A stretch of DNA of 64,000 bases, taken from the NCBI GenBank assembly GCA_028386065.3, contig JAKUCV010006750.1:452483-516482 (forward strand), in the 5' to 3' direction. Positions 1 to 64,000 of this stretch are shown piece by piece. Below the pieces are notes generated by a model. It saw only the letters and a program-made list of their open reading frames with translations, ran no database searches and was not told the DNA's origin. The translations under genes and the position numbers were made by a program. How positions within the stretch are numbered: the first letter of the stretch is position 1; each line of letters starts with the position of its first letter. The DNA comes from Turnera subulata (taxonomy: Eukaryota; Streptophyta; Magnoliopsida; Malpighiales; Passifloraceae).

Positions 1-617
1 TTGATCCCCGAGTTAACTGTGTAAAACAGATACAGATGATATCTCCATATCACTTAATTCGAGCGTGGCCATGCATTTACAGTTCAACTCTGTCAGGCGG
101 CCCAACTGATAATATACCCGTTATATGGGATGAACAATTCCCATCTTGATCATACAAAACCCACTACACATTATATCATATACCCAATAATTATTCTAAG
201 GTTTACTCAGTTACGGGTAACTAAGAGTAATATCAAAGTATACGACTCACATGTTGGGAACCTTGATGATCTCAGGTCTAAGGACAATACATATAAGAAC
301 CACTAATGACAACATATATAACAGTCCATGTAGTGTTCTTATGTCGGGTCAGTCCAGTCCACAAGTTCTCTAACTTGTACCCATATGTAGAATTCATATC
401 TCATATAATTCTCAACATACGCTAGTCTTATAAATAATAATGTTGGGTAGGTATTATTATTAGCTGATCCCTGTAAAGTTCTTATATTTTATAAGAATCC
501 AATATTTATACACGTTCGTAAATAGTGACTATTTGTATAAATAACCTTATTTTGGAATTATTTATATGTACTGATATTTTATACTAGTTACTAACCGAAA
601 ACCCGTAATGTGATTGT
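1..617 (-). repeat. 3' LTR of Ty1/copia element (cut by window start)
   Basis: Bases 1-430 align directly with 7738-8165 of the complete 5' LTR at 6793-8352, with scattered substitutions. The element reads on the minus strand, so this is the 3' LTR; about 940 bp of its R/U5 side lie outside the window. The inner edge at 617 abuts the polypurine tract. The final 187 bp (431-617) do not align in either normal orientation and are listed separately. The outer target-site copy is not visible. Confidence 0.9.
431..617. other. Parallel (unreversed) complement of the 5' LTR terminus
   Basis: Reading both segments left to right on the plus strand, each base here is the Watson-Crick complement of the base at the same offset in 8166-8352. 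For example, 'cccgtaatgtgattgt' at 602-617 faces 'gggcattacactaaca' at 8337-8352. I compared all 187 positions and found one disagreement, at 548. The segment starts immediately after the shared 'gctagtctta' (421-430 and 8156-8165) and stops at the LTR/PPT junction. It is not a reverse complement or an ordinary inverted repeat. As a result the 3' LTR lacks the normal minus-strand TGTTAG start. Confidence 0.93.
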
Positions 618-633
618 TACTCCCACTTGTACT
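618..633 (-). promoter_or_regulatory. Copia polypurine tract (PPT)
   Basis: The minus strand reads AAGTGGGAGTA directly before the 3' LTR. This is the usual purine-rich primer site for plus-strand DNA synthesis. It fixes the LTR edge at 617. Confidence 0.8.
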
Positions 634-691
634 AAAGCTAATCATCCATGTATCTAATACCAATAGATTTAGCATGACTATCATGCTTCTG

Positions 692-1888
692 CTATGTGAG
701 CGGCTTAGTTAAAGGATCTGCTACATTGTTCTTAGAAGGAACTTTGCACAGCCTTACATCGCCTCTATCAATAATCTCTGTAATAAGATGGTAGCGTCGG
801 AGTATATGTTTGGATCTTTGGTGGTATCTAGGTTCCTGAGCCTGTGCGATTGTCCCATTGTTGTCACAATAGAGCTCAATCGGACTGTGAATGCTCGGAA
901 CCACCCCAAGTTCAGTTTTGAACTTCTTAATCCAAACAACCTCTTTCGCTGCATCAGAGACAGCTATGTATTCAGCCTCAGTTGTAGTATCGGCAACTGT
1001 TTCTTGCTTTGAAATCTTCCAGCATACAGCACCACCTCCAAGAGAAAACACATATCCTGACTGCGATCCAAAGTCATCCCAGTCGGTTTGGAAGCTACCA
1101 TCTGTGTAACCCTTTACAACAAGCTCATCAACGCTTCCATACACAAGGAATGCATCCTTAGTTCTTCTCAAGTACTTAAGGATGTTCTTAACCGCTGTCC
1201 AGTGACCTTCACCGGGATCAGATTGATATCTACTTGTGACACTTAATGCATATGTGACATCCGGTCGAGTACATAGCATGGCATACATGATAGATCCTAT
1301 TGCTGACGCATAAGGGATCTTACTCATTCGCTCTCTCTCCTTAGATGTACTAGGACATTGATTCTTTGAGAGAGTTATGCCATGTGACATGGGCAAGAAA
1401 CCTTTCTTAGAATCTTGCATGCTAAACCTTTTAAGCACCTTGTCAATATATGTACTTTGACTTAGACCTAGAAGCCTTTTGGATCTATCTCTATAGATCT
1501 TTATACCTAACACGTAGGTAGCTTCACCTAAGTCCTTCATTGAGAAATTCTTTCCTAACCAAGTCTTTACAGACTGTAGCATTGGAATATCATTCCCAAT
1601 GAGTAGAATGTTGTCAACATAAAGTAACAAGAAAACAATAGTGCTCCCACTAACCTTCTTGTAAACACATGAGTCATCTTCACTTTTAATGAAACCAAAC
1701 TCTTTGATTACTTCATTAAAACAAAGATTCCAACTCGTTGAAGCTTGCTTAAGTCCATAAATGGACCTTTGCAACTTGCATACCATATTGGCATTCTTTG
1801 GATCGACAAAACCTTCAGGCTGTGTCATATACACATCCTCTAAAAGATTTTCGTTTAAGGAAAACGGTTTTTGACGTCCATTTGCCAT
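692..1888 (-). pseudogene. Copia RT (C-terminal part) and RNase H
   Basis: This is the reverse transcriptase palm/connection region followed by RNase H of a copia polyprotein. Residues 13-60 carry the 'NLLEDVYMTQPEGF' and 'SIYGLKQAS' RT signatures. The catalytic box at residues 90-93 reads YVDN instead of the canonical YVDD. The changed codon is AAC (1610-1612 on the minus strand), a G-to-A change that should abolish polymerase activity. RNase H follows with YTDGS, TTEAEYIA and YCDNNG, which hold its acidic residues, and the usual 'NNVADPLTKPL' end. The upstream part of RT continues in another frame at 1815-2045, so the gene is broken. Confidence 0.9.
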
Positions 1889-2245
1889 ATCTCATATAAT
1901 CGTGGTATGCAGCTATAGCCAATAGAATCCGAATGGATTTAACCTTGGCGACTGGTGAGAAAGTTTCATCATAGTCAATACCATGAACTAGCTTGAAACC
2001 TTTCGCAACCAATTGCCCTTTAAAAGTAATCACATTACCATCCACGTCGGTCTTTTACAAAGACCCATTTGCACCCTATAGGTTTTACCCTTTCAGGTGG
2101 ATCAACCAAGGTCCATACCTTGTTTTTCATACATGGATTCTATTTCCGAATTCATGGCTTCAAGCCACTTCTTGGAGTCCAGACCCGTAATGGCCAGCTG
2201 ATAGGAAGTGGGCTCATCCTTACCTATGAGCATCACATCTCCAGT
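1815..2245 (-). pseudogene. Copia RT N-terminal part, copy 1 of a tandem duplication
   Basis: The minus strand encodes 'MDGNVITFKGQLVAKGF', 'GIDYDETFSPVAKVKSIR' and 'LLAIAAYHDY', the start of the copia RT domain. The frame is lost around 'YMRYGKWTSKT', where the intact family reads YEVWQMDVKTAFLNG as in copy 2. Together with the start of the 692-1888 frame this forms one copy of the first half of RT (about 1612-2245). The same region repeats at about 2247-2878 with many differences. Confidence 0.85.
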
Positions 2246-2799
2246 ATGTCAACATACAACAATAAGAAAATGATAGTTCTCCCACTCACCTTCTTGTAAA
2301 CACATGGCTCATCTTCATTTTTAATGAAACCAAGCTGTTTGGTTACTTCATCAAAACGAAGATTCCAACTCCTAGAAGCTTGCTTTAATCCATAAATAGA
2401 TCTTTGCAACTTGCATACCTTATTAGCATTCTCTGGAGTGACAAAACCTTCAGGTTGTGTCATGTACACATCCTCTAAAAGATTTCCATTAAGAAAAGCG
2501 GTTTTGACGTCCATCTGCCATACTTCATAATCATGGTGTGCAGCTATAGCCAATAGAATTCGGATGGATTTAACCATGGCAATTGGCGAAAAAGTTTCAT
2601 CATAGTCAATACCATGAACTTGTTTGAAACCTTTCGTAACCAACCGCCCTTTAAAGGTAACCACATTACCATCCAAGTCGGTCTTTTTCTTAAAGACCCA
2701 CTTGCACCCGATGGGTTTTACCCCTTCAGGTGGATCAACCAAGGTCCAAACCTTGTTCTCATACATGGATTCCATCTCAAAATTCATGGCTTCTAGCAC
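2233..2799 (-). pseudogene. Copia RT N-terminal part, copy 2 (tandem duplicate)
   Basis: A 188-residue frame covers the RT start ('NKVWTLVDPPEGVKPIGCKW'), fingers ('YDETFSPIAMVKSIR'), 'WQMDVKTAFLNGNLLEDVY' and 'SIYGLKQASRSWN'. It stops at 'LLLYVDILEM', just where the YVDD box should complete. Beyond the break, the sequence restarts with the beginning of RT copy 1. Copy 2 keeps a better reading frame than copy 1. The two copies differ at many bases, so this is not a recent duplication of one copy unless both decayed afterwards. A recombination between related elements is an alternative. Confidence 0.88.
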
Positions 2800-2975
2800 T
2801 TCTTAGAGTCTGGACCTATAATAGCCTGTTGATAGGAAGTGGGCTCATCTTCATCCATGAGCATCACGTCTCCCGTATGAGTCAAAAGAAATCCATATCT
2901 CTCAGGCTCATACCGAGTCCTATCAGACCTACTTGGTCCATGTGTTACAGGTACAGGATTTTCACCCACAACATC

Positions 2976-3815
2976 TTATGGTTCCTGTCCTTGTTCCATC
3001 TCATCCTCTATAGCTTCTTGTTGTACTCGAACTTCTTCGAGTTCTATTTTTCTCCCACTGATCTCTCTAGAAATAAATTCTTTTTCTAGAAAAATAGCTG
3101 TATGAGTAACAAACACTTTTTGCTCTGTGGGATTATAGAAATAATATCCTTTAGTTTCTTTAGGATATCTAACAAAAAGGCACTTGTCAGATTTAGGGCC
3201 GAGTTTGTCTGATGCTTGTCGTCTTACGTAAGCCTCACAACCCCAAATCTTCATAAAAGACAAATTGGGACGTTTCCCAGTCCACATCTCATATGGTATC
3301 TTTTCAACCGATTTAGATGGAACACGGTTAAGTGTAAAGGCAGCAGTCAATAAAGCATGCCCCCAAAATGAAAAAGGAAGATCAGCTTCACTCATCATAG
3401 AACGAACCATATCTAATAAAGTTCTATTTCTCCTTTCAGAAACACCATTCCATTAAGGTGTACCTGGTGGAGTAAGTTGTGATACTATACCACAATCCTT
3501 TAGATGATTAAGAAATTCTCGGTCTAAGTATTCACCTCCTCGATCAAAACAAAGCATTTTAATACTCTTGCCGAGTTGATTTTGTACTTCATTCTTGAAT
3601 TCTTTGAACTTTTCAAAGGATTCTGACTTGTGCATCATAAGATACACATAGCCATATATACTATAATCATCAGTAAATGTTATGAAGTACAGAAAACTTC
3701 CTCTAGCCTGTGTTGACATAGGCCCACACACATCAGAATGTGTAAGGCCTAACAAGTCTGAAGCTCTTTCACCTTTACCAGCAAAAGGAGCCTTTGTCAT
3801 TTTGCCAATAAACAT
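2976..3815 (-). pseudogene. Copia integrase core
   Basis: This is the catalytic core and C-terminal part of a retroviral-type integrase. The first acidic residue is in 'GLTHSDVCGPM' and the second in 'MLCFDRGGEYLDREF'. The third lies in 'WNGVSERRNRTL', right after an in-frame TAA at 3453-3455. After the stop the frame continues with the typical GKR motif region 'YEMWTGKRPNLSFMKIWGC'. The zinc-binding part lies in a different frame upstream, so there is a frameshift near 3800-3815. A further stop (2976-2978) and frame change separate integrase from RT. The order gag-PR-INT-RT-RNaseH is diagnostic of Ty1/copia. Confidence 0.9.
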
Positions 3816-5230
3816 GACTCACATGTCTCAAATGATTCAAAATCAAAAGAGTCCAAAAGTCCATCCTTATGGAGTTTAGAAATACGAGTCTCGTTTATAT
3901 GGCCCAAATGACAATGCCAGAGATAGGTCGTATTAGAATCGCTTAATTTAACCTTCTTCGAATTAATGTTATAGATTGGAGTTTCTCGGTTTAGAACGTA
4001 CAAACCATTGCTTAAATATGCACCACCATAATAAATTTCATTCAAATAAATAGAACAACAGTTGTTCTTTATTACAAATGAAAAACCCTTCTTGTCCAGA
4101 CAAGAAACATAAATCAAATTCCTGCTTATAGTAGGTACATAATAGCAATCATCAAGTTCTAAAACCAAACCACTCGGTAAAGATAGATAATAAGTCCCTA
4201 CGGCTAAAGCAGCAACTCTTGCTCCATTTCCAACACGCAGGTCCACTTCACCCTTTGCTAATCTTCTACTCTTCCTCAAATCCTGCACATTTACACAAAT
4301 GTGAGAACCATATCCGGTATCTAGTACCCAAGATGTAGAGATAGAAATATTAGCTTCTATAACAAGAATACCTGAAGCGGAAGTCTTACTTCCCTTCTGT
4401 TTCTTCACCTCCTCAAGGTAAACAAGGCAATTACGCTTCCAATGGCCAGGTTTCTTGCAATGGAAACATTGTCCTTCCTTTTCAACACCACCTTTGGGTT
4501 TGAGCACAAGTGAAGAAGAAGATGCACATGAACCAAACCTTTTGGTAGGTTTCTTCTTCTTGTTATACTTGGCCTTTCCCTTTCCTTTTCCATTTCCAAC
4601 CATCAAAATGTTGTTGGATTTATTTGCCTTCATCTGTTGCTCAACTGTTCCCAACATATTAAGCAACACAGACAGAGATTTGTCAAGATGATTCATATTG
4701 AAATTCATGACAAATTGGCTATAACTATCCGGCAATGATTGCAAGACAAGATCAACGACCAACTCTCTTTGCAAAGGATAACCCAGGCCTTCAAGGCTCT
4801 CAATGTATCCAATCATTTTGAGCACATGAGGTCTGACAGGTGATGACTCAGCCATCCTGCATTGGAAAAATATCTTTGAGGTCTCATACCTCTCATGCCT
4901 GGCTTGCTTTTCAAAGAGCATTTTCAGGTGTTCGATCATACCAAAAGCACCCAAGTTCTCATGTTGCTTCTAAACCTCAGAGTCCATAGTGACAAGCATA
5001 AGGCATGCAACATCCAATGCTTCATCAACATGCTTCTTAAAAGCATCCTTTTCTGCCCTAGGAGCATTAGGTGCCGGTTCATTAGGGGCAGGCCCTTCAA
5101 GGACATACAACTTCTTTTCTTGCTTGAGGACTATCCTCAAATTGCGATGCCGCTTAAGGAAATTATTCCCATTCAGTTTTTCCTTCTCAAGGACTGATCG
5201 CAGTGACATAGTATTTGTATTTTGTGCCAT
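3797..5230 (-). pseudogene. Copia gag, protease and integrase zinc finger
   Basis: Translation begins at 5230; an internal Met starts the familiar 'MSLRSVLEKEKLNGNNF' gag N-terminus. An in-frame TAG at 4970-4972 interrupts gag; the same frame resumes and runs to 3797. In order: a helical gag domain, a Lys-rich stretch ('GNGKGKGKAKYNKKKK'), one CCHC zinc knuckle ('CFHCKKPGHWKRNC'), the aspartic protease motif 'WVLDTGYGSHIC', then the integrase HHCC region ('HCHLGHINETRI' through 'CESCLLAK'). Gag should package RNA; the protease would process the polyprotein. One stop and one downstream frameshift make it inactive. Confidence 0.92.
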
Positions 5231-6776
5231 GATAATTCTACAATAATCAATTCACACAAAATCAGAGTCATGTATACATAAAATCATTTAACAAGAAATT
5301 TTATTAAATGATACTCCCACTATACAAATCACGAAGAAAATAAGTGGGCCAAGATCCATATTTCACTACAAGATAAGTTAACTTTGGCTAATCGCTTATA
5401 TCATAGTTATTTTGGTAGACAACTCTTTGTCAATTATATCTCATGTAACTCTTGGATAGTTGAGTGAACAACTCTTGTTCTTGTCTATCTCATAGACTTA
5501 TCTCAACTCTTTGCCTCTAATTCCCAATCCTATTGAGATGACTTAGTTAAGTTCAACCCATGACAAACAATTTGGATATTACAATTATCCCGTCGCACCT
5601 TGCTATGATAAACATTGGCACTTTGCTTTGGCAAACCTACCAAGTGTTGATCTAAGCATAGATGAGTGCTCATCAATGGAAGGCAACACATGAGGAACTT
5701 AATATTTACATCAATAATTGTTTCCATACATAACAATTATGCCATCGCATCTTGCTAGTATAAACATTGGCACTTTGCTTTGGCAAACCTACCAAGTATT
5801 GATCTAAGCAAAGATGAGTGTTCATTTCATACATAACATGCATGTGATCAAATATCACATATACAATAACTTTGCATCATTTATAATCATTACCAAGCTA
5901 TGTGACATGATTATAAAAGGATAAACATGTTAACAAGCAATCAACATATTGTTCATATATCATTAAGATCATAAGAACATGTTATCTAGCTTGCAAAACA
6001 TCGAAAACATTGGCAGAACCTTCACAACATCGATGTTGACACTTAAACATCGATGTTTGAGGTTGGCGAATCCTCAGAACATCGATGTTTACTCTTAAAC
6101 ATCGAGGTTTGAGGTTGGCGAATCCTCAAAACATCGATGTTTACTCTTAAACATCGATGTTTGAGGTTTCTGAATTCCAGAACATCGTTGTTGACACTTA
6201 AACATCGATGTTTGAAGTTTCTGGAACTCCAAATAATTGGCCGAATGGTAAGAACATCGATGTTTACATCTTAAGCATCGACGTTTTGACCTTGAACATC
6301 GATGTTTGAAATCAAACATCGATGTTTGAACCCCTCGGTGGACTATCGACCAAAGAGAACATCGATGTTTACCATTAAACATCGATGTTATGACCCTTCG
6401 GCTGATAATCAGCAAAGGAGAACATCGATGTTTACCATTAAACAACGATGTTTTATCCAGTCCGCCGAAGAGAACATCGATGTTTACCTATAAACATCGT
6501 TGTTGTGCCCCCTTATCAAACTCATTCAACTTTCTTCCAGAAACACACCTTGATTGATATCATATACCAATCGAGCACTTGCTGTCAAACACCTTTGACA
6601 GAACCAACTTCAACATATCACATATATGAGAATCATAATGATCTAGTTTAAGCATACTATCAACATAAGCATAATAAACTATGATCAAGTTATGTTGCTT
6701 ATACAATCATGATCAAGCCACATCACATATAGCATATCATATATATAAACAACTTATTCGGTATAGTGTTTCACAA
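5231..6776 (-). other. Copia untranslated leader
   Basis: About 1.55 kb lies between the PBS and the gag start. I see no coding domain in it. It holds a short tandem duplication ('tttgctttggcaaacctacc' at about 5618 and 5775 with similar flanks) and, next to the PBS side, the palindrome array at 6026-6510. The leader is long for a copia element. Confidence 0.75.
6026..6510. repeat. Array of the palindrome AACATCGATGTT in the copia leader
   Basis: I count 13 exact copies of the 12-bp perfect palindrome AACATCGATGTT and 5 one- or two-base variants (such as aacatcgaggtt and aacatcgttgtt) in about 485 bp. Many are paired, two palindromes separated by about 7 bp ('taccatta' or 'tactctta' between arms), with pairs spaced by less conserved 20-40 bp. 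Translation gives a periodic 'TSMF..KHRCS' pattern, but no initiation or domain supports a protein. Confidence 0.92.
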
Positions 6777-6792
6777 GAGGCTCTGCTACCAC
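6777..6792 (-). promoter_or_regulatory. Copia primer binding site (tRNA-Met type)
   Basis: The minus strand reads GTGGTAGCAGAGCCTC directly after the 5' LTR end. It resembles the plant initiator tRNA-Met PBS (TGGTATCAGAGC) with one difference. Confidence 0.85.
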
Positions 6793-8352
6793 TGTAAGTA
6801 ACCGGGTATGCAAACAAAGAGATAATATGTGCAGCGGAAAGACCCGAAACTAATGGAGGATCCATGTGAAACGGGGTAAATCGAATAACAAAATTTTTGT
6901 ACCTAGTTTGGTTGAGTTCTTTCGCTCAACTGTTGAGCCGAATTAGCAAGAACTAGACACAAATCCGATTCCACTACGGTATCCACATGAACCGTCAATG
7001 ACTGCTAGCAACCGTCTCACGATCACTAACCCGAGCACTCCCGAAATGCAGTGCTCGCTGCAAAATTCCGAGAGCTAGAGAGCCTAGAGTGTTTTACTCA
7101 CAACTGATGTGTATGTTCTTGTGTGTTGAGCTGTCAAAAATCTGCTCTTTTACACAGTCTTTCATATATCACATATATATTTCAATGTTAGGTAATATAG
7201 AAAATGGCCAACCTAATCATACATACATCTTATCATGCATGATTGTGTTTTCCATTATCTATACTTTAGTCATAATCATCAACATGATTATGTCTACACT
7301 AACTCAATTATATATATCAACATATATATAAGACAACACATCCTATCATGCTTTTTGGACAATAATTCAGGTTCAATAATTCTGGTAACTATTAAACCGA
7401 ACCAACCCAAACGACCCGATCCAACCATGGTCTAACCATTAGCTCAACAACCGGGTCGAACCATAGTCCAACTATGGTCTAACCACTTGCTCGAATCAAC
7501 AGTTCTGTGTGTCTAACCCTTTAGGCACTAATCACGTTGGCAATAATTATAAACTCTCATTTATAATTATTAACAATGAGCGGTGTCTAGCAACACATCA
7601 TTGCTACCCAAGTGACCAGATCAGAACTGATTCATAATGCCTCGAAAAATTGTCATTATCCTTTCGTCCCATTATTTCAAAATCAAACACGAGACATGGA
7701 ATATGTCATTCTCGTATATGTTTAATCTAAGGTTTCTTGATCCCCGAGTTAACTGTGTGAAATGGATACAAATGATATCTCCATATCACTTATTCCGAGC
7801 ATGGCCACGCATTTACAATTCAACTCTATCAAGGGGCCCAACTGATAAGATACCCGTTATATGGGTTGGACGAATCCCATCTTAATCATACAAAACCCAC
7901 TATACATTATATCATATACCCAATAATTATTCTAAGGTTTACTCAATTACGGGTAACTAAGAGTAATATCAAAGTATACGACTCACATGTTGGGAACCTT
8001 GATGATCTTAGGTCTAAGGACAATACATATAAGAACCACTAATGACAACATATATAACAGTCCATGTAGTGTTCTTATGTCGGTCAGTTCAGTCCACAAG
8101 TTCTCTAACTTGCACCCGTATGTAGAATTCATATCTCATATAATTCTCAACATACGCTAGTCTTAATTTATTATTACAACCCATCCATAATAATAATCGA
8201 CTAGGGACATTTCAAGAATATAAAATATTCTTAGGTTATAAATATGTGCAAGCATTTATCACTGATAAACATATTTATTGGAGTAAAACCTTAATAAATA
8301 TACATGACTATAAAATATGATCAATGATTGGCTTTTGGGCATTACACTAACA
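6793..8352 (-). repeat. 5' LTR of the Ty1/copia element
   Basis: The LTR is 1560 bp and is bounded by TGTAAG and CTAACA on the plus strand; the minus strand runs TGTTAG...CTTACA. The inner edge is fixed by the PBS. Bases 7738-8165 match the window-start LTR copy. The base after the outer edge belongs to the Athila-like sequence, so the copia element inserted there; the 5-bp flank is GTTGA. Promoter and polyadenylation signals must lie in this LTR, but I could not place them. Confidence 0.9.
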
Positions 8353-10515
8353 GTTGAGGAGGTTGGTGAGGGTTTTTGTCAATTGGACTTGCTGGCTCGT
8401 GTATTGGTTATGGAATTCTCACATGACACGGGCCTGTGTCTTCCCATTCCTCCTCAGTTCTGCGATGCCCCGAGTGATGTTAGTGCCCATTTCCCCTACT
8501 GAGCCTGTGAGGCAGATCTCTTGGGCGGAAATGCTGTCCTGGAGGCGCTGCTGACGTTCCGCTTAAGCATTGAGGGTCTCTTGTAGGCGGTTTTTGTTTT
8601 GGTGGATTAGAATAATCTGTTGACCAATCCAATCCTGCATTTGCTCTAGGATATCTAGTAATTGGTCCCGGGTAACTGCCTGGGCCTGTGCTTGAGGCTG
8701 TGGGGCTGCTGGAGGTGCTCCTACTGGCTGCCGCTGGCCCGGATTGTTTTGGAGCTGTTCTTGAGGCTGTGCCTCGCCTTGTGCTGCTTCTACTCCTATA
8801 GCCTGTTCCTCAGGCTGTTCCTCTGCTGCTTCTTCCTCAACCTATTCCTCAGGCTGTGGTGCAGGGAGGTTGAGGCGGTTGAGAATGGTGCCGTCGATCC
8901 AAACCGTTCCTTCAACTTCTTGGAACTGGTGGAGGGGAATGGCAAAGTGTCGTGCCAGTGTTGTGATTATCCCCACACCTGGAAGTTACTGGTCCTGCCC
9001 TGTGTGTAGAGGCGGCGGAGGATGAAGCATCCTTTGTTGAGGGGCTGTCTGTGAACCATGCAGTACAGAATAAAAAGCTCCTCGGTTTGCATTGTCAGGC
9101 GACTCCGGTTGCGGTCATAAATGTTATATGTCAGGAAGTGCTGAATGATTCTGAGGCTGCGACGGTGGAAAGATGTGGCACTGCTGGAGGACGAGTTGTA
9201 GCCCGGTGTGTTGGAAATCTCCCTCCAGAACGTTTGGGTGTCAAAATTTCCAAGACTCTCCTGGTGTCCTTCGTTTGGCAGTCCAAAATGGCATTGAACT
9301 AGGTGACCGTGAGGACCCGATTCTCGTTGCCCAACCTAAAGTAGGCGAGGCCATCTTGACGCGAAGGGCGTTCATGTCGAGCCATCTGCTAACAAGCACA
9401 ATCTGAGATTGTGCTCGTATCCACGCCCTCCTGTGGTCGGCACTTACTGCGCGAAAAACGAAGGGTTGGATGTCGGCCTCTTGTCAGGCCTGTTCATCTT
9501 CTTGTTGCTCTGCTTCTTCCTCCTCGCCTTCCCTCTATTCCATTTCTTCCCCTTTTGGGTGATGGGTTGGGGTCTTGGGTTCCTGAGGGCGATCCTGGTT
9601 GTATTTGGATCATCCCTCGTGTGTTGGTGTGAGGGTGAGTGTTGAGGGGCTAGCCGTGGTGGCGGTTTTGTATTTGGAGGTGGTGGAGCGGGTGCGTGGG
9701 CGTTTGGTCGGGCGGGTGGAGGTTTTGGTGAGGCTAGGGGTGAGGGCGGCGGTGGATGATTCTGGGGGTGGGTCCACCGTCATGTCGATGATTTTGTATT
9801 CGTGGACGGCAGTGCGCTTTTTGGGACGCACTTCAGCGTTGGTGGTGGTTTCGATTTCTGAAGGGGGGTATAGGTTTAGCACAATCCCGCCGCCAGAGAT
9901 TGTGAGTTGGGTACGAGAGCGGCGGGTGTAGTGGGTGAGTGGGGTTGTTCGTATGGTGGATGGTGTGGTTTGAGAGGTGTCGGGTATGGTGGCTGTGGGT
10001 TCTGTGGTTGGTGCAGACAGGGTGAGTTGGGGTGGGGATTGGGTGTTTTGTGGTGCGTAAAGGCGAGCAAACTCGCTTATTAGGTTGTGAAGGGGAGGTA
10101 GGTCTGGGTGTAGTGGCAGTGGTGGGGGGTTGATGGGCAGGTTGCGGTGGATGAATTGAAAAAGGGGGCGGGTGATGGTGTAGGTTCCAGTGGGGTTGAG
10201 GGGTGGGAGATTAGGGATAGTTTCGTTAGAGGGGGAAGAGGAAGGTGTTGTGGGCAGTAAGTTGGGGAGAGGAAGAAGATGAAGTGAAGAAAGTGAAGGC
10301 AGGGGTTTTCTTTTTAAAGCCAATGAACAGGAGTGAGGGATGGCGAAGGGGTGGATAAACGAAGAGTTATGTCTGCTGAGTAATGATTGTTGTCGCCTAT
10401 TCATATGTATGTGTGCCCCCTTTTTCAGAATTTGGGTTGTGTCTATTCGCATGAATGACACGTGGGTAAGGGAGGTATAATTGTGTTGGGCAGATTTTTT
10501 TACCGTGTGAGACAA
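8353..10515 (-). pseudogene. Athila-like env-like/third ORF region, degenerate
   Basis: Downstream of the integrase, a minus-strand frame from 10515 to 9610 encodes about 300 residues rich in Pro, Thr and Ser, ending in a basic 'RPTKRPRTRSTTSKYK' stretch. After a stop, conceptual frames down to 8353 resemble the plant retrotransposon third-ORF family: 'FWTAKRRTPGESW', 'LPGVGIITTLARHFAIPL', 'GTVWIDGTILNRL', then a Gln/Glu/Ala-rich, coiled-coil-like tail. Position and style fit the env-like ORF of Athila elements; function is unknown. Multiple stops make it non-coding now. The copia insertion at 8352 cuts off its end. Confidence 0.65.
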
Positions 10516-11203
10516 TTTTTTCCTGTTTCTCTTTTTGCGCTGGAAACTGTAGCCGAAACAGACTGAGCCTGTTTGTGACTACAGGGCCACAGGCTGTGCC
10601 TTGGTATTGACATTGTTTAAAAGGAAAAATTTGTTTCCTATATTCAGCAAGACTCTACCCTTATCGTTTTGTTCGAGCCCGTGATGGGGCTGCGGTTAGC
10701 ATGTGTAGTGTTAAAATACTCCTTTTTGCAAAAATTTGTTGAAGCTGGCTATTTAAAAGGGTATGGAGGAACTTCCCTGATGAATTTCTGACTTGAGGAT
10801 TCCTTTCCTTAAATTTGCAGCACCTAATAAAAACAAAAGAAAACACGCAAAGGATAAACAAAACAAACTTGAAAGAAAGTAATGGAAAGAAAATTGAAAA
10901 TGACCACACTTAGAGGTTGCCCAAGTGGTGCTTCTTTTACGTCTTTTAGCTGGACACCTCCCCATTTTGCTAGTTGGGAGGTGGATCATGGTGCAACTGA
11001 GTCTCTTGATACTGATTGGTCCTTGTGTGATATAGCTTCGGCCTGTGTCCGTTTACCTTGAATGGATACGTCTGGTCATTGTAGATTTCCGCAACTCCAT
11101 GTGGGCAAGAGTGTGACACTGTGAATGGTCCAGACCATCTTGATCGAAGCTTTCCAGGGAGAAGCTTCAGGCGAGAGTGGTAAAGTAGAACTTGGTCCCC
11201 TTC
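10516..11203 (-). other. Athila-like integrase C-terminus and spacer
   Basis: The minus strand from about 11203 to 10980 still encodes the integrase tail in broken frame ('[10 protein letters not shown]', '[11 protein letters not shown]', '[11 protein letters not shown]'). The spacer toward 10516 is non-coding. It includes the inverted module 'ctgagcctgt...acaggctgtg' near 10565-10600. No other gene is seen. Confidence 0.6.
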
Positions 11204-12670
11204 CTAGAATTGCTTGGGCTGGATCCTGCTGTCATGCCACTTCTTTGTCTTTTTCTTGTATAGCTTGGCATTCTCATATGCTTCCAGCCTTAGCTCGTCC
11301 AACTGATTAAGCTGCAACAGCCTCTGCTCTCCTACGGCCTGTGTATCAAAGTTTAGAGCTTTAATGGCCCAATACGCCTTGTGCTCAAGTTCCACAGGTA
11401 GGTGGCAAGCTTTTCCAAAGACGAGGCGATATGGTGTGGTACCTATGGGTGCTTTGTAAGCTGTGCGGTATGCCCAAAGAGCATCATCAAGCTTCACTGC
11501 CCAATCCTTGCGTGATGGTCCCACTGTCTTCTCCAAAATTTGCTTGATCTCCCTATTTGTCACCTCGACTTGGCCACTTGTCTGAGGATGGTAGGGAGTG
11601 GCCACTTTATGTCTGATTCCATACTTCCGTAGGAGTGCTTCAAATTGCCTATTGCAAAAATGGGTGCCACCATCACTGATTATAGCTCTGGGTGTGCCAA
11701 ACCGAGTGAAGATGTTTTTCTTCAAGAACCGAACTACCCTGGCATCATTTGTTGGGGAGGCAACAGCCTCAACCCATTTGGAAATATAATCCACAGCCAC
11801 CAAGAAGTAGTTGTTCCCATATGAACTTGGGAATGGTCCCATGAAGTTAATCCCCCAAACGTCAAGCAGCTCTACCTCTAGTATGCCCTGCTGTGGCATT
11901 TCTTGCCTCCTTGAGAGGTTCCCTATTCGTTGGCATTCCTTGTAGGCTATCACCCAATTGCGCGCATCCTTGACCAAAGTAGGACAATATAGGCCAGCTT
12001 GTAAGACTTTTGAGGTTGTCCTGGTTGCACCATGGTGTCCTCCGTATTGTGCATTGTGGCAACTGTGTAGGACCTGTAGCACTTCTTCTTTAGGAATGCA
12101 TCTTCTGATCATCCCATCCCCACACCTCCTAAATAGTAAGGGTTCATCCCAGAGGTAGTTCTTCATATCAAAGAAGAACTTCTTCCGCTGAGAATAGCTC
12201 AGATCAGGTGGGAGTGCTCCACAGGCTAAGAAATTGACAATTTCTGCATACAACGGCATGAATCTGTGAGTGACACTATGGATGGTTGCGATGAGGCTGT
12301 CATCTGGGAGGTGGTCATCAATGGGCATGTCCTCTCTTGGCTTGTGTTCTAGGGATAGTCTGGATAAGTGGTCAGCTACTACATTCTCTGTACCCTTCTT
12401 ATCGCGGATTTCCAAGTCAAATTCCTGAAGTTGGAGTATCCATCTCAGGAGTCTTCGCTTGGTTTCCTTCTTTGTTAGCAGGTACTTTAGGGCTGAGTGG
12501 TCGGCGTGTATGATGACCTTGGAACCTAGCAGGTATGCCCGAAATTTCCCAATGGCAAAGACTACTGCCAAGAGTTCCTTTTCAGTTGTGGCGTAATTGA
12601 CTTTGTGCCTCATCCAGAGTACGGCTGGCGTAGTAGATGGCATGGAGTTTGTTGTCCTTCCGTTGTCCAA
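11204..12670 (-). pseudogene. Athila-like RNase H and integrase
   Basis: A long open frame of 488 residues. RNase H starts at about residue 20 ('[20 protein letters not shown]', '[10 protein letters not shown]', 'DHLSRL'). The integrase zinc finger follows ('[11 protein letters not shown]' to 'YKECQRIG'), but one expected Cys is Tyr. The core has D ('[12 protein letters not shown]'), D ('IISDGGTHF') and E ('[12 protein letters not shown]'). The tail has '[31 protein letters not shown]' features seen in Athila/Tat pol. A frameshift near 12640 disconnects it from RT. The domain order RT-RNaseH-INT identifies Ty3/gypsy. Confidence 0.9.
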
Positions 12671-12689
12671 GCACTGCCCCTACAGCATG

Positions 12690-13805
12690 GTCACTGACAT
12701 TACACATGATCTCAAAAGGATGGGTCTAGTCTGGGGGCTAAATGATTGGGGCTATGGTCATTGTTGTTTTGATTTTGTGGAAAGCATCTAAACAAGATTC
12801 ATCAAATACAAATTCGACATCCTTACTAAGGAGATTCGTCAAAGGTTTTGCAATCTTTGAGAAGTCCCTAATAAAGCGCCTATAAAAACCAGCATGACCT
12901 AGAAAAGCTCGAATTGCCTTAACAGAATTGGGAGGTGGAAATTTTTCAATTATATCGATTTTGGCTTGGTCTACTTGAATACGACGTCCTGAAATTTTGT
13001 GCCCAAGGACAATTCCTTCAGTCACCATGAAATGACATTTTTCCCAATTAAGAATAAGGTTAACATCCTCTCACCGTGCCAGCACTGTTTCAAGGTTAGC
13101 AAGACAAGTATCGAAAGAAGTACCATAGACAGAAAAATCATCCATGAATACCTCCATTACATGCTCTGTCAGGTCATGGAATATGGCCATCATACTACGC
13201 TGAAATATGGGAGGGGCGTTGCATAAACTGAATGGCATGCGCCTATATGCAAATGTGCCATAAGGGCATGTAAATGTTGTTTTCTCCTGATCACTTGGGT
13301 GGATTGGGATCTTGAAGAATCAAGAATATCCATCCAAGTAGCAAAAATGCGTATGCTTGGAAAGTTTTTCTAACATTTGATCAATGAATGGCAGAGGAAA
13401 ATGGTCTTTTCTAGTAGCCTTGTTAAGCATCCTATAGTCTATGCACATTCTCCAGCCCATGACAGTCCTAGTTGGTATGAGTTCTTCTTTTTCATTTTTC
13501 ACAACTGTCATTCCTCCCTTCTTAGGAACTACATGCACGGCACTAACCTAAGGACTATCTGAAATTGGATAAATTATCCCAGCATCTAATAGTTTCAAGA
13601 TTTCTTTTTTAACTACTTCTTTCATATTTTCATTTAATCTTCTTTGTGGTTCTATTATGGGTTTGTTGCCTTCTTCTAAAATAATACGATGCATGAAAAG
13701 GTTAAGGCTGATACCTGTGAGATCATCAATGGTGTAGCCTACTGCCTTTCGGTGTTTGTTGACTACAGTGCGTACCTTGTCTTCTTCCTCCTGTGAAAGG
13801 TCAGC
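12690..13805 (-). pseudogene. Athila-like reverse transcriptase, truncated
   Basis: Three minus-strand pieces in changing frames spell out a gypsy RT. 13548-13805 gives the approach region ('RRLNENMKEVVKKEILKLLDAGIIYPISDS'). 13320-13538 gives 'VVPKKGGMTVVKNE', 'RMCIDYRMLNKATRKDHFPLPFIDQML' and 'FCYLDGYS'. 12738-13028 gives 'EGIVLGHKISGRRIQVDQAKIDII' and 'FLGHAGFYRRFIRDFSKIAKPLTNLL'. Gag and protease, expected upstream, are missing because CACTA sequence begins near 13806. Several stops and frameshifts make it inactive. Confidence 0.88.
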
Positions 13806-15752
13806 CAAAAAAAAAAATGTATTTGACAATGTGTGGAATACTGTGATGGATGTTCCAGGAAAGACAAAAGATAATATGAGGGCTAGAGAAGATTTGAGCC
13901 GTTATTGTCGTCGGTTGTATTTGGAGTTGATGGAGATAAACTCAAGCTTGGTTAAGCCAAAGGCCACATATGTGTTGTCAAGAAAGCAAGAAAAGGAGAT
14001 ATATGAATGGTTGATGAATGTTCGATTACCCGATGGTTATTCAGCCAATATTTCGAATTGTACATTGAGGATGGAATATTGTATGGCTTGAAATCCCATG
14101 ATTGTCATGTCTTCTTTGACAGACTTATCCCTACAACTTTTAAAGATTTACTTCTTGAAACTGTTGGATTGCATTAACAGAATAGAGCCAGTTTTTTAGA
14201 GATTTATGTTCGACAGTCCTGAAAAGTGATCATATGGAGATGTTTGAGAGGAATATTGTGTTAATAATGTGTAAATTGGAGAAAATATTTCCTTCGAGTT
14301 TTTTTGATTGCATGCAGCATATGACAATTCATTTAACTCATGAGGCTAACATTGGTGAGCCAGTACAATATCAATGGATTTATCCTTATGAGAGGTTAGC
14401 TTGCTCAATAATTGTAAATGTTAAGTGAATACGTGAATCAGGTGTCTATATTAACATTGCTTGTTGAATGATTTAGGCATTTTTCTCCTTGAAACGGAAG
14501 GTAAAAATAAAGCTGCAGTGGGTGGTTCAATTGCGAACGCATACATTATCGAAGAAACAACGAATTTTTGTTCGCTATATTTTAACGATGTTGTCACTTG
14601 TATGAATCGGCCTATGCAAAATGATGATGGTGGCGACAGTTACAGGCTATTTGTCTTCAAACACCCTGGGGAGCCCATCGGATACAAGGGAAAGACCCGA
14701 CCTTTATCTGATGCTGAAAGGAATAAGTTGAGGACTTATGTTCTTATTAATTGCGAGGAAGTAACACCTTATTTGGAGTTAGTCAACAACTTATTTAGTA
14801 TAAATTTATTGCTACCTATATTTATATTTATAAGCTTAAATTTGATATTTACTGATTTAGGACATGGACTTCTTATTTGAAAACCAACAACCCTTGGATG
14901 AGTGATGTTGAAATAACATGGCTATGAGATAAATACTTTGCAGATTGGTTGCACGATTTGGTATGTTGTACATGGAACTTATATACTAATTTTCAAATTA
15001 TATATGCAAATCTCATCACATAATAAAAACATTGTTTTTGTAATAGATGATTGGAGAAAACCAACAGGAACAAACTCAATATGATGAAAGGATGTTTTGT
15101 ATTGCAAATGGACCTTATCATTCAACAAATGTTTACATAGGATACAAGACTAATGGTTTTAGGTTTGCAACAGTTGTTGCTTGAGACTACACAAAATTAT
15201 GGTGTTGTTGTTAAAGGACTCGCCACCGATGAGGACGAACATGATTCTTCAGTTGACCTATTTTGATGTTAACAACAATGTCGTTGTGTTCAACTTTCGG
15301 TGGTATGACACAATTAGTAGAAGGGGAATTAATATTCAGCACGGAATCATTGAAGTAAATCATCATCATCATTTAACTTCAGATGATACATTTGTATTAG
15401 CCTAACAATGCCAAGTAGTATATTACTTGGATTATCCATCAAGGAGTAGACGCAATTGAAAGGTTGTTTACAAAAGTAATGCGAGAAACAGAATTAATGT
15501 AGTTGTTTCTATAGTGGAAGACGTTTAGAATGATATTGATTCATCTGATGCTAAACCTTTTCAACAAGTAGAAATTGATGAGATCTTGATTGCAAATGAT
15601 ACAGGTGAGGGCATTAGTGAGTTGACTCTTGGAAATATGACGTATGTTGCGCAAGATGATAATGAAGATTCTAATTCACTGATCCTAATAGTGGCGATAA
15701 AGAAGATGAACCGGAAAGTTACGTTGGTGATGATGATAATGAAGTGTAGTAT
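13806..15752 (+). pseudogene. CACTA (En/Spm) TNP2-like transposase remnant
   Basis: The plus strand encodes the C-terminal half of a CACTA transposase. DUF4218 occupies about 13830-14760, with 'DVPGKTKDNMRAREDL', 'FFDRLIPTTFKDLL', 'HMTIHLTHEANIGEPVQYQW' and 'MYPYER'-like 'IYPYERL'. DUF4216 occupies about 15050-15540, with 'FCIANGPYHSTNVYIGYKTNGFRF', 'DTFVLA' and 'VYYLDYPS'. The end is acidic ('GDKEDEPESYVGDDDNE', stop at about 15752). Several stops and frame changes, some perhaps introns, break it. The N-terminal TNP2 catalytic part is absent. An open frame (13756-14091) runs across the junction from antisense Athila into this gene. Confidence 0.85.
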
Positions 15753-16476
15753 AATTTTTCATTGTAACGTCACAATTTTGGGAATTTTTAGTTAAGGGAA
15801 TTAATTTTCCTTGGATTTATGAAATTATGTCATGGTTGTTGAATTTTTATTCTAGTTTTGGAATAAGCTAAATGACTTAATTTGTCCTTCAAATTTTTCA
15901 ATTTCAATATTTATATCCCTTAATTTGTTGGAACCTACCCATTTAAATCTTATTAACCCATAAATTAAGAAACCTTGATTTATCGAAACTAAACATCATA
16001 ATCAAGTTACCACTAGAAGTCAAGAAGAAAATTAAATATGAAAAATGAATATAAATAAATATAAATTTAACAATAAAATATATTTAACCATTTATTCTTA
16101 CTCAATTTATTCATAAAAAAATAATTTACTTTTTTTTGCATAATTTAATATTAATATTAATCACTTTAAAAAATATCCACACTATATGTTATCATGTGCA
16201 TCGTACATGTATACAAACTAATAAAAACATGGTGTATGAAATTGGTTTTATGTCTTAACTTCATCCCAAATATTTTTTTTTATAGAACCAAAACCAAATT
16301 AGAAACACAAAAGGTAGGGGTTTGGCGTGGGGAGGGAAGTCGGCCAGAAACCAACCCCCCCCCCCCCCCCCCCCAACTCTCTCCTAAAGTGCACCGTTTT
16401 GTTAAAAAAATAGCAAAAGAAATACAATAAGAAGAATACCCAAGTCCCTAACTTCTAACTTTATACCTTTCAACTC
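15753..16476. other. AT-rich CACTA interior, no gene seen
   Basis: AT-rich DNA with no recognisable coding domain. It contains a 20-C run at 16355-16374. The left flank of the Harbinger element is at its end. Confidence 0.6.
16355..16374. repeat. Poly-C tract (20 C)
   Basis: An uninterrupted run of C preceded by 'cagaaaccaa'. Length in such tracts is often unreliable in assemblies. Confidence 0.9.
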
Positions 16477-17939
16477 TAAGGGCCCGTTTGGTTCGTGGGA
16501 TTGCTTGGGATGGGATTGAGCCTGGGATCAATCACAGGATGGGATGGGATTGAGCATGGAATCAATCCCAAGCCATCCTACTTGGTTGTTGGGTTTGGGT
16601 TTAAGCCTGGGATAGGATTACAGTCTAAAATTGTGTTTGGTTTGTGGGAATGAGATTAGGTTAGATGAAAATATGACCTATTTGTCCTAGGGTTTGAACT
16701 TAATGTTTTGTTGTTGGGTCTGGGTTTGGGTTTAGGGTGGACTTGGGGTGAGTTTGGGATTGTCATTTGTATTTTTTTAAAAATTTTTTTACAGAATTGT
16801 AATTTTTGCACATGTATTATTATTTAAAATCAAAACCTTATTGCATTAATTTTTTTATTGAATATGTAATTTTTTCACAGGTATTATTTTTTGGAACCAA
16901 GACATCATTTCATAAAATTTTGTATTGACATTTACTTTTTCCACATTTATTATTTTTTTAAATTAAAACATAATTTCATTAAAATGAGTATGGACATAAA
17001 AATTGCATTAAAATTAGATGAGTATGTGATTTTTTCACACGTATTATTTTATGAAACCCAATCCAAATTGTATAAAAATGAAGCATCCATAACACATTAA
17101 AAGTAATACGACAATGTCATCAAGGAGTGCACCCACAGTACTATTTTTTCCTTTTTTTTTCTTCCAAACCTATTGTTTTCATAACATCCAAACCTACAAT
17201 TGTTTTCATTTTGCCATGAAAACAAGCAATGCTTTGGCAAACATGCCAATAACCAGACCAATGAGATGCATGTTCATGTCCCAGGTCGTGAACCCTCACT
17301 TGGCATGTGATGTGTACTTGATTGGAACGGTCGAACCCATTTGGTAGGTGCCATGATTACTTGACTCGGCAACATTGTCTATGGTTTCATCTTTGAAAGT
17401 TCCGGCGAGCCCATCGCTCCTCAGTCATCACATAAGCAAGTTTCGCCTCATCGTACCTTTTGTACCCTTTATGTGTGGCAATGGGGGTATCTGTCTACAA
17501 CGGATTTAACCGAAGCCCAATCCTCGTATATGCCATTACGGCGGCCGTTGGAAGCGACATAAACTTTGTACCCATTTTAGTACACCTAAAAAGATGACAA
17601 CAAAAGAGTCTTCACAACTCAAAAATCATGAACAAGTGAAGTTATCACATTCAACTAATCAAATAAAATATCATACATAATCAAGCAAGATAGAATAGAA
17701 TCCGCAATCCCAAAGGCACCAACAACATCCAAAGCAAGCATAATAACAAAAACGCATGCTCAAAGTTCATTACTTGCAAAAGTCACAAAATACCCAACAA
17801 ACTAACAACATCTGAAGCAACCATAACATCAATGGCGCATGCTCTAAGTGCCTAAGTTGAAAAATCTACAAACTCCCAACAAACTAACTACATGTTAGCC
17901 AACTTCATTGTGAATTGTGCTCTCTCAATCTCATGACAT

Positions 17940-18955
17940 TCTCAAAATGTATCAATAAATTGTGGACGCTCGATCAAGTAAAAGATGGCGTCTACCACAA
18001 CATTTTCCGGCACTCCAAGACGATACATTTCCTCCTCCACCTTTGCACACTCACCTGGGATGAGAACCCTCTTCTTCTTCGCCATCATCTCAAAGAACCT
18101 TGCATTATCCTCCCAATCACCTTCCACAGTCACATTCATGGATGTAATGAACTCCATCATCACCTCACTGTCCTTAACTTTATTTTTTTCCTTTCAAGAC
18201 TGCATCACTTGCACCTGCTTCATTCCCATTCCCAGTGTCAATGATTATCCTGAAATTCGTTCCCATAGTGGTACCGCCTATGGTGGCATCAATAGCTGCA
18301 GCCTTGGACCTTTGGACCTCCTCTTTATAAGCTTCATCAATGTTGGTTGTCTCACACCAGTGGCATGATCCCTCCCAAAAATGTCCTGCAAGCCATAATA
18401 CTCGGGGAAATGTTCACCAATCTTGTACTTGTGAACGGGGTTTTGCTACAACACAATCTAAAGAATTGGATCACTACAAGTAACATCAAAATGCAAGTGT
18501 ATAGACAACTTCATAAGCTCAAAGACAATGCTAACATTAATCCACGATTTAACCACATCTTCATTGTCAACCTCGACACACATCTTCGCCTCGTTCGGCC
18601 CGAAACCACTTTTAGCTAGCATTTGGGTGCATGCCCTTACTTCTCTTTCAGTGCCCTAATCTTGTTCCTTATATGCTCCTCTGTCATTGATGTAATGAAG
18701 TCGGCAGGCAAAAGACATTTCAATTTGGATTTGATCAAGTTATAGGTACCACTCTTGAATTTTCTAGCATCAACCTTGAAACCACTCACAACCATCTCTT
18801 GCAAAACAATGATCAAAGCATTCACTACTTCTTATTTCCATTGCATGCGCTTATCACTCACCGTCACCCTCCGTTTCCCCTTCCCTTTTCCTTTCCCAAC
18901 TTCAGCCTCTAGTTCCACAATTTCAACTTCAACCTCCGGTTCTGTCATTTCAGTC
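17940..18955 (-). pseudogene. Harbinger ORF1 (Myb/SANT-like DNA-binding protein)
   Basis: Read on the minus strand. The start is acidic ('EVEVEIVELEAEVGKGKGKGKRR') followed by a basic stretch. Next comes 'VNALIIVLQEMVVSGFKVDARKFKSGTYNLI' and 'LPADFITSMTEEHIRNKIRALKEK', the Myb/SANT-like domain of plant PIF ORF1 proteins. The C-terminal frame 17942-18163 ('NARFFEMMAKKKRVLIPGEC' ... 'NVVVDAIFYLIERPQFIDTF') fits the ORF1 tail. ORF1 acts with the transposase in binding element ends. The middle is out of frame with many stops. Confidence 0.75.
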
Positions 18956-19343
18956 TCCTAATTATTCAACTATATATTCTATCATATAAGCACCAACACA
19001 CGTAATGTATATTCATGCATTTTCACAATCCCAATATGGAAGTACAAATACAATAGTAGTATAAAGTGTCAATTTAGATAATATAACTCAATAAGAAATC
19101 AATTGAAATAAAAGTGTCAATGTAGATAATACAACTCAATTGAAGTTTACTTCCGCAATAAGATATCAAGGGAAATACAAGTCTAAATGTAGATAATACA
19201 ACACAATGAAATATTAGTTCCACAATAAGAAATCAATGGAATTACAAGTCTCAATGTAGATAATAAAACACAAGGCAAGTTTAGTTCCGCAATAAAAAAA
19301 TCAACAGAAAGGTGAATGCAAATATGATGTGTGAAGAAAATTT

Positions 19344-20740
19344 TCATGAACTGTTCTCATGGGAATCCATCCGTTCATTGTACGTCTGCTGTGGTAACTC
19401 ATCCCTCGTAACTGTCCATTTTTTGCTACTTTGTACACACTCAATCACCTCCTGTTCATCACTATCGAGATTTGGATCTTCTGCAGTGTCCACTGACATA
19501 TGTTTCCTAATGAAATTGTGCAGCACATAACCAAGGACAATTTTTTGATTGGGTCTCAATGCTATAGAACGATGGGCTCCTCAAAATTTCCCATTGTTTC
19601 TTTAACACTCCAAATGCACGTTCGATGATTTTTTTAGCACTTGCATGCTTATAGTTGAAGTACTCTTTATGGTTGGAAGGTCCCTTATTGCCAAAAGTTG
19701 CCCACTCATTCAAATGGTATGGGACAGCCCTATATAGGGCAAGAAATCCAGGCCCATTTGTGTACCCAGCATCATATAGATAATAGTTTCCTAAAAATGT
19801 ATGCATGCAAACAATCAACATTAATTGTTTAATTTATAAGTCACGGCAATTGAATATGCAATGTCATGCTTACATACCAACTGAAACTTTCAACCCTTTT
19901 TCCTAGTGACTGCATCACGTTGAACTCTAGAATCAGAAGCAGACCCCACCCATCCTTGTTGTATGTATGTGAAATTCATTTCAGGGTTGCATACTGCTAA
20001 GACATTCATTAAATTTTGGTCCTTCCTACTGCGGTATCTAGTTTTCTTAGCAACCGGGATTGTCACATCAATATAACAACCGGTGCCCCAAGACATCCCT
20101 TTTATGAAGCATCAATTCTTATTAGTTGTTGGATTAGCATCTCAAGTTGGGAAAGAAAGTATAAAACAGTTTCCAAATGAATACCTTGAACCACTTCCAT
20201 TTTGGATCCATAATCATTGGCAATTGGTTTCGGTTTCACTGAAAATGCATCCTTAGCCAATATCAACGCGTGTATCACTGAATTCACTTGCCTACTCACT
20301 GTCTAATGGGACCTTATGAACTTTGTTTGTGTAGGCCTATTTAAGAACATTGCAACTTTCTCCTCCAAACTAACACCACCGGTTTCAGTCAACCCTACGA
20401 CACACAATTTTGCAAATGTGTCTCTGTCCATTCTTAACTCCCAAATGCAATACTAATCATTGGACTTAGCAATCTCATCTCTTGCATCTTTCCTAGAATC
20501 TAAAGTGGTCAATGTCCTATCATATAAATTTTTTCCCTCCAAATACTTATTCACATTATTGTAATACCATAAGAATAACATCGCCATCAGCATTTCTCCA
20601 CAGCAGCGGCGGCGCTGCTGCATATGCCACCACCACAACATCATGTCCTCTTCCCATTCTTCATCCTCTTTCCGCTGTTTATTCTCCATGTTCATGTAAA
20701 GAGCTATATGCAAATGCAAACACAATTTTGTACACAACCT
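19344..20740 (-). pseudogene. Harbinger DDE transposase
   Basis: The N-terminal part at 20430-20740 is acidic/basic, then has the helix-turn-helix lead-in 'MDRDTFAKLCVVGLTETGGVSLEEKVAMFLN'-type region. The catalytic domain follows in fragments: first Asp in 'GWVGSASDSRVQRDA' (19890-20096), second in 'YYLYDAGYTNGPGF', and Glu in 'KIIERAFGVLKKQWEILRSP' (19507-19821). The C-terminus is at 19344-19559 ('LGYVLHNFIRKHM'). This is the DDE_Tnp_4 family, which cuts and pastes the element. Stops and frame changes show it is dead. Confidence 0.88.
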
Positions 20741-21252
20741 TCAACACACAGGAATTAGGGTTTATGAGTTAAAAATTTGGGGTTTCAATTTTGAGGCAAA
20801 AGATGATGGAAAATAGAGTGGAAAATGATGTAGAATGGGAGTAATAATGTTGGTCAAGACAATTTTTAGAAGCAAACCACATCACTGGGTCGATTGAACA
20901 GAGAAGAGGAAGGAGAGGAGGAGGAGCGAAAAAAATACCTGGATGATAGGAAAGAGAAGGTTGGAGCTCGACTGATTTGGAAGAGGATTTTATATGGGCG
21001 GGGATATTTTCGTATTACAGTAAATTGGGCAAGGACACGCCCATCCGAAAAAATCAATCCCGATCCCGGCTTTTCAATCTCGCACCTTGCGAGTGAGATT
21101 AAAAAGCAGGATTGAAGGCTTCTATCCGGGGTTCTTGGGAATCAATCCCACCCCGATTGCAATCCCCCTCTATTTTTTTCCTCAACTAAACGGTGAGACC
21201 GTGTTCAATCCCTATCCCGCGCCCTCAGACCCAGTAACCAAATGGGCACTAA

Positions 21253-22456
21253 GTGAAGTCCCAAAAAGAAAACGTCCCCAAATTCTCCAAACTAATAGCT
21301 CTAGAATTCCAAATTCCCAAACCAATCCCTCTCTAATCCCCCCTCCCCCTTCAATTTAAAGCACGCCGGTGAGCTGCGAGGCTGCTACGCCGTGGCTGAC
21401 GGTGGTGAGTACTTGAGTATCCCTTCTTCTTCTTGTACTTTATTATATGGAAGATAGATTCTTGGATTTCATTGCCAACAACACTCTTGGTAAGCTCTTT
21501 AATGGGAGAATGATGTTGTCTTTATTTCTTTCTTTTTCTTTATCTTTTGGCTGGATTGCGAGGGTTGTGCTCTTTTCCTTTTGTGATAATGAAAATTTCT
21601 TTTTTGTGACCTGACATTCTGTGAGCTGACTTCCTATATATATGATCTGAGCTTGATTGGTGATTCAATGGACTTGGTTTTGCTGTTATGATGAGTCCTT
21701 TTCTTGCTTCCTATATGCATGGTTCCTGCCAAAACCGTCCTTGATTGCCAAAAAAAAAGGTGATTGCTTTTCACACTTGACAATAAAAATCAGCTTGAAA
21801 AAAAAAAGAAAAACGAAAGGGATTTAATGAGTGGAAGCAACCTGCTGATGTGCATGCACAATAAATAGATAAAGCAGAAATGGCTGCTAAGATCCCTTGG
21901 TTTGGCATTGTTACTCCTTGCAAGTCACCATATTTTTTGTATGTTGATCCATATTTTTCCTAGTTTGAATTTGACGCTTAGTGAAGTGACAATATATATA
22001 TCTCAAATTATGAAACAAACAAAACGATGGAAGTGGAGAGATGAAGAAAAGGACGTTAGTGTGCAATTAGGCTTAATTTTTGGAAGTTTTGAAAACAAGA
22101 AGTATGGGCTAAGCCCATGGTGTTGTTTCAAGAAATATATGTAACAGACCATGTATTTACTACTTTTCTATCTAGAGAATGTGGAAGTGATTATTAGTAA
22201 AAAAACCTTGTTTTAGTTCTTTCTCATTTTTAATTTGTTGAAGACACATTAATGACTGTGTAAAACTGGTGTTAGAGTTTTTTCAAGCTACACAACATGC
22301 CTTTGATATCAAAGGGTAACATATGACAAGAGAACTAAATACATTAATGATACATATCTCAAATCATTTTACTTTGTCATTGATTGCCTCCTCAAATCAT
22401 TTTGCATGCTATTAATCTCATAGCCTTGTGCTTTGTTCTAGTTTTAGAAAATCCAT
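21253..22456. other. CACTA interior between its two genes, no gene seen
   Basis: This continues the sequence interrupted by the Harbinger element. A GC-richer stretch at about 21360-21420 ends in 'gacggtggtgagtact', which could be a short leader exon with a splice donor, but nothing downstream confirms it. The rest is AT-rich and intron-like. Confidence 0.45.
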
Positions 22457-24730
22457 ATGAGCGTAACAGGTTTCTTGTGGGTTGCATGGTTTTTTATAGG
22501 TACGACGCACAATTGCAAGAAAAGATTTCGGTGGTCGTCGTCGCAGACACATATGGAGAGTATGGCACCTTTTGTGGCACAATTACCACCTCCATCTTTT
22601 TCCTTTTTTGGTGGTACGAGTTCTAGTTCAAGGCCCTATGTTCCTCTGTTTCCTACTCTTGTAAGTGGTAGTTCTAGTTCGATGCCATATATAAGGACTG
22701 CATATAGAGATCCTTATATGAATTCCGATGATGATGATGATGAGGATGAGGATGTGGATGTGGATGTGCAAAACAACAACGGGCGATGATGTGGTCCTTG
22801 ATGGGTTAGAGGCTATACGAGCTACAAATGGTATGGTCCATGATGAGTCGGAGGCTACAGAACCTACAAATGATATGGTCCATGATGAGTCGGAGGCTAC
22901 ACAACCTACAAATGATATGCAAGAGATGGTTATTGATAGTTCTGCACCATCTGCTAGAGGTTGTTCGGTTCGGGGCATCAATATTGATAGAACGAGTAGA
23001 ACCTACCTACCAGCGAATTTATACAAAACTGAGTATGTTTCTCAACTTTTGATATACTTTTTAAATTTTTTACTTTTCTTTTCTTTACTTTTTTTGCATA
23101 TCTTACTAATGTGATGCCTCTATTAGATTCCATTGTTTATATATTATTGGGTTTTAGGTTTTTGCTACCAAAAGCTTCTAGATCTATTGGAAAGAGTATT
23201 AGAAGCTTCTATTTGAGATCATGGACAACTTGGATTGAGGTGGAAAAAGATACCAAAAACAATTTATGGGCATGTTTCGCGTATTCATTAAATTTCAGGA
23301 ATTAGTAATAAATATTTTTGTTGCATTACATTTTGCCACACTCATGGTAACTTCTTTTTTTACATAATAAATTTTATTGAGATGCACATATCACTGATTA
23401 GGTGATGAGAGATCTCTGGGATAGGGTAGCTTTTTAAAGATTTAGAGATATCCTCAATAAGGTCTGTTATGGAGAAATAGAAAAGAAAGCTATTGTGGCT
23501 GTATCAAGAATGCAGGATGTGGATATCAGAAACACAGAAGAATATGGACCTCCTTGGATATCCGCCGATGTATGGCTTGAATTGATTGGACCAACAAAAT
23601 GGGGCAATCCTAGATAGTTGGTTATGTCTGAAAGAGGTAATAAAAATCGTATGGCCTTGCAGGAGGGACATATTACAAGGCTTTCTGCGAGTTTTGTTAA
23701 CTTTGAGATTGCGAAGGCGAGACTGAACAAAGTAAAAGGGTCGTGAACCTACTCAACATGATTTTTATAGAGAAACCCATGCCACTAAGGACAACCGATT
23801 TGTTGATAAGAAATTTCCAATTGCTGTTGCAAGTATACAATAAATTTTTCATATTTTATACAAGTCAAATTTTCCAAAAAATCGTAATTTTTAATGATTT
23901 TTAACTTGATGGATGGGAAAAAATATGTGGCACTGATGAAGGAGAGAAATGGCTCTGGTCTTACAAATGCACCGAATTTTGGTGCGGAGCTATGCGAGAA
24001 AGCTTCAACTCGCAAAGGTTTCAAGAGGAGCCGTATATATGGGATGTCGACAGGCATTGCCAATGTGATTCTACAATCGAAATCATCTCGTGCAGCTCCA
24101 TCTACAAATATTCCACAGCCTTCCCATGGTTCTAATGACAAGATAGAAATCATTTTACAAATGATGCAGTAGTAGCAAAATGCAATAACGCAAATGGCAC
24201 AACGATTGCAACATATTTATTCCGTATATTATGGTTTCCAGCAGCCAGACGGTAGTGGTTCTCCAGGAGGAAATACCTATATGCCGACACACTCTTCTCC
24301 ACCGTCATCATTCCCCGCTTCTTGGAATGATAATCTGAGCCATCCTCCTCTCTATCATCCCATTTTGCCCATCATTCCCTATCTCAAATACCCAACATTA
24401 CCCGATTGTCCAACAGCTTTCGACGATCCATTTGTCCCCCTATAATTTTCCCCCCAGGTCATCAACAAATCTTGGGTGGTATTCAATCATCTCTCCCACA
24501 GCAGCAGTTACGCTTTTCTCCGCAACAGACATCCTCGGGCCAGTAGTGTTAAGTCTCGCCACCACAGCAGCAGGCATCCCCAGCCCAATAGTATATGGTC
24601 TCTCCATCACAGTAGGAAGCATCCGCAACCGAACAATATTAGGTTTCTCCATCACAATAGCAGCAAGTTCCCCCACCACAATTTCAGCACCTTTTTCCAT
24701 CATCATAGTGACAACATAAGCGTTCTACAG
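22457..24730 (+). pseudogene. CACTA second gene, Transposase_24 (Ptta/En/Spm) family remnant
   Basis: Plus-strand pieces match the plant Transposase_24 family. The start is Ser-rich ('GGTSSSSRPYVPLFPTL') with an acidic run (D/E/V at 22719-22770). A 42-bp repeat (22831-22914) encodes 'NDMVHDESEATQPT' twice. Then come 'WTTWIEVEKDTKNNLWACF' (23220-23290), 'PPWISADVWLELIGPTKWGN' (23545-23620), 'MSERGNKNRMALQEGH' and 'FVNFEIAKARLNKVKG', and finally 'MDGKKYVALMKERNG' (23910-23960). The tail to about 24720 is Gln/Pro/Ser-rich with CAA/CAG-derived stops. It is probably the TNPA-like partner of the TNP2 remnant at 13806-15752. Introns and stops interrupt it. Confidence 0.75.
22831..22914 (+). repeat. 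Two 42-bp in-frame tandem repeats
   Basis: Units at 22831-22872 and 22873-22914 differ at only a few bases. Because 42 is a multiple of three, the encoded 14-residue unit stays in frame. Confidence 0.95.
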
Positions 24731-25652
24731 TTGATTTAGTTAGCGATGCAATTTTCTTATTTGACTTTTTTGTTCACTTGTACTCAGGTTTGGATATTTA
24801 TATTTCTATTTTAAAGTTCAAGAACTAGTACTTTAGTTATGTTGGACAATGTGCTATAACCTATTTACCTAAATATTATGTTGAAAAATTTGCTATATTA
24901 TTTTTTAATTAAACTGTCATTTTTCTTGCAATATATATGGTAGTTTATAATATAATAACTCTCTAAAAATAAATATTATTTAAATAATTTTTTTGATTTA
25001 TGTAAGTAGAAGAAATTTAATTAATTTAAGAATAAATCAAATCCTAGGCTAAAAAATTTAAAACTTTGACTCCTGTATGGAAATAATTTGTATCAGTTAA
25101 TTTATATTTGCTAATTATAAGCTATCACATTTTTCAGACATAATTAATATTAATTGTTTTCTTTCCTTATTTTTTTCATATAAATATTTATAACTAAAAT
25201 GTAACATATTAATTATTTTTTTTCATCATAAAAGGTCAATATAGTGCAAGAATATATTCTGGAAATTACTTTTAACATCTTCATTAATTATAGTTTAATT
25301 AATTTTAAGGAATCATGATTTTACTTTGTAAGATTAATATTAATTTTTTTCATTTTCTATATTCACCCCTACATTTTCTTATGGATATTTATAATTTCAG
25401 TATAACATAATGGATTTCTTTGGTAATGATAAAAATTATTATAAGGGAATAAAATATTTTCTAAATTATTTATTAAAATTTTTATAATTCACATAGATAT
25501 AGATTTTACATTTGTTTAAAAATATAACTAGGTTTATTTCTTATGTAACCATTTTTTAGTTATAGCCTTTATCTCTTCCTATGGGAGTAGGCCTCTCTTT
25601 AAGAGGAAAAACAAGATATTTAATATATAGTATGTCATGTTTACTTAGGTAC
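24731..25652. repeat. AT-rich ~1-kb repeat array, first part
   Basis: Bases from about 25130 to 25652 align with about 39030-39470 and about 60100-60493. The order is the same in all three: 'ccattatagtgca', then 'taacatagtggatttcttt', then 'cgatatttaacatatag', then 'ttacttaggtac'. The first 400 bp are AT-rich and less clearly aligned. No gene is seen. Tekay A inserted at 25652. Confidence 0.75.
25648..25652. other. Target-site duplication of Tekay A, left copy (GGTAC)
   Basis: GGTAC here and at 38445-38449 flank the element. The AT-rich flanks join into a continuous repeat unit when the element is removed. Confidence 0.88.
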
Positions 25653-28256
25653 TGTGAAGGCTCTCTCCCCGAGGGACCCATCAAACCCAGGTATTGTTAC
25701 ATCACTCCCTCCACCCGATTAAATCCTTTACCATGCTGCAGCACTAGGGATTCGAACTCGGGACGTGATGCTTTTTATCCCCCTCAAGGAAAGCACCTTC
25801 ACCAACTCATCTGCAGACATTCAAGCAACAGTTCATTATTCTCATCTGTTGTGTGTTAAGTTTTCTTTATATATTTATTATTCAGGTCCCCCCTACTGTG
25901 TGCGTCGAGCTCGGTCCCGTCTCATGAGACAACCAGGCATAAGCCCAAATAAACCAGGCACGAAGCCCAAACATATCCATAGAGAGAGAGAGAGACAGAG
26001 CGAAAAAGGGAGATAGAAAGGGGGAGGTAGAAGGAGGGAGGTAGAAACCGGTCATCACAGACCCATATGCTATACCGCATATACCATGCTATCCTGCATG
26101 TAAACCCGAGGGGTAATACTTCCCGCTCGAACCAACCGGTCATCAGCACACAATAGCCTATCTTCTACAGTACATTATTCTTATTCACAAATTACGAGTT
26201 CATGTGTGCCAAGAGTTGTGATTTAACAGGGTTGTGTGAGTAATCAACTCAATCGAATATCCGGGTCTCCGACCCACAACACATCACACAAATCACCCAA
26301 AATCACTCCACATTTTATATCCCATAACAATCCAAACATCATGCTCATAAGCAAACAGTAACACATAGGCACACAATACGGATCACAGCATGTTAGCAAA
26401 CAGGCATGCAACTCAAACAGACCAATCCAACAAGCTCATGCATACAAGCATAAAAAGACGTATAAAGTCACCTCAACGACGATTGTCCTGTGGAGCTTTT
26501 CCCAAAACAGATCCTCCAGCTCCTGAGGTATTACCCGTGCCTGAATACCGGCACACACAAATATTACAAAACAATTACAACCAAACGTGCATGCCTGATC
26601 ACTAAATGCTCAACTGAGTTAAACCCGTCCCTAACTAGCCAATTATGTAATTCCCGGGTCTAAGCCCGTCAAGGTGTTTCTCTCACCTAAACTCCGAGTA
26701 TCGGGACTTAAGGTTCACCGAGCTTAAGCCCAACTAAGTCCATAAATAGTTCCCAGGCCTATAGCCCATTCATTATGTCCTTAACGAGTCCCCGGGCCTA
26801 AAGCCCTTCTAAGTCCAATGGTTTTCAAATCAAGTTATAAAAATCACGTTACCGGGCCTAGGCCCGATTCGGACCAATTTCCACTTAAGGGTTTTACCCG
26901 AGTCCAAATATTCCCGTCCTATGGTTCTACCCGTGTCGGTAAACTCCCGGTTATACACACTCACAGCCCCGCACCCGGTATTCCACTAAACATCCTTTAT
27001 TTCCGATAAAACAATTATTCCTACATTAATTATTACATGCCATGAATGTACATCAAATTACACATCGAGGTAATACCGTTAAATGCCGGAATAAAAACCC
27101 GAGCCTTCGCCGGAAAATTCCCGAGCCTCGCCGGAATTCACCAAAACCACCAGAACGAACCCAACAGTTCTGCCAACATGCATCAACCATCCATTCAACA
27201 ATCCGACAACACAAAATTGACAAGAGAAACAGGAAGGAGATCGCATCCTTACCCGGAAGCTTACTGCCGAACACAACACGTCCACAAGAACCACCAACGC
27301 CGGCGTCCCTCTGCCCGGAGGCAACCTGCAATGACCACACCACAACGACCCGCCGCCCAAACACCACCACTACAACCTGCAACAGACACGAGCCCCGCCA
27401 CCATCCAACAACAACACAACTCGACGCCGTCAACCCACACACCCAACACAACAACAACAACCCGAATACCACCACACACACCCAACACAACAACAACCAC
27501 CCGCCACCGATCCAACGCCCGACACAACAAACGAAACCAAAACCAATCAACACAAAAGAAACCCAAAAACGAGAAAAGAAAAGGGAGAGGGAGCAGGAGT
27601 ACTCACCCGTGCTCGCGGCTCTTTCCCCTCCCAACTGCAGCGGCGGCGACGACGTGCTCCAGTCGCAGCGAGAGACGACACTGCGATGAACGGCGAGGAG
27701 AAGAGATTCGGGCTGTGTGGAGAGGCAAGGGAACAAAAGCGGCAGCGGATGATCGGGGTGAGGAGGTTTCGTGGAAGAGAGGAGGAAAAGAGAGAGGAAA
27801 AGAGAAATAGGAAGAGAGAGAGAAGAGAGGAGGGTAGCAGCGACGGGAGAAGAAGAGAAGAAAAGAAGAGGAGGAGAGAAAATAAGAAAAAAGAAAAGAA
27901 AAGGGAAAGAAGGGCCGGCTAGGGTTTCGACACGCCAAGCCCAAAACGACGTCGTGTCGTTTGGCTTGGCGCGGTCAACCTGCCCCGTTGACCAGCTCTC
28001 ATCTTTTTTTTTTCTCTCTTTCTTTTCCAAAACGACGTAGTTTCAATAGGAACCGCGTTAAACATCGCGTTTCACCCCGATCTAGAATCCGTTTCCCCCG
28101 GGACCCGAACCACGAACAATACCAACTTAAAATTGACATTTCCAAGGCATAATATTTTATTTCCTCGACTAAAACTCGAAAATACCCCAAGGGTAAATTT
28201 GGAATAAAAATTCTGGAAATTTCATAAATCCAATAATGAAAATCCGAGGCGTTACA
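25653..28256 (-). repeat. 3' LTR of Tekay A with a foreign outer end
   Basis: Bases 25816-28256 align with 36008-38444 of the other LTR. The outermost 163 bp (25653-25815) do not match; the corresponding 578 bp of the other LTR (35430-36007) are missing. The LTR includes a GA-rich stretch, CAA/ACA-rich tracts and the palindrome-like 'aacgacgtcgtgtcgttt' near 27943. Long open frames here on both strands are low-complexity and not believed to be genes. Confidence 0.85.
25725..25826 (-). repeat. tRNA-related (SINE-like) fragment
   Basis: The minus strand reads an A-box-like 'GATGAGTTGGTGAAGG' and about 50 bp later a strong B-box-like 'GAGTTCGAATCCC', the spacing and order of a tRNA-derived Pol III promoter. 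No poly-A tail or its own target duplication is visible, so it is a fragment if real. Confidence 0.4.
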
Positions 28257-28273
28257 GTTCTACCCCACTTAAG
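28257..28273 (-). promoter_or_regulatory. Tekay A polypurine tract
   Basis: The minus strand reads CCTTAAGTGGGGTAGAAC just before the LTR start TGTAACGCC. Confidence 0.8.
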
Positions 28274-29442
28274 GAAATTTCGTCCTCGAAATTACAGGAT
28301 ATGAATCATCAAAACAAATGGGGATACTGCTCCCACATATGGGACTCAACCTCCCAAGTAGCCTCATTCGGGGAATGACGGCTCCATCTGACCCGAACCA
28401 TGGGAAGGGTACGACTCCTCAACTACCGCACCTCCTGAGCCAAAATCTCCACCGGCTCCTCGACATAAGTCAAATCCTCAGAAACCTCCACCTCTGTCGG
28501 GGATACAACATGACTAGGATCAGACCGATAATGCCTCAGCATCGAAACATGGAATACATCATGTATGCGCGACAACTCCTCCGGTAAAGCCAACCTGTTG
28601 GCCAGCGGACCAATCCGCTCCATGATCTCATAAGGACCAATATAACGAGAGCTCAACTTGCCCTTCCTCCCAAACCGGATAACACCTCTCCAGGGAGCAA
28701 CATGGAGGAAAACTCTGTCACCTACACTGTACTCCTTCTCCCGTCGATGCTTATCGGCAAAACTCTTTTGCCAATCCTGAGCAGCCCTCATGCACTGCTT
28801 AACCACCTCGATCTGATCAACAGTCTCCTAGACTAGGTCCGGACCAACCACTTGTCTCAGACCTTCCTCATCCCAACAGATCAGACTACGACACTTCCGC
28901 CCATACAAAGCCTTAAAGGCGCCATACCGATACTGGAGTGATACCCGTTGTTATAAGCAAACTCAACCAACGGTAATGTCTCATCCCAAGAACCACTGAA
29001 ATTGAGCACACAGGCTCTAAGCATATCCTCCGACGTCTGTACAGTCCTCTCCGACTGCCCATCGGTCTGCGGATCGAATGTAGTACTGAAATTCAGCTTA
29101 GTACCCAAAGCTGACTGTAAACTCTTCCAGAAGTGGGAAGTAAACCTCGGATCCCTGTTCGACAAAATGGATAGTAGAACTCCATGTAGACGGACAATAC
29201 CCGAAACATACAACCTCGCCAGCTTATCCATTGTATCCGTCTACTGAATCGGAAGGAAATTTGCTGACTTGGTCAACCTGTCGACAATGACCCAGATGGC
29301 ATCATGTCGACCCCGGGTCCTCGGTAACCCGATAACAAAGTCCATAGTGATACACTCCCACTTCCACTGCGGAATAGTCAAAGACCTCAACTTGCCGGCA
29401 GGAGCCTGATGCTCGGCTTTCACTTGCTGACAAGTCATACAA
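28274..29442 (-). pseudogene. Tekay A integrase core, C-terminus and chromodomain
   Basis: The minus strand from the MULE edge continues the integrase: '[18 protein letters not shown]', '[14 protein letters not shown]' (first acidic residue), 'SNRDPRFTSHFWKSLQ' (second) and 'DPQTDGQSERTVQ' (Glu). Then comes the GPY/F-like part ('FLHVAPWRGVIRFGRKGKL', 'YIGPYEIMERIG', 'SRIHDVFHVSMLRHY'). The chromodomain is at about 28300-28420 ('VRVRWSRHSPNEATWEVE', 'MWEQYPHLF'). Chromodomains bind histone marks and guide insertion. Stops at about 28420 and 28830 and frame changes near 28870 and 29235 disable it. The zinc finger half is on the far side of MULE A. Confidence 0.9.
29434..29442. other. TSD of MULE A, left copy (GTCATACAA)
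   Basis: The same nine bases recur at 31727-31735. Removing 29443-31735 rejoins the integrase codons CMT and CQQ. Confidence 0.95.
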
Positions 29443-29628
29443 GGGTTTTTGGTACGGATGGTACCCATATTTTATGATTTGAGACAATCATGTACCCAAA
29501 CTTTTTGCCGAGACATTTATGTACCTGGACTTTTAACAGGTAGGTCAGTCATGGGTCTCGGGCTGGGTATCTGCTGACTTAGAAGCTGCCCAAAATTGGG
29601 ATGCTGCCCGTATCTCAAAACGACGTTG
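29443..29628. repeat. MULE A left TIR
   Basis: Matches the reverse complement of 31541-31726 with scattered differences, through 'gacaatcatgtacccaaac' and 'ggtcagtcatgggtctcggg'. It ends near an 'aaaacgacgt' motif. Confidence 0.92.
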
Positions 29629-31540
29629 TTTCACCACAAAATGACGTCGTTTTCACATCCACGTGGCAAAGGCGGATCCCACCCATTTCCTAATACCTGG
29701 CCCAACTACCAACCCGGTTTTACCCTTAAGAGGTTCAACCGAACCCAAATAAGATATTCTACACAACAAAAAATTATTTTTCTTTTACAAAATAAAGTAA
29801 AAAAAATTACTCAACAATTTTCTTTTTACATAAAAAAGTAAAAAAAATTTACTCAACAAAAAATTATTTTTTTTTTTACAAAAAGAGCAAAACAAAATTC
29901 TACTCAAAAAATTATTTTTGTTTTAAAAACAGGCAAAAAACTTATTCTCATACCCAGACTTTTTTCGGGCAGGTCAATTACCTATTATTCATTAATAATA
30001 TGTCAAATTAGTAATTTTTAGAATCCAACGAAAACTTACTATTTTTTCCAACTGTTTTTTTTTTGGAGGAATTTTCCAACTATTTATTTAATTTGACAAA
30101 AATTTATTATTAATCAAAAGGTTTTGTGTGTATTATTAATTTTTTTCAGCTCTTTCTTTTTTTAAATTTGACGAAAACTTATTATTAATCAAAAGGTTTT
30201 ATGTATATTATTCATCATGTCCTTAATATTTTCTTATCAATTATTTCTCTTAAAAAAGTTAAAGAATAAAAACAAGAAATTTCAAAAAAAATAATAAAAA
30301 ACAAAGAACATAACCTTTTGGTCAAAGCCTCCCTGCTTTTTTTTTTTGGTTAGAATACTGCAAGTACTTTTTCTTTCCCTTTTCAATATCGATTGTCTTT
30401 TTTTTTTTTATCGTATTTTCAATATCCATCATTTGATGACATGGTGCTGCGTATTGAATTAATTTCAGTAGTTCCACCAATGATCGATATTATTGGTAGT
30501 CTCCCTCGCTAATTCGATAAAGATTTACAAATTAAATTAGGAGTCATCCAACCTATATTACAAAAACCCATTTTCTTATCAACTATTTTTCTTAAAAAGT
30601 TAAAAACAAAAAGAACAACCCCACCCCCACCCCCGACCACCACCACCACCACCACCACCACGATCCCGCCTCCGCCATCAACAAACCCTGCACATCCACA
30701 ACCCGAGAACACCAACAAACCATAAATACAAAACCCTCCATCACAGAATCACCGTCAAAGGACAACCTCAATTAGAATAAAACCCAACCACATCAACAAC
30801 AAAGGAAGAAACCCAAAAGCAAAGAGAATAAAAGAAACGAAAAAGGAAAGGAGGAAAGGAGAGTAATGGATCTTTGGTTCTTTCAGTTTGGGTCCCCCTT
30901 CCCTCGCACTCCCCTTCCGTGACCTTGACAGAGGTGGCGACGCGACGGCATCATGACAAGCAGTGGCAGCTCGTGGAGGAGAAGAGAGATTGAGTATAGA
31001 CCCAAAAGATCGAGTAAGAGGAAGGGTTGAGACTGAGTGTGGGTGTGAGGGTTTGAAAAGAAAAAGAAATGGTGTAGTGGGTAATGGTTGTCTTGATTTA
31101 GCTTGGGGCTGGGCTTGCTGGTTCATCGTCGGCGATGGGGGATTGTTGTCATGAGGTGTTCTCCTGATATTGGATTTGAATGGGTGGAGGAAGATGAATC
31201 TTTTATTATTATTATTTTTTAATAAAAAGAAGACGATGGGCAAAGGAGGTTGGTTTGGAAAGAGGGTGATGATTTTGACTTGTTGTTAATAATTAATACA
31301 TTAATGTAAAAAAACATTAAATGCATTAATTCCCGATTGGGGAGATGTTAAATGCATTAATTTATTGTTGATAATTAATACAGTTGGTGTTGTGTTTGGT
31401 GGGAAGTGTCATGTGGTCTTTTCGGTTGAACCTTTGAAACTGTGGTTGAACCGGGGCACGAAACTGGGTTAGTATCTGGGACAATGGGTGGGATCCATGC
31501 TTGCCACGTGAACATGAAACGGCGTCGTAATGCATTAATA

Positions 31541-31726
31541 CGACGCCGTTTTGAGCAACGGGCAGCTACCCAATTTGGGGCAGCATCCACATCAGCATAT
31601 ACCCCGCCCGAGACCCATGACTGACCTGCCCGTTAAAAGTCCAGGTACATAAATGTCTAGACAAAAAGTTTGGGTACATGATTGTCTCAAACCATAAAAT
31701 ATGGGTACCAACAGTACCAAAAACCC
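31541..31726. repeat. MULE A right TIR
   Basis: Inverted copy of the left TIR, ending 'gtaccaaaaaccc'. Its inner edge has 'acgacgccgttttgagc', the counterpart of the left 'ctcaaaacgacgttgttt'. Confidence 0.92.
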
Positions 31727-31735
31727 GTCATACAA

Positions 31736-33207
31736 CGAGCCACAAACTCCGCAACATCCTTCTTCATCTCGGGCCACCAATAATGACTCTTCAAGTTCTG
31801 GTACATTTTGGTGCTACCCGGATGCATAGCATACGGCGCGTTATGCGCTTCATCTATGATCCATCTCCTCAAATCATCAACTTCCGGAACACACAACCGA
31901 TCACTGGTCATCAAAGCACCATCCTCCCGGACATAGAAACTAGAACTCTCTCCACCGAGAGCTTTATCCCTCAACTCTGCTAAATGAGGATCACCATACT
32001 GCAACTCCATGATTTTATCCCTCAAGGTCGGCCGGAAGCTCAAACTGGCTAACAACGCCCCAGTAATATCCACCTCCAACTGTGCATCCAACGACCTCAG
32101 CTCCACCAAGGAAGGCAAAGCATAAGAAACTGAGTCCGCATCCGCAGAAGCCACTCTCTTCCGGCTCAATGCATCTGTAACAACATTAGCCTTGCTTGGA
32201 TGGTACTCGATAGTACAATCATAATCCTTCAGAAGCTGAATCCAGCGTCTCTGCCACATGTTAAGCTCCCTTTGGGTCATGATGTACTTCAGACTCTTGT
32301 GATCTGTGAAAATCCGACACTTCTCGCCGTACAGATGGTGTCTCCAGATCTTCAAAGCAAAGATCACAGCAGCTAACTCCAGATCATGGGTCGGATAGTT
32401 CCTCTCGTGAGTTCTCAACTGCCTGGAGGCATAAGCAATCACCCGACCCTCCTGCATCAAAACACATCCCAAGCCCAGACCAGAAGCGTCACTGAACACC
32501 GTGTACTCCACGCCGGGTCTCGGAACAGTCAAAATCGGTGCAAAAGTCAACTGACTCTTCAACTCCTCAAAACTCTTCTGACAACTGTCATCCCAAGCAA
32601 AAGTATAGTCTTTGCTGAACAGCATAGTCATGGGACCCGCTATTAAGGAAAAACCCTCAATGAACCTCCGGTAGTAACCAGCAAGTCCAAGAAAACTCCA
32701 TATCTCAGATACACTCTTTGGTGGCTCCCAATCCATGACTGCCTTAATCTTGGCCGGATCCACCTTAATGCCCTCACCGGACACACTATGCCCAAGAAAT
32801 ACGACCTCATCCAACCATAACTCACAGTTGCTGAGCTTGGCATAAAGCTGCTCTTCTCTTAACCTCGGTAAAACCAGCCTCAAGTGGTCCTCATGTTCGG
32901 CCTTACTACTCGAGTAGACCAAGAAATCATCAATGAACACTACCACAAACCGGTCCAGAAATTCATGGAAGACCTGCTGCATCATACATGCCGGTGCATT
33001 CGTCAGCCCAAATGGAACAACCACAAACTCATAATGACCATACCGAGTGCGGAATGCAGTCTTCGGTATGTCTTGCTCTGCAATCCGAACCTGATGGTAA
33101 CCAGATCGCATGTCAATCTTCGAGAATACAGAAGCACCCTGCAACTGATCGAACAAGTCATCGATCCTGGGCAAAGGATACTTGTTCTTCACAGTCACCT
33201 TGTTCAA
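31736..33207 (-). pseudogene. Tekay A RT, RNase H and integrase zinc finger
   Basis: A long frame beginning within RT ('[20 protein letters not shown]'). RT signatures are '[15 protein letters not shown]', 'FGLTNAPA' and the catalytic '[12 protein letters not shown]' with both Asp. RNase H has '[15 protein letters not shown]', '[17 protein letters not shown]', 'TDHKSLKYI' and 'TDALSRKR'. The integrase HHCC finger has '[19 protein letters not shown]' and 'VARCMT', where MULE A interrupts it. This frame itself has no stop, but a TAG at 33208-33210 separates it from the upstream part. Confidence 0.93.
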
Positions 33208-34095
33208 CTACCTATAGTCCACACACATCCGCATACTGCCATCCTTCTTCTTCACAAACAAGACCGGGGCACCCCATGGTGAGATGCTCGGTCTAATAAA
33301 ACCCTTATCCAACAACTCCTCTAGTTGCTTCTTCAACTCCTGAAGTTCTGCCGCAGCCATTCTGTTGGGCGGTATAGAAATAGGTGCAACTCCCGGTACC
33401 AGGTCAACTGTATACTCCACCTTCCGTTCCGGAGGCAACCCAGGTAAGTCATCAGGAAAAACATCAGGAAACTCCCGAACAATAGGGATATCCTCCACTC
33501 CAGGTACTGGTACCGAAGAATCGACCACATGAGCTAAAAAGGCATCACAACCCTCTAGGATCATCCTGAAAGCTTGGATGGCCGAGACACAACACACCGA
33601 AAAGGCTCTTCGTTCTCCAACGAACACCAATCTACGCCCCAACAGAGAAGACAAAGCCACTTCCCTGGCTCGACAATCAACTACAGCCTGGTCTCTGGAC
33701 AACCAATCCATGCCTAAGATAACATCAAACTCTCCCAAGTCCATGACAGCAAGATCAGAAGGAAAACTCTCACTATCATACTCTATCGACACATCTCTAC
33801 AAACTCGATCAACAACTACTATATCTCTAGTGGGTAAACGGACTCTCAAGGGTCTACTAAGGTTATCATCCTCTATGTTATGGGTGGTCATGAATGCACG
33901 TGATACAAAAGAATGTGTTGAGCCTGGATCAACTAAACCATGTGCATACTGACCAAAAACAATAAATGTACCTGCTATAACCTCTAGAGCATCAGCAGCC
34001 TCCTCCCGGGTGATGGCATAAACCCTAGGAGCTGCAGCAGACTGAGTCGCACCCCCGCAGTTCGGAGTTCCAGAACCCCCACGACCTCGACCCTA
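33208..34095 (-). pseudogene. Tekay A protease and RT start
   Basis: The minus-strand protease has '[13 protein letters not shown]' as its active-site Asp motif and '[18 protein letters not shown]' as its flap/C-terminal motif. RT begins with '[20 protein letters not shown]', '[20 protein letters not shown]' and '[18 protein letters not shown]', then TAG at 33208-33210, where the family has Gln. This fits CAG-to-TAG decay. It continues from gag. Confidence 0.9.
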
Positions 34096-35283
34096 TTGTC
34101 CGGCACCCCTGTTCGGACCAGAAGAAACAGCACCACTAGCCACGGAACTCTGTACTGTGTACTGGGAACCACTGCCACCATTATCCTTAATTCACTTGTA
34201 GCAAGATGACTTCTGGTGTCCCGGCTTATTGCAATACCAACATGTACCCGAGAACCGTGCCGAGAAGCCCCGTCCCTGAGAGCCAGACTGATAGGACCGT
34301 CCTCCCGAGGATCTGCCTGGTCCACCCTGATAACTCTGCCCTCGAAACGTCTTTGAACCCTGGTAAGAAGAACCCTGTCCAACAGAATAATCTGCACCAC
34401 CGGCATCAAAATACTGCCTCCTCTGACCCGAAGCAGATGACTGCTTCCTCTACTTAGCTGTCCGAGCCTCCTTCCCGATCAACTGGACCCTCTCAGCATC
34501 AAAAGCAGCCTCACAAACAGCCTCCCAAGTCTTGTGCCCTCCACCAGCCACAGCTAATGCCAACTCTGTACGTAAGCCGTTAACAAACTGCCTACACTTA
34601 GTCACCTCATCGGGCACAAACTCTCTAGCATAAGATAGAAGAATGCTGAACCAGATCCTGAATGCAGACACAGTCTCATCTAGACCCTGCTTCACCTCAA
34701 GAAAATGGTTCTTCTGCTCCTCCAGAAAACCAACAGTAAGAAACTCCTTGTAGAATTTCTCCTTGAAATCCTCCCAAGGCATCTCCACAGGCTTCGGTAG
34801 GTTGGCCACAAGTTCCTGTCACCATGTCAATGCATACCCTGTGAACTTGTGTGCCGCAAATCGAGCTCTCTGCTCAGGTGCACAGGTGAACCTCTCCAGA
34901 ACATTCTCCGCCTGGCGGAACCAATCATCAAACTCTTTGGCTTTGCCCTCTTCACCAGAGAATTCCTTCACGACTGACTTATCCATGTGTTTGTATCCAC
35001 TCTCCATATCACCTGCTGCAATAGGTGCTACCGGCTGGGCACCCTGCTGCTGCTGCTGAAACTGCTGGAACTGCTGCCACTGTAAAAGGGCCTGATACTG
35101 CTAGAACGCTGGGTCCACAACAGGTGGCACAGGTGGCACAACATTCTGTCCTCCTCCACCTGCAGCATTATTCCCTGTTGCAACATTGTTCCCATGACCA
35201 ACGGGAACCTGCATCACCGACACATTATCCGAGACATGAGTAGCGGCGTCATCCTCAGCATTGTGCTGCCCCTGGTGATCCAT
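34096..35283 (-). pseudogene. Tekay A gag
   Basis: The start Met at 35283 leads a low-complexity N-terminus. The gag capsid domain has 'VVKEFSGEEGKAKEFDDWF', 'ENVLERFTCAPEQRARFAAH', 'MPWEDFKEKFYKEF' and 'FVNGLRTELALAVAG'. A Ser/Gly/Gln-rich linker follows, then one CCHC knuckle ('CWYCNKPGHQKSSC', about 34194-34245). In-frame stops occur after 'VDPAF' (about 35101), after 'GYALTW' (about 34817, TGG to TGA) and after 'ARTAK' (about 34451), with more near the knuckle. The product would form virus-like particles; this copy cannot. Confidence 0.88.
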
Positions 35284-35410
35284 ATCAACGCCTATATGAA
35301 TCCAAATGAGTCAAAAACACTTTTAAAGTCATAAATCCGGAAACAGGCTTAAACACAGAAATCACTTTGAAAACAAGGTTTAAAACACTTTTTAAAACCA
35401 AGGATCTAAA

Positions 35411-35426
35411 GCCTGCTCCGCTACCA
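35411..35426 (-). promoter_or_regulatory. Tekay A primer binding site
   Basis: The minus strand reads TGGTAGCGGAGCAGGC, three bases after the LTR end. It resembles tRNA-Met PBS sites. Confidence 0.8.
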
Positions 35427-35429
35427 AGC

Positions 35430-38400
35430 TGAAACACCCGTGTCCCAATTTCACAAGTAAAATACTTAAACAAAGGAATTTACCAAAATATCCCTGGAAC
35501 CCAGGACACGAAATCCAATATCAAAACATTATCTGGAAAGAGATTTTTAATATTCCGAGATGTCATAAAGAACAAAAGCAAAACCGGCCTAACAAGCCTC
35601 AAGTCAACCCGGCATCCTGCCGGTACATTACCAAATACCAAATCCCGGCAACCCGCCGATAAAGTAATCAAAATGAAGATGACATCTCAACAAAATTCAG
35701 TACAGCGGAAGTCATGATAAAATACAAAACAGCAAAGTATAAGATATGCATGTCGGCTCTATGGATCCAACCGGGAAATGAAGCACAGCTACCTGCTGGG
35801 ATATCCACGTCCGTACTCTGGGAAAAGAAGAAAGAGACTGCACGCTATCTAAGAGTCTGAAAAACAACGTTGGCGATTATGTGAGTCGCCTACTCAGTGA
35901 GCAGTATAAATCTAATTATGTAGGTGTGCAGAAACAAGTTCGAAAGGAAAGAAGAGAAACAAGACAAGTATGCAAACATACAACAACTAGTACTAACATG
36001 CCAAAGACATTCAAGCAACAGTTCATTATTCTCATCTGTTGTGTGTTATGTTTTCTTTATATAATTATTATTCAGGGCCCCCTACTGTGTGCGTCGAGCT
36101 CGGTCCCGTCTCATGAGACAACCAGGCATAAGCCCAAATAAACCAGGCACGAAGCCCAAACATATCCATAGAGAGAGAGAGAGAGACAGAGAGAAAGAGG
36201 GAGATAGAAAGGGGGAGGTAGAAGGAGGGAGGTAGAAACCGGTCATCACAGACCCATATGCTATACCGCATATACCACGCTATCCCGCATGTAAACCCGA
36301 GGGGTAATATTTCCCGCTCGAACCAACTGGTCATCAGCACACAGTAGCCTATCTTCTACAGTACAATATTCTTATTCACAAATTATGAGTTCATGTGTGC
36401 CAAGAGTTGTGATTTAACAGGGTTGTGTGAGTAATCGACTCAATCGAATATCCGGGTCTTCGACCCACAGCACATCACACAAATCACCCAAAATCACTCC
36501 ACATTTTATATCCCATAACAATCCAAACATCATGCTCATAAGCAAATAGTAACACATAGGCACACAATACGGATCACAGCATGTTAGTAAACAGGCATGC
36601 AACTCAAACAGACCAATCCAACAAGCTCATGCATACAAACATAAAAAGACGTATAAAGTCACCTCAACGACGATTGTCCTGTGGAGCTTTTCCCAAAAAA
36701 GATCCTCCAGCTCCCGAGGTATTACCTGTGCCTGAATACCGGCACACACAAATATTACAAAACATTTACAACCAAACGTGCATGCATGATCACTAAATGC
36801 TCAACTGAGTTAAACCCGTCCCTAACTAGCCAATTATGTAATTCCCGGGTCTAAGCCCGTCAAGGTGTTTCTCTCACCTAAACTCCGAGTATCGGGACCT
36901 AAGGTTCACCGGGCTTAAGCCCAACTAAGTCCATAAATAGTTCCCGGGCCTATGGCCCATTCATTATGTCCTTAACGAGTCCCCGGGCCTAAAGCCCATC
37001 TAAGTCCAATGGTTTTCAAATCAAGTTATAAAAATCACGTTGCTGGGCCTAGGCCCGATTCGGACCAATTTCCACTTAAGGGTTTTACCCGAGTCCAAAT
37101 ATTCCCGGCCTATGGTTCTACCCGTGTCGGTAAACTCCCGGTTATACACACTCACAGCCCCGCACCCGGTATTCCACTAAACATCCTTTATTTCCGATAC
37201 AACAATTATTCCTACATTAATTATTACATGCCATGAATGTACATCAAATTACACATAGAGGTAATACCGTTAAATGCCGAAATAAAATCCCGAGCCTTCG
37301 CCGGAAAATTCCCGAGCCTCGCCGGAATTCACCAAAACCACCAGAACGAACCCAACAGTTCTGCCAACATGCATCAACCATCCATTCAACAATCCGACAA
37401 CACAAAATTGACAAAAGAAACAGGAAGGAGATCGCATCCTTACCCGGAAGCTTACTGCCGAACACAACACCTCCACAGCAACCACCAACGCCGGCGTCCC
37501 TCTGCCCGGAGACAACCTGCAACGACCACACCACAATGACCCGCCGCCCAAACACCACCACTACAACCTGCAACAGTCACGAGCCCCGCCACCGTCCAAC
37601 AACAACACAACTCGACGCCGTCAACCCACACACCCAACACAACAACAACAACCCGAATACCACCACACACACCCAACACAACAACAACCACCCGCCACCG
37701 ATCCAACGCCCGACACAACAAACGAAACCAAAACCCATCAACACAAAAGAAACCCAAAAACGAGAAAAGAAAAGGGAGAGGGAGCAGGAGTACTCACCCG
37801 TGCTCGCGGCTCTTTCCCCTCCCGACTGCAGCGGCGGCGGCGACGTGCTCCAGCCGTGGCGAGAGACGACACTGCAATGAACGGCGAGGAGAAGAGATTC
37901 GGGCTGTGTGGAGAGGGAAGGGATGAAAGGCTGCAGCGGACGATCGGGGTGAGGAGGTTTCGTGGAAGAGTGGAGGAAAAGAGAGAGGAAAAGAGAAATA
38001 GGAAGAGAGAGAGAAGAGGGTAGCGGTGACGGGAGAAGAAGAGAAGAAAAGAAGAGGAGGAGAGAAAAGAAGAAAAAAGAAAAAAAAAGGGAAAGAAGGG
38101 CCGGTTAGGGTTTTGACACGCCAAGCCCAAAACGACGTCGTGTCGTTTGGCTTGGCGCGGTCAACCCGCCCCGTTGACCAGCTCTCTTCCTTTTTTTTTT
38201 TTTCTCTTTCTTTTCCAAAACGACGTAGTTTCAATAGAAACCGCGTTAAACATCGCGTTTCACCCCGATCTCGAATCCGTTTCCCCCGGGACCCGAACCA
38301 CGAACAATACCAACTTAAAATTGACATTTCCAAGGCATAATAATTTATTTCCTTGACTAAAACTCGAAAATACCCCAAGGGTAAATTTGGAATAAAAATT

Positions 38401-38444
38401 CCTGAAATTTCATAAATCCAATAATGAAAATCCGGGGCGTTACA
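35430..38444 (-). repeat. 5' LTR of Tekay A
   Basis: A complete LTR of 3015 bp with plus-strand edges TGAAACACCC and GCGTTACA. The outer edge is fixed by TSD GGTAC at 38445-38449 and the inner edge by the PBS. It includes a GA microsatellite near 36171 and low-complexity CAA/ACA tracts. Confidence 0.92.
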
Positions 38445-39870
38445 GGTACACTAAAAAATAATAATAGAGAATAGTCAATAATTTCTATTATATAACAATA
38501 TGGATAGATACAAATTATATAGACTTATTTTCTAAACAGAAAAATAGATTATAAATGCATCTATATTATTTATAACTAATTTTTTTTAGGTGTAGGAATA
38601 TAATTTATATTATAAATTCTCGTTAATGGAATGCATAAAACAGAATTTTAGTTTGGTTAATATTATGTTAGTACTTCCTGGATTAAGAGTGAGCCGAAGT
38701 AATGATTTTTAGTTACAAAAATAAAATAATTAATTTTTATGTTTTACTCTTAATGAAGAGTAGTTTTGACAATTTTTGGCCTATCTGATTTAGATTAAAA
38801 ATTAAAATAAAAATACAATTAAAAATAAGTTTTATTTTTTAAATCTGCAAGATCCGATGCAAATTGAAATCCGAAAATATATATTGGAGATCTGAAAATC
38901 TATATGGTATCCAAAAATTTATAAATGTTACACTAATTTTTTCACATAAACTCATTTCCTATTTATATATGTGTAAATGTTAAATTAATTTATTCAAATT
39001 AGTTAAATGAAACTTTTACTTAGATAAGTGTAATTAAATTGGAAGGTAGTGAATATTTTTTTTGCAATGATAAATTCCCATTATAGTGCACTAGCCATTT
39101 TATGGAAATTAGTTTTAACATTTTTATTATATGTAGTTCAATTAATATTAATGAACCAATACTTCACTTCCAAAAATAATTATTAATTTTTATTTCCTCT
39201 ACTCTCTCTTATGTTTTCTTAGGTATATTTATAACTTTACTATAACATAGTGGATTTCTTTGTAAATTCTAACTATCTTACAATGATCTTTATAATTCAC
39301 ATAGATTTATATTTGTTTACAACATAACTAGTTTCATGTTATTTAACCATTTTTCAATTATAATTTTTATTTATTGATCAATAAAAGTTATAGCTTTTAT
39401 TTCTTTCTACATAACCATGCCTTTTTCTTTATAAAAATACGATATTTAACATATAGGTTTACTTACGTACACTAAAGAATAATAATAGATATTAATGAAC
39501 AAGGTCTTATATGTAACACTATGCATAGAGAAAAATTATTTAAATTCATTTTTTGAACAGGAATATAGACTATAAATACTTGTATATTATTTATAATTAA
39601 TTTATTATTTGGAGTAGGAATAAAAATTATATTATAAATTATTAGGGGTAAACGAATGAACAAATAAAATTTTGTTTTGATTGATACTATGTAACTATTT
39701 CATTGAATAGGAGTCAACCAAAGTGAAGAATAATTGATTTTCATATTTGACTATTAATAAAAGACAAATTTGTAAATTTTTTCCTTCTATGGTTTATGTG
39801 AAAAAATAATATAAATAACAAACTTTTAAAATTAAAAATAATTTTTATTTCTAAAATCCGCTAGATTTGA
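38445..39870. repeat. AT-rich ~1-kb repeat array, middle part
   Basis: This follows TSD GGTAC (38445-38449) and ends in TSD TTTGA (39866-39870). The stretch after 'ggtacactaaaaaataataatag' at 38445 repeats in diverged form after 'cgtacactaaagaataataatag' at 39466 and after 'ggtatactaaacaatattag' at 60488. No gene is seen. Confidence 0.82.
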
Positions 39871-40773
39871 AGAAGCGCCCCGATCCGTATTTACCATACA
39901 CAGTAAACACGTGTCGAAACTATTCTTATTGATAGAACAGACAGTACATCGAAGTCAAATACTACACAACAATAAATCCCAAATACAACAGAATCACCAG
40001 TACAACATCTGTCACCCGCACTCGGGGACCATTATTCAAGCCACACCCTCAAAGCTCATCAGCAGCAGCAAAATATAGTACAAACAACATCATAGGCATA
40101 ATAGGAAAGCAACAACACAGCAACACAACAACATGTATAATACAACAGCGGAAGTCTTATATGCACATGCTGTAGAGGTATGGATCCAGGGTCAGGAGGA
40201 GAAGAAAGGAGCAGCCATCAAACGTCGTACCTGAACTACGAAACAACTTAACCTACGGGATAAAACCCCGCAGGCAAAGGGTGAGTCCGAAGTGCTCACC
40301 GACCAAGGATAAACAGAGATATGCAGGCAACCATAATACTTTCGAAGAAAATACAGGCAAAGACAACTCAAAGATTCTACCAAAATACAACTGAGCCAAG
40401 ACCAAAAGAATGTTTATTATTATTACCAAATCTTATCTTCCGGGCCCCTGTCACTAGACAAGCTAGGGTCGTACCTGGTTATTAACTAATTCCGGATGCT
40501 AGGCCAAAACACAATCCGGGATCAACATCCCAATATCCAAATCATCCGGGATCAACATCCCCAATAACCAAACCGGCCATGACACCACAGAACTAGCCTC
40601 TAACCATCTAGTCGTACCACTACTTTCCACGTGACAATTAGATCATCATCTCAATTTCAATTCCAATTCCAATTCCAGTACTCATTATCTTTTCCTCAAT
40701 TATCCACAGTTATCAGTTCAACATTAATCTCAACACATTGTCCACAAACCAATAACACAGTTTATCAACAACA

Positions 40774-40783
40774 ACAACAACAT
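40774..40783. other. TSD of MULE B, left copy (ACAACAACAT)
   Basis: Ten bases repeated at 42507-42516. The empty site is seen in the other LTR near 58293 ('acaacaacatcatagcag'). Because the target is a CAA repeat, 9 or 10 bp cannot be fully distinguished. Confidence 0.85.
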
Positions 40784-41110
40784 GGGTTAAGCACCTTTTT
40801 GGGTCCTCGGGTTTCGCGTTTGTCCTATTCCTGTACCCGCGAGTTTTGTTGTCCCTTTTAGGTACCCCGGGTTTCAGTTTTTGGCTCTTTCCTATACCTC
40901 GGGCAGCCCGGCCGATGACGTGGCCAGTTGCCCGGGCAGACCTGACACGTGGCACTCTCCTATTGGTCCACGGCGAAAAAAAGGTGGGGCCCACCGTTTC
41001 CCTCAGATTTTTTTCCCGAAAATTCGAAAATTCATTTTCCTAATTTTTAAAATCCTTACCGACTGGTTGGACCGATTTTTCACCGGTTCGCCTCGCCATA
41101 CCAGCTCAAC
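40784..41110. repeat. MULE B left TIR
   Basis: Matches the reverse complement of 42180-42506, including 'cctcgggcagcccg' and 'ggttcgcctcgcc'. Many substitutions suggest an older element or independent drift. Confidence 0.9.
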
Positions 41111-42179
41111 CCCATCAACTCACTTCAATTTAATTTATGGTTTACCCGATATGGTCTGAATTAATTTATTCCTGTTATTTTATTTTTTTCTCTCTTTTCT
41201 CTTTTCTTTTTCTCTTTTTTTCCTCATCTTCTTCCTCCCCCCCACCAGCACCCACGCTTTCTCCCTTTTTTTTCTTCTCTTCCTTCCTCTCCTCTTCTCT
41301 CCTCTTCCTGCGACACACACACCGCCACATCGATCTTCCCTCTCTCTCTTGTGGTGGTAGATCAAAATTGTTCTTGGTCGAGCGTGACCCCGCCGCCGCC
41401 AACAGCCAAACCTAACACCACTACCGCAACCAACCCCAGCCAATCCCAACACCATGTACTGTTATGAATCCAACAACCCCAATCACCATCCAAACTGGCA
41501 TCACTACCCCTCCCAATTTCCAGAAAAAAAAGTTCCGTTCTGCCGCACTTAAAACCCGAGAACCTCGATCTCCGCTGCTGGTTGTCCACCCACCACATCC
41601 GGCCAGCGACCAGCACACAAGACCCCACCGCCGCCTCGACCACCGTACATGAGCAGACCCATCACGGTCACTGCCATCAACAACAACCCAACTCCAAACC
41701 ACCACCAATACACATACACACACAGATAGAACAACCCGATTAGACACCACACCAAACTGAAAACAGCGAAAGAAACGAGGAAGGGAGGAGGGTCGAGGGG
41801 GCAAAGGCAGCGACGACGACTCTCAGGCGCGTCCACGCATAGGTCTAGTCGGGGGGCACCAGTGCGCGGCTCGCACGAGCCTTCAAAGTCTTCTTCCTCC
41901 TTCACTCGATGCAGTTGGCGACGATGAGGAGGATGGAGGAGAGATAGGGAAAAGGAGGAGGATGCAGATGATGGGTTCAGTGAAGGGGCACAGGCGACGA
42001 ATTATGAGGAAAAGGAAAATTATTTATTTTTTAAAAAAGAAATAATGATGGTTAATAAGAAAAGATTAAGGATATTTTTTTGTTAATTCTGTGAGGAAAG
42101 TAGTAATTATATGGGTCAATTTATTTTAAATCAGCTACGGGTCAGAATTACCACCTGGTTTTTATTAGGTTTTAGAAAC

Positions 42180-42506
42180 GGATGAACTGGTAGGGCGAGG
42201 CGAACCGGAAAAAATTGGGCCAACCAGTTGGTAAGGTATTTAAAAATTGAAAAAAGAATTTTTGATTTTCCGAAAAATAAAAATTTGTGGGATAAGGTGG
42301 GCCCCATTTTTTGCTGACGTGAACCAATAAGTGTCTGACACGTGTCGGGTCTGCCCGGGCAACTTGCCACGTCATCAGTCGGGCTGCCCGAGGTATAGAA
42401 AAAGGCCAAAATTTCAAACCCGGGGTACATAAAAGGGACAGAAAAACTCATAGGTACACGAACGGGACAAACGCAAAACTCAGGGGCCTAAAAAGGTGCT
42501 TAACCC
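42180..42506. repeat. MULE B right TIR
   Basis: Inverted counterpart of the left TIR, ending 'aaaaaggtgcttaaccc'. Confidence 0.9.
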
Positions 42507-44201
42507 ACAACAACATCATAGCAGTCAAACAACTATCAATAACCATCTCAGCAGTTCAATCAAGCAACAAAACACACACCGTATTACGAGCACATATCAA
42601 AGGTTATCCATCCTCACCTTAGCCGATTAGCAATTTTGGAAACTGCTCGTTATCAACCCTTATATCAAACAAATAATATGCACATATAAGATGTTATGCA
42701 GATGCCATGCTAGTACTGTATGCCATGAAATTAAAATACTGAATCGACTCGGTACTGCCTCGGGTTATTTCCATTATCATCATAATTCACCATTTATTAT
42801 CCATGTGTCAAAATAGTACCATACTTATACCCGGTTACTATTCCGGTAACATATTTTGATAATACCCTTTCCAATACTATTTTCTTAAAATAATTATTTT
42901 TTCCACAATTATTAACCATGGTAGATATAATTTATTTTTAATTTCCACATTATTTTCTAGATTATTACTCTTTTCCAAAATTATATTTATTTCCCAAAAT
43001 TATAAACCTTAATATCTTTATTTTTTTTTCCATTTTCCCTTTTTTCTAGAATTTCTTTCTTCTTTTTTTTTTTTAAATCCGGACTGGGCCATACTATGCA
43101 GCCCAAGTCCAATACCCAACCTCAAAACAAAAGAACCAGGCCTTGGTCAAGGCCCAAACCACAACAGGTCCAAGCCACGCTTGGCCCAGAACCCGCGCAG
43201 CCTAGGACCCGACCCAGAGACCTATCCGGGTCGTCCACGGTTCTGCTGCTCACCTAGGAAGCTGCGGCGGTGACAGCGCGAAGGGGAGATCACAGCACTC
43301 AGAGGCGCAACGGACGGCGGTGCAATATGGCTGGCGGGACGACGCAGGCAGAGGCGAAGGGAGGCGGCGACGTCACAGGCTTCGTCACATCGCGGGTTGT
43401 CGTCGGTTGCGGTGGTCGTAGCGGCGTCTATCTACAGCGGGAAGGAAGGCGGCTGCTTCGGGTTACCGCGACGAGGAACGGGGGTGGAGAAGGAGAAGTG
43501 GACGGCGATGAGTGTGGCGGTGGAGGTGCGTGAGGTGTTGGGTGGCTCGGCTGTGGTGGAGGTCTCGGGTTGTGGTGGTGGTTTACGGGAAGAGAAAGGA
43601 AGAAGGAAAGGAAGAGGGTGGTGTGTGGTGGTTGCCCAAAACGGCAACGTTTGCTGGTGTGGGGGTGTGTGTGTTGTTTTTTTTTTCTTTTGCAGGTTTG
43701 AGTTTTGCAGTAGGAGGTTTTGCTAGTGAGGCTTTGTAGAAGAGAGAATGAAAATGAAGGCTGTGTGCATGGTGAGGCAGAAGAACATAGGTAAGGCATG
43801 TAAGAGTGGTGAAGCACGAGCAAACCACTGGTAAGGCACGAGTAGCACAATCTGCTCACAGGCTTCATAGTGGAAGGCGGCTGCAAAACTCAACATTGTG
43901 CAGTATGTGAGGCGGGTTCTGTCCGGATCAGAAAATAACCATTATACCCCCTTGACTTTATTTCTTGTCCGATAACCCGGGGTTAAACCTGACTTTTCTG
44001 AAGATTCCTGGACCCAAAAAATTCCAACTTTGGTCCGAAAAATCCGCAGAAAAATCCCAAACGCGGGACAGGGCTCATTTTCGGAATCCGATGTACAAGT
44101 TACCATAAATTCATTACCCAAGATTAATTTTAATGGTAAATAACTGTGTAAAAACTTTTTGCGGTACTGGTAAAAAAGCAAAAATTACCCGGGCTGTTAC
44201 A

Positions 44202-44217
44202 GTCTACCCATCTTAAA
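44202..44217 (-). promoter_or_regulatory. Tekay B polypurine tract
   Basis: The minus strand reads AAGATGGGTAGAC before the LTR start TGTAACAGCCC. Confidence 0.75.
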
Positions 44218-45874
44218 AGAATTTCGTCCCCGAAATTCACTCTGATGCTGAAATCAGGTGTGGATACTGAGAACGCATGTGCTCCTCTACTTTCCATGTA
44301 GACTCGTTCGCAGAGTGCTCGCTCCACTTAACCTTTACCATCGGAATGACTCGGTTTCTCAACTGTCTGACCTCTCGGGCAAGAATCTATTCTGGCAGCT
44401 CTGTATACATAAGATCCTCTGATACCTCAACATCTGCTGTAGTAACCATATGACTCGGATCTGATCTGTACCTCCTCAACATGGAAACATGGAACACGTC
44501 ATGAATCCGTGACAACTCCTCTAGTAAGGACAATTTGTACGCCAAGGGTCCAACCATTTCCACAATCTCATACGGCCCGATGTACCTGAGACTCAGCTTC
44601 CCTCTTTTCCCGAATCAGATAACACCCTTCCAAGGCGCAACTCGGAGGAAAATTTTTTCTCCCACCTGGTACTCCATCTCACGACGATGTTTGTCAGCAT
44701 AACTCTTCTGTCGATCCTGTGCTGCTCTCATACTCTGCTTAACTACCTGAGTCTTATCAACTGTCTGCTTAACCAAATCTTGACCAATGATTAAACGAAG
44801 ACCTTCTTCATCCCAACAAACTGGACTTCGATATTTCCTTCCGTAAAGAGCTTCAAACGGTGGCATGCCGATATTGGAATGAAAACTATTGCTGTAGGCG
44901 AACTCCGCTAAGGGCAAATACTGATCCCAACTCCCACTGAAATTAAGAGCACAAGTCCTTAACATGTCTTCCAGCATCTGAATAGTCCTCTCTGATTGTC
45001 CATCTGTCTAAGGATGAACAGCTGTACTGAAACTCAACTTCGTACCCAAAGTTGCTTGCAAACTCTTCCAAAACCGTGATGTGAATCTCGGATCTCTGCC
45101 TGAGACTATGGACTTAGGGATTCCATGTAGTCTCACAATCTCTGTAACATACTTCTTCTCCAACTTGTCTAGTGTGTCTGTCAGTCAGATGGGGAGAAAA
45201 TGAGCTGATTTTGTAAGTCGGTCAACAATAACCCAGATGGCATCATGCTGTCTCCGAGTCAACGGTAGTCCAACCACAAAATCCATAGTGATCATCTCAC
45301 ATTTCCACTCCGGCACTGTCAACAATCTCAACTTTCCCGCTGGAGCCTGATGTTCGGCTTTTACTTGCTGGCAGGTGATACACTTAGCAACATACTCAGC
45401 TACAACTTTCTTGATACGCGGCCACCAAAAATGACTCCTCAAATTTTGATACATCTTGGTGCTTCCAGGGTGTATAGCATACGGCGTCATATGTCCTTCT
45501 TCCAGAATCTGACTGTGCAGGTCACCAACACTAGGAACACAAAGACGTTTCCCCAGCATCAATGCACTATCCTCAGCTATGTGAAACTTGTCTTCTTTTC
45601 CACTGCGGACTGCTTCCTTCAGCTTGATCAACTCGGGATCTCCATCCTCTAGTTCCACAATCCAGCCTCTCAGGTTAGACTTGACATCAATATGGGTCAA
45701 CAAAGCCCCTGTCTCATCAACTGACAAATCAACTCCCATCTTCCTTAGCTCAATCAGAGAGGATACCGAGTAGGTCGTGGAAGCATCTTCTAGTTGTCTC
45801 CGGCTCAAAGCATCTGCTACAACATTAGCTTTCCCAGGGTGATACTCAATAGTACAATTATAATCATTCAGCAA
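44218..45874 (-). pseudogene. Tekay B integrase with C-terminal/chromodomain remnant
   Basis: The minus-strand frame opens in the RNase H tail ('NCTIEYHPGKANVVADALSR'). The zinc finger is '[19 protein letters not shown]' with '[12 protein letters not shown]'. First acidic residue in 'ITMDFVVGLPLTRR'; then TGA at 45185-45187. After it come '[15 protein letters not shown]' and a Glu-containing 'TDGQSERTIQ' just past a TAG at 45008-45010. The frame continues to 'FLRVAPWKGVI' and another TGA (44615-44617). The region to 44218 keeps 'REVRQLRNRVIPMVKVKWSEHSANESTWKVES', a chromodomain-like end. Confidence 0.9.
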
Positions 45875-45892
45875 CTCAACCCAACGTCTTTG

Positions 45893-47086
45893 TCATAGGT
45901 TAAGTTCCTTCTGAGTCATGATGTACTTGAGACTCTTATGTTCTGTGAAAATCCGGCATCTCTCTCCGAACAGATAATGTCGCCAAATCTTCAAAGCAAG
46001 GATCACTGTGGCCATCTCTAAAACATGTGTCGGGTAGTTCTTCTCATGTGGTCTCAACTGTCTCGAAGCATGGGCAATCACTCGGCCCTCTCGCATCAGA
46101 ACTGCTCCCAAACCAAGACCTGAAGCATCACAAAACAGCACATACTCCACTCCTGGCATAGGTACTGTCAAAACTGGTGCTGATGTCAACTTCTTCTTCA
46201 GTTCATCAAAACTCTTCTAGTAGGCTTCACTCCATATAAAGGCTTGATCTTTTCTCAATAGCTTGGTCATAGGACTAGCTATCAGGGGAAAACCCTCAAT
46301 GAACCTTCGGTAATATCCTGCAAGGCCAAGAAAACTTCTGACTTCGGGTACCGTCTTGGGTGGCTCCCATTCTAGAACAGCTTTAACTTTGGCAGGGTCA
46401 AATTTAATCCCATCCCCGGATACAACATGTCCAAGGAATGCGACTTCCTCAAGCCAGAACTTGCACTTGCTGAACCTGACATACAATTGTTTCTCTCGCA
46501 GCCTCTGTAATACTATCCTCAGGTGCTCTTCATGTTCTTCCCTGCTTTTGGAGTATATCAGAATATCGTCGATGAAGACTACCACTAACTTGTCCAAGAA
46601 CTCATTCAAGACCAAGTGCATCAAGCACATGAACACTACAGGTGCATTGGTCAAGCCGAAAGGAACCACTGTGAACTCAAAATGTCCATACCGAGTATGG
46701 AAGGCTGTCTTTGGTATGTCTTTCTCTACAATCTTGATCTGATGGTAGCCAGATCGAAGATCAATCTTGCAAAATATGGTATCTCCCTGTAACTGATCAA
46801 AGAGGTCGTCAATCCTGGGAAGCGGGTATTTGTTCTTCACTGTCACTTTGTTCAGCTGTCGGCAGTCCACACACATTCGCAAAATGCCATCTTTCTTCTT
46901 AACAAACAGCACTGGTGATCCCCAAGGTGATGTACTAGGTCTGATAAATCTCTTCTCGAGCAGCTTATCTAACTGTTTCTTCAACTCTTGGAGTTCTGTC
47001 GGCGCCATCCGATACGGTGCCATCGAGATAGGTGTCACTCCCGGTATCAAGTCGATGGTGTACTCAACTTCCCTGTCAGGTGGCAA
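45893..47086 (-). pseudogene. Tekay B RT and RNase H
   Basis: RT starts with '[20 protein letters not shown]' and '[20 protein letters not shown]', then '[20 protein letters not shown]', '[14 protein letters not shown]', 'PFGLTNAPV' and catalytic '[14 protein letters not shown]' with both Asp retained. TAG at 46217-46219 falls before RNase H, which has '[15 protein letters not shown]', '[15 protein letters not shown]' and '[15 protein letters not shown]'. There an Asp of the usual TDHKSL is Glu. TGA at 45893-45895 ends the piece. All three pol pieces share one frame, so single-base stops, not frameshifts, interrupt them. Confidence 0.92.
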
Positions 47087-47635
47087 TCCTGGTAGATCCT
47101 CTGGAACACATCTGAAAACTCTCTCACAACTGTGATGTCCCCCAAAACTGGTGTCTGAACTTCTTCCCCCTTGACATGGGTCAACAAAGCATCTAGACCA
47201 AGCAGCTTCATCCCGAAATCCTGATTAGCAGAGATACTATAGGTACCTGTAGCTCTCCCAATACCTGTCAACAAAACCTGTCGCCCACCATCAGATGTCA
47301 GCAGCACTTCCTTGGTTCGACAGTTTACCATAGCACTATACCTGGACAACCAATCCATCCCCAAAATAATATCGAAACCTCCCATGTCCATCACAACCAA
47401 CCGTGCAAGAAAAACCTCGTTGTCATACGAAAGAGAAACGTCTCTGCACACATGGGTTAACCTGACCACTATACCCGCAGGTAACCTAACCCTCATCGGA
47501 CAAGTTAAACTCTCTTTCGCACAGTTATGTTGTATTGCAAAACTTTGCACGACGAATGAATGCATAGCACCAGGATCAATCAAAGTATAAGCAATACTAC
47601 CGAAGACTGTAAAAGTACCTTCTATAACATTGGCA
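47047..47635 (-). pseudogene. Tekay B protease
   Basis: The minus strand carries 'TLIDPGAMHSFVVQSFAI' with the active-site Asp, where the family usually has DPG-S/A-T-HSF; here Thr is Met. It continues with 'LPAGIVVRLTHVCRDVSL', '[21 protein letters not shown]' and '[12 protein letters not shown]'. Near 47095-47110 the frame changes: '[11 protein letters not shown]' should read on into '[12 protein letters not shown]', which is in the next frame. Confidence 0.87.
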
Positions 47636-48885
47636 TTCTCTGGATCCTCTTCAGCAGTGTGATCACAAATGCTCTCAGCAATGCTGCACTCTGATTCATG
47701 GCTGACTGGGTTCTAGCAGGAACAGCTCCACGTCCTCGACCTTGGACAACTTCAGAACCACTAGGAACAATGGCAACTGAGGCTTGCACTGCCTGGGAAG
47801 GTGCCGTACCTCTAGATCTTCCCAACTTGGGACAATAATATCGGTAGTGCCCAACTTCGTTACACTCATAGCACCTCACCTGAGACAGAGGTAGTCTCGG
47901 GCGAGTATTCCTAGATGAAGTCCCTCCAGACTGTGTCCAAGAACTACCTCAGTTGTTGTAGGTGTTGTTGTTCCATCCACGTCCCTGACTTACTGGCATG
48001 AATCGGCTCTGTCCATATCCTGACCGGTTTGCTGGTGTTTGGAACCTCTTGTTCTGTCACCCAGAACTCTATGCAGCTTGTCTCTTACGGATCTCCTATT
48101 GCTCTCTCTCATTGCCCTCTCTCATTGCCCAACCAGATAATCTCGGCTCTTAAGGCATCTGATAGCAAGTCCTGGTAAGTCTCATAAACCTTGTACCCCA
48201 TGACTGTCTGGATACCAGATCGAAGACCATCCCAGAAATATTTACGTCTGGCCTCCGGAGTAGACACAAACTCACTAGCATAGTTGGACAAACGTTTGAA
48301 CTTGATCTTATACTCATTGACCGTATGTTCTACCCTCTGTTGCAGTCCCAGAAACTCTCGTTATAACTGGTCCTGGTACGCCTCAGAAACAAACTTCCTT
48401 CGAAACATCTCCATGAACTGATTCCACGGCATAGTGATAGATGTCGAAAGATCTCTAGTTGTAGTCTCCCACCAATCAACGGTAACTCCTCGGAACATAG
48501 CAGCGGCATATCTGGCCCACTAATCATTCCTGCATGTGAGGTTCAGCATAACCCTGTTCATTTGTCTGAGCCACTGAACAGCATCCTGTGGTGTAGTAAC
48601 ACCATTGAAAATCTCTGCCCCAAGCTTCTTCAGCTTCGTATACACTGGATCCTCGACTGGTCCCTGGTTTTTCTGTTCCCAAGCTTCCATGGCATCAATA
48701 CGAGCATCTCTGGCATCTTGCCTTCACAAAATCTGAGTTACCACATTTAGCATCTGCGTAAGGTCTCCCAAAGGAACAATCGGAGGCTGTTCCGGACCTC
48801 CCGCAACTTGCTGCGGTTGATCCACCGATACCTGATCGTCTTCTAAGTGACCTCCAGCATGCTGATTCCCTCCAACCGGATCCAT
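47636..48885 (-). pseudogene. Tekay B gag
   Basis: The likely start is at 48885 ('MDPVGGNQHAGGH'). The capsid region has 'EDPVYTKLKKLGAEIFNGV', 'DAVQWLRQMNRVMLNLTC', 'WNQFMEMFRRKFVSEAYQDQ' and 'FKRLSNYASEFVSTPEARRK'. The CCHC knuckle is 'CYECNEVGHYRYYC' at about 47835-47875, in a different frame. Several stops and at least two frame changes; one short direct repeat ('tctctcattgccc' at 48107 and 48119) sits inside the decayed part. Confidence 0.83.
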
Positions 48886-48996
48886 TCGTCTTACCTATAT
48901 GAGAATGTATATGCATGCATATTATATCATGTCATGATAGATCTTATGCACAGACAAACAATCATGCAATCACAGTTATGTCCCTAATGACCTACT

Positions 48997-49012
48997 CCCT
49001 GCTACGCTACCA
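48997..49012 (-). promoter_or_regulatory. Tekay B primer binding site
   Basis: The minus strand reads TGGTAGCGTAGCAGGG, three bases from the LTR edge, as in Tekay A but with a different variant. Confidence 0.8.
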
Positions 49013-49472
49013 AAATGAAGCGCCCCGACCTGTATTTACAATACACAGTAAACACATGCCGAAACTATTCTTATTGATAGAACAGACAGTACATCAAAGT
49101 CAAATACTACACAACAATAAATCCCAAATACAACAGAATCACTAGTACATCATCTGTCACCCGCACTCGGGGACCATTATTCAAGCCACACCCTCAAAGC
49201 TCATCAGCAACAGCAAAAGATAGTACAAACAACATCATAGGCATAATAGGAAAGCAGCAACACAGCAATACAACACCATGTATAATACAGCAGCGGAAGT
49301 CTTATATGCACATGCAGCGGAGGTATGGATCCGGGGTCAGGAGGAGAAGAAAACAGCAGCCATCCAACGTCGTACCTGAACTACGAAACAACTTAACCTA
49401 CGGGATGAAACCCTGCAGGCGAGGGGTGAGTCCGAAGTGCTCACCGACCAAGGATAAACAGAGATAGGCAGG

Positions 49473-51345
49473 TGATGCAGTCGTGGTTTCCTACAAGTGC
49501 ACAGGGTTGTTGTAGTGCGTATCAAGGTCGTATCCACAGGGACTGGGTGGAATCCGTTTTCCTTCTATCTTAGAATAATTAGACTTGAAAGCAATTAAAC
49601 GGTGATGGATTTGGTGAATAATTATTAAGAAGCAAAATAAACAGTAAAATAAATGTAACAACAGACTAAATGAGGGAGAGATCAGGAATGGTGAATTCTT
49701 AGGCATCCGGGATCCACATGTCCTGATTTGTGCTCACGAACTACTCTACAGCCTCAGTCACAGACTGACACTGTGATGAGGCTGTGACTAATGAGATGTC
49801 TTGCCGGGGCTCCCAACCTAAGGTACTATCAACGGCTTTCGATCTTATTAATAGTTCCTTAAGCTTCTATCTACCCCCTGTCACTAGAGCAGACGTCCAC
49901 TTAGGGATGAAGTTTAATGTTGGTGCTGGTTCCCACAGCCTCTCCTTACCTTCTTTCGAATGCTTAAGGAGTGAAGGTTGACTATTGTAGGTCTAACACT
50001 CCTGGCTTCTCCTTTCGGTTCTTCACCAGGTTGCTACTGAAATAAGAGTATGCTACCCAATAATCAATCAAGAATCAAATTAGGAGGTGGTTATCTCTTG
50101 ACTATGCTGTCACAGACTGAGGCTGTGCTTGACACAGCTCGACACTGTCGACAGCAACGTACACTGTGATAGGCTGAGGCTGTGCTGGGCGCAGTCTGAG
50201 GCTGTGGCCGACTAAAGGGTCAATTATAAGGATTGGTTCTTGCAGGCGCTCTCAACCTATAATGAACCCATTTGTTTTCACTCACAGGTTCCTCCCAAGG
50301 TTCTCATCTTCCAAGTGCTTTCGCATAGGTCAAACTCAAGGGGATGAAGATTTGGTGTTGAGGCTAATTCCTCAATTAGTTTCTAATTCTCTCACGAGTT
50401 AAAAACTAAGGTTTGGTTGTTGTTTTTTTGGTAACTATGGTTTCTCCTTTTGGTCCTTCACCTAGCTACCTGAGTTCATGCATTGGTTTGATCAGAACCT
50501 AGACATGGATTAATAACTCAACAACTAAAGCAAGAAGGAAGGGGTTAAAACAAGAGCAGTTCATTAAACACAAATCGGGTACATGCTTCCCCCTTCAACC
50601 TAAGAAGGGGTTGTTTAGTTCATAACAGAAAATACAAAAACAACAGTGGAAGGGGTGAAAAGCATTCTGTCTTGAACAGTTGGTTGTGGGACAACACGAT
50701 TACTGCCCAGAAAACTGCAGAATCGTGTTTCCCTTGGAGCTTTTGTGGTGTTTTCTCCACTGTTCGACCCCTCGCTTGCTTCCCCCGACTCCTCTTCTTG
50801 TAGGTGCCGCTCTCTTTTTCTCTCTCTCTCTCCTCTTCTCCCCCACTTGCTGGAAATGATGGGTGTCGGTCAAGTTGTAGAATCTCCAGCGGTGTTGTCA
50901 GAGCAGGCGGGATGGGCAGCGTCGATTGGTGGGATGTGAGTTCCAAGACACCCTTTTGCAGAGGATAACCAAGATTCCTTCTGGGCGTCATGTGCCCATT
51001 GCTCCTTTTCCTTCAAAGTGCTCTGGGAATGTCAGAAGAATGACTATTTTAAGTTAGTGGAGCGGGTGGTGCTAGTGGCGGCGTTCTTGTTGAATCGACG
51101 GCCTCAAGGATGGCTCACAAACTCTGTCACAGGCTCACGCTGTGACTGAGGCTGTATCCTCATATTCTTCAATGAAATTCCATCGATTTGGCCAGAATGT
51201 ACCTGAAACCACTAATCACACAGTAAGGGATGGAAATTGGAGGAATATGATGGAATATTGCATATGAGGCACATAATCACAGTGAATTGAGGATGGTTTG
51301 TGTACAAAATCATGCCTTAAAACTATGCATATTTCACATGCATCA
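49473..51345 (-). repeat. 3' LTR of the Athila-like element
   Basis: 1873 bp, TGATGCAG...CATGCATCA on the plus strand. Compared with the other LTR it lacks 217 bp (57339-57555) between two GTTCTT copies and has about 22 extra bases near 50175. It is rich in the GAGGCTGTG / CACAGCCTC motif. Confidence 0.93.
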
Positions 51346-51359
51346 AAATACCCCAAACT
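51346..51359 (-). promoter_or_regulatory. Athila-like element polypurine tract
   Basis: The minus strand reads AGTTTGGGGTATTT directly before the LTR start TGATGCATG. Confidence 0.85.
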
Positions 51360-53138
51360 GAAGATTTTGCTTGTCCTCAAGCAATTAAAGAAAGGAAAAG
51401 GAGGAATGATTTTCGAAACGAAGAGAGCAGTTTCAGTTCATCAGATTTTCATTAAGTTTCTTCCATGTGGCGCCTTAATTCAAACATCCACTGATTTTCC
51501 TTTAATACTGCATCAAATCTAGCCACAATCCTTGTCATTAGTTTTTGGTCATAAAAATCACAGGAATAATTTGGCAACTGGTATCCATTCTTCTACCTCT
51601 TGGAGAGAATTCTGCTAAAGTTTAGGATTTGAAAACATCACCTCATATGCAAGCTCGTCACTTCCATCTCCACTAATGTGCATAAGTCTTCAAGTTAGGA
51701 TCACTAGGGCTTGGCTGTGTTATATTGGGGCTAGGGTGGTGGTTCTCAATGGATGGAGGGTGGATTGAGCAAAAGTTGGTGGTCTGTGAACTTCGAAATT
51801 CCCAGTTTCTCATATTGACAGACTGAGGCTGTATAGGGGCTGTTGGCTCCATATCCCTTGCGTTTTCCATGCTACCCAGAGGTTCATTGTATCCTTTTGT
51901 GTTGAGATGGAGTTTGATTCACAAAGTGTTTCTCACATCCCAACTTCTCTTTTCCTTTTTTTTTTTTTTTTATTTTGCAGCTGGGAGGAGATCAATACAA
52001 GATGTTGGGTAGCATTCTGGATATGTGCTTGTTAGGCTCAGACAACTTCAGATGCTCGGCGGGATTGCTTCTTGTTCACAGACTCATCAACAGGGTGAGG
52101 CTGTGTGGAAGAAGTTGTGCCTTAGCACATGATGGCCCCTGTTTCGGTTTCAAGTGGTTAGGTGAGGTGAAACAAGGTGAAGAAATAAATAGGGGGCCAT
52201 CTAGTCGGCTCAAATGGGGTGGCAATGGACGGACGAGAGTGGTATGGATTTGTGAGGTCTGATGGGTATGCGAAAGATGGCCTAGATCCTTTCCTTGCTT
52301 GAAGATTCTGCATAAAATTTCGCCTTGATGGAAGTGAGGGCCTGTTCTAAGGTGTACAGGCTGAGCCTGTACTAAGTAGAAAAGATACTTTAGCAGGACC
52401 CTTCTCTTCTTGGCAGATTTCATGTGATGCCAGTTGTTTAATTATAACTGTTCTGTTTATTTTAAGAGGAGTAAAACAAGTGATGTGATTAGAATATGAG
52501 CAGAATTAGATGGAATGTGCAGAGGGTGCATAAATATAAGGACAGGCTCACACTGTAAGAAATATAATGAAAAATGAGAACTGAAACTTGCATTAATTTA
52601 AAATTCGAAAGTACACCAGAAAATGCATCATGCTGTGAGGAATACAAAAAGCATACAAAAAGCTAAATTGCACCCGAAAATACCCGAAACTGAAAAATTT
52701 GCAGTGTCCTCACTGCAAGAACAAAACAGAAATGGGTGCAATGCCGAAATAAATACAAACTAAGAAAACACATAATTGCAAAAGGAATTAAAATGTGCTA
52801 CAAAAACTACCCCAAACTGAAAGTTCTATCCTATGTGGCAGGGTTAAACATCACAGGCTCAGCCTGTGTTGAGGCTGTGCAAGCATTAATGAAATGGTTA
52901 GACTTAGAATCGAAAAGGGTATGGAAGGACTTCTCTGATGAGCCTCTGACTTGATGACTCCATCCGTCATCGAGTTGCAGCAACTGATTGCTCAAGACAG
53001 AAGAGACAGAAAAACCAAAAACAAACCAAATGTTCAAATAGAAATCAGCGAAAGTCAAGAGGAATTCAAAATTACCTCGCTTGGGTTGCCTCCCAAGAAG
53101 CGCTTCTTTCTTGTCTTGTAGCTGGACATTCTCCTCGC
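51360..53138 (-). other. Non-coding 3' interior of the Athila-like element
   Basis: About 1.8 kb between the integrase tail remnant and the PPT. Only short frames occur. It contains a poly-T tract at about 51958-51971, PPT-like 'taccccaaactgaaagtt' at about 52808, and inverted modules at 52354-52372 and 52852-52868. Confidence 0.65.
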
Positions 53139-53460
53139 TTAGGTGGTTGGAGGGTTTTGGGGAGATTGAATCTCCCTGAAGGTGTCCATGGTAGGGCGAT
53201 AGATTTTTAACTCCTTGCGATGGACCATGAACGGGCTGATTCCTTCACCTCCAATCTCCATTCTCCTATGAGGTAAACAACGAAGAATGGTGAATAGACC
53301 AGTCCATTTGGATCGCCTTGTTTTTCGTAAAAAGACCTGGCCTCCCTTCTTGAAGACACGTTTGGATTTGTGCTCGCTGTCCTTTTCTGGGGGTTTCTCC
53401 TTGTAAACCATCATCTTACCCTTTACGTCCAAATGCACCTTGTTTAATTTCTGAGGAAGA
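53139..53460 (-). pseudogene. Integrase C-terminal tail left after pol deletion
   Basis: The minus strand encodes 'VFKKGGQVFLRKTRRSKWTG', 'TILRCLPHRRMEIGGEG' and 'FMVHRKELKIYRPTMDTFRE'. These align in order with the tail of the autonomous relative at about 10980-11200 ('[10 protein letters not shown]', '[11 protein letters not shown]', '[20 protein letters not shown]'). It starts shortly after the protease frame, so RT, RNase H and the integrase core were lost in between. Confidence 0.75.
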
Positions 53461-53504
53461 GGTTGTTGGACAGGTTATTGGACATACTGCTGGACAGGCT
53501 GAGC

Positions 53505-54473
53505 CTATTGCCTTGTGTTGATGCCATTATCAATAGTGTCGAACTGACAGCAGGTGTCTAAGTCCAGTTCTGGCTCAGGGGCTCTCGGCATATTGAAGTT
53601 CATTGTCTTTTCCCCGACTCTCAGTGTCACTCTTCTTTCCTCAACTTCTATCAAAGCTCTGGCCGTGGCAAGAAACGGTCGCCCCAAAATAATAGGTGTG
53701 TGGGCTTCTAACTCCATATCCGTGACCACAAAATCAACAGGTATGAGGAAGTCATCAACCCTTACAGGTACATCTTCTAATACAACAACAGGATGTACAA
53801 GCGACCGGTCAGCAAGCTGGATTTTCATCCTTGTGGTCTTGATGTTCCCAAGGTCCATATCTCGAGCGGTGGAAAGTGGCAGCAGGCTGACACTTGCCCC
53901 TAAGTCGCATAGGGCTCCTTCAATCTTCTTGCTCCCTACATGACATGGTATTGTGAAGCTCCCTGGGTCTGGGCATTTCTTGGGCGGTGGATGTTGGATT
54001 AGAGTGCTCTCGCGGGACGTCATAGTGGGTCGCTTTTCCAATTTGGCCTTGTAGTATACTTCTGGATATGGAAGAGGAGGCTGATGTGGTTTGACAGTCT
54101 GGGGTTGTTCCTCTACCTTCTTCGTGCCTACAGGCTCAGTGACGGGCTCAGCCTGTGTCTGCACTGTGCGTTCCAAGCTCGATGTTGGTGCTGTCAGTTC
54201 TACAGCGTCAGGCTGTCTTGGTGCTGTAGCCTCTAACTCCTCTTTCTTGCGAAGTGTCACTACATTGCAATGTTCAACCCTTGTATTCTCCACCGGTTTT
54301 CCTGGAAGGGCTCCTTGCTGGTTAGTAGAGATTGAGGCTTGTTGGGCAATTTGATTTTCGAGGATCCTACTGTGGGATTTGATTTGAGAAATTTCCTCGC
54401 ACATTTTGTTTTGGTTTGCCAAGATGGACTGCAGCATGTTCATCATGTCGGTGTTGCTGCCTTGTTGTCCCAC
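53505..54473 (-). CDS. Athila-like gag C-terminus/protease frame
   Basis: An open frame of 322 residues. The N-terminal half is a Gln/Asn/Glu-rich linker with 'LENQIAQQASISTNQQGALP' features, followed by Pro-rich 'HQPPLPYPEVYYKAKLEK'. The aspartic protease is at about residues 160-270: 'GSFTIPCHVGSKKIEGALCD', active-site 'CDLGASVSLLPLS', then 'MKIQLADRSLVHPVVVLEDV' and 'TPIILGRPFLATARALIEV'. DLGAS is usual for Athila/Tat proteases. It would mature gag. It overlaps in position with the end of the gag frame, suggesting a stop or shift between them near 54480-54590. Confidence 0.85.
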   Translation of the reverse strand: MGQQGSNTDMMNMLQSILANQNKMCEEISQIKSHSRILENQIAQQASISTNQQGALPGKPVENTRVEHCNVVTLRKKEELEATAPRQPDAVELTAPTSSLERTVQTQAEPVTEPVGTKKVEEQPQTVKPHQPPLPYPEVYYKAKLEKRPTMTSRESTLIQHPPPKKCPDPGSFTIPCHVGSKKIEGALCDLGASVSLLPLSTARDMDLGNIKTTRMKIQLADRSLVHPVVVLEDVPVRVDDFLIPVDFVVTDMELEAHTPIILGRPFLATARALIEVEERRVTLRVGEKTMNFNMPRAPEPELDLDTCCQFDTIDNGINTRQ

Positions 54474-54590
54474 CTGGTTCTGCCTCTGGTATTGAGGCTG
54501 TGCGCCTCGATTCTGCCTTTGGTACTGGGGCTATTGTGGGGCTCTTTCTTCGCCTGGTCCTCTCCAAGAGAAATTTGGGTGATTCCTCCA

Positions 54591-55622
54591 TTATGGATTG
54601 TAGGAGTTTCCAAATTGGTTTTGCTTCTGCTGGATGAAGTTGGCTTGCTCATAATAGAGGGGGCAGCTGGTTGTGTTGTGCGGTCCTCCACAGCCTTCAC
54701 AGTCTGAGGCTGTGACTGAGGCTGTGGCTGCCTTGACATGAGCAGTCCCCAACTGTTTCCTGAGTGCCTCAATCTCTGCTTCCAGCTTGGTCACTCGATT
54801 TACTTCAATGAGGCTAGGGGATTTGACTCCCCTGACTTGGGTTTTTCTTCTGGACAGGGCTTCAAGAATGGCCACGCCGTCATTACAGTCCTTGTTGAAG
54901 AATGCACCGTTGGCCATTTTGTCCAAGGTGTTTTGGTCTTCATCACTCAGGCCGCAATAAAATTGCTCAAGCTGCACGGCTTCATCAATCCTGTGGTTTG
55001 GGCACCTTCTGAGCAGTCCCTTGAATCTATCCCAAGCGTCACGAATGGATTCATCATAATGCTGGGAGAAACCGATGAGTTGCTGCCTCAAGCTTGCAGC
55101 TTTGCTTGACGGGTGATACTCCTTCAAGAAGGCCCTGACTAGGATGTCCCAGTCTGTGAAATGGCCTGCCTCATGATTGTTGAGCCATTCAAATGTTGTG
55201 TCTCTGAGTGAGAATGGGAATACTCTCATGTATAGCTGCTCCTTGGTCATTCCGGCTATGTTCACAGTGCTACACACTCGCAGAAAATTCTGCAAGTGCG
55301 AGTTTGGGTCTTCTGAGGGCAGGCCTCCAAATGTGCGCCTCTCCAACATGCTGAGCAGATTTGTTCTGATTTCATAGGAGGCGTCTACATCTGGAATGGC
55401 GATGCTGTTGTGGATGATGGTGGTTGGTGGTTGTAGGAGCTGGGACATGGGGATGTAAGGTCGCACAGGCTGAGCCTGTTCAACCTCTGGGTGCGCTCCT
55501 TCATTGAGTCTGTTCGCCATTGTTTGTTGTTTCTGTTTGCTCTTCTTGCAAAATTCACGGGCTGTCCCTTCAATCTCCTGGTGGAAGGCTAGAGATGGCT
55601 TCTTGCTCCTGGTTTGGGGCAT
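54591..55622 (-). CDS. Athila-like gag
   Basis: An open frame of 343 residues from Met at 55622. The N-terminal extension is basic. The capsid (Retrotrans_gag) region is about residues 70-260: 'IRTNLLSMLERRTFGGLPSE', 'DPNSHLQNFLRVCSTVNIAG', 'LYMRVFPFSLRDTTFEWLNN', 'SIRDAWDRFKGLLRRCPNH' and 'EQFYCGLSDEDQNTLDKMAN'. A coiled-coil-like stretch ('VTKLEAEIEALRKQL') precedes a zinc knuckle 'CEGCGGPHNTTSC' (CX2CX3HX4C). No internal stop, so gag selection may have been kept until recently. The 'QAQPVRPY' codons contain a copy of the ACAGGCTGAGCCTGT module (55465-55479). Confidence 0.9.
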   Translation of the reverse strand: MPQTRSKKPSLAFHQEIEGTAREFCKKSKQKQQTMANRLNEGAHPEVEQAQPVRPYIPMSQLLQPPTTIIHNSIAIPDVDASYEIRTNLLSMLERRTFGGLPSEDPNSHLQNFLRVCSTVNIAGMTKEQLYMRVFPFSLRDTTFEWLNNHEAGHFTDWDILVRAFLKEYHPSSKAASLRQQLIGFSQHYDESIRDAWDRFKGLLRRCPNHRIDEAVQLEQFYCGLSDEDQNTLDKMANGAFFNKDCNDGVAILEALSRRKTQVRGVKSPSLIEVNRVTKLEAEIEALRKQLGTAHVKAATASVTASDCEGCGGPHNTTSCPLYYEQANFIQQKQNQFGNSYNP

Positions 55623-55720
55623 GCACCACCTGAATGCTTCGACTTGGAAAAAGAAAAAAAAGGGTAAGTAACAAAAAGTCTAATAAGTCGAAAATAAAAA
55701 GTAAAAAGATTCAAAGGCCA

Positions 55721-55741
55721 GTCCCCGGCAACCCAAAAACT
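55721..55741 (-). promoter_or_regulatory. Athila-like primer binding site with missing bases
   Basis: The minus strand reads AGTTTTTGGGTTGCCGGGGAC right after the LTR. The known Athila/Tat site is TTTTTGGCGCCGTTGCCGGGGAC, so four bases (CGCC) appear to be missing from the middle. Confidence 0.8.
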
Positions 55742-57812
55742 TGATGCAGTCGTGGTTTCCTGCAAGTGCACAGAGTTGTTGTAGTGCGTATCAAGGTCGT
55801 ATCCACAGGGACTGGGTGAAATCCGTTTTCCTTCTATCTTAGACTAATTGGACTTGAAAGCAATTAAACGGTGGTGGATTTGGTGAATAGTTATTAAGAA
55901 GCAAAATAAACAGTAAAATAAATGTAACCATAGACTAAATGAGGGAGAGATCAGGAATGGTGAATTCTTAGGCATCCGGGATCCACATGTCCTGATTTGT
56001 GCTCACGAACTGCTCTACAGCCTCAGTCACAGACTGACACTGTGATGAGGCTGTGACTAATGAGATGTCTTGCCGGGGCTCCCAACCTAAGGTACTATCA
56101 ACAGCTTTCGATCTTATTAATAGTTCCTTAAGCTTCCATCTACCCCCTGTCACTAGAGCAGACGTCCACTTAGGGATGAAGTTTAATGTTGGTGCTGGTT
56201 CCCACAGCCTCACCTTACCTTCTTTCGAATGCTTAAGGAGTGAAGGTTGACTATTGTAGGTCTAACACTCCTGGCTTCTCCTTTCGGTTCTTCACCAGGT
56301 TGCTACTGAAATAAGAGTATGCTACCCAATAATCAATCAAGAATCAAATTAGGAGGTGGTTATCTCTTGACTATGCTGTCACAGACTGAGGCTGTGCTTG
56401 ACACAGCTCGACACTGTCGACAGCAACATACACTGTGACAGGCTGAGGCTGTGGCCGACTAAAGGGTCAATTATAAGGATTGGTTCTTGCAGGCGCTCTC
56501 AACCTATAATGAACCCATTTGTTTTCAGTCACAGGTTCCTCCCAAGGTTCTCATCTTCCAAGTGCTTTCGCATAGGTCAAACTCAAGGGGGATGAAGATT
56601 TGGTGTTGAGGCTAATTCCTTAATTAGTTTCTAATTCTCTCACGAGTTAAAAACTAAGGTTTGGTTGTTGTTTTTCTGGTAACTATGGTTTCTCCTTTTG
56701 GTCCTTCACCTAGCTACCTGAATTCATGCATTGGTTTGATCAGAACCTAGACATGGATTAATAACTCAACAACTAAAGCAAGAAGGAAGGGGTTAAAACA
56801 AGAGCAGTTCATTAAACACAAATCGGGTACATGCTTCCCCCTTCAACCTAAGAAGGGGTTGTTTAGTTCATAATAGAAAATACAAAAATGACAGTGGAAG
56901 GGGTGAAAAGCAGTCTGTCTTGAACAGTTGGTTGTGGGACAACACGATTACTGCCTAGAAAACTGCAGAATCGTGTTTCGCTTGGAGCTTTTGTGGTGTT
57001 TTCTCCACTGTTCGACCCCTCGCTTGCTTCCCCCGACTCCTCTTCTTGTAGGTGCCGCTCTCTTTTTCTCTCTCTCTCTCTCCTCTTCTCCCCCACTTGC
57101 TGGAAATGATGGGTGTCGGTCAAGTTGCAGAATCTCCAGCGGTGTTGTCAGAGCAGGCGGAATGGGCAGCGTCGATTGGTGGGATGTGAGTTCCAAGACA
57201 CCCTTTTGCAGAGGATAACCAAGATCCCTTCTGGGCGTCATGTTCCCAGTGCTCCTTTTCCTTCAAAGTGCTCCGTGAATGTCACGAGAGTGACTATTTT
57301 AAGTTAGTGGAGCGGGTGGTGCAAGTGGCGGCGTTCTTTATTCTTTTTGCATTTTCTGGGTTTCTGTCGCGTGTACAGCCTCACGCTGTGGGTGAGGCTG
57401 TGACAGCTCTTTCTCAAATTCTTCCTTTAATTGGCTTCTGTTTCTTTCGTCGATGGTGTGATGTCATGAGGACTTCCTGGATCATGGTGAGTGCAATGTG
57501 ATTCAGTGAAAACTTGGTGATCCGAAGGTGGTTTGAGGTTGTTTGCTGGGTTCTTGTTGAATCGACGGCCTCAAGGATGGCTCACAGACTCTGTCATAGG
57601 CTCACGTTGTGACTGAGGCTGTATCCTCATATTCTTCAGTGAAATCCCATCGATTTGGCCAAAATGTACCTGAAACCACTAATCACACAGTAAGGGATGG
57701 AAATTGGAGGAATATGATGGAATATTGCATATGAGGCACATAATCACAGTGAATTGAGGATGGTTTGTGTACAAAATCATGCCTTAAAACTATGCGTATT
57801 TCACATGCATTA
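55742..57812 (-). repeat. 5' LTR of the Athila-like element
   Basis: 2071 bp, TGATGCAG...CATGCATTA on the plus strand; the final CA has become TA. It retains the 217-bp segment absent from the other LTR. It has a CT-rich tract at about 57050-57090. Confidence 0.93.
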
Positions 57813-59986
57813 GCAGGCAACCATAATACTTTTGAAGAAAATACAGGCAAAGACAACTCAAAGATTCTACCAAAATATGACTGACCCAAGACCAAAAGAA
57901 TGTTTATTATTATTACAAAATTTTATCTTCCGGGCCCCTGTCACTGGACAAGCTAGGGTCGTACCTGGTTATTATCTAATTCCGGATGCCAGGCCAAAAC
58001 ACAATCCGGGATTAACATCCCAATAACAACCAATCCAGGATCAACATCCCAATTTCCGAATCATTCGGGATCAACATCTCCAATAACCAAACCGGCCATG
58101 ACACCACAGAACTAGCCTCTAACCATCTAGTCGTACCACTACTTTCCACGTGACAATTAGATCATCATCTCAATTTCAATTCCAATTCCATTTCCAATAC
58201 TCAATATCCTTTCCTCAATTATCCACAGTTATCAGTTCAACATTAGTCTCAACACAATATCCACAAACCAATAACACAGTTTATCAACAATAACAACAAC
58301 ATCATAGCAGTCAAACAACCAACAATAACCGTCTCAGTAGTTCAATCAAAGAACAAAACACACACAGTATTACGGGCACATATCAAAGGTTATCCATCCT
58401 CACCTTAGCCGATTATCAATTTTGGAAATGCCCAACAGACTCCAAGTCCAGTTCCACAGGTAACTGCTCGTTATCAACTCCTATACCAAACAAATAATAT
58501 GCACATATAAGATGCTATGCAGATGCCATGCTAGTACTGTATGCCGTAAAATTAAAATACTGAATCGACTCGGTACTGCCTCGGGTTATTTCCATTATCA
58601 TCATAATTCACCATTTATTATCCATGTGTCAAAATAGTACCATACTTATACCCGGTTACAATTCCGGTATCATATTTTGATAATACCCTTTCCAATATTA
58701 TTTTCTTAAAATGATTAATTTTTTGCACAATTATTAACAAAGGTAGATATAATTTATTTTTAGTTTCCATATTATTTTCCAGATTATTACTCTTTTTCAG
58801 AATTATATTTATTTCCCAAAATTATAAACCTTATTATCTTTATTTTTTTCCATTTTCCCTCTTTTCCAGAATTTCTTTCTTCTTTATTTTTAAAATCCGA
58901 ACTGGGCCATACTATGCAGCCCAAGTCTAATAGCCAACCTCAAAACACAAGACCTAAGCCTAGGTCATGGCCCAGACCACAACAGGTCCAAGCCACGCTT
59001 GGCCCAGAACCGGCGCAGCCTAGGACCCGACCCAGAGACCTATCCGGGTCGTCCACAGGTCTGCTGCTCACCTAGGAAGCTGCGGAGGTGATAGCGCAGC
59101 GGGGAGAAGACAGCACGGTCGGAGGCGCGACGGACGGCGGTGCAACACGGCTGGCGGGACGATGCAGGCAGAGGCGAAGGGAGGCGGCGACGTCACAGGC
59201 TTCGTCGCGTCGCAGGTCGTCGTCAGCTGCGGTGGTCATGGCGGAGTCGATCTGCAGCGGGAAGGAAAGCGGCTGCTTCGGGTTGCCGCGACGAGGAACA
59301 AGGGAGGAGAAGGAGAAGTGGACGGCGACAAGTGTGGCGGTGGAGGTGCGTGAGGTGTTGGGTGGCTCGGCTATGGTGGAGGTCTCGGGTTGTGGTGGTG
59401 GTTCACGGGAAGAGAAAGGAAGAAGGAAAGGAAGAGGGTGGTGTGTGGTGGCTGGTGTGGGTGTGTGTGTGTTGTTTTTTTTTTTTTTGCAGGTTTGAGT
59501 TTTGCAGTAGGAGGCTTTGCTAGTGAGGCTTTGCAGAAGAGAGGATGAAAATGAAGGCTGTGTGCATGGTGAGGTAGAAGAACACAGGTAAGGCATGCAA
59601 GACTGGTGAAGCACAAGCAAAACACTGGTAAGGCGCGGGTAGCACATTCTGCTCACAGGCTTCACAGTGGAAGGCGGTTGCAAAACTCAACACTGTGCAG
59701 CATGTGAGGCGGGTTTTGTCCGGACCAGAAAATAACCATTAAACCCCTTTGACTTTTATTTCTGGTCCGGGTTAAACTTGACTTTTCTGAAGATTCCTGG
59801 ACTCGAAAAATTCCAATTTTGGTCTGAAAAATCCGCAGAAAAATTCCAAATGCGGGACAGGGCTCGGTTTCGAAATTGTACAAGTTACCATAAATTAATT
59901 ACCCAAGATTAATTTTAATGGTAAATAACTGTGTAAAAACTTTTTACGGTACTGGTAAAAATGCAAAAATTACTTGGGCTGTTACA

Positions 59987-60900
59987 TTTGATCCAAATTA
60001 AAATAAAAAAGTGTATCAAGGAGATCCACGATTCTATATGGTTTATATATGTTTGAATTTTAAATACATTTATTATTCAAATTAATTAAATATAATTTTT
60101 ACTTAAATACTTGTAATTAAAATGTAAGTTAATTATTATTTTTTTTGTGAAATTATAAAAGGCCATTATACATTAAGAATGTATTATGGAGAATAGTTCT
60201 AACATTTTCATTATTTTTTTTGTTTTATAATGGATATTTATAACTTTATTACAACATATTTGATTTCTTTGAAATTTTTAAAAACCAAAATAATTTGATA
60301 AAATATTTATAAAATAATTTTTTAAGATCTTCATAATTCATATACATTCAATATTTGTTTACAGTATGCCTAGATTTATTTCTTATTTAACTATTTTTCA
60401 GTTATAACCTTTATTTCTTTTCACGGTGAGCATGCCCTTCAATAAGACAAAACATGGTATTTAACATATAGTATATCATGTTTACTTAGGTATACTAAAC
60501 AATATTAGTAGAGATTAGTGAACAAGCTTTTATATATAATAATATGGAGAGATGTATATTATTCAATTCAGTTTTTTAACAAGAATACCAATTATAAATA
60601 TGTGTATATTATATATAATTAATTTTTTATTAGGCATAAAAATATAAATTTTATTATAAATTATAAGCGTTATAAGAAGGCAATGACAGAATTATAATTT
60701 TACTAATATTGTGCTACTAGTTATTGGTTTAGGGGGTTAATAAAAGTAATAATTTTTTTGTTGAAAAAAATTATTTTCATATTTTGTTATTAATGTACCC
60801 CATCATTTCTTGTTAATTATATTTTTAAAAATTTAATTTGTAACTTTGCCCTTGGGAAAATTTCTAGGAATTTTTAGAAATGAATTATTATTTTTCCATA
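59987..60900. repeat. AT-rich ~1-kb repeat array, last part
   Basis: Begins with TSD TTTGA. It continues the unit interrupted at 39870, reaches the next 'ttacttaggtatactaaac' anchor at 60482 and then a further partial unit. No gene. Confidence 0.8.
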
Positions 60901-61048
60901 ATTATTGAAGTTTTGAAAAAATCATCGTCACTTTATACAGCCTTAAACATTAAACACGGCAAAGAGGAAAGGCCAGTGGACAAGAGGGGATGGAGCGACC
61001 AAACAACGTTGCTTCAGTCCCGCCCGAACTCTAGGGCCACCTTCCCTG

Positions 61049-61055
61049 TATAAAT
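61049..61055 (+). promoter_or_regulatory. TATA box of the eL29-like locus
   Basis: TATAAAT is followed within about 30 bp by a long CT-rich leader ('cctctctcctcacctctc'), the usual pyrimidine-rich start of ribosomal protein transcripts. Confidence 0.6.
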
Positions 61056-61059
61056 TCTT

Positions 61060-61900
61060 CTTCTTCACTTCCTCTCTCCTCACCTCTCATTTATGCAACC
61101 TCTCTCTTCCGCTTTCTTCCCACTCTCTCCCAAACTCTCTCTCAAAATTTTATTCCTTTTCCCCCCTCTCTCTCCCTATCGTTGTAGAAGGAAAACATCA
61201 TGTTAACTCTCTCTCAAACTCTTAGGTCAAACCCTCGTTGTTTTTGTAGAAGAGCCGCATCAGCTTTCAGATCTGAAGATATTACCAACGATCTCCTTTC
61301 TCTCCTTCTCAATCTGCAAAATTAGATCCCAACTGGGTTTTTTTTTTTTTATTACGAAGTGATTGTTTTTTTTTTGTTTGTGTTTGTGGCTTTCTTTTGT
61401 AGATATGTCCAAGTCAAAGAACCACACAGCATACAACCAGTCCTACAAGGCTGACAAGAATGGCATCAAAAAGCCAAAGAGGCACAACCACACCTCTACC
61501 AAAGGATTGCTTAGCCCTGACCATATATTCAAATATCTGGTCCTTTATTCTCATTCTATGCGTTTTGTGCATCTTTGTGTTGGTTTTATTTTGTTTTCCT
61601 TAATAATTTTTTTTTCAGGATCTAATTCACTTAGGGTCGAGAACATCTAACATGAACATTGCTTTTTTGCTATTTTCATTGCATATTCTTTTAGCATATC
61701 CTCCTTTTTGCCCCTGATTTATTGCTTCTCTTACTTTGCAAGGCTGGCAATGCGTGTCCGAGAAGGAGGTTCGTTGGAATTTGATGTCCATGTTTGCAAT
61801 GTCAGCGATGTTGTGTTTGGAAATGAGCTTTGTAGGGTTCTTGATCAAGGATAGTTATAGTAGCGGCTCAGATACATTGTCCTAAACTTTTGTGGTCTCT
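61060..61900 (+). pseudogene. RPL29: Ribosomal protein eL29 (RPL29)-like gene, decayed
   Basis: Codons from ATG at 61405 encode '[20 protein letters not shown]' and on to 'HTSTKG' (to 61506), a close match to the highly conserved start of plant 60S protein eL29. A splice acceptor (ttttgtag, ending 61402) lies two bases before the ATG, so an intron in the leader is likely. After 61506 the frame leaves the family. The expected GT donor appears damaged ('accaaaggattgc'). Acceptor 'tttttcag' at 61618 precedes 'gatctaattcacttagg', a decayed likeness of the MDPKFLR exon. 'aggctggcaatgcg' at 61741 resembles the last exon. eL29 is about 60 residues, so a full product cannot be made unless my exon reading is wrong. 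Confidence 0.7.
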
Positions 61901-63189
61901 AATGTGATGGTTGTCGTGGATTTTGTGTTCAAGGTCTATTTGATTTTGTCCCTTTCATTTGCATTGGCGATTCATAAGAGAAAATAAATTAGGCATTTAG
62001 TTTTGATTGATTGGATAAATTTGGTTACGAGGGCTGAGGGCTTTTGTTTATTGCCAAGTTTTAAATGCTTGTTATGTTTCGACTTTACAACATTGCTTGC
62101 TTTTTTAAATCAATTTTGTTATTTTTAGCAGTGGCCAATTGTTGCTTGCTTGGGTAGATCGGAGTTCATGTTAATTTTTCGACCACTTTGTGTGAAAGTA
62201 TTAGACGTTATAGTATAGCAAAATAAAAGAAATACTACTCTTTTTTAGCAGTTTGGTCATTACCATTGAGGCTTTGTATAACCCTCTAGGTAGGTGTGGA
62301 GGGAGCATGAATTTCCTTCATCTCGGGAGGAGGTACCGACCATCTCATCTATGCCAAATGATTTTTAGTGACTACGTCTGACTGATGTTGTGTACATGTT
62401 TGATGAACTATACTAATTTTATTGGTTCGTATGAGACTCTAGACTCCAAATTACATTGTATCTCTCTCCTTTTTTGACTGGAATTCTGTGAAAGCAGATC
62501 AAATGTTTTCAACGGATCTGTGAAATCTAGTTCCTTATAGTGCTATATTTCCATCTTTCTAAAGCTTCAACGTGGATACATCTCTGATAAGTTTGAGGAA
62601 CCGTTTCAATTCTTTTAAGGGGATTTATGTTTTTGGATGTCAGGTACCACTGTTCATTGATCCTGTTGATAGCATGCAAAGAATGAGGTGGGGCTTGTTT
62701 GTGTGCAACGGGCTCTAACAATTGCAGCAGTTCAAAGGATCTGGCAGGAAATCAAGTGAGAATTGATTATAGGATGGGCTGGGTTTTAGTTTATTGACAC
62801 TTAGGGATTTTTTTTTGTTTTGTTAATCTGTAGATTTCTCATTCAATGAATTTTTTAAGGAGATGGAACATGTCTAAGTTGTATCTTTAAAATTTATACT
62901 ATGTAATTTCATTGTGAATTCATTCAATAAAAATTTATTTTCATATTTTGTTTATGTAACACATATTCAAAATTCATCAAAATATTTAAGAATGACAATC
63001 AATTCGTATTATTAATTTGCAATTCACATTATTAATTAATGTTTTGACAGAATATGGAAATCGTGGTCGATTTTTTTTTATAGTGTTTAGACTTGCCACG
63101 GTATCTCTATGGATTTACTTCACTCAATAGTTAAAGTTTGTCACGGGTTTGAAATAGTTTTGACACGGTTGTGGCAGGTTTGTTGTGTG
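61901..63189. other. AT-rich intergenic DNA, no gene seen
   Basis: The first part may be the eL29 3' UTR and downstream flank. No coding domain found on either strand. A 'ttttttttatagtg' at about 63067-63082 looks like the end of a CACTA-type element, without a partner. Confidence 0.5.
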
Positions 63190-63396
63190 GCATGTTTGCT
63201 TTTTAGACAGATTTGCCTCAATTTCTTTTCGTGGCAAATTCGTCTCAACATATTAGCCACGACAACTCCACACGATTCCAATTGTTAGGTGTGGGGCCTG
63301 CTTGCTTTTTTGAGACAGATTTGCCTCAGCTTTTTTTCATGGCAAAACCGTCACAATCTATACGCCACGGCACCTCCACGTGGTTTCCGATTGCTG
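63190..63396. repeat. Two imperfect ~105-bp tandem repeats
   Basis: About 63190-63289 and about 63297-63396 share 'gacagatttgcctca', 'tggcaaa..cgtc.caa', 'gccacg.ca.ctcca' and 'cgattg'. Similar CCACGG/GTGGC motifs extend to 63090. Such sub-terminal repeats are common in CACTA elements. Confidence 0.8.
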
Positions 63397-63586
63397 CGGA
63401 GGTTTTTTTTTTTACATAAAGGTTCCGTGCAATCTTGTGTCATAATTGTGGCAAAACACTTGTAGCCATAGGTTTGTTTCAAATTTTGGCTATGAAAAAT
63501 CGGGTTGGAAATTTGCAGTGAAATCACCCGATTCGGCCAGAACCCACAATATTGCACACATGGAAGGCAGGATGAAACACTCTTCT

Positions 63587-63616
63587 CCCCCCCCCCCCCC
63601 CCCCCCCCCCCCCCCN
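63587..63616. other. Poly-C run ending in an N (assembly uncertainty)
   Basis: 29 C followed by N at 63616, the only ambiguous base I noticed. Sequence composition changes from AT-rich to GC-rich across it, so the two sides may not be truly adjacent. Confidence 0.9.
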
Positions 63617-64000
63617 AGAAGCTGCGGGTGCCGCCATGATGAACGAAGCTCCCACTGGAGCAGTCCACGATCAACAGTGGATGAGGCAGCCGAAGAATGT
63701 CATCGCAGCGGCAACACAGGCCACCGCAGTAGCCGCAGTTGCCACAGGACACTTGAATAGATCGCGCTCCATAGCCAGCAACGGTGAACGGCGAGGCGCA
63801 CCAGTGCGGCTCGACGACGATGAATGCCACTTGCGTCTGCTCCAATTATCTTCTCGATATGCACGACCTCCGCTACCCAAGAGCCGTAGCTGACGAAATA
63901 TTCATTGATGTACCGCAGCCTCATGAGCCTCCATCGCCTGTGCGAGAAATCGCGTCGTCGTCGCGCGTTCACCATAAACGGCTCTGTGACAACATGACTT
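63617..64000. other. GC-rich end of window, unrecognised
   Basis: A plus-strand frame (63636-63893, 85 residues from an ATG) and overlapping minus-strand frames are open. Composition is Ala/Arg-rich on the plus strand. None matches a family I know, and both-strand openness is expected in GC-rich DNA. It may be the edge of a gene or TE continuing beyond the window. Confidence 0.35.

Follow-up and report, generated by a model that had tools for sequence, protein, structure and literature searches.

The window (the whole stretch of 64,000 nucleotides of Turnera subulata DNA analysed here) begins inside a minus-strand insertion of a long terminal repeat (LTR) retrotransposon. The left LTR, which is the 3' LTR of this element, begins at contig position 451530, before the window opens, and its ordinary part within the window occupies positions 1 to 430 (minus strand). 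The right LTR (5' LTR) of the same element, at 6793 to 8352 on the minus strand, is ordinary and has TG...CA ends. The two LTRs are flanked by the target-site duplication GTTGA; one copy occupies 8353 to 8357, and the second adjoins the left LTR and lies beyond the window. The minus-strand stretch at 6781 to 6791, which we take to be complementary to the initiator-Met tRNA, is for that reason regarded as primer-binding-site-like. An ordinary minus-strand stretch at 620 to 629 (CTCCCACTTG on the plus strand) is presumably the side of the polypurine tract (PPT). With its paired TG...CA LTRs, its 5-bp target duplication, and its putative PBS-like and PPT-like stretches, the host element resembles plant LTR retrotransposons. 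It probably belongs to Ty1/Copia, a label that follows the first-pass annotation. Comparison of the ordinary parts of the two LTRs shows 24 mismatches in 429 aligned bases for one stretch (1 to 430 against 7737 to 8165, with one additional gap) and 65 in 943 for a second, and because of this divergence the insertion is judged to be old. It otherwise looks like an ordinary member of its kind, apart from the patch described below and a possible tandem duplication at 1615 to 2879.

The duplicated part consists of two tandem pol stretches, 1615 to 2248 and 2250 to 2879, which are identical in 549 of 636 aligned columns. The same stretch is present once in each of four other copies (L049 to L052), so the doubled version in the window may have arisen when two copies were wrongly joined. 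Between the element interior and the right LTR, 17 repeats of a unit starting with AACATCG fill positions 5991 to 6510. A further LTR end of the same family, seen in L028 (positions 3893 to 4498), is located about 32 bases upstream of the left LTR of the window element. Elsewhere in the window, an inverted repeat spanning 86 bases (29478 to 29563 and 31606 to 31691) is found inside another LTR-type element.

At position 431, the ordinary sequence of the left LTR stops. The first-pass annotation had described bases 431 to 617 as the plain complement, without reversal, of 8166 to 8352 (minus strand), with 186 of 187 positions identical and only position 548 deviating, and had placed the change from ordinary to complemented sequence at 430/431. 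Direct comparison confirms all three observations. The identity of these segments is 0/187 in direct orientation, 64/187 in reverse and 50/187 as reverse complement, so a mirror-symmetric inversion was rejected as the origin of the block. At 186/187, a chance match is ruled out, as the annotation had also concluded. A scan of the window under all 24 base permutations, forwards and backwards, yields no other plain-complement pair with exact 22-mers.

The block does not end exactly at the LTR edge, as had been stated, but passes it by two bases. Ordinary 3' LTR copies (L011, L017, L019, L025, and L026) read AACA-AT-CTCCCAC at this junction, with TT instead of AT in L023, whereas the window has TA before CTCCCAC. 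The tract therefore covers 431 to 619 rather than 431 to 617. A two-label alignment, in which the reference is either ordinary or complemented, gives the limits 431 to 619, a gap-free tract of 189 bases. When re-complemented, this in-place, in-register tract reads as an ordinary LTR end followed by two bases of the PPT side, which is probably the true sequence at this site, and it is identical at 189/189 positions to the ordinary copy L029 from another contig. The base that the tract implies at its position 118 (window 548) is carried by 20 of the 20 ordinary copies examined, which were chosen from the strongest matches of the right LTR; the sole mismatch is therefore a change private to the right LTR, at 8283, and not one of the tract. 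It is also unlikely that the tract was copied from the partner LTR: the PPT-side AT is among the bases complemented in the tract, the right LTR has GT at that place, and L029 fits the tract better than the right LTR does.

Nor is the block unique. A search of the window's own assembly (518.7 Mb in 7125 sequences) for this block, as the first-pass annotation had proposed, reveals 19 further places, with differing boundaries. Specifically, window segment 380 to 680 as a query yields 55 matches, with 40 of 1457 first-look candidates scored, and 19 places besides the window match its complemented part. All 19 were fetched, having been chosen through that very match, and all 19 carry a tract. With the window and a second LTR copy in L026, this makes 21 LTR tracts, which are adjoined by ordinary LTR sequence. 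In L014 and L016, the best reference aligned the ordinary flank on one side only; the other flank of the L014 tract is ordinary LTR sequence, and the other side of the L016 tract is at or just past the LTR edge. The L019 tract spans both the LTR edge and the PPT. No allelic contig of the window locus is present among the 55 matches of the 380 to 680 query (40 of 1457 candidates scored), and no mutually contradicting overlapping contigs were found for L012 and L016. As a separate observation, L014 contains two tandem units, 5121 to 7145 and 7346 to 9370, which are 98.85% alike over 1826 bases and spaced by 200 bases, and the last part of the second unit is a complement tract, 199 bases long, of the end of the first.

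Complement tracts are not confined to LTR ends. L025 contains a second tract, of 199 bases, within pol. When the plain complement of window 3450 to 3849, a pol stretch, is used as a genome query, 4 of 4 candidates are in-place tracts, including the one in L025; these tracts are 141 to 199 bases long and have ordinary flanks. Two further repeat pairs in the window, 49506 to 50158 with 55775 to 56427 and 36787 to 37511 with 26596 to 27320, are predicted to be LTRs because of their pairing and the frames between them, which we take to be gag/pol-like. The plain complement of a stretch from 49506 to 50158 gives one match, a 199-base tract with 147 of 191 aligned bases identical and with an ordinary flank matching at 26/26 bases before it and 162/200 after it. 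The plain complement of a stretch from 36787 to 37511 also gives one match, of about 94 bases at 78%, delimited by BLAST only and lying inside an ordinary match at 73%. These two tracts in other elements (77% and 78%) are the weakest matches. In total, 27 tracts are found in 25 places of the 518.7-Mb assembly, in LTR ends, in pol, and in two other LTR-type elements. The 26 aligned tracts are 44 to 201 bases long, with a length of exactly 199 in three of them (L014, L049, and L053). All 26 run as the complement in the direction of their own flanks, and an in-place reversal without complementing was rejected on this ground.

The abundance of tracts can be estimated only roughly. In 46.4 kb of element-like sequence, two tracts came to light in loci that had been fetched on other grounds (in pol of L025 and in the second LTR copy of L026). 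The pol query gives 4 tracts in a 400-base stretch against 2327 unverified first-look ordinary candidates, a lower rate than the 46.4-kb count suggests; the first-look numbers in this work (1457, 2834, and 2327) are counts of candidates, not copy numbers. LTR ends appear to be richer in tracts (at least 20, with 40 of 1457 candidates scored) than pol (4), an excess that would be explained if the repeats had been gaps.

Among the 210 pairs formed by the 21 LTR tracts, none has both ends in common within 2 bp, and even within L026 the tracts of its two LTR copies do not end at the same places. Of the 8 other LTR ends in the fetched stretches, which are not necessarily partners of the same insertion, 7 are ordinary (L011, L012, L013, L014, L019, L025, and L028) and one, in L026, has a tract. 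The complement form does occur in other copies, as it would in a separate LTR subfamily inherited by transposition, the alternative offered in the first-pass annotation. With 0/210 shared pairs of ends and 7 of 8 other LTR ends ordinary, whether partners or not, the probability of this explanation is close to nil, and an ancestral complement subfamily was rejected on the differing boundaries. An event linked to the LTR edge or the PPT was likewise rejected, as the window tract passes the edge by two bases and the L019 tract runs through both edge and PPT. The coincidence of the block with the LTR edge had been used as an argument against a random assembly error. This argument does not hold in the window, where the edge is passed, nor elsewhere, where tracts lie across the edge and PPT (L019), in pol, or in other elements. 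Deliberate alteration of the genome copy, with planted tracts, is compatible with the single copy of the data but is very unlikely: three kinds of element carry tracts, in no fewer than 25 places, and the 21 LTR tracts, when re-complemented, fit different ordinary copies.

Comparison with ordinary copies shows 0/189 differences for the window tract, 0/199 for L014, and 1/195 for L016. Against the best of six ordinary references, the 21 LTR tracts differ at 124 of 3274 positions (3.8%) and their flanks at 453 of 5455 (8.3%). The tract is less diverged than its own flanks in 20 of 21 cases, the exception being L010 (3.1% in the tract, 2.4% in the flanks). Since ordinary copies, too, are more alike in the tract block, part of this difference is regional, and the data are taken to suggest only that the tracts have no excess of changes, that is, no sign of ageing. 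Counts by CpG/GpC context are 19/278 versus 8/216 in the tracts and 37/388 versus 16/120 in the flanks.

The base exchange itself appears to be specific. The A↔G,C↔T form of the pol stretch at 3450 to 3849 has 0 candidates genome-wide, and its A↔C,G↔T form also has 0, compared with 4 for the complement form, which served as a positive control, and 2327 first-look candidates for the ordinary form. In a 253.7-kb set of sequences, a biased sample that includes loci picked for their complement tracts, 21 of 22 further base exchanges yielded nothing past the filter. The remaining one, TCGA, produced 27 rows in the 253.7 kb. All 27 fall on rows that the plain complement also gives for the pair in question, and they are bleed-through in A+T-rich DNA.

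These counts bear on the possibility that the patches stem from colour-space (SOLiD) ambiguity. SOLiD colour space gives identical colour strings for a sequence and for its plain complement, and wrongly anchored decoding of a short patch would thereby produce the complement in perfect register without any reversal bug. However, wrong anchoring should also yield the two other exchanges, neither of which is seen in the 253.7 kb or, for the one pol stretch, genome-wide, and there is no sign that the project used colour-space data. This origin is accordingly extremely improbable.

Another possibility is that the tracts represent real DNA, in which a polymerase or repair system performed parallel copying, or systematic A↔T + C↔G exchange ('swinger' replication), over as many as about 200 bases. 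Okazaki fragments are about 200 bases long, and the tract lengths near 200 resemble them. The tracts are many and in register, and of the exchanges tested, A↔T + C↔G alone appears. According to Seligmann (PMC4942731), no other exchange has yet been seen in DNA, and 'swinger' DNA of this type is described there, including the 16S rDNA of Kamimuria wangi. Parallel PCR has been claimed (PMC4304224), and PMC7027195 discusses artefact versus swinger transcription. A real process would be expected to leave tracts of different ages, some of them inherited. The tracts instead lack an excess of changes, none of the 21 LTR tracts is common by descent, the two LTR copies in L026 differ in their tract ends, and the assembly has joining scars. 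To our knowledge, no accepted enzyme makes an in-place plain complement. Copying of this kind is thus highly improbable, and so, to the same degree, is a rewriting of nuclear DNA as plain complement in an event too recent or too transient for the tracts to have aged or been inherited.

The swinger 16S rDNA of Kamimuria wangi (PMC4942731) resembles the present case in having a plain complement block within ordinary sequence and sharp switches. In contrast, the tracts described here are nuclear, judging from their transposon context, recurrent, no longer than about 200 bases, variable in their boundaries, and unaged. These differences point to data handling.

The best explanation, to which we assign a probability of about 0.92, is that the block arose as a data-handling artefact during assembly and therefore belongs to the assembly rather than to the plant. 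This reading is favoured because many in-register tracts with differing boundaries occur in several transposon types without ageing, and because of the four forms of the pol stretch tested, the complement gave 4 candidates and two other exchanges none. A patch artefact would be expected to hit unrelated sequences, and the tracts lie in LTR ends, in pol, and, one each, in two other LTR-type elements. It would also ignore anatomy, and the tracts cross the LTR edge and PPT, sit inside pol, and share ends in 0/210 pairs. Finally, patches should have no mutations of their own, which agrees with 0/189 and 0/199 changes and with 3.8% divergence against 8.3% in the flanks. A complement-without-reverse error was one of three options in the first-pass annotation, next to a deliberate edit and an undescribed process, and it is the best supported of them.

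In such an artefact, scaffolding, gap filling, or patching would write stretches of up to about 200 bases as plain complement. The simplest route would be a fill from the opposite strand that was reversed without being complemented, which would give exactly an in-place complement. The responsible step is presumably gap filling or patching, and the ceiling of about 200 bases may reflect either the read length or a constant in a program. GapFiller (PMC3446322) extends through k-mer overlap; extension in this style would not by itself give a flush complement.

Apparent joining scars also favour an artefact. At 63587 to 63616, 29 consecutive C precede a single N, likely a footprint of scaffold joining or gap extension. 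Like it, a run of 20 C at 16355 to 16374 resembles a read or gap-extension artefact. At position 4917 of L021, a single N separates two copies of one stretch and looks like an unmerged overlap left by the scaffolder. Longer N runs, from 93 to at least 6996 bases, are found in four loci and may be assembly gaps, although little weight is placed on them. No N run touches a tract in the fetched loci, which counts against the artefact. As in the faulty gap fills and misassemblies of draft genomes, the patches are short, flush, and located in repeats, and joining scars are present, but they are complemented, neither inverted nor misplaced. No earlier report of complement-only assembly patches was found in the literature, as searched by title and the start of the abstract.

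If the tracts were biology, they would overturn antiparallel copying. If they are an artefact, short complement patches are probably numerous in the Turnera subulata assembly, where they would disrupt repeats and perhaps genes. As neither strand aligns, such patches go unnoticed in ordinary inversion checks, and in assemblies they could pass for 'swinger' DNA. Comparing an assembly with its own plain complement would be a cheap test of its quality.
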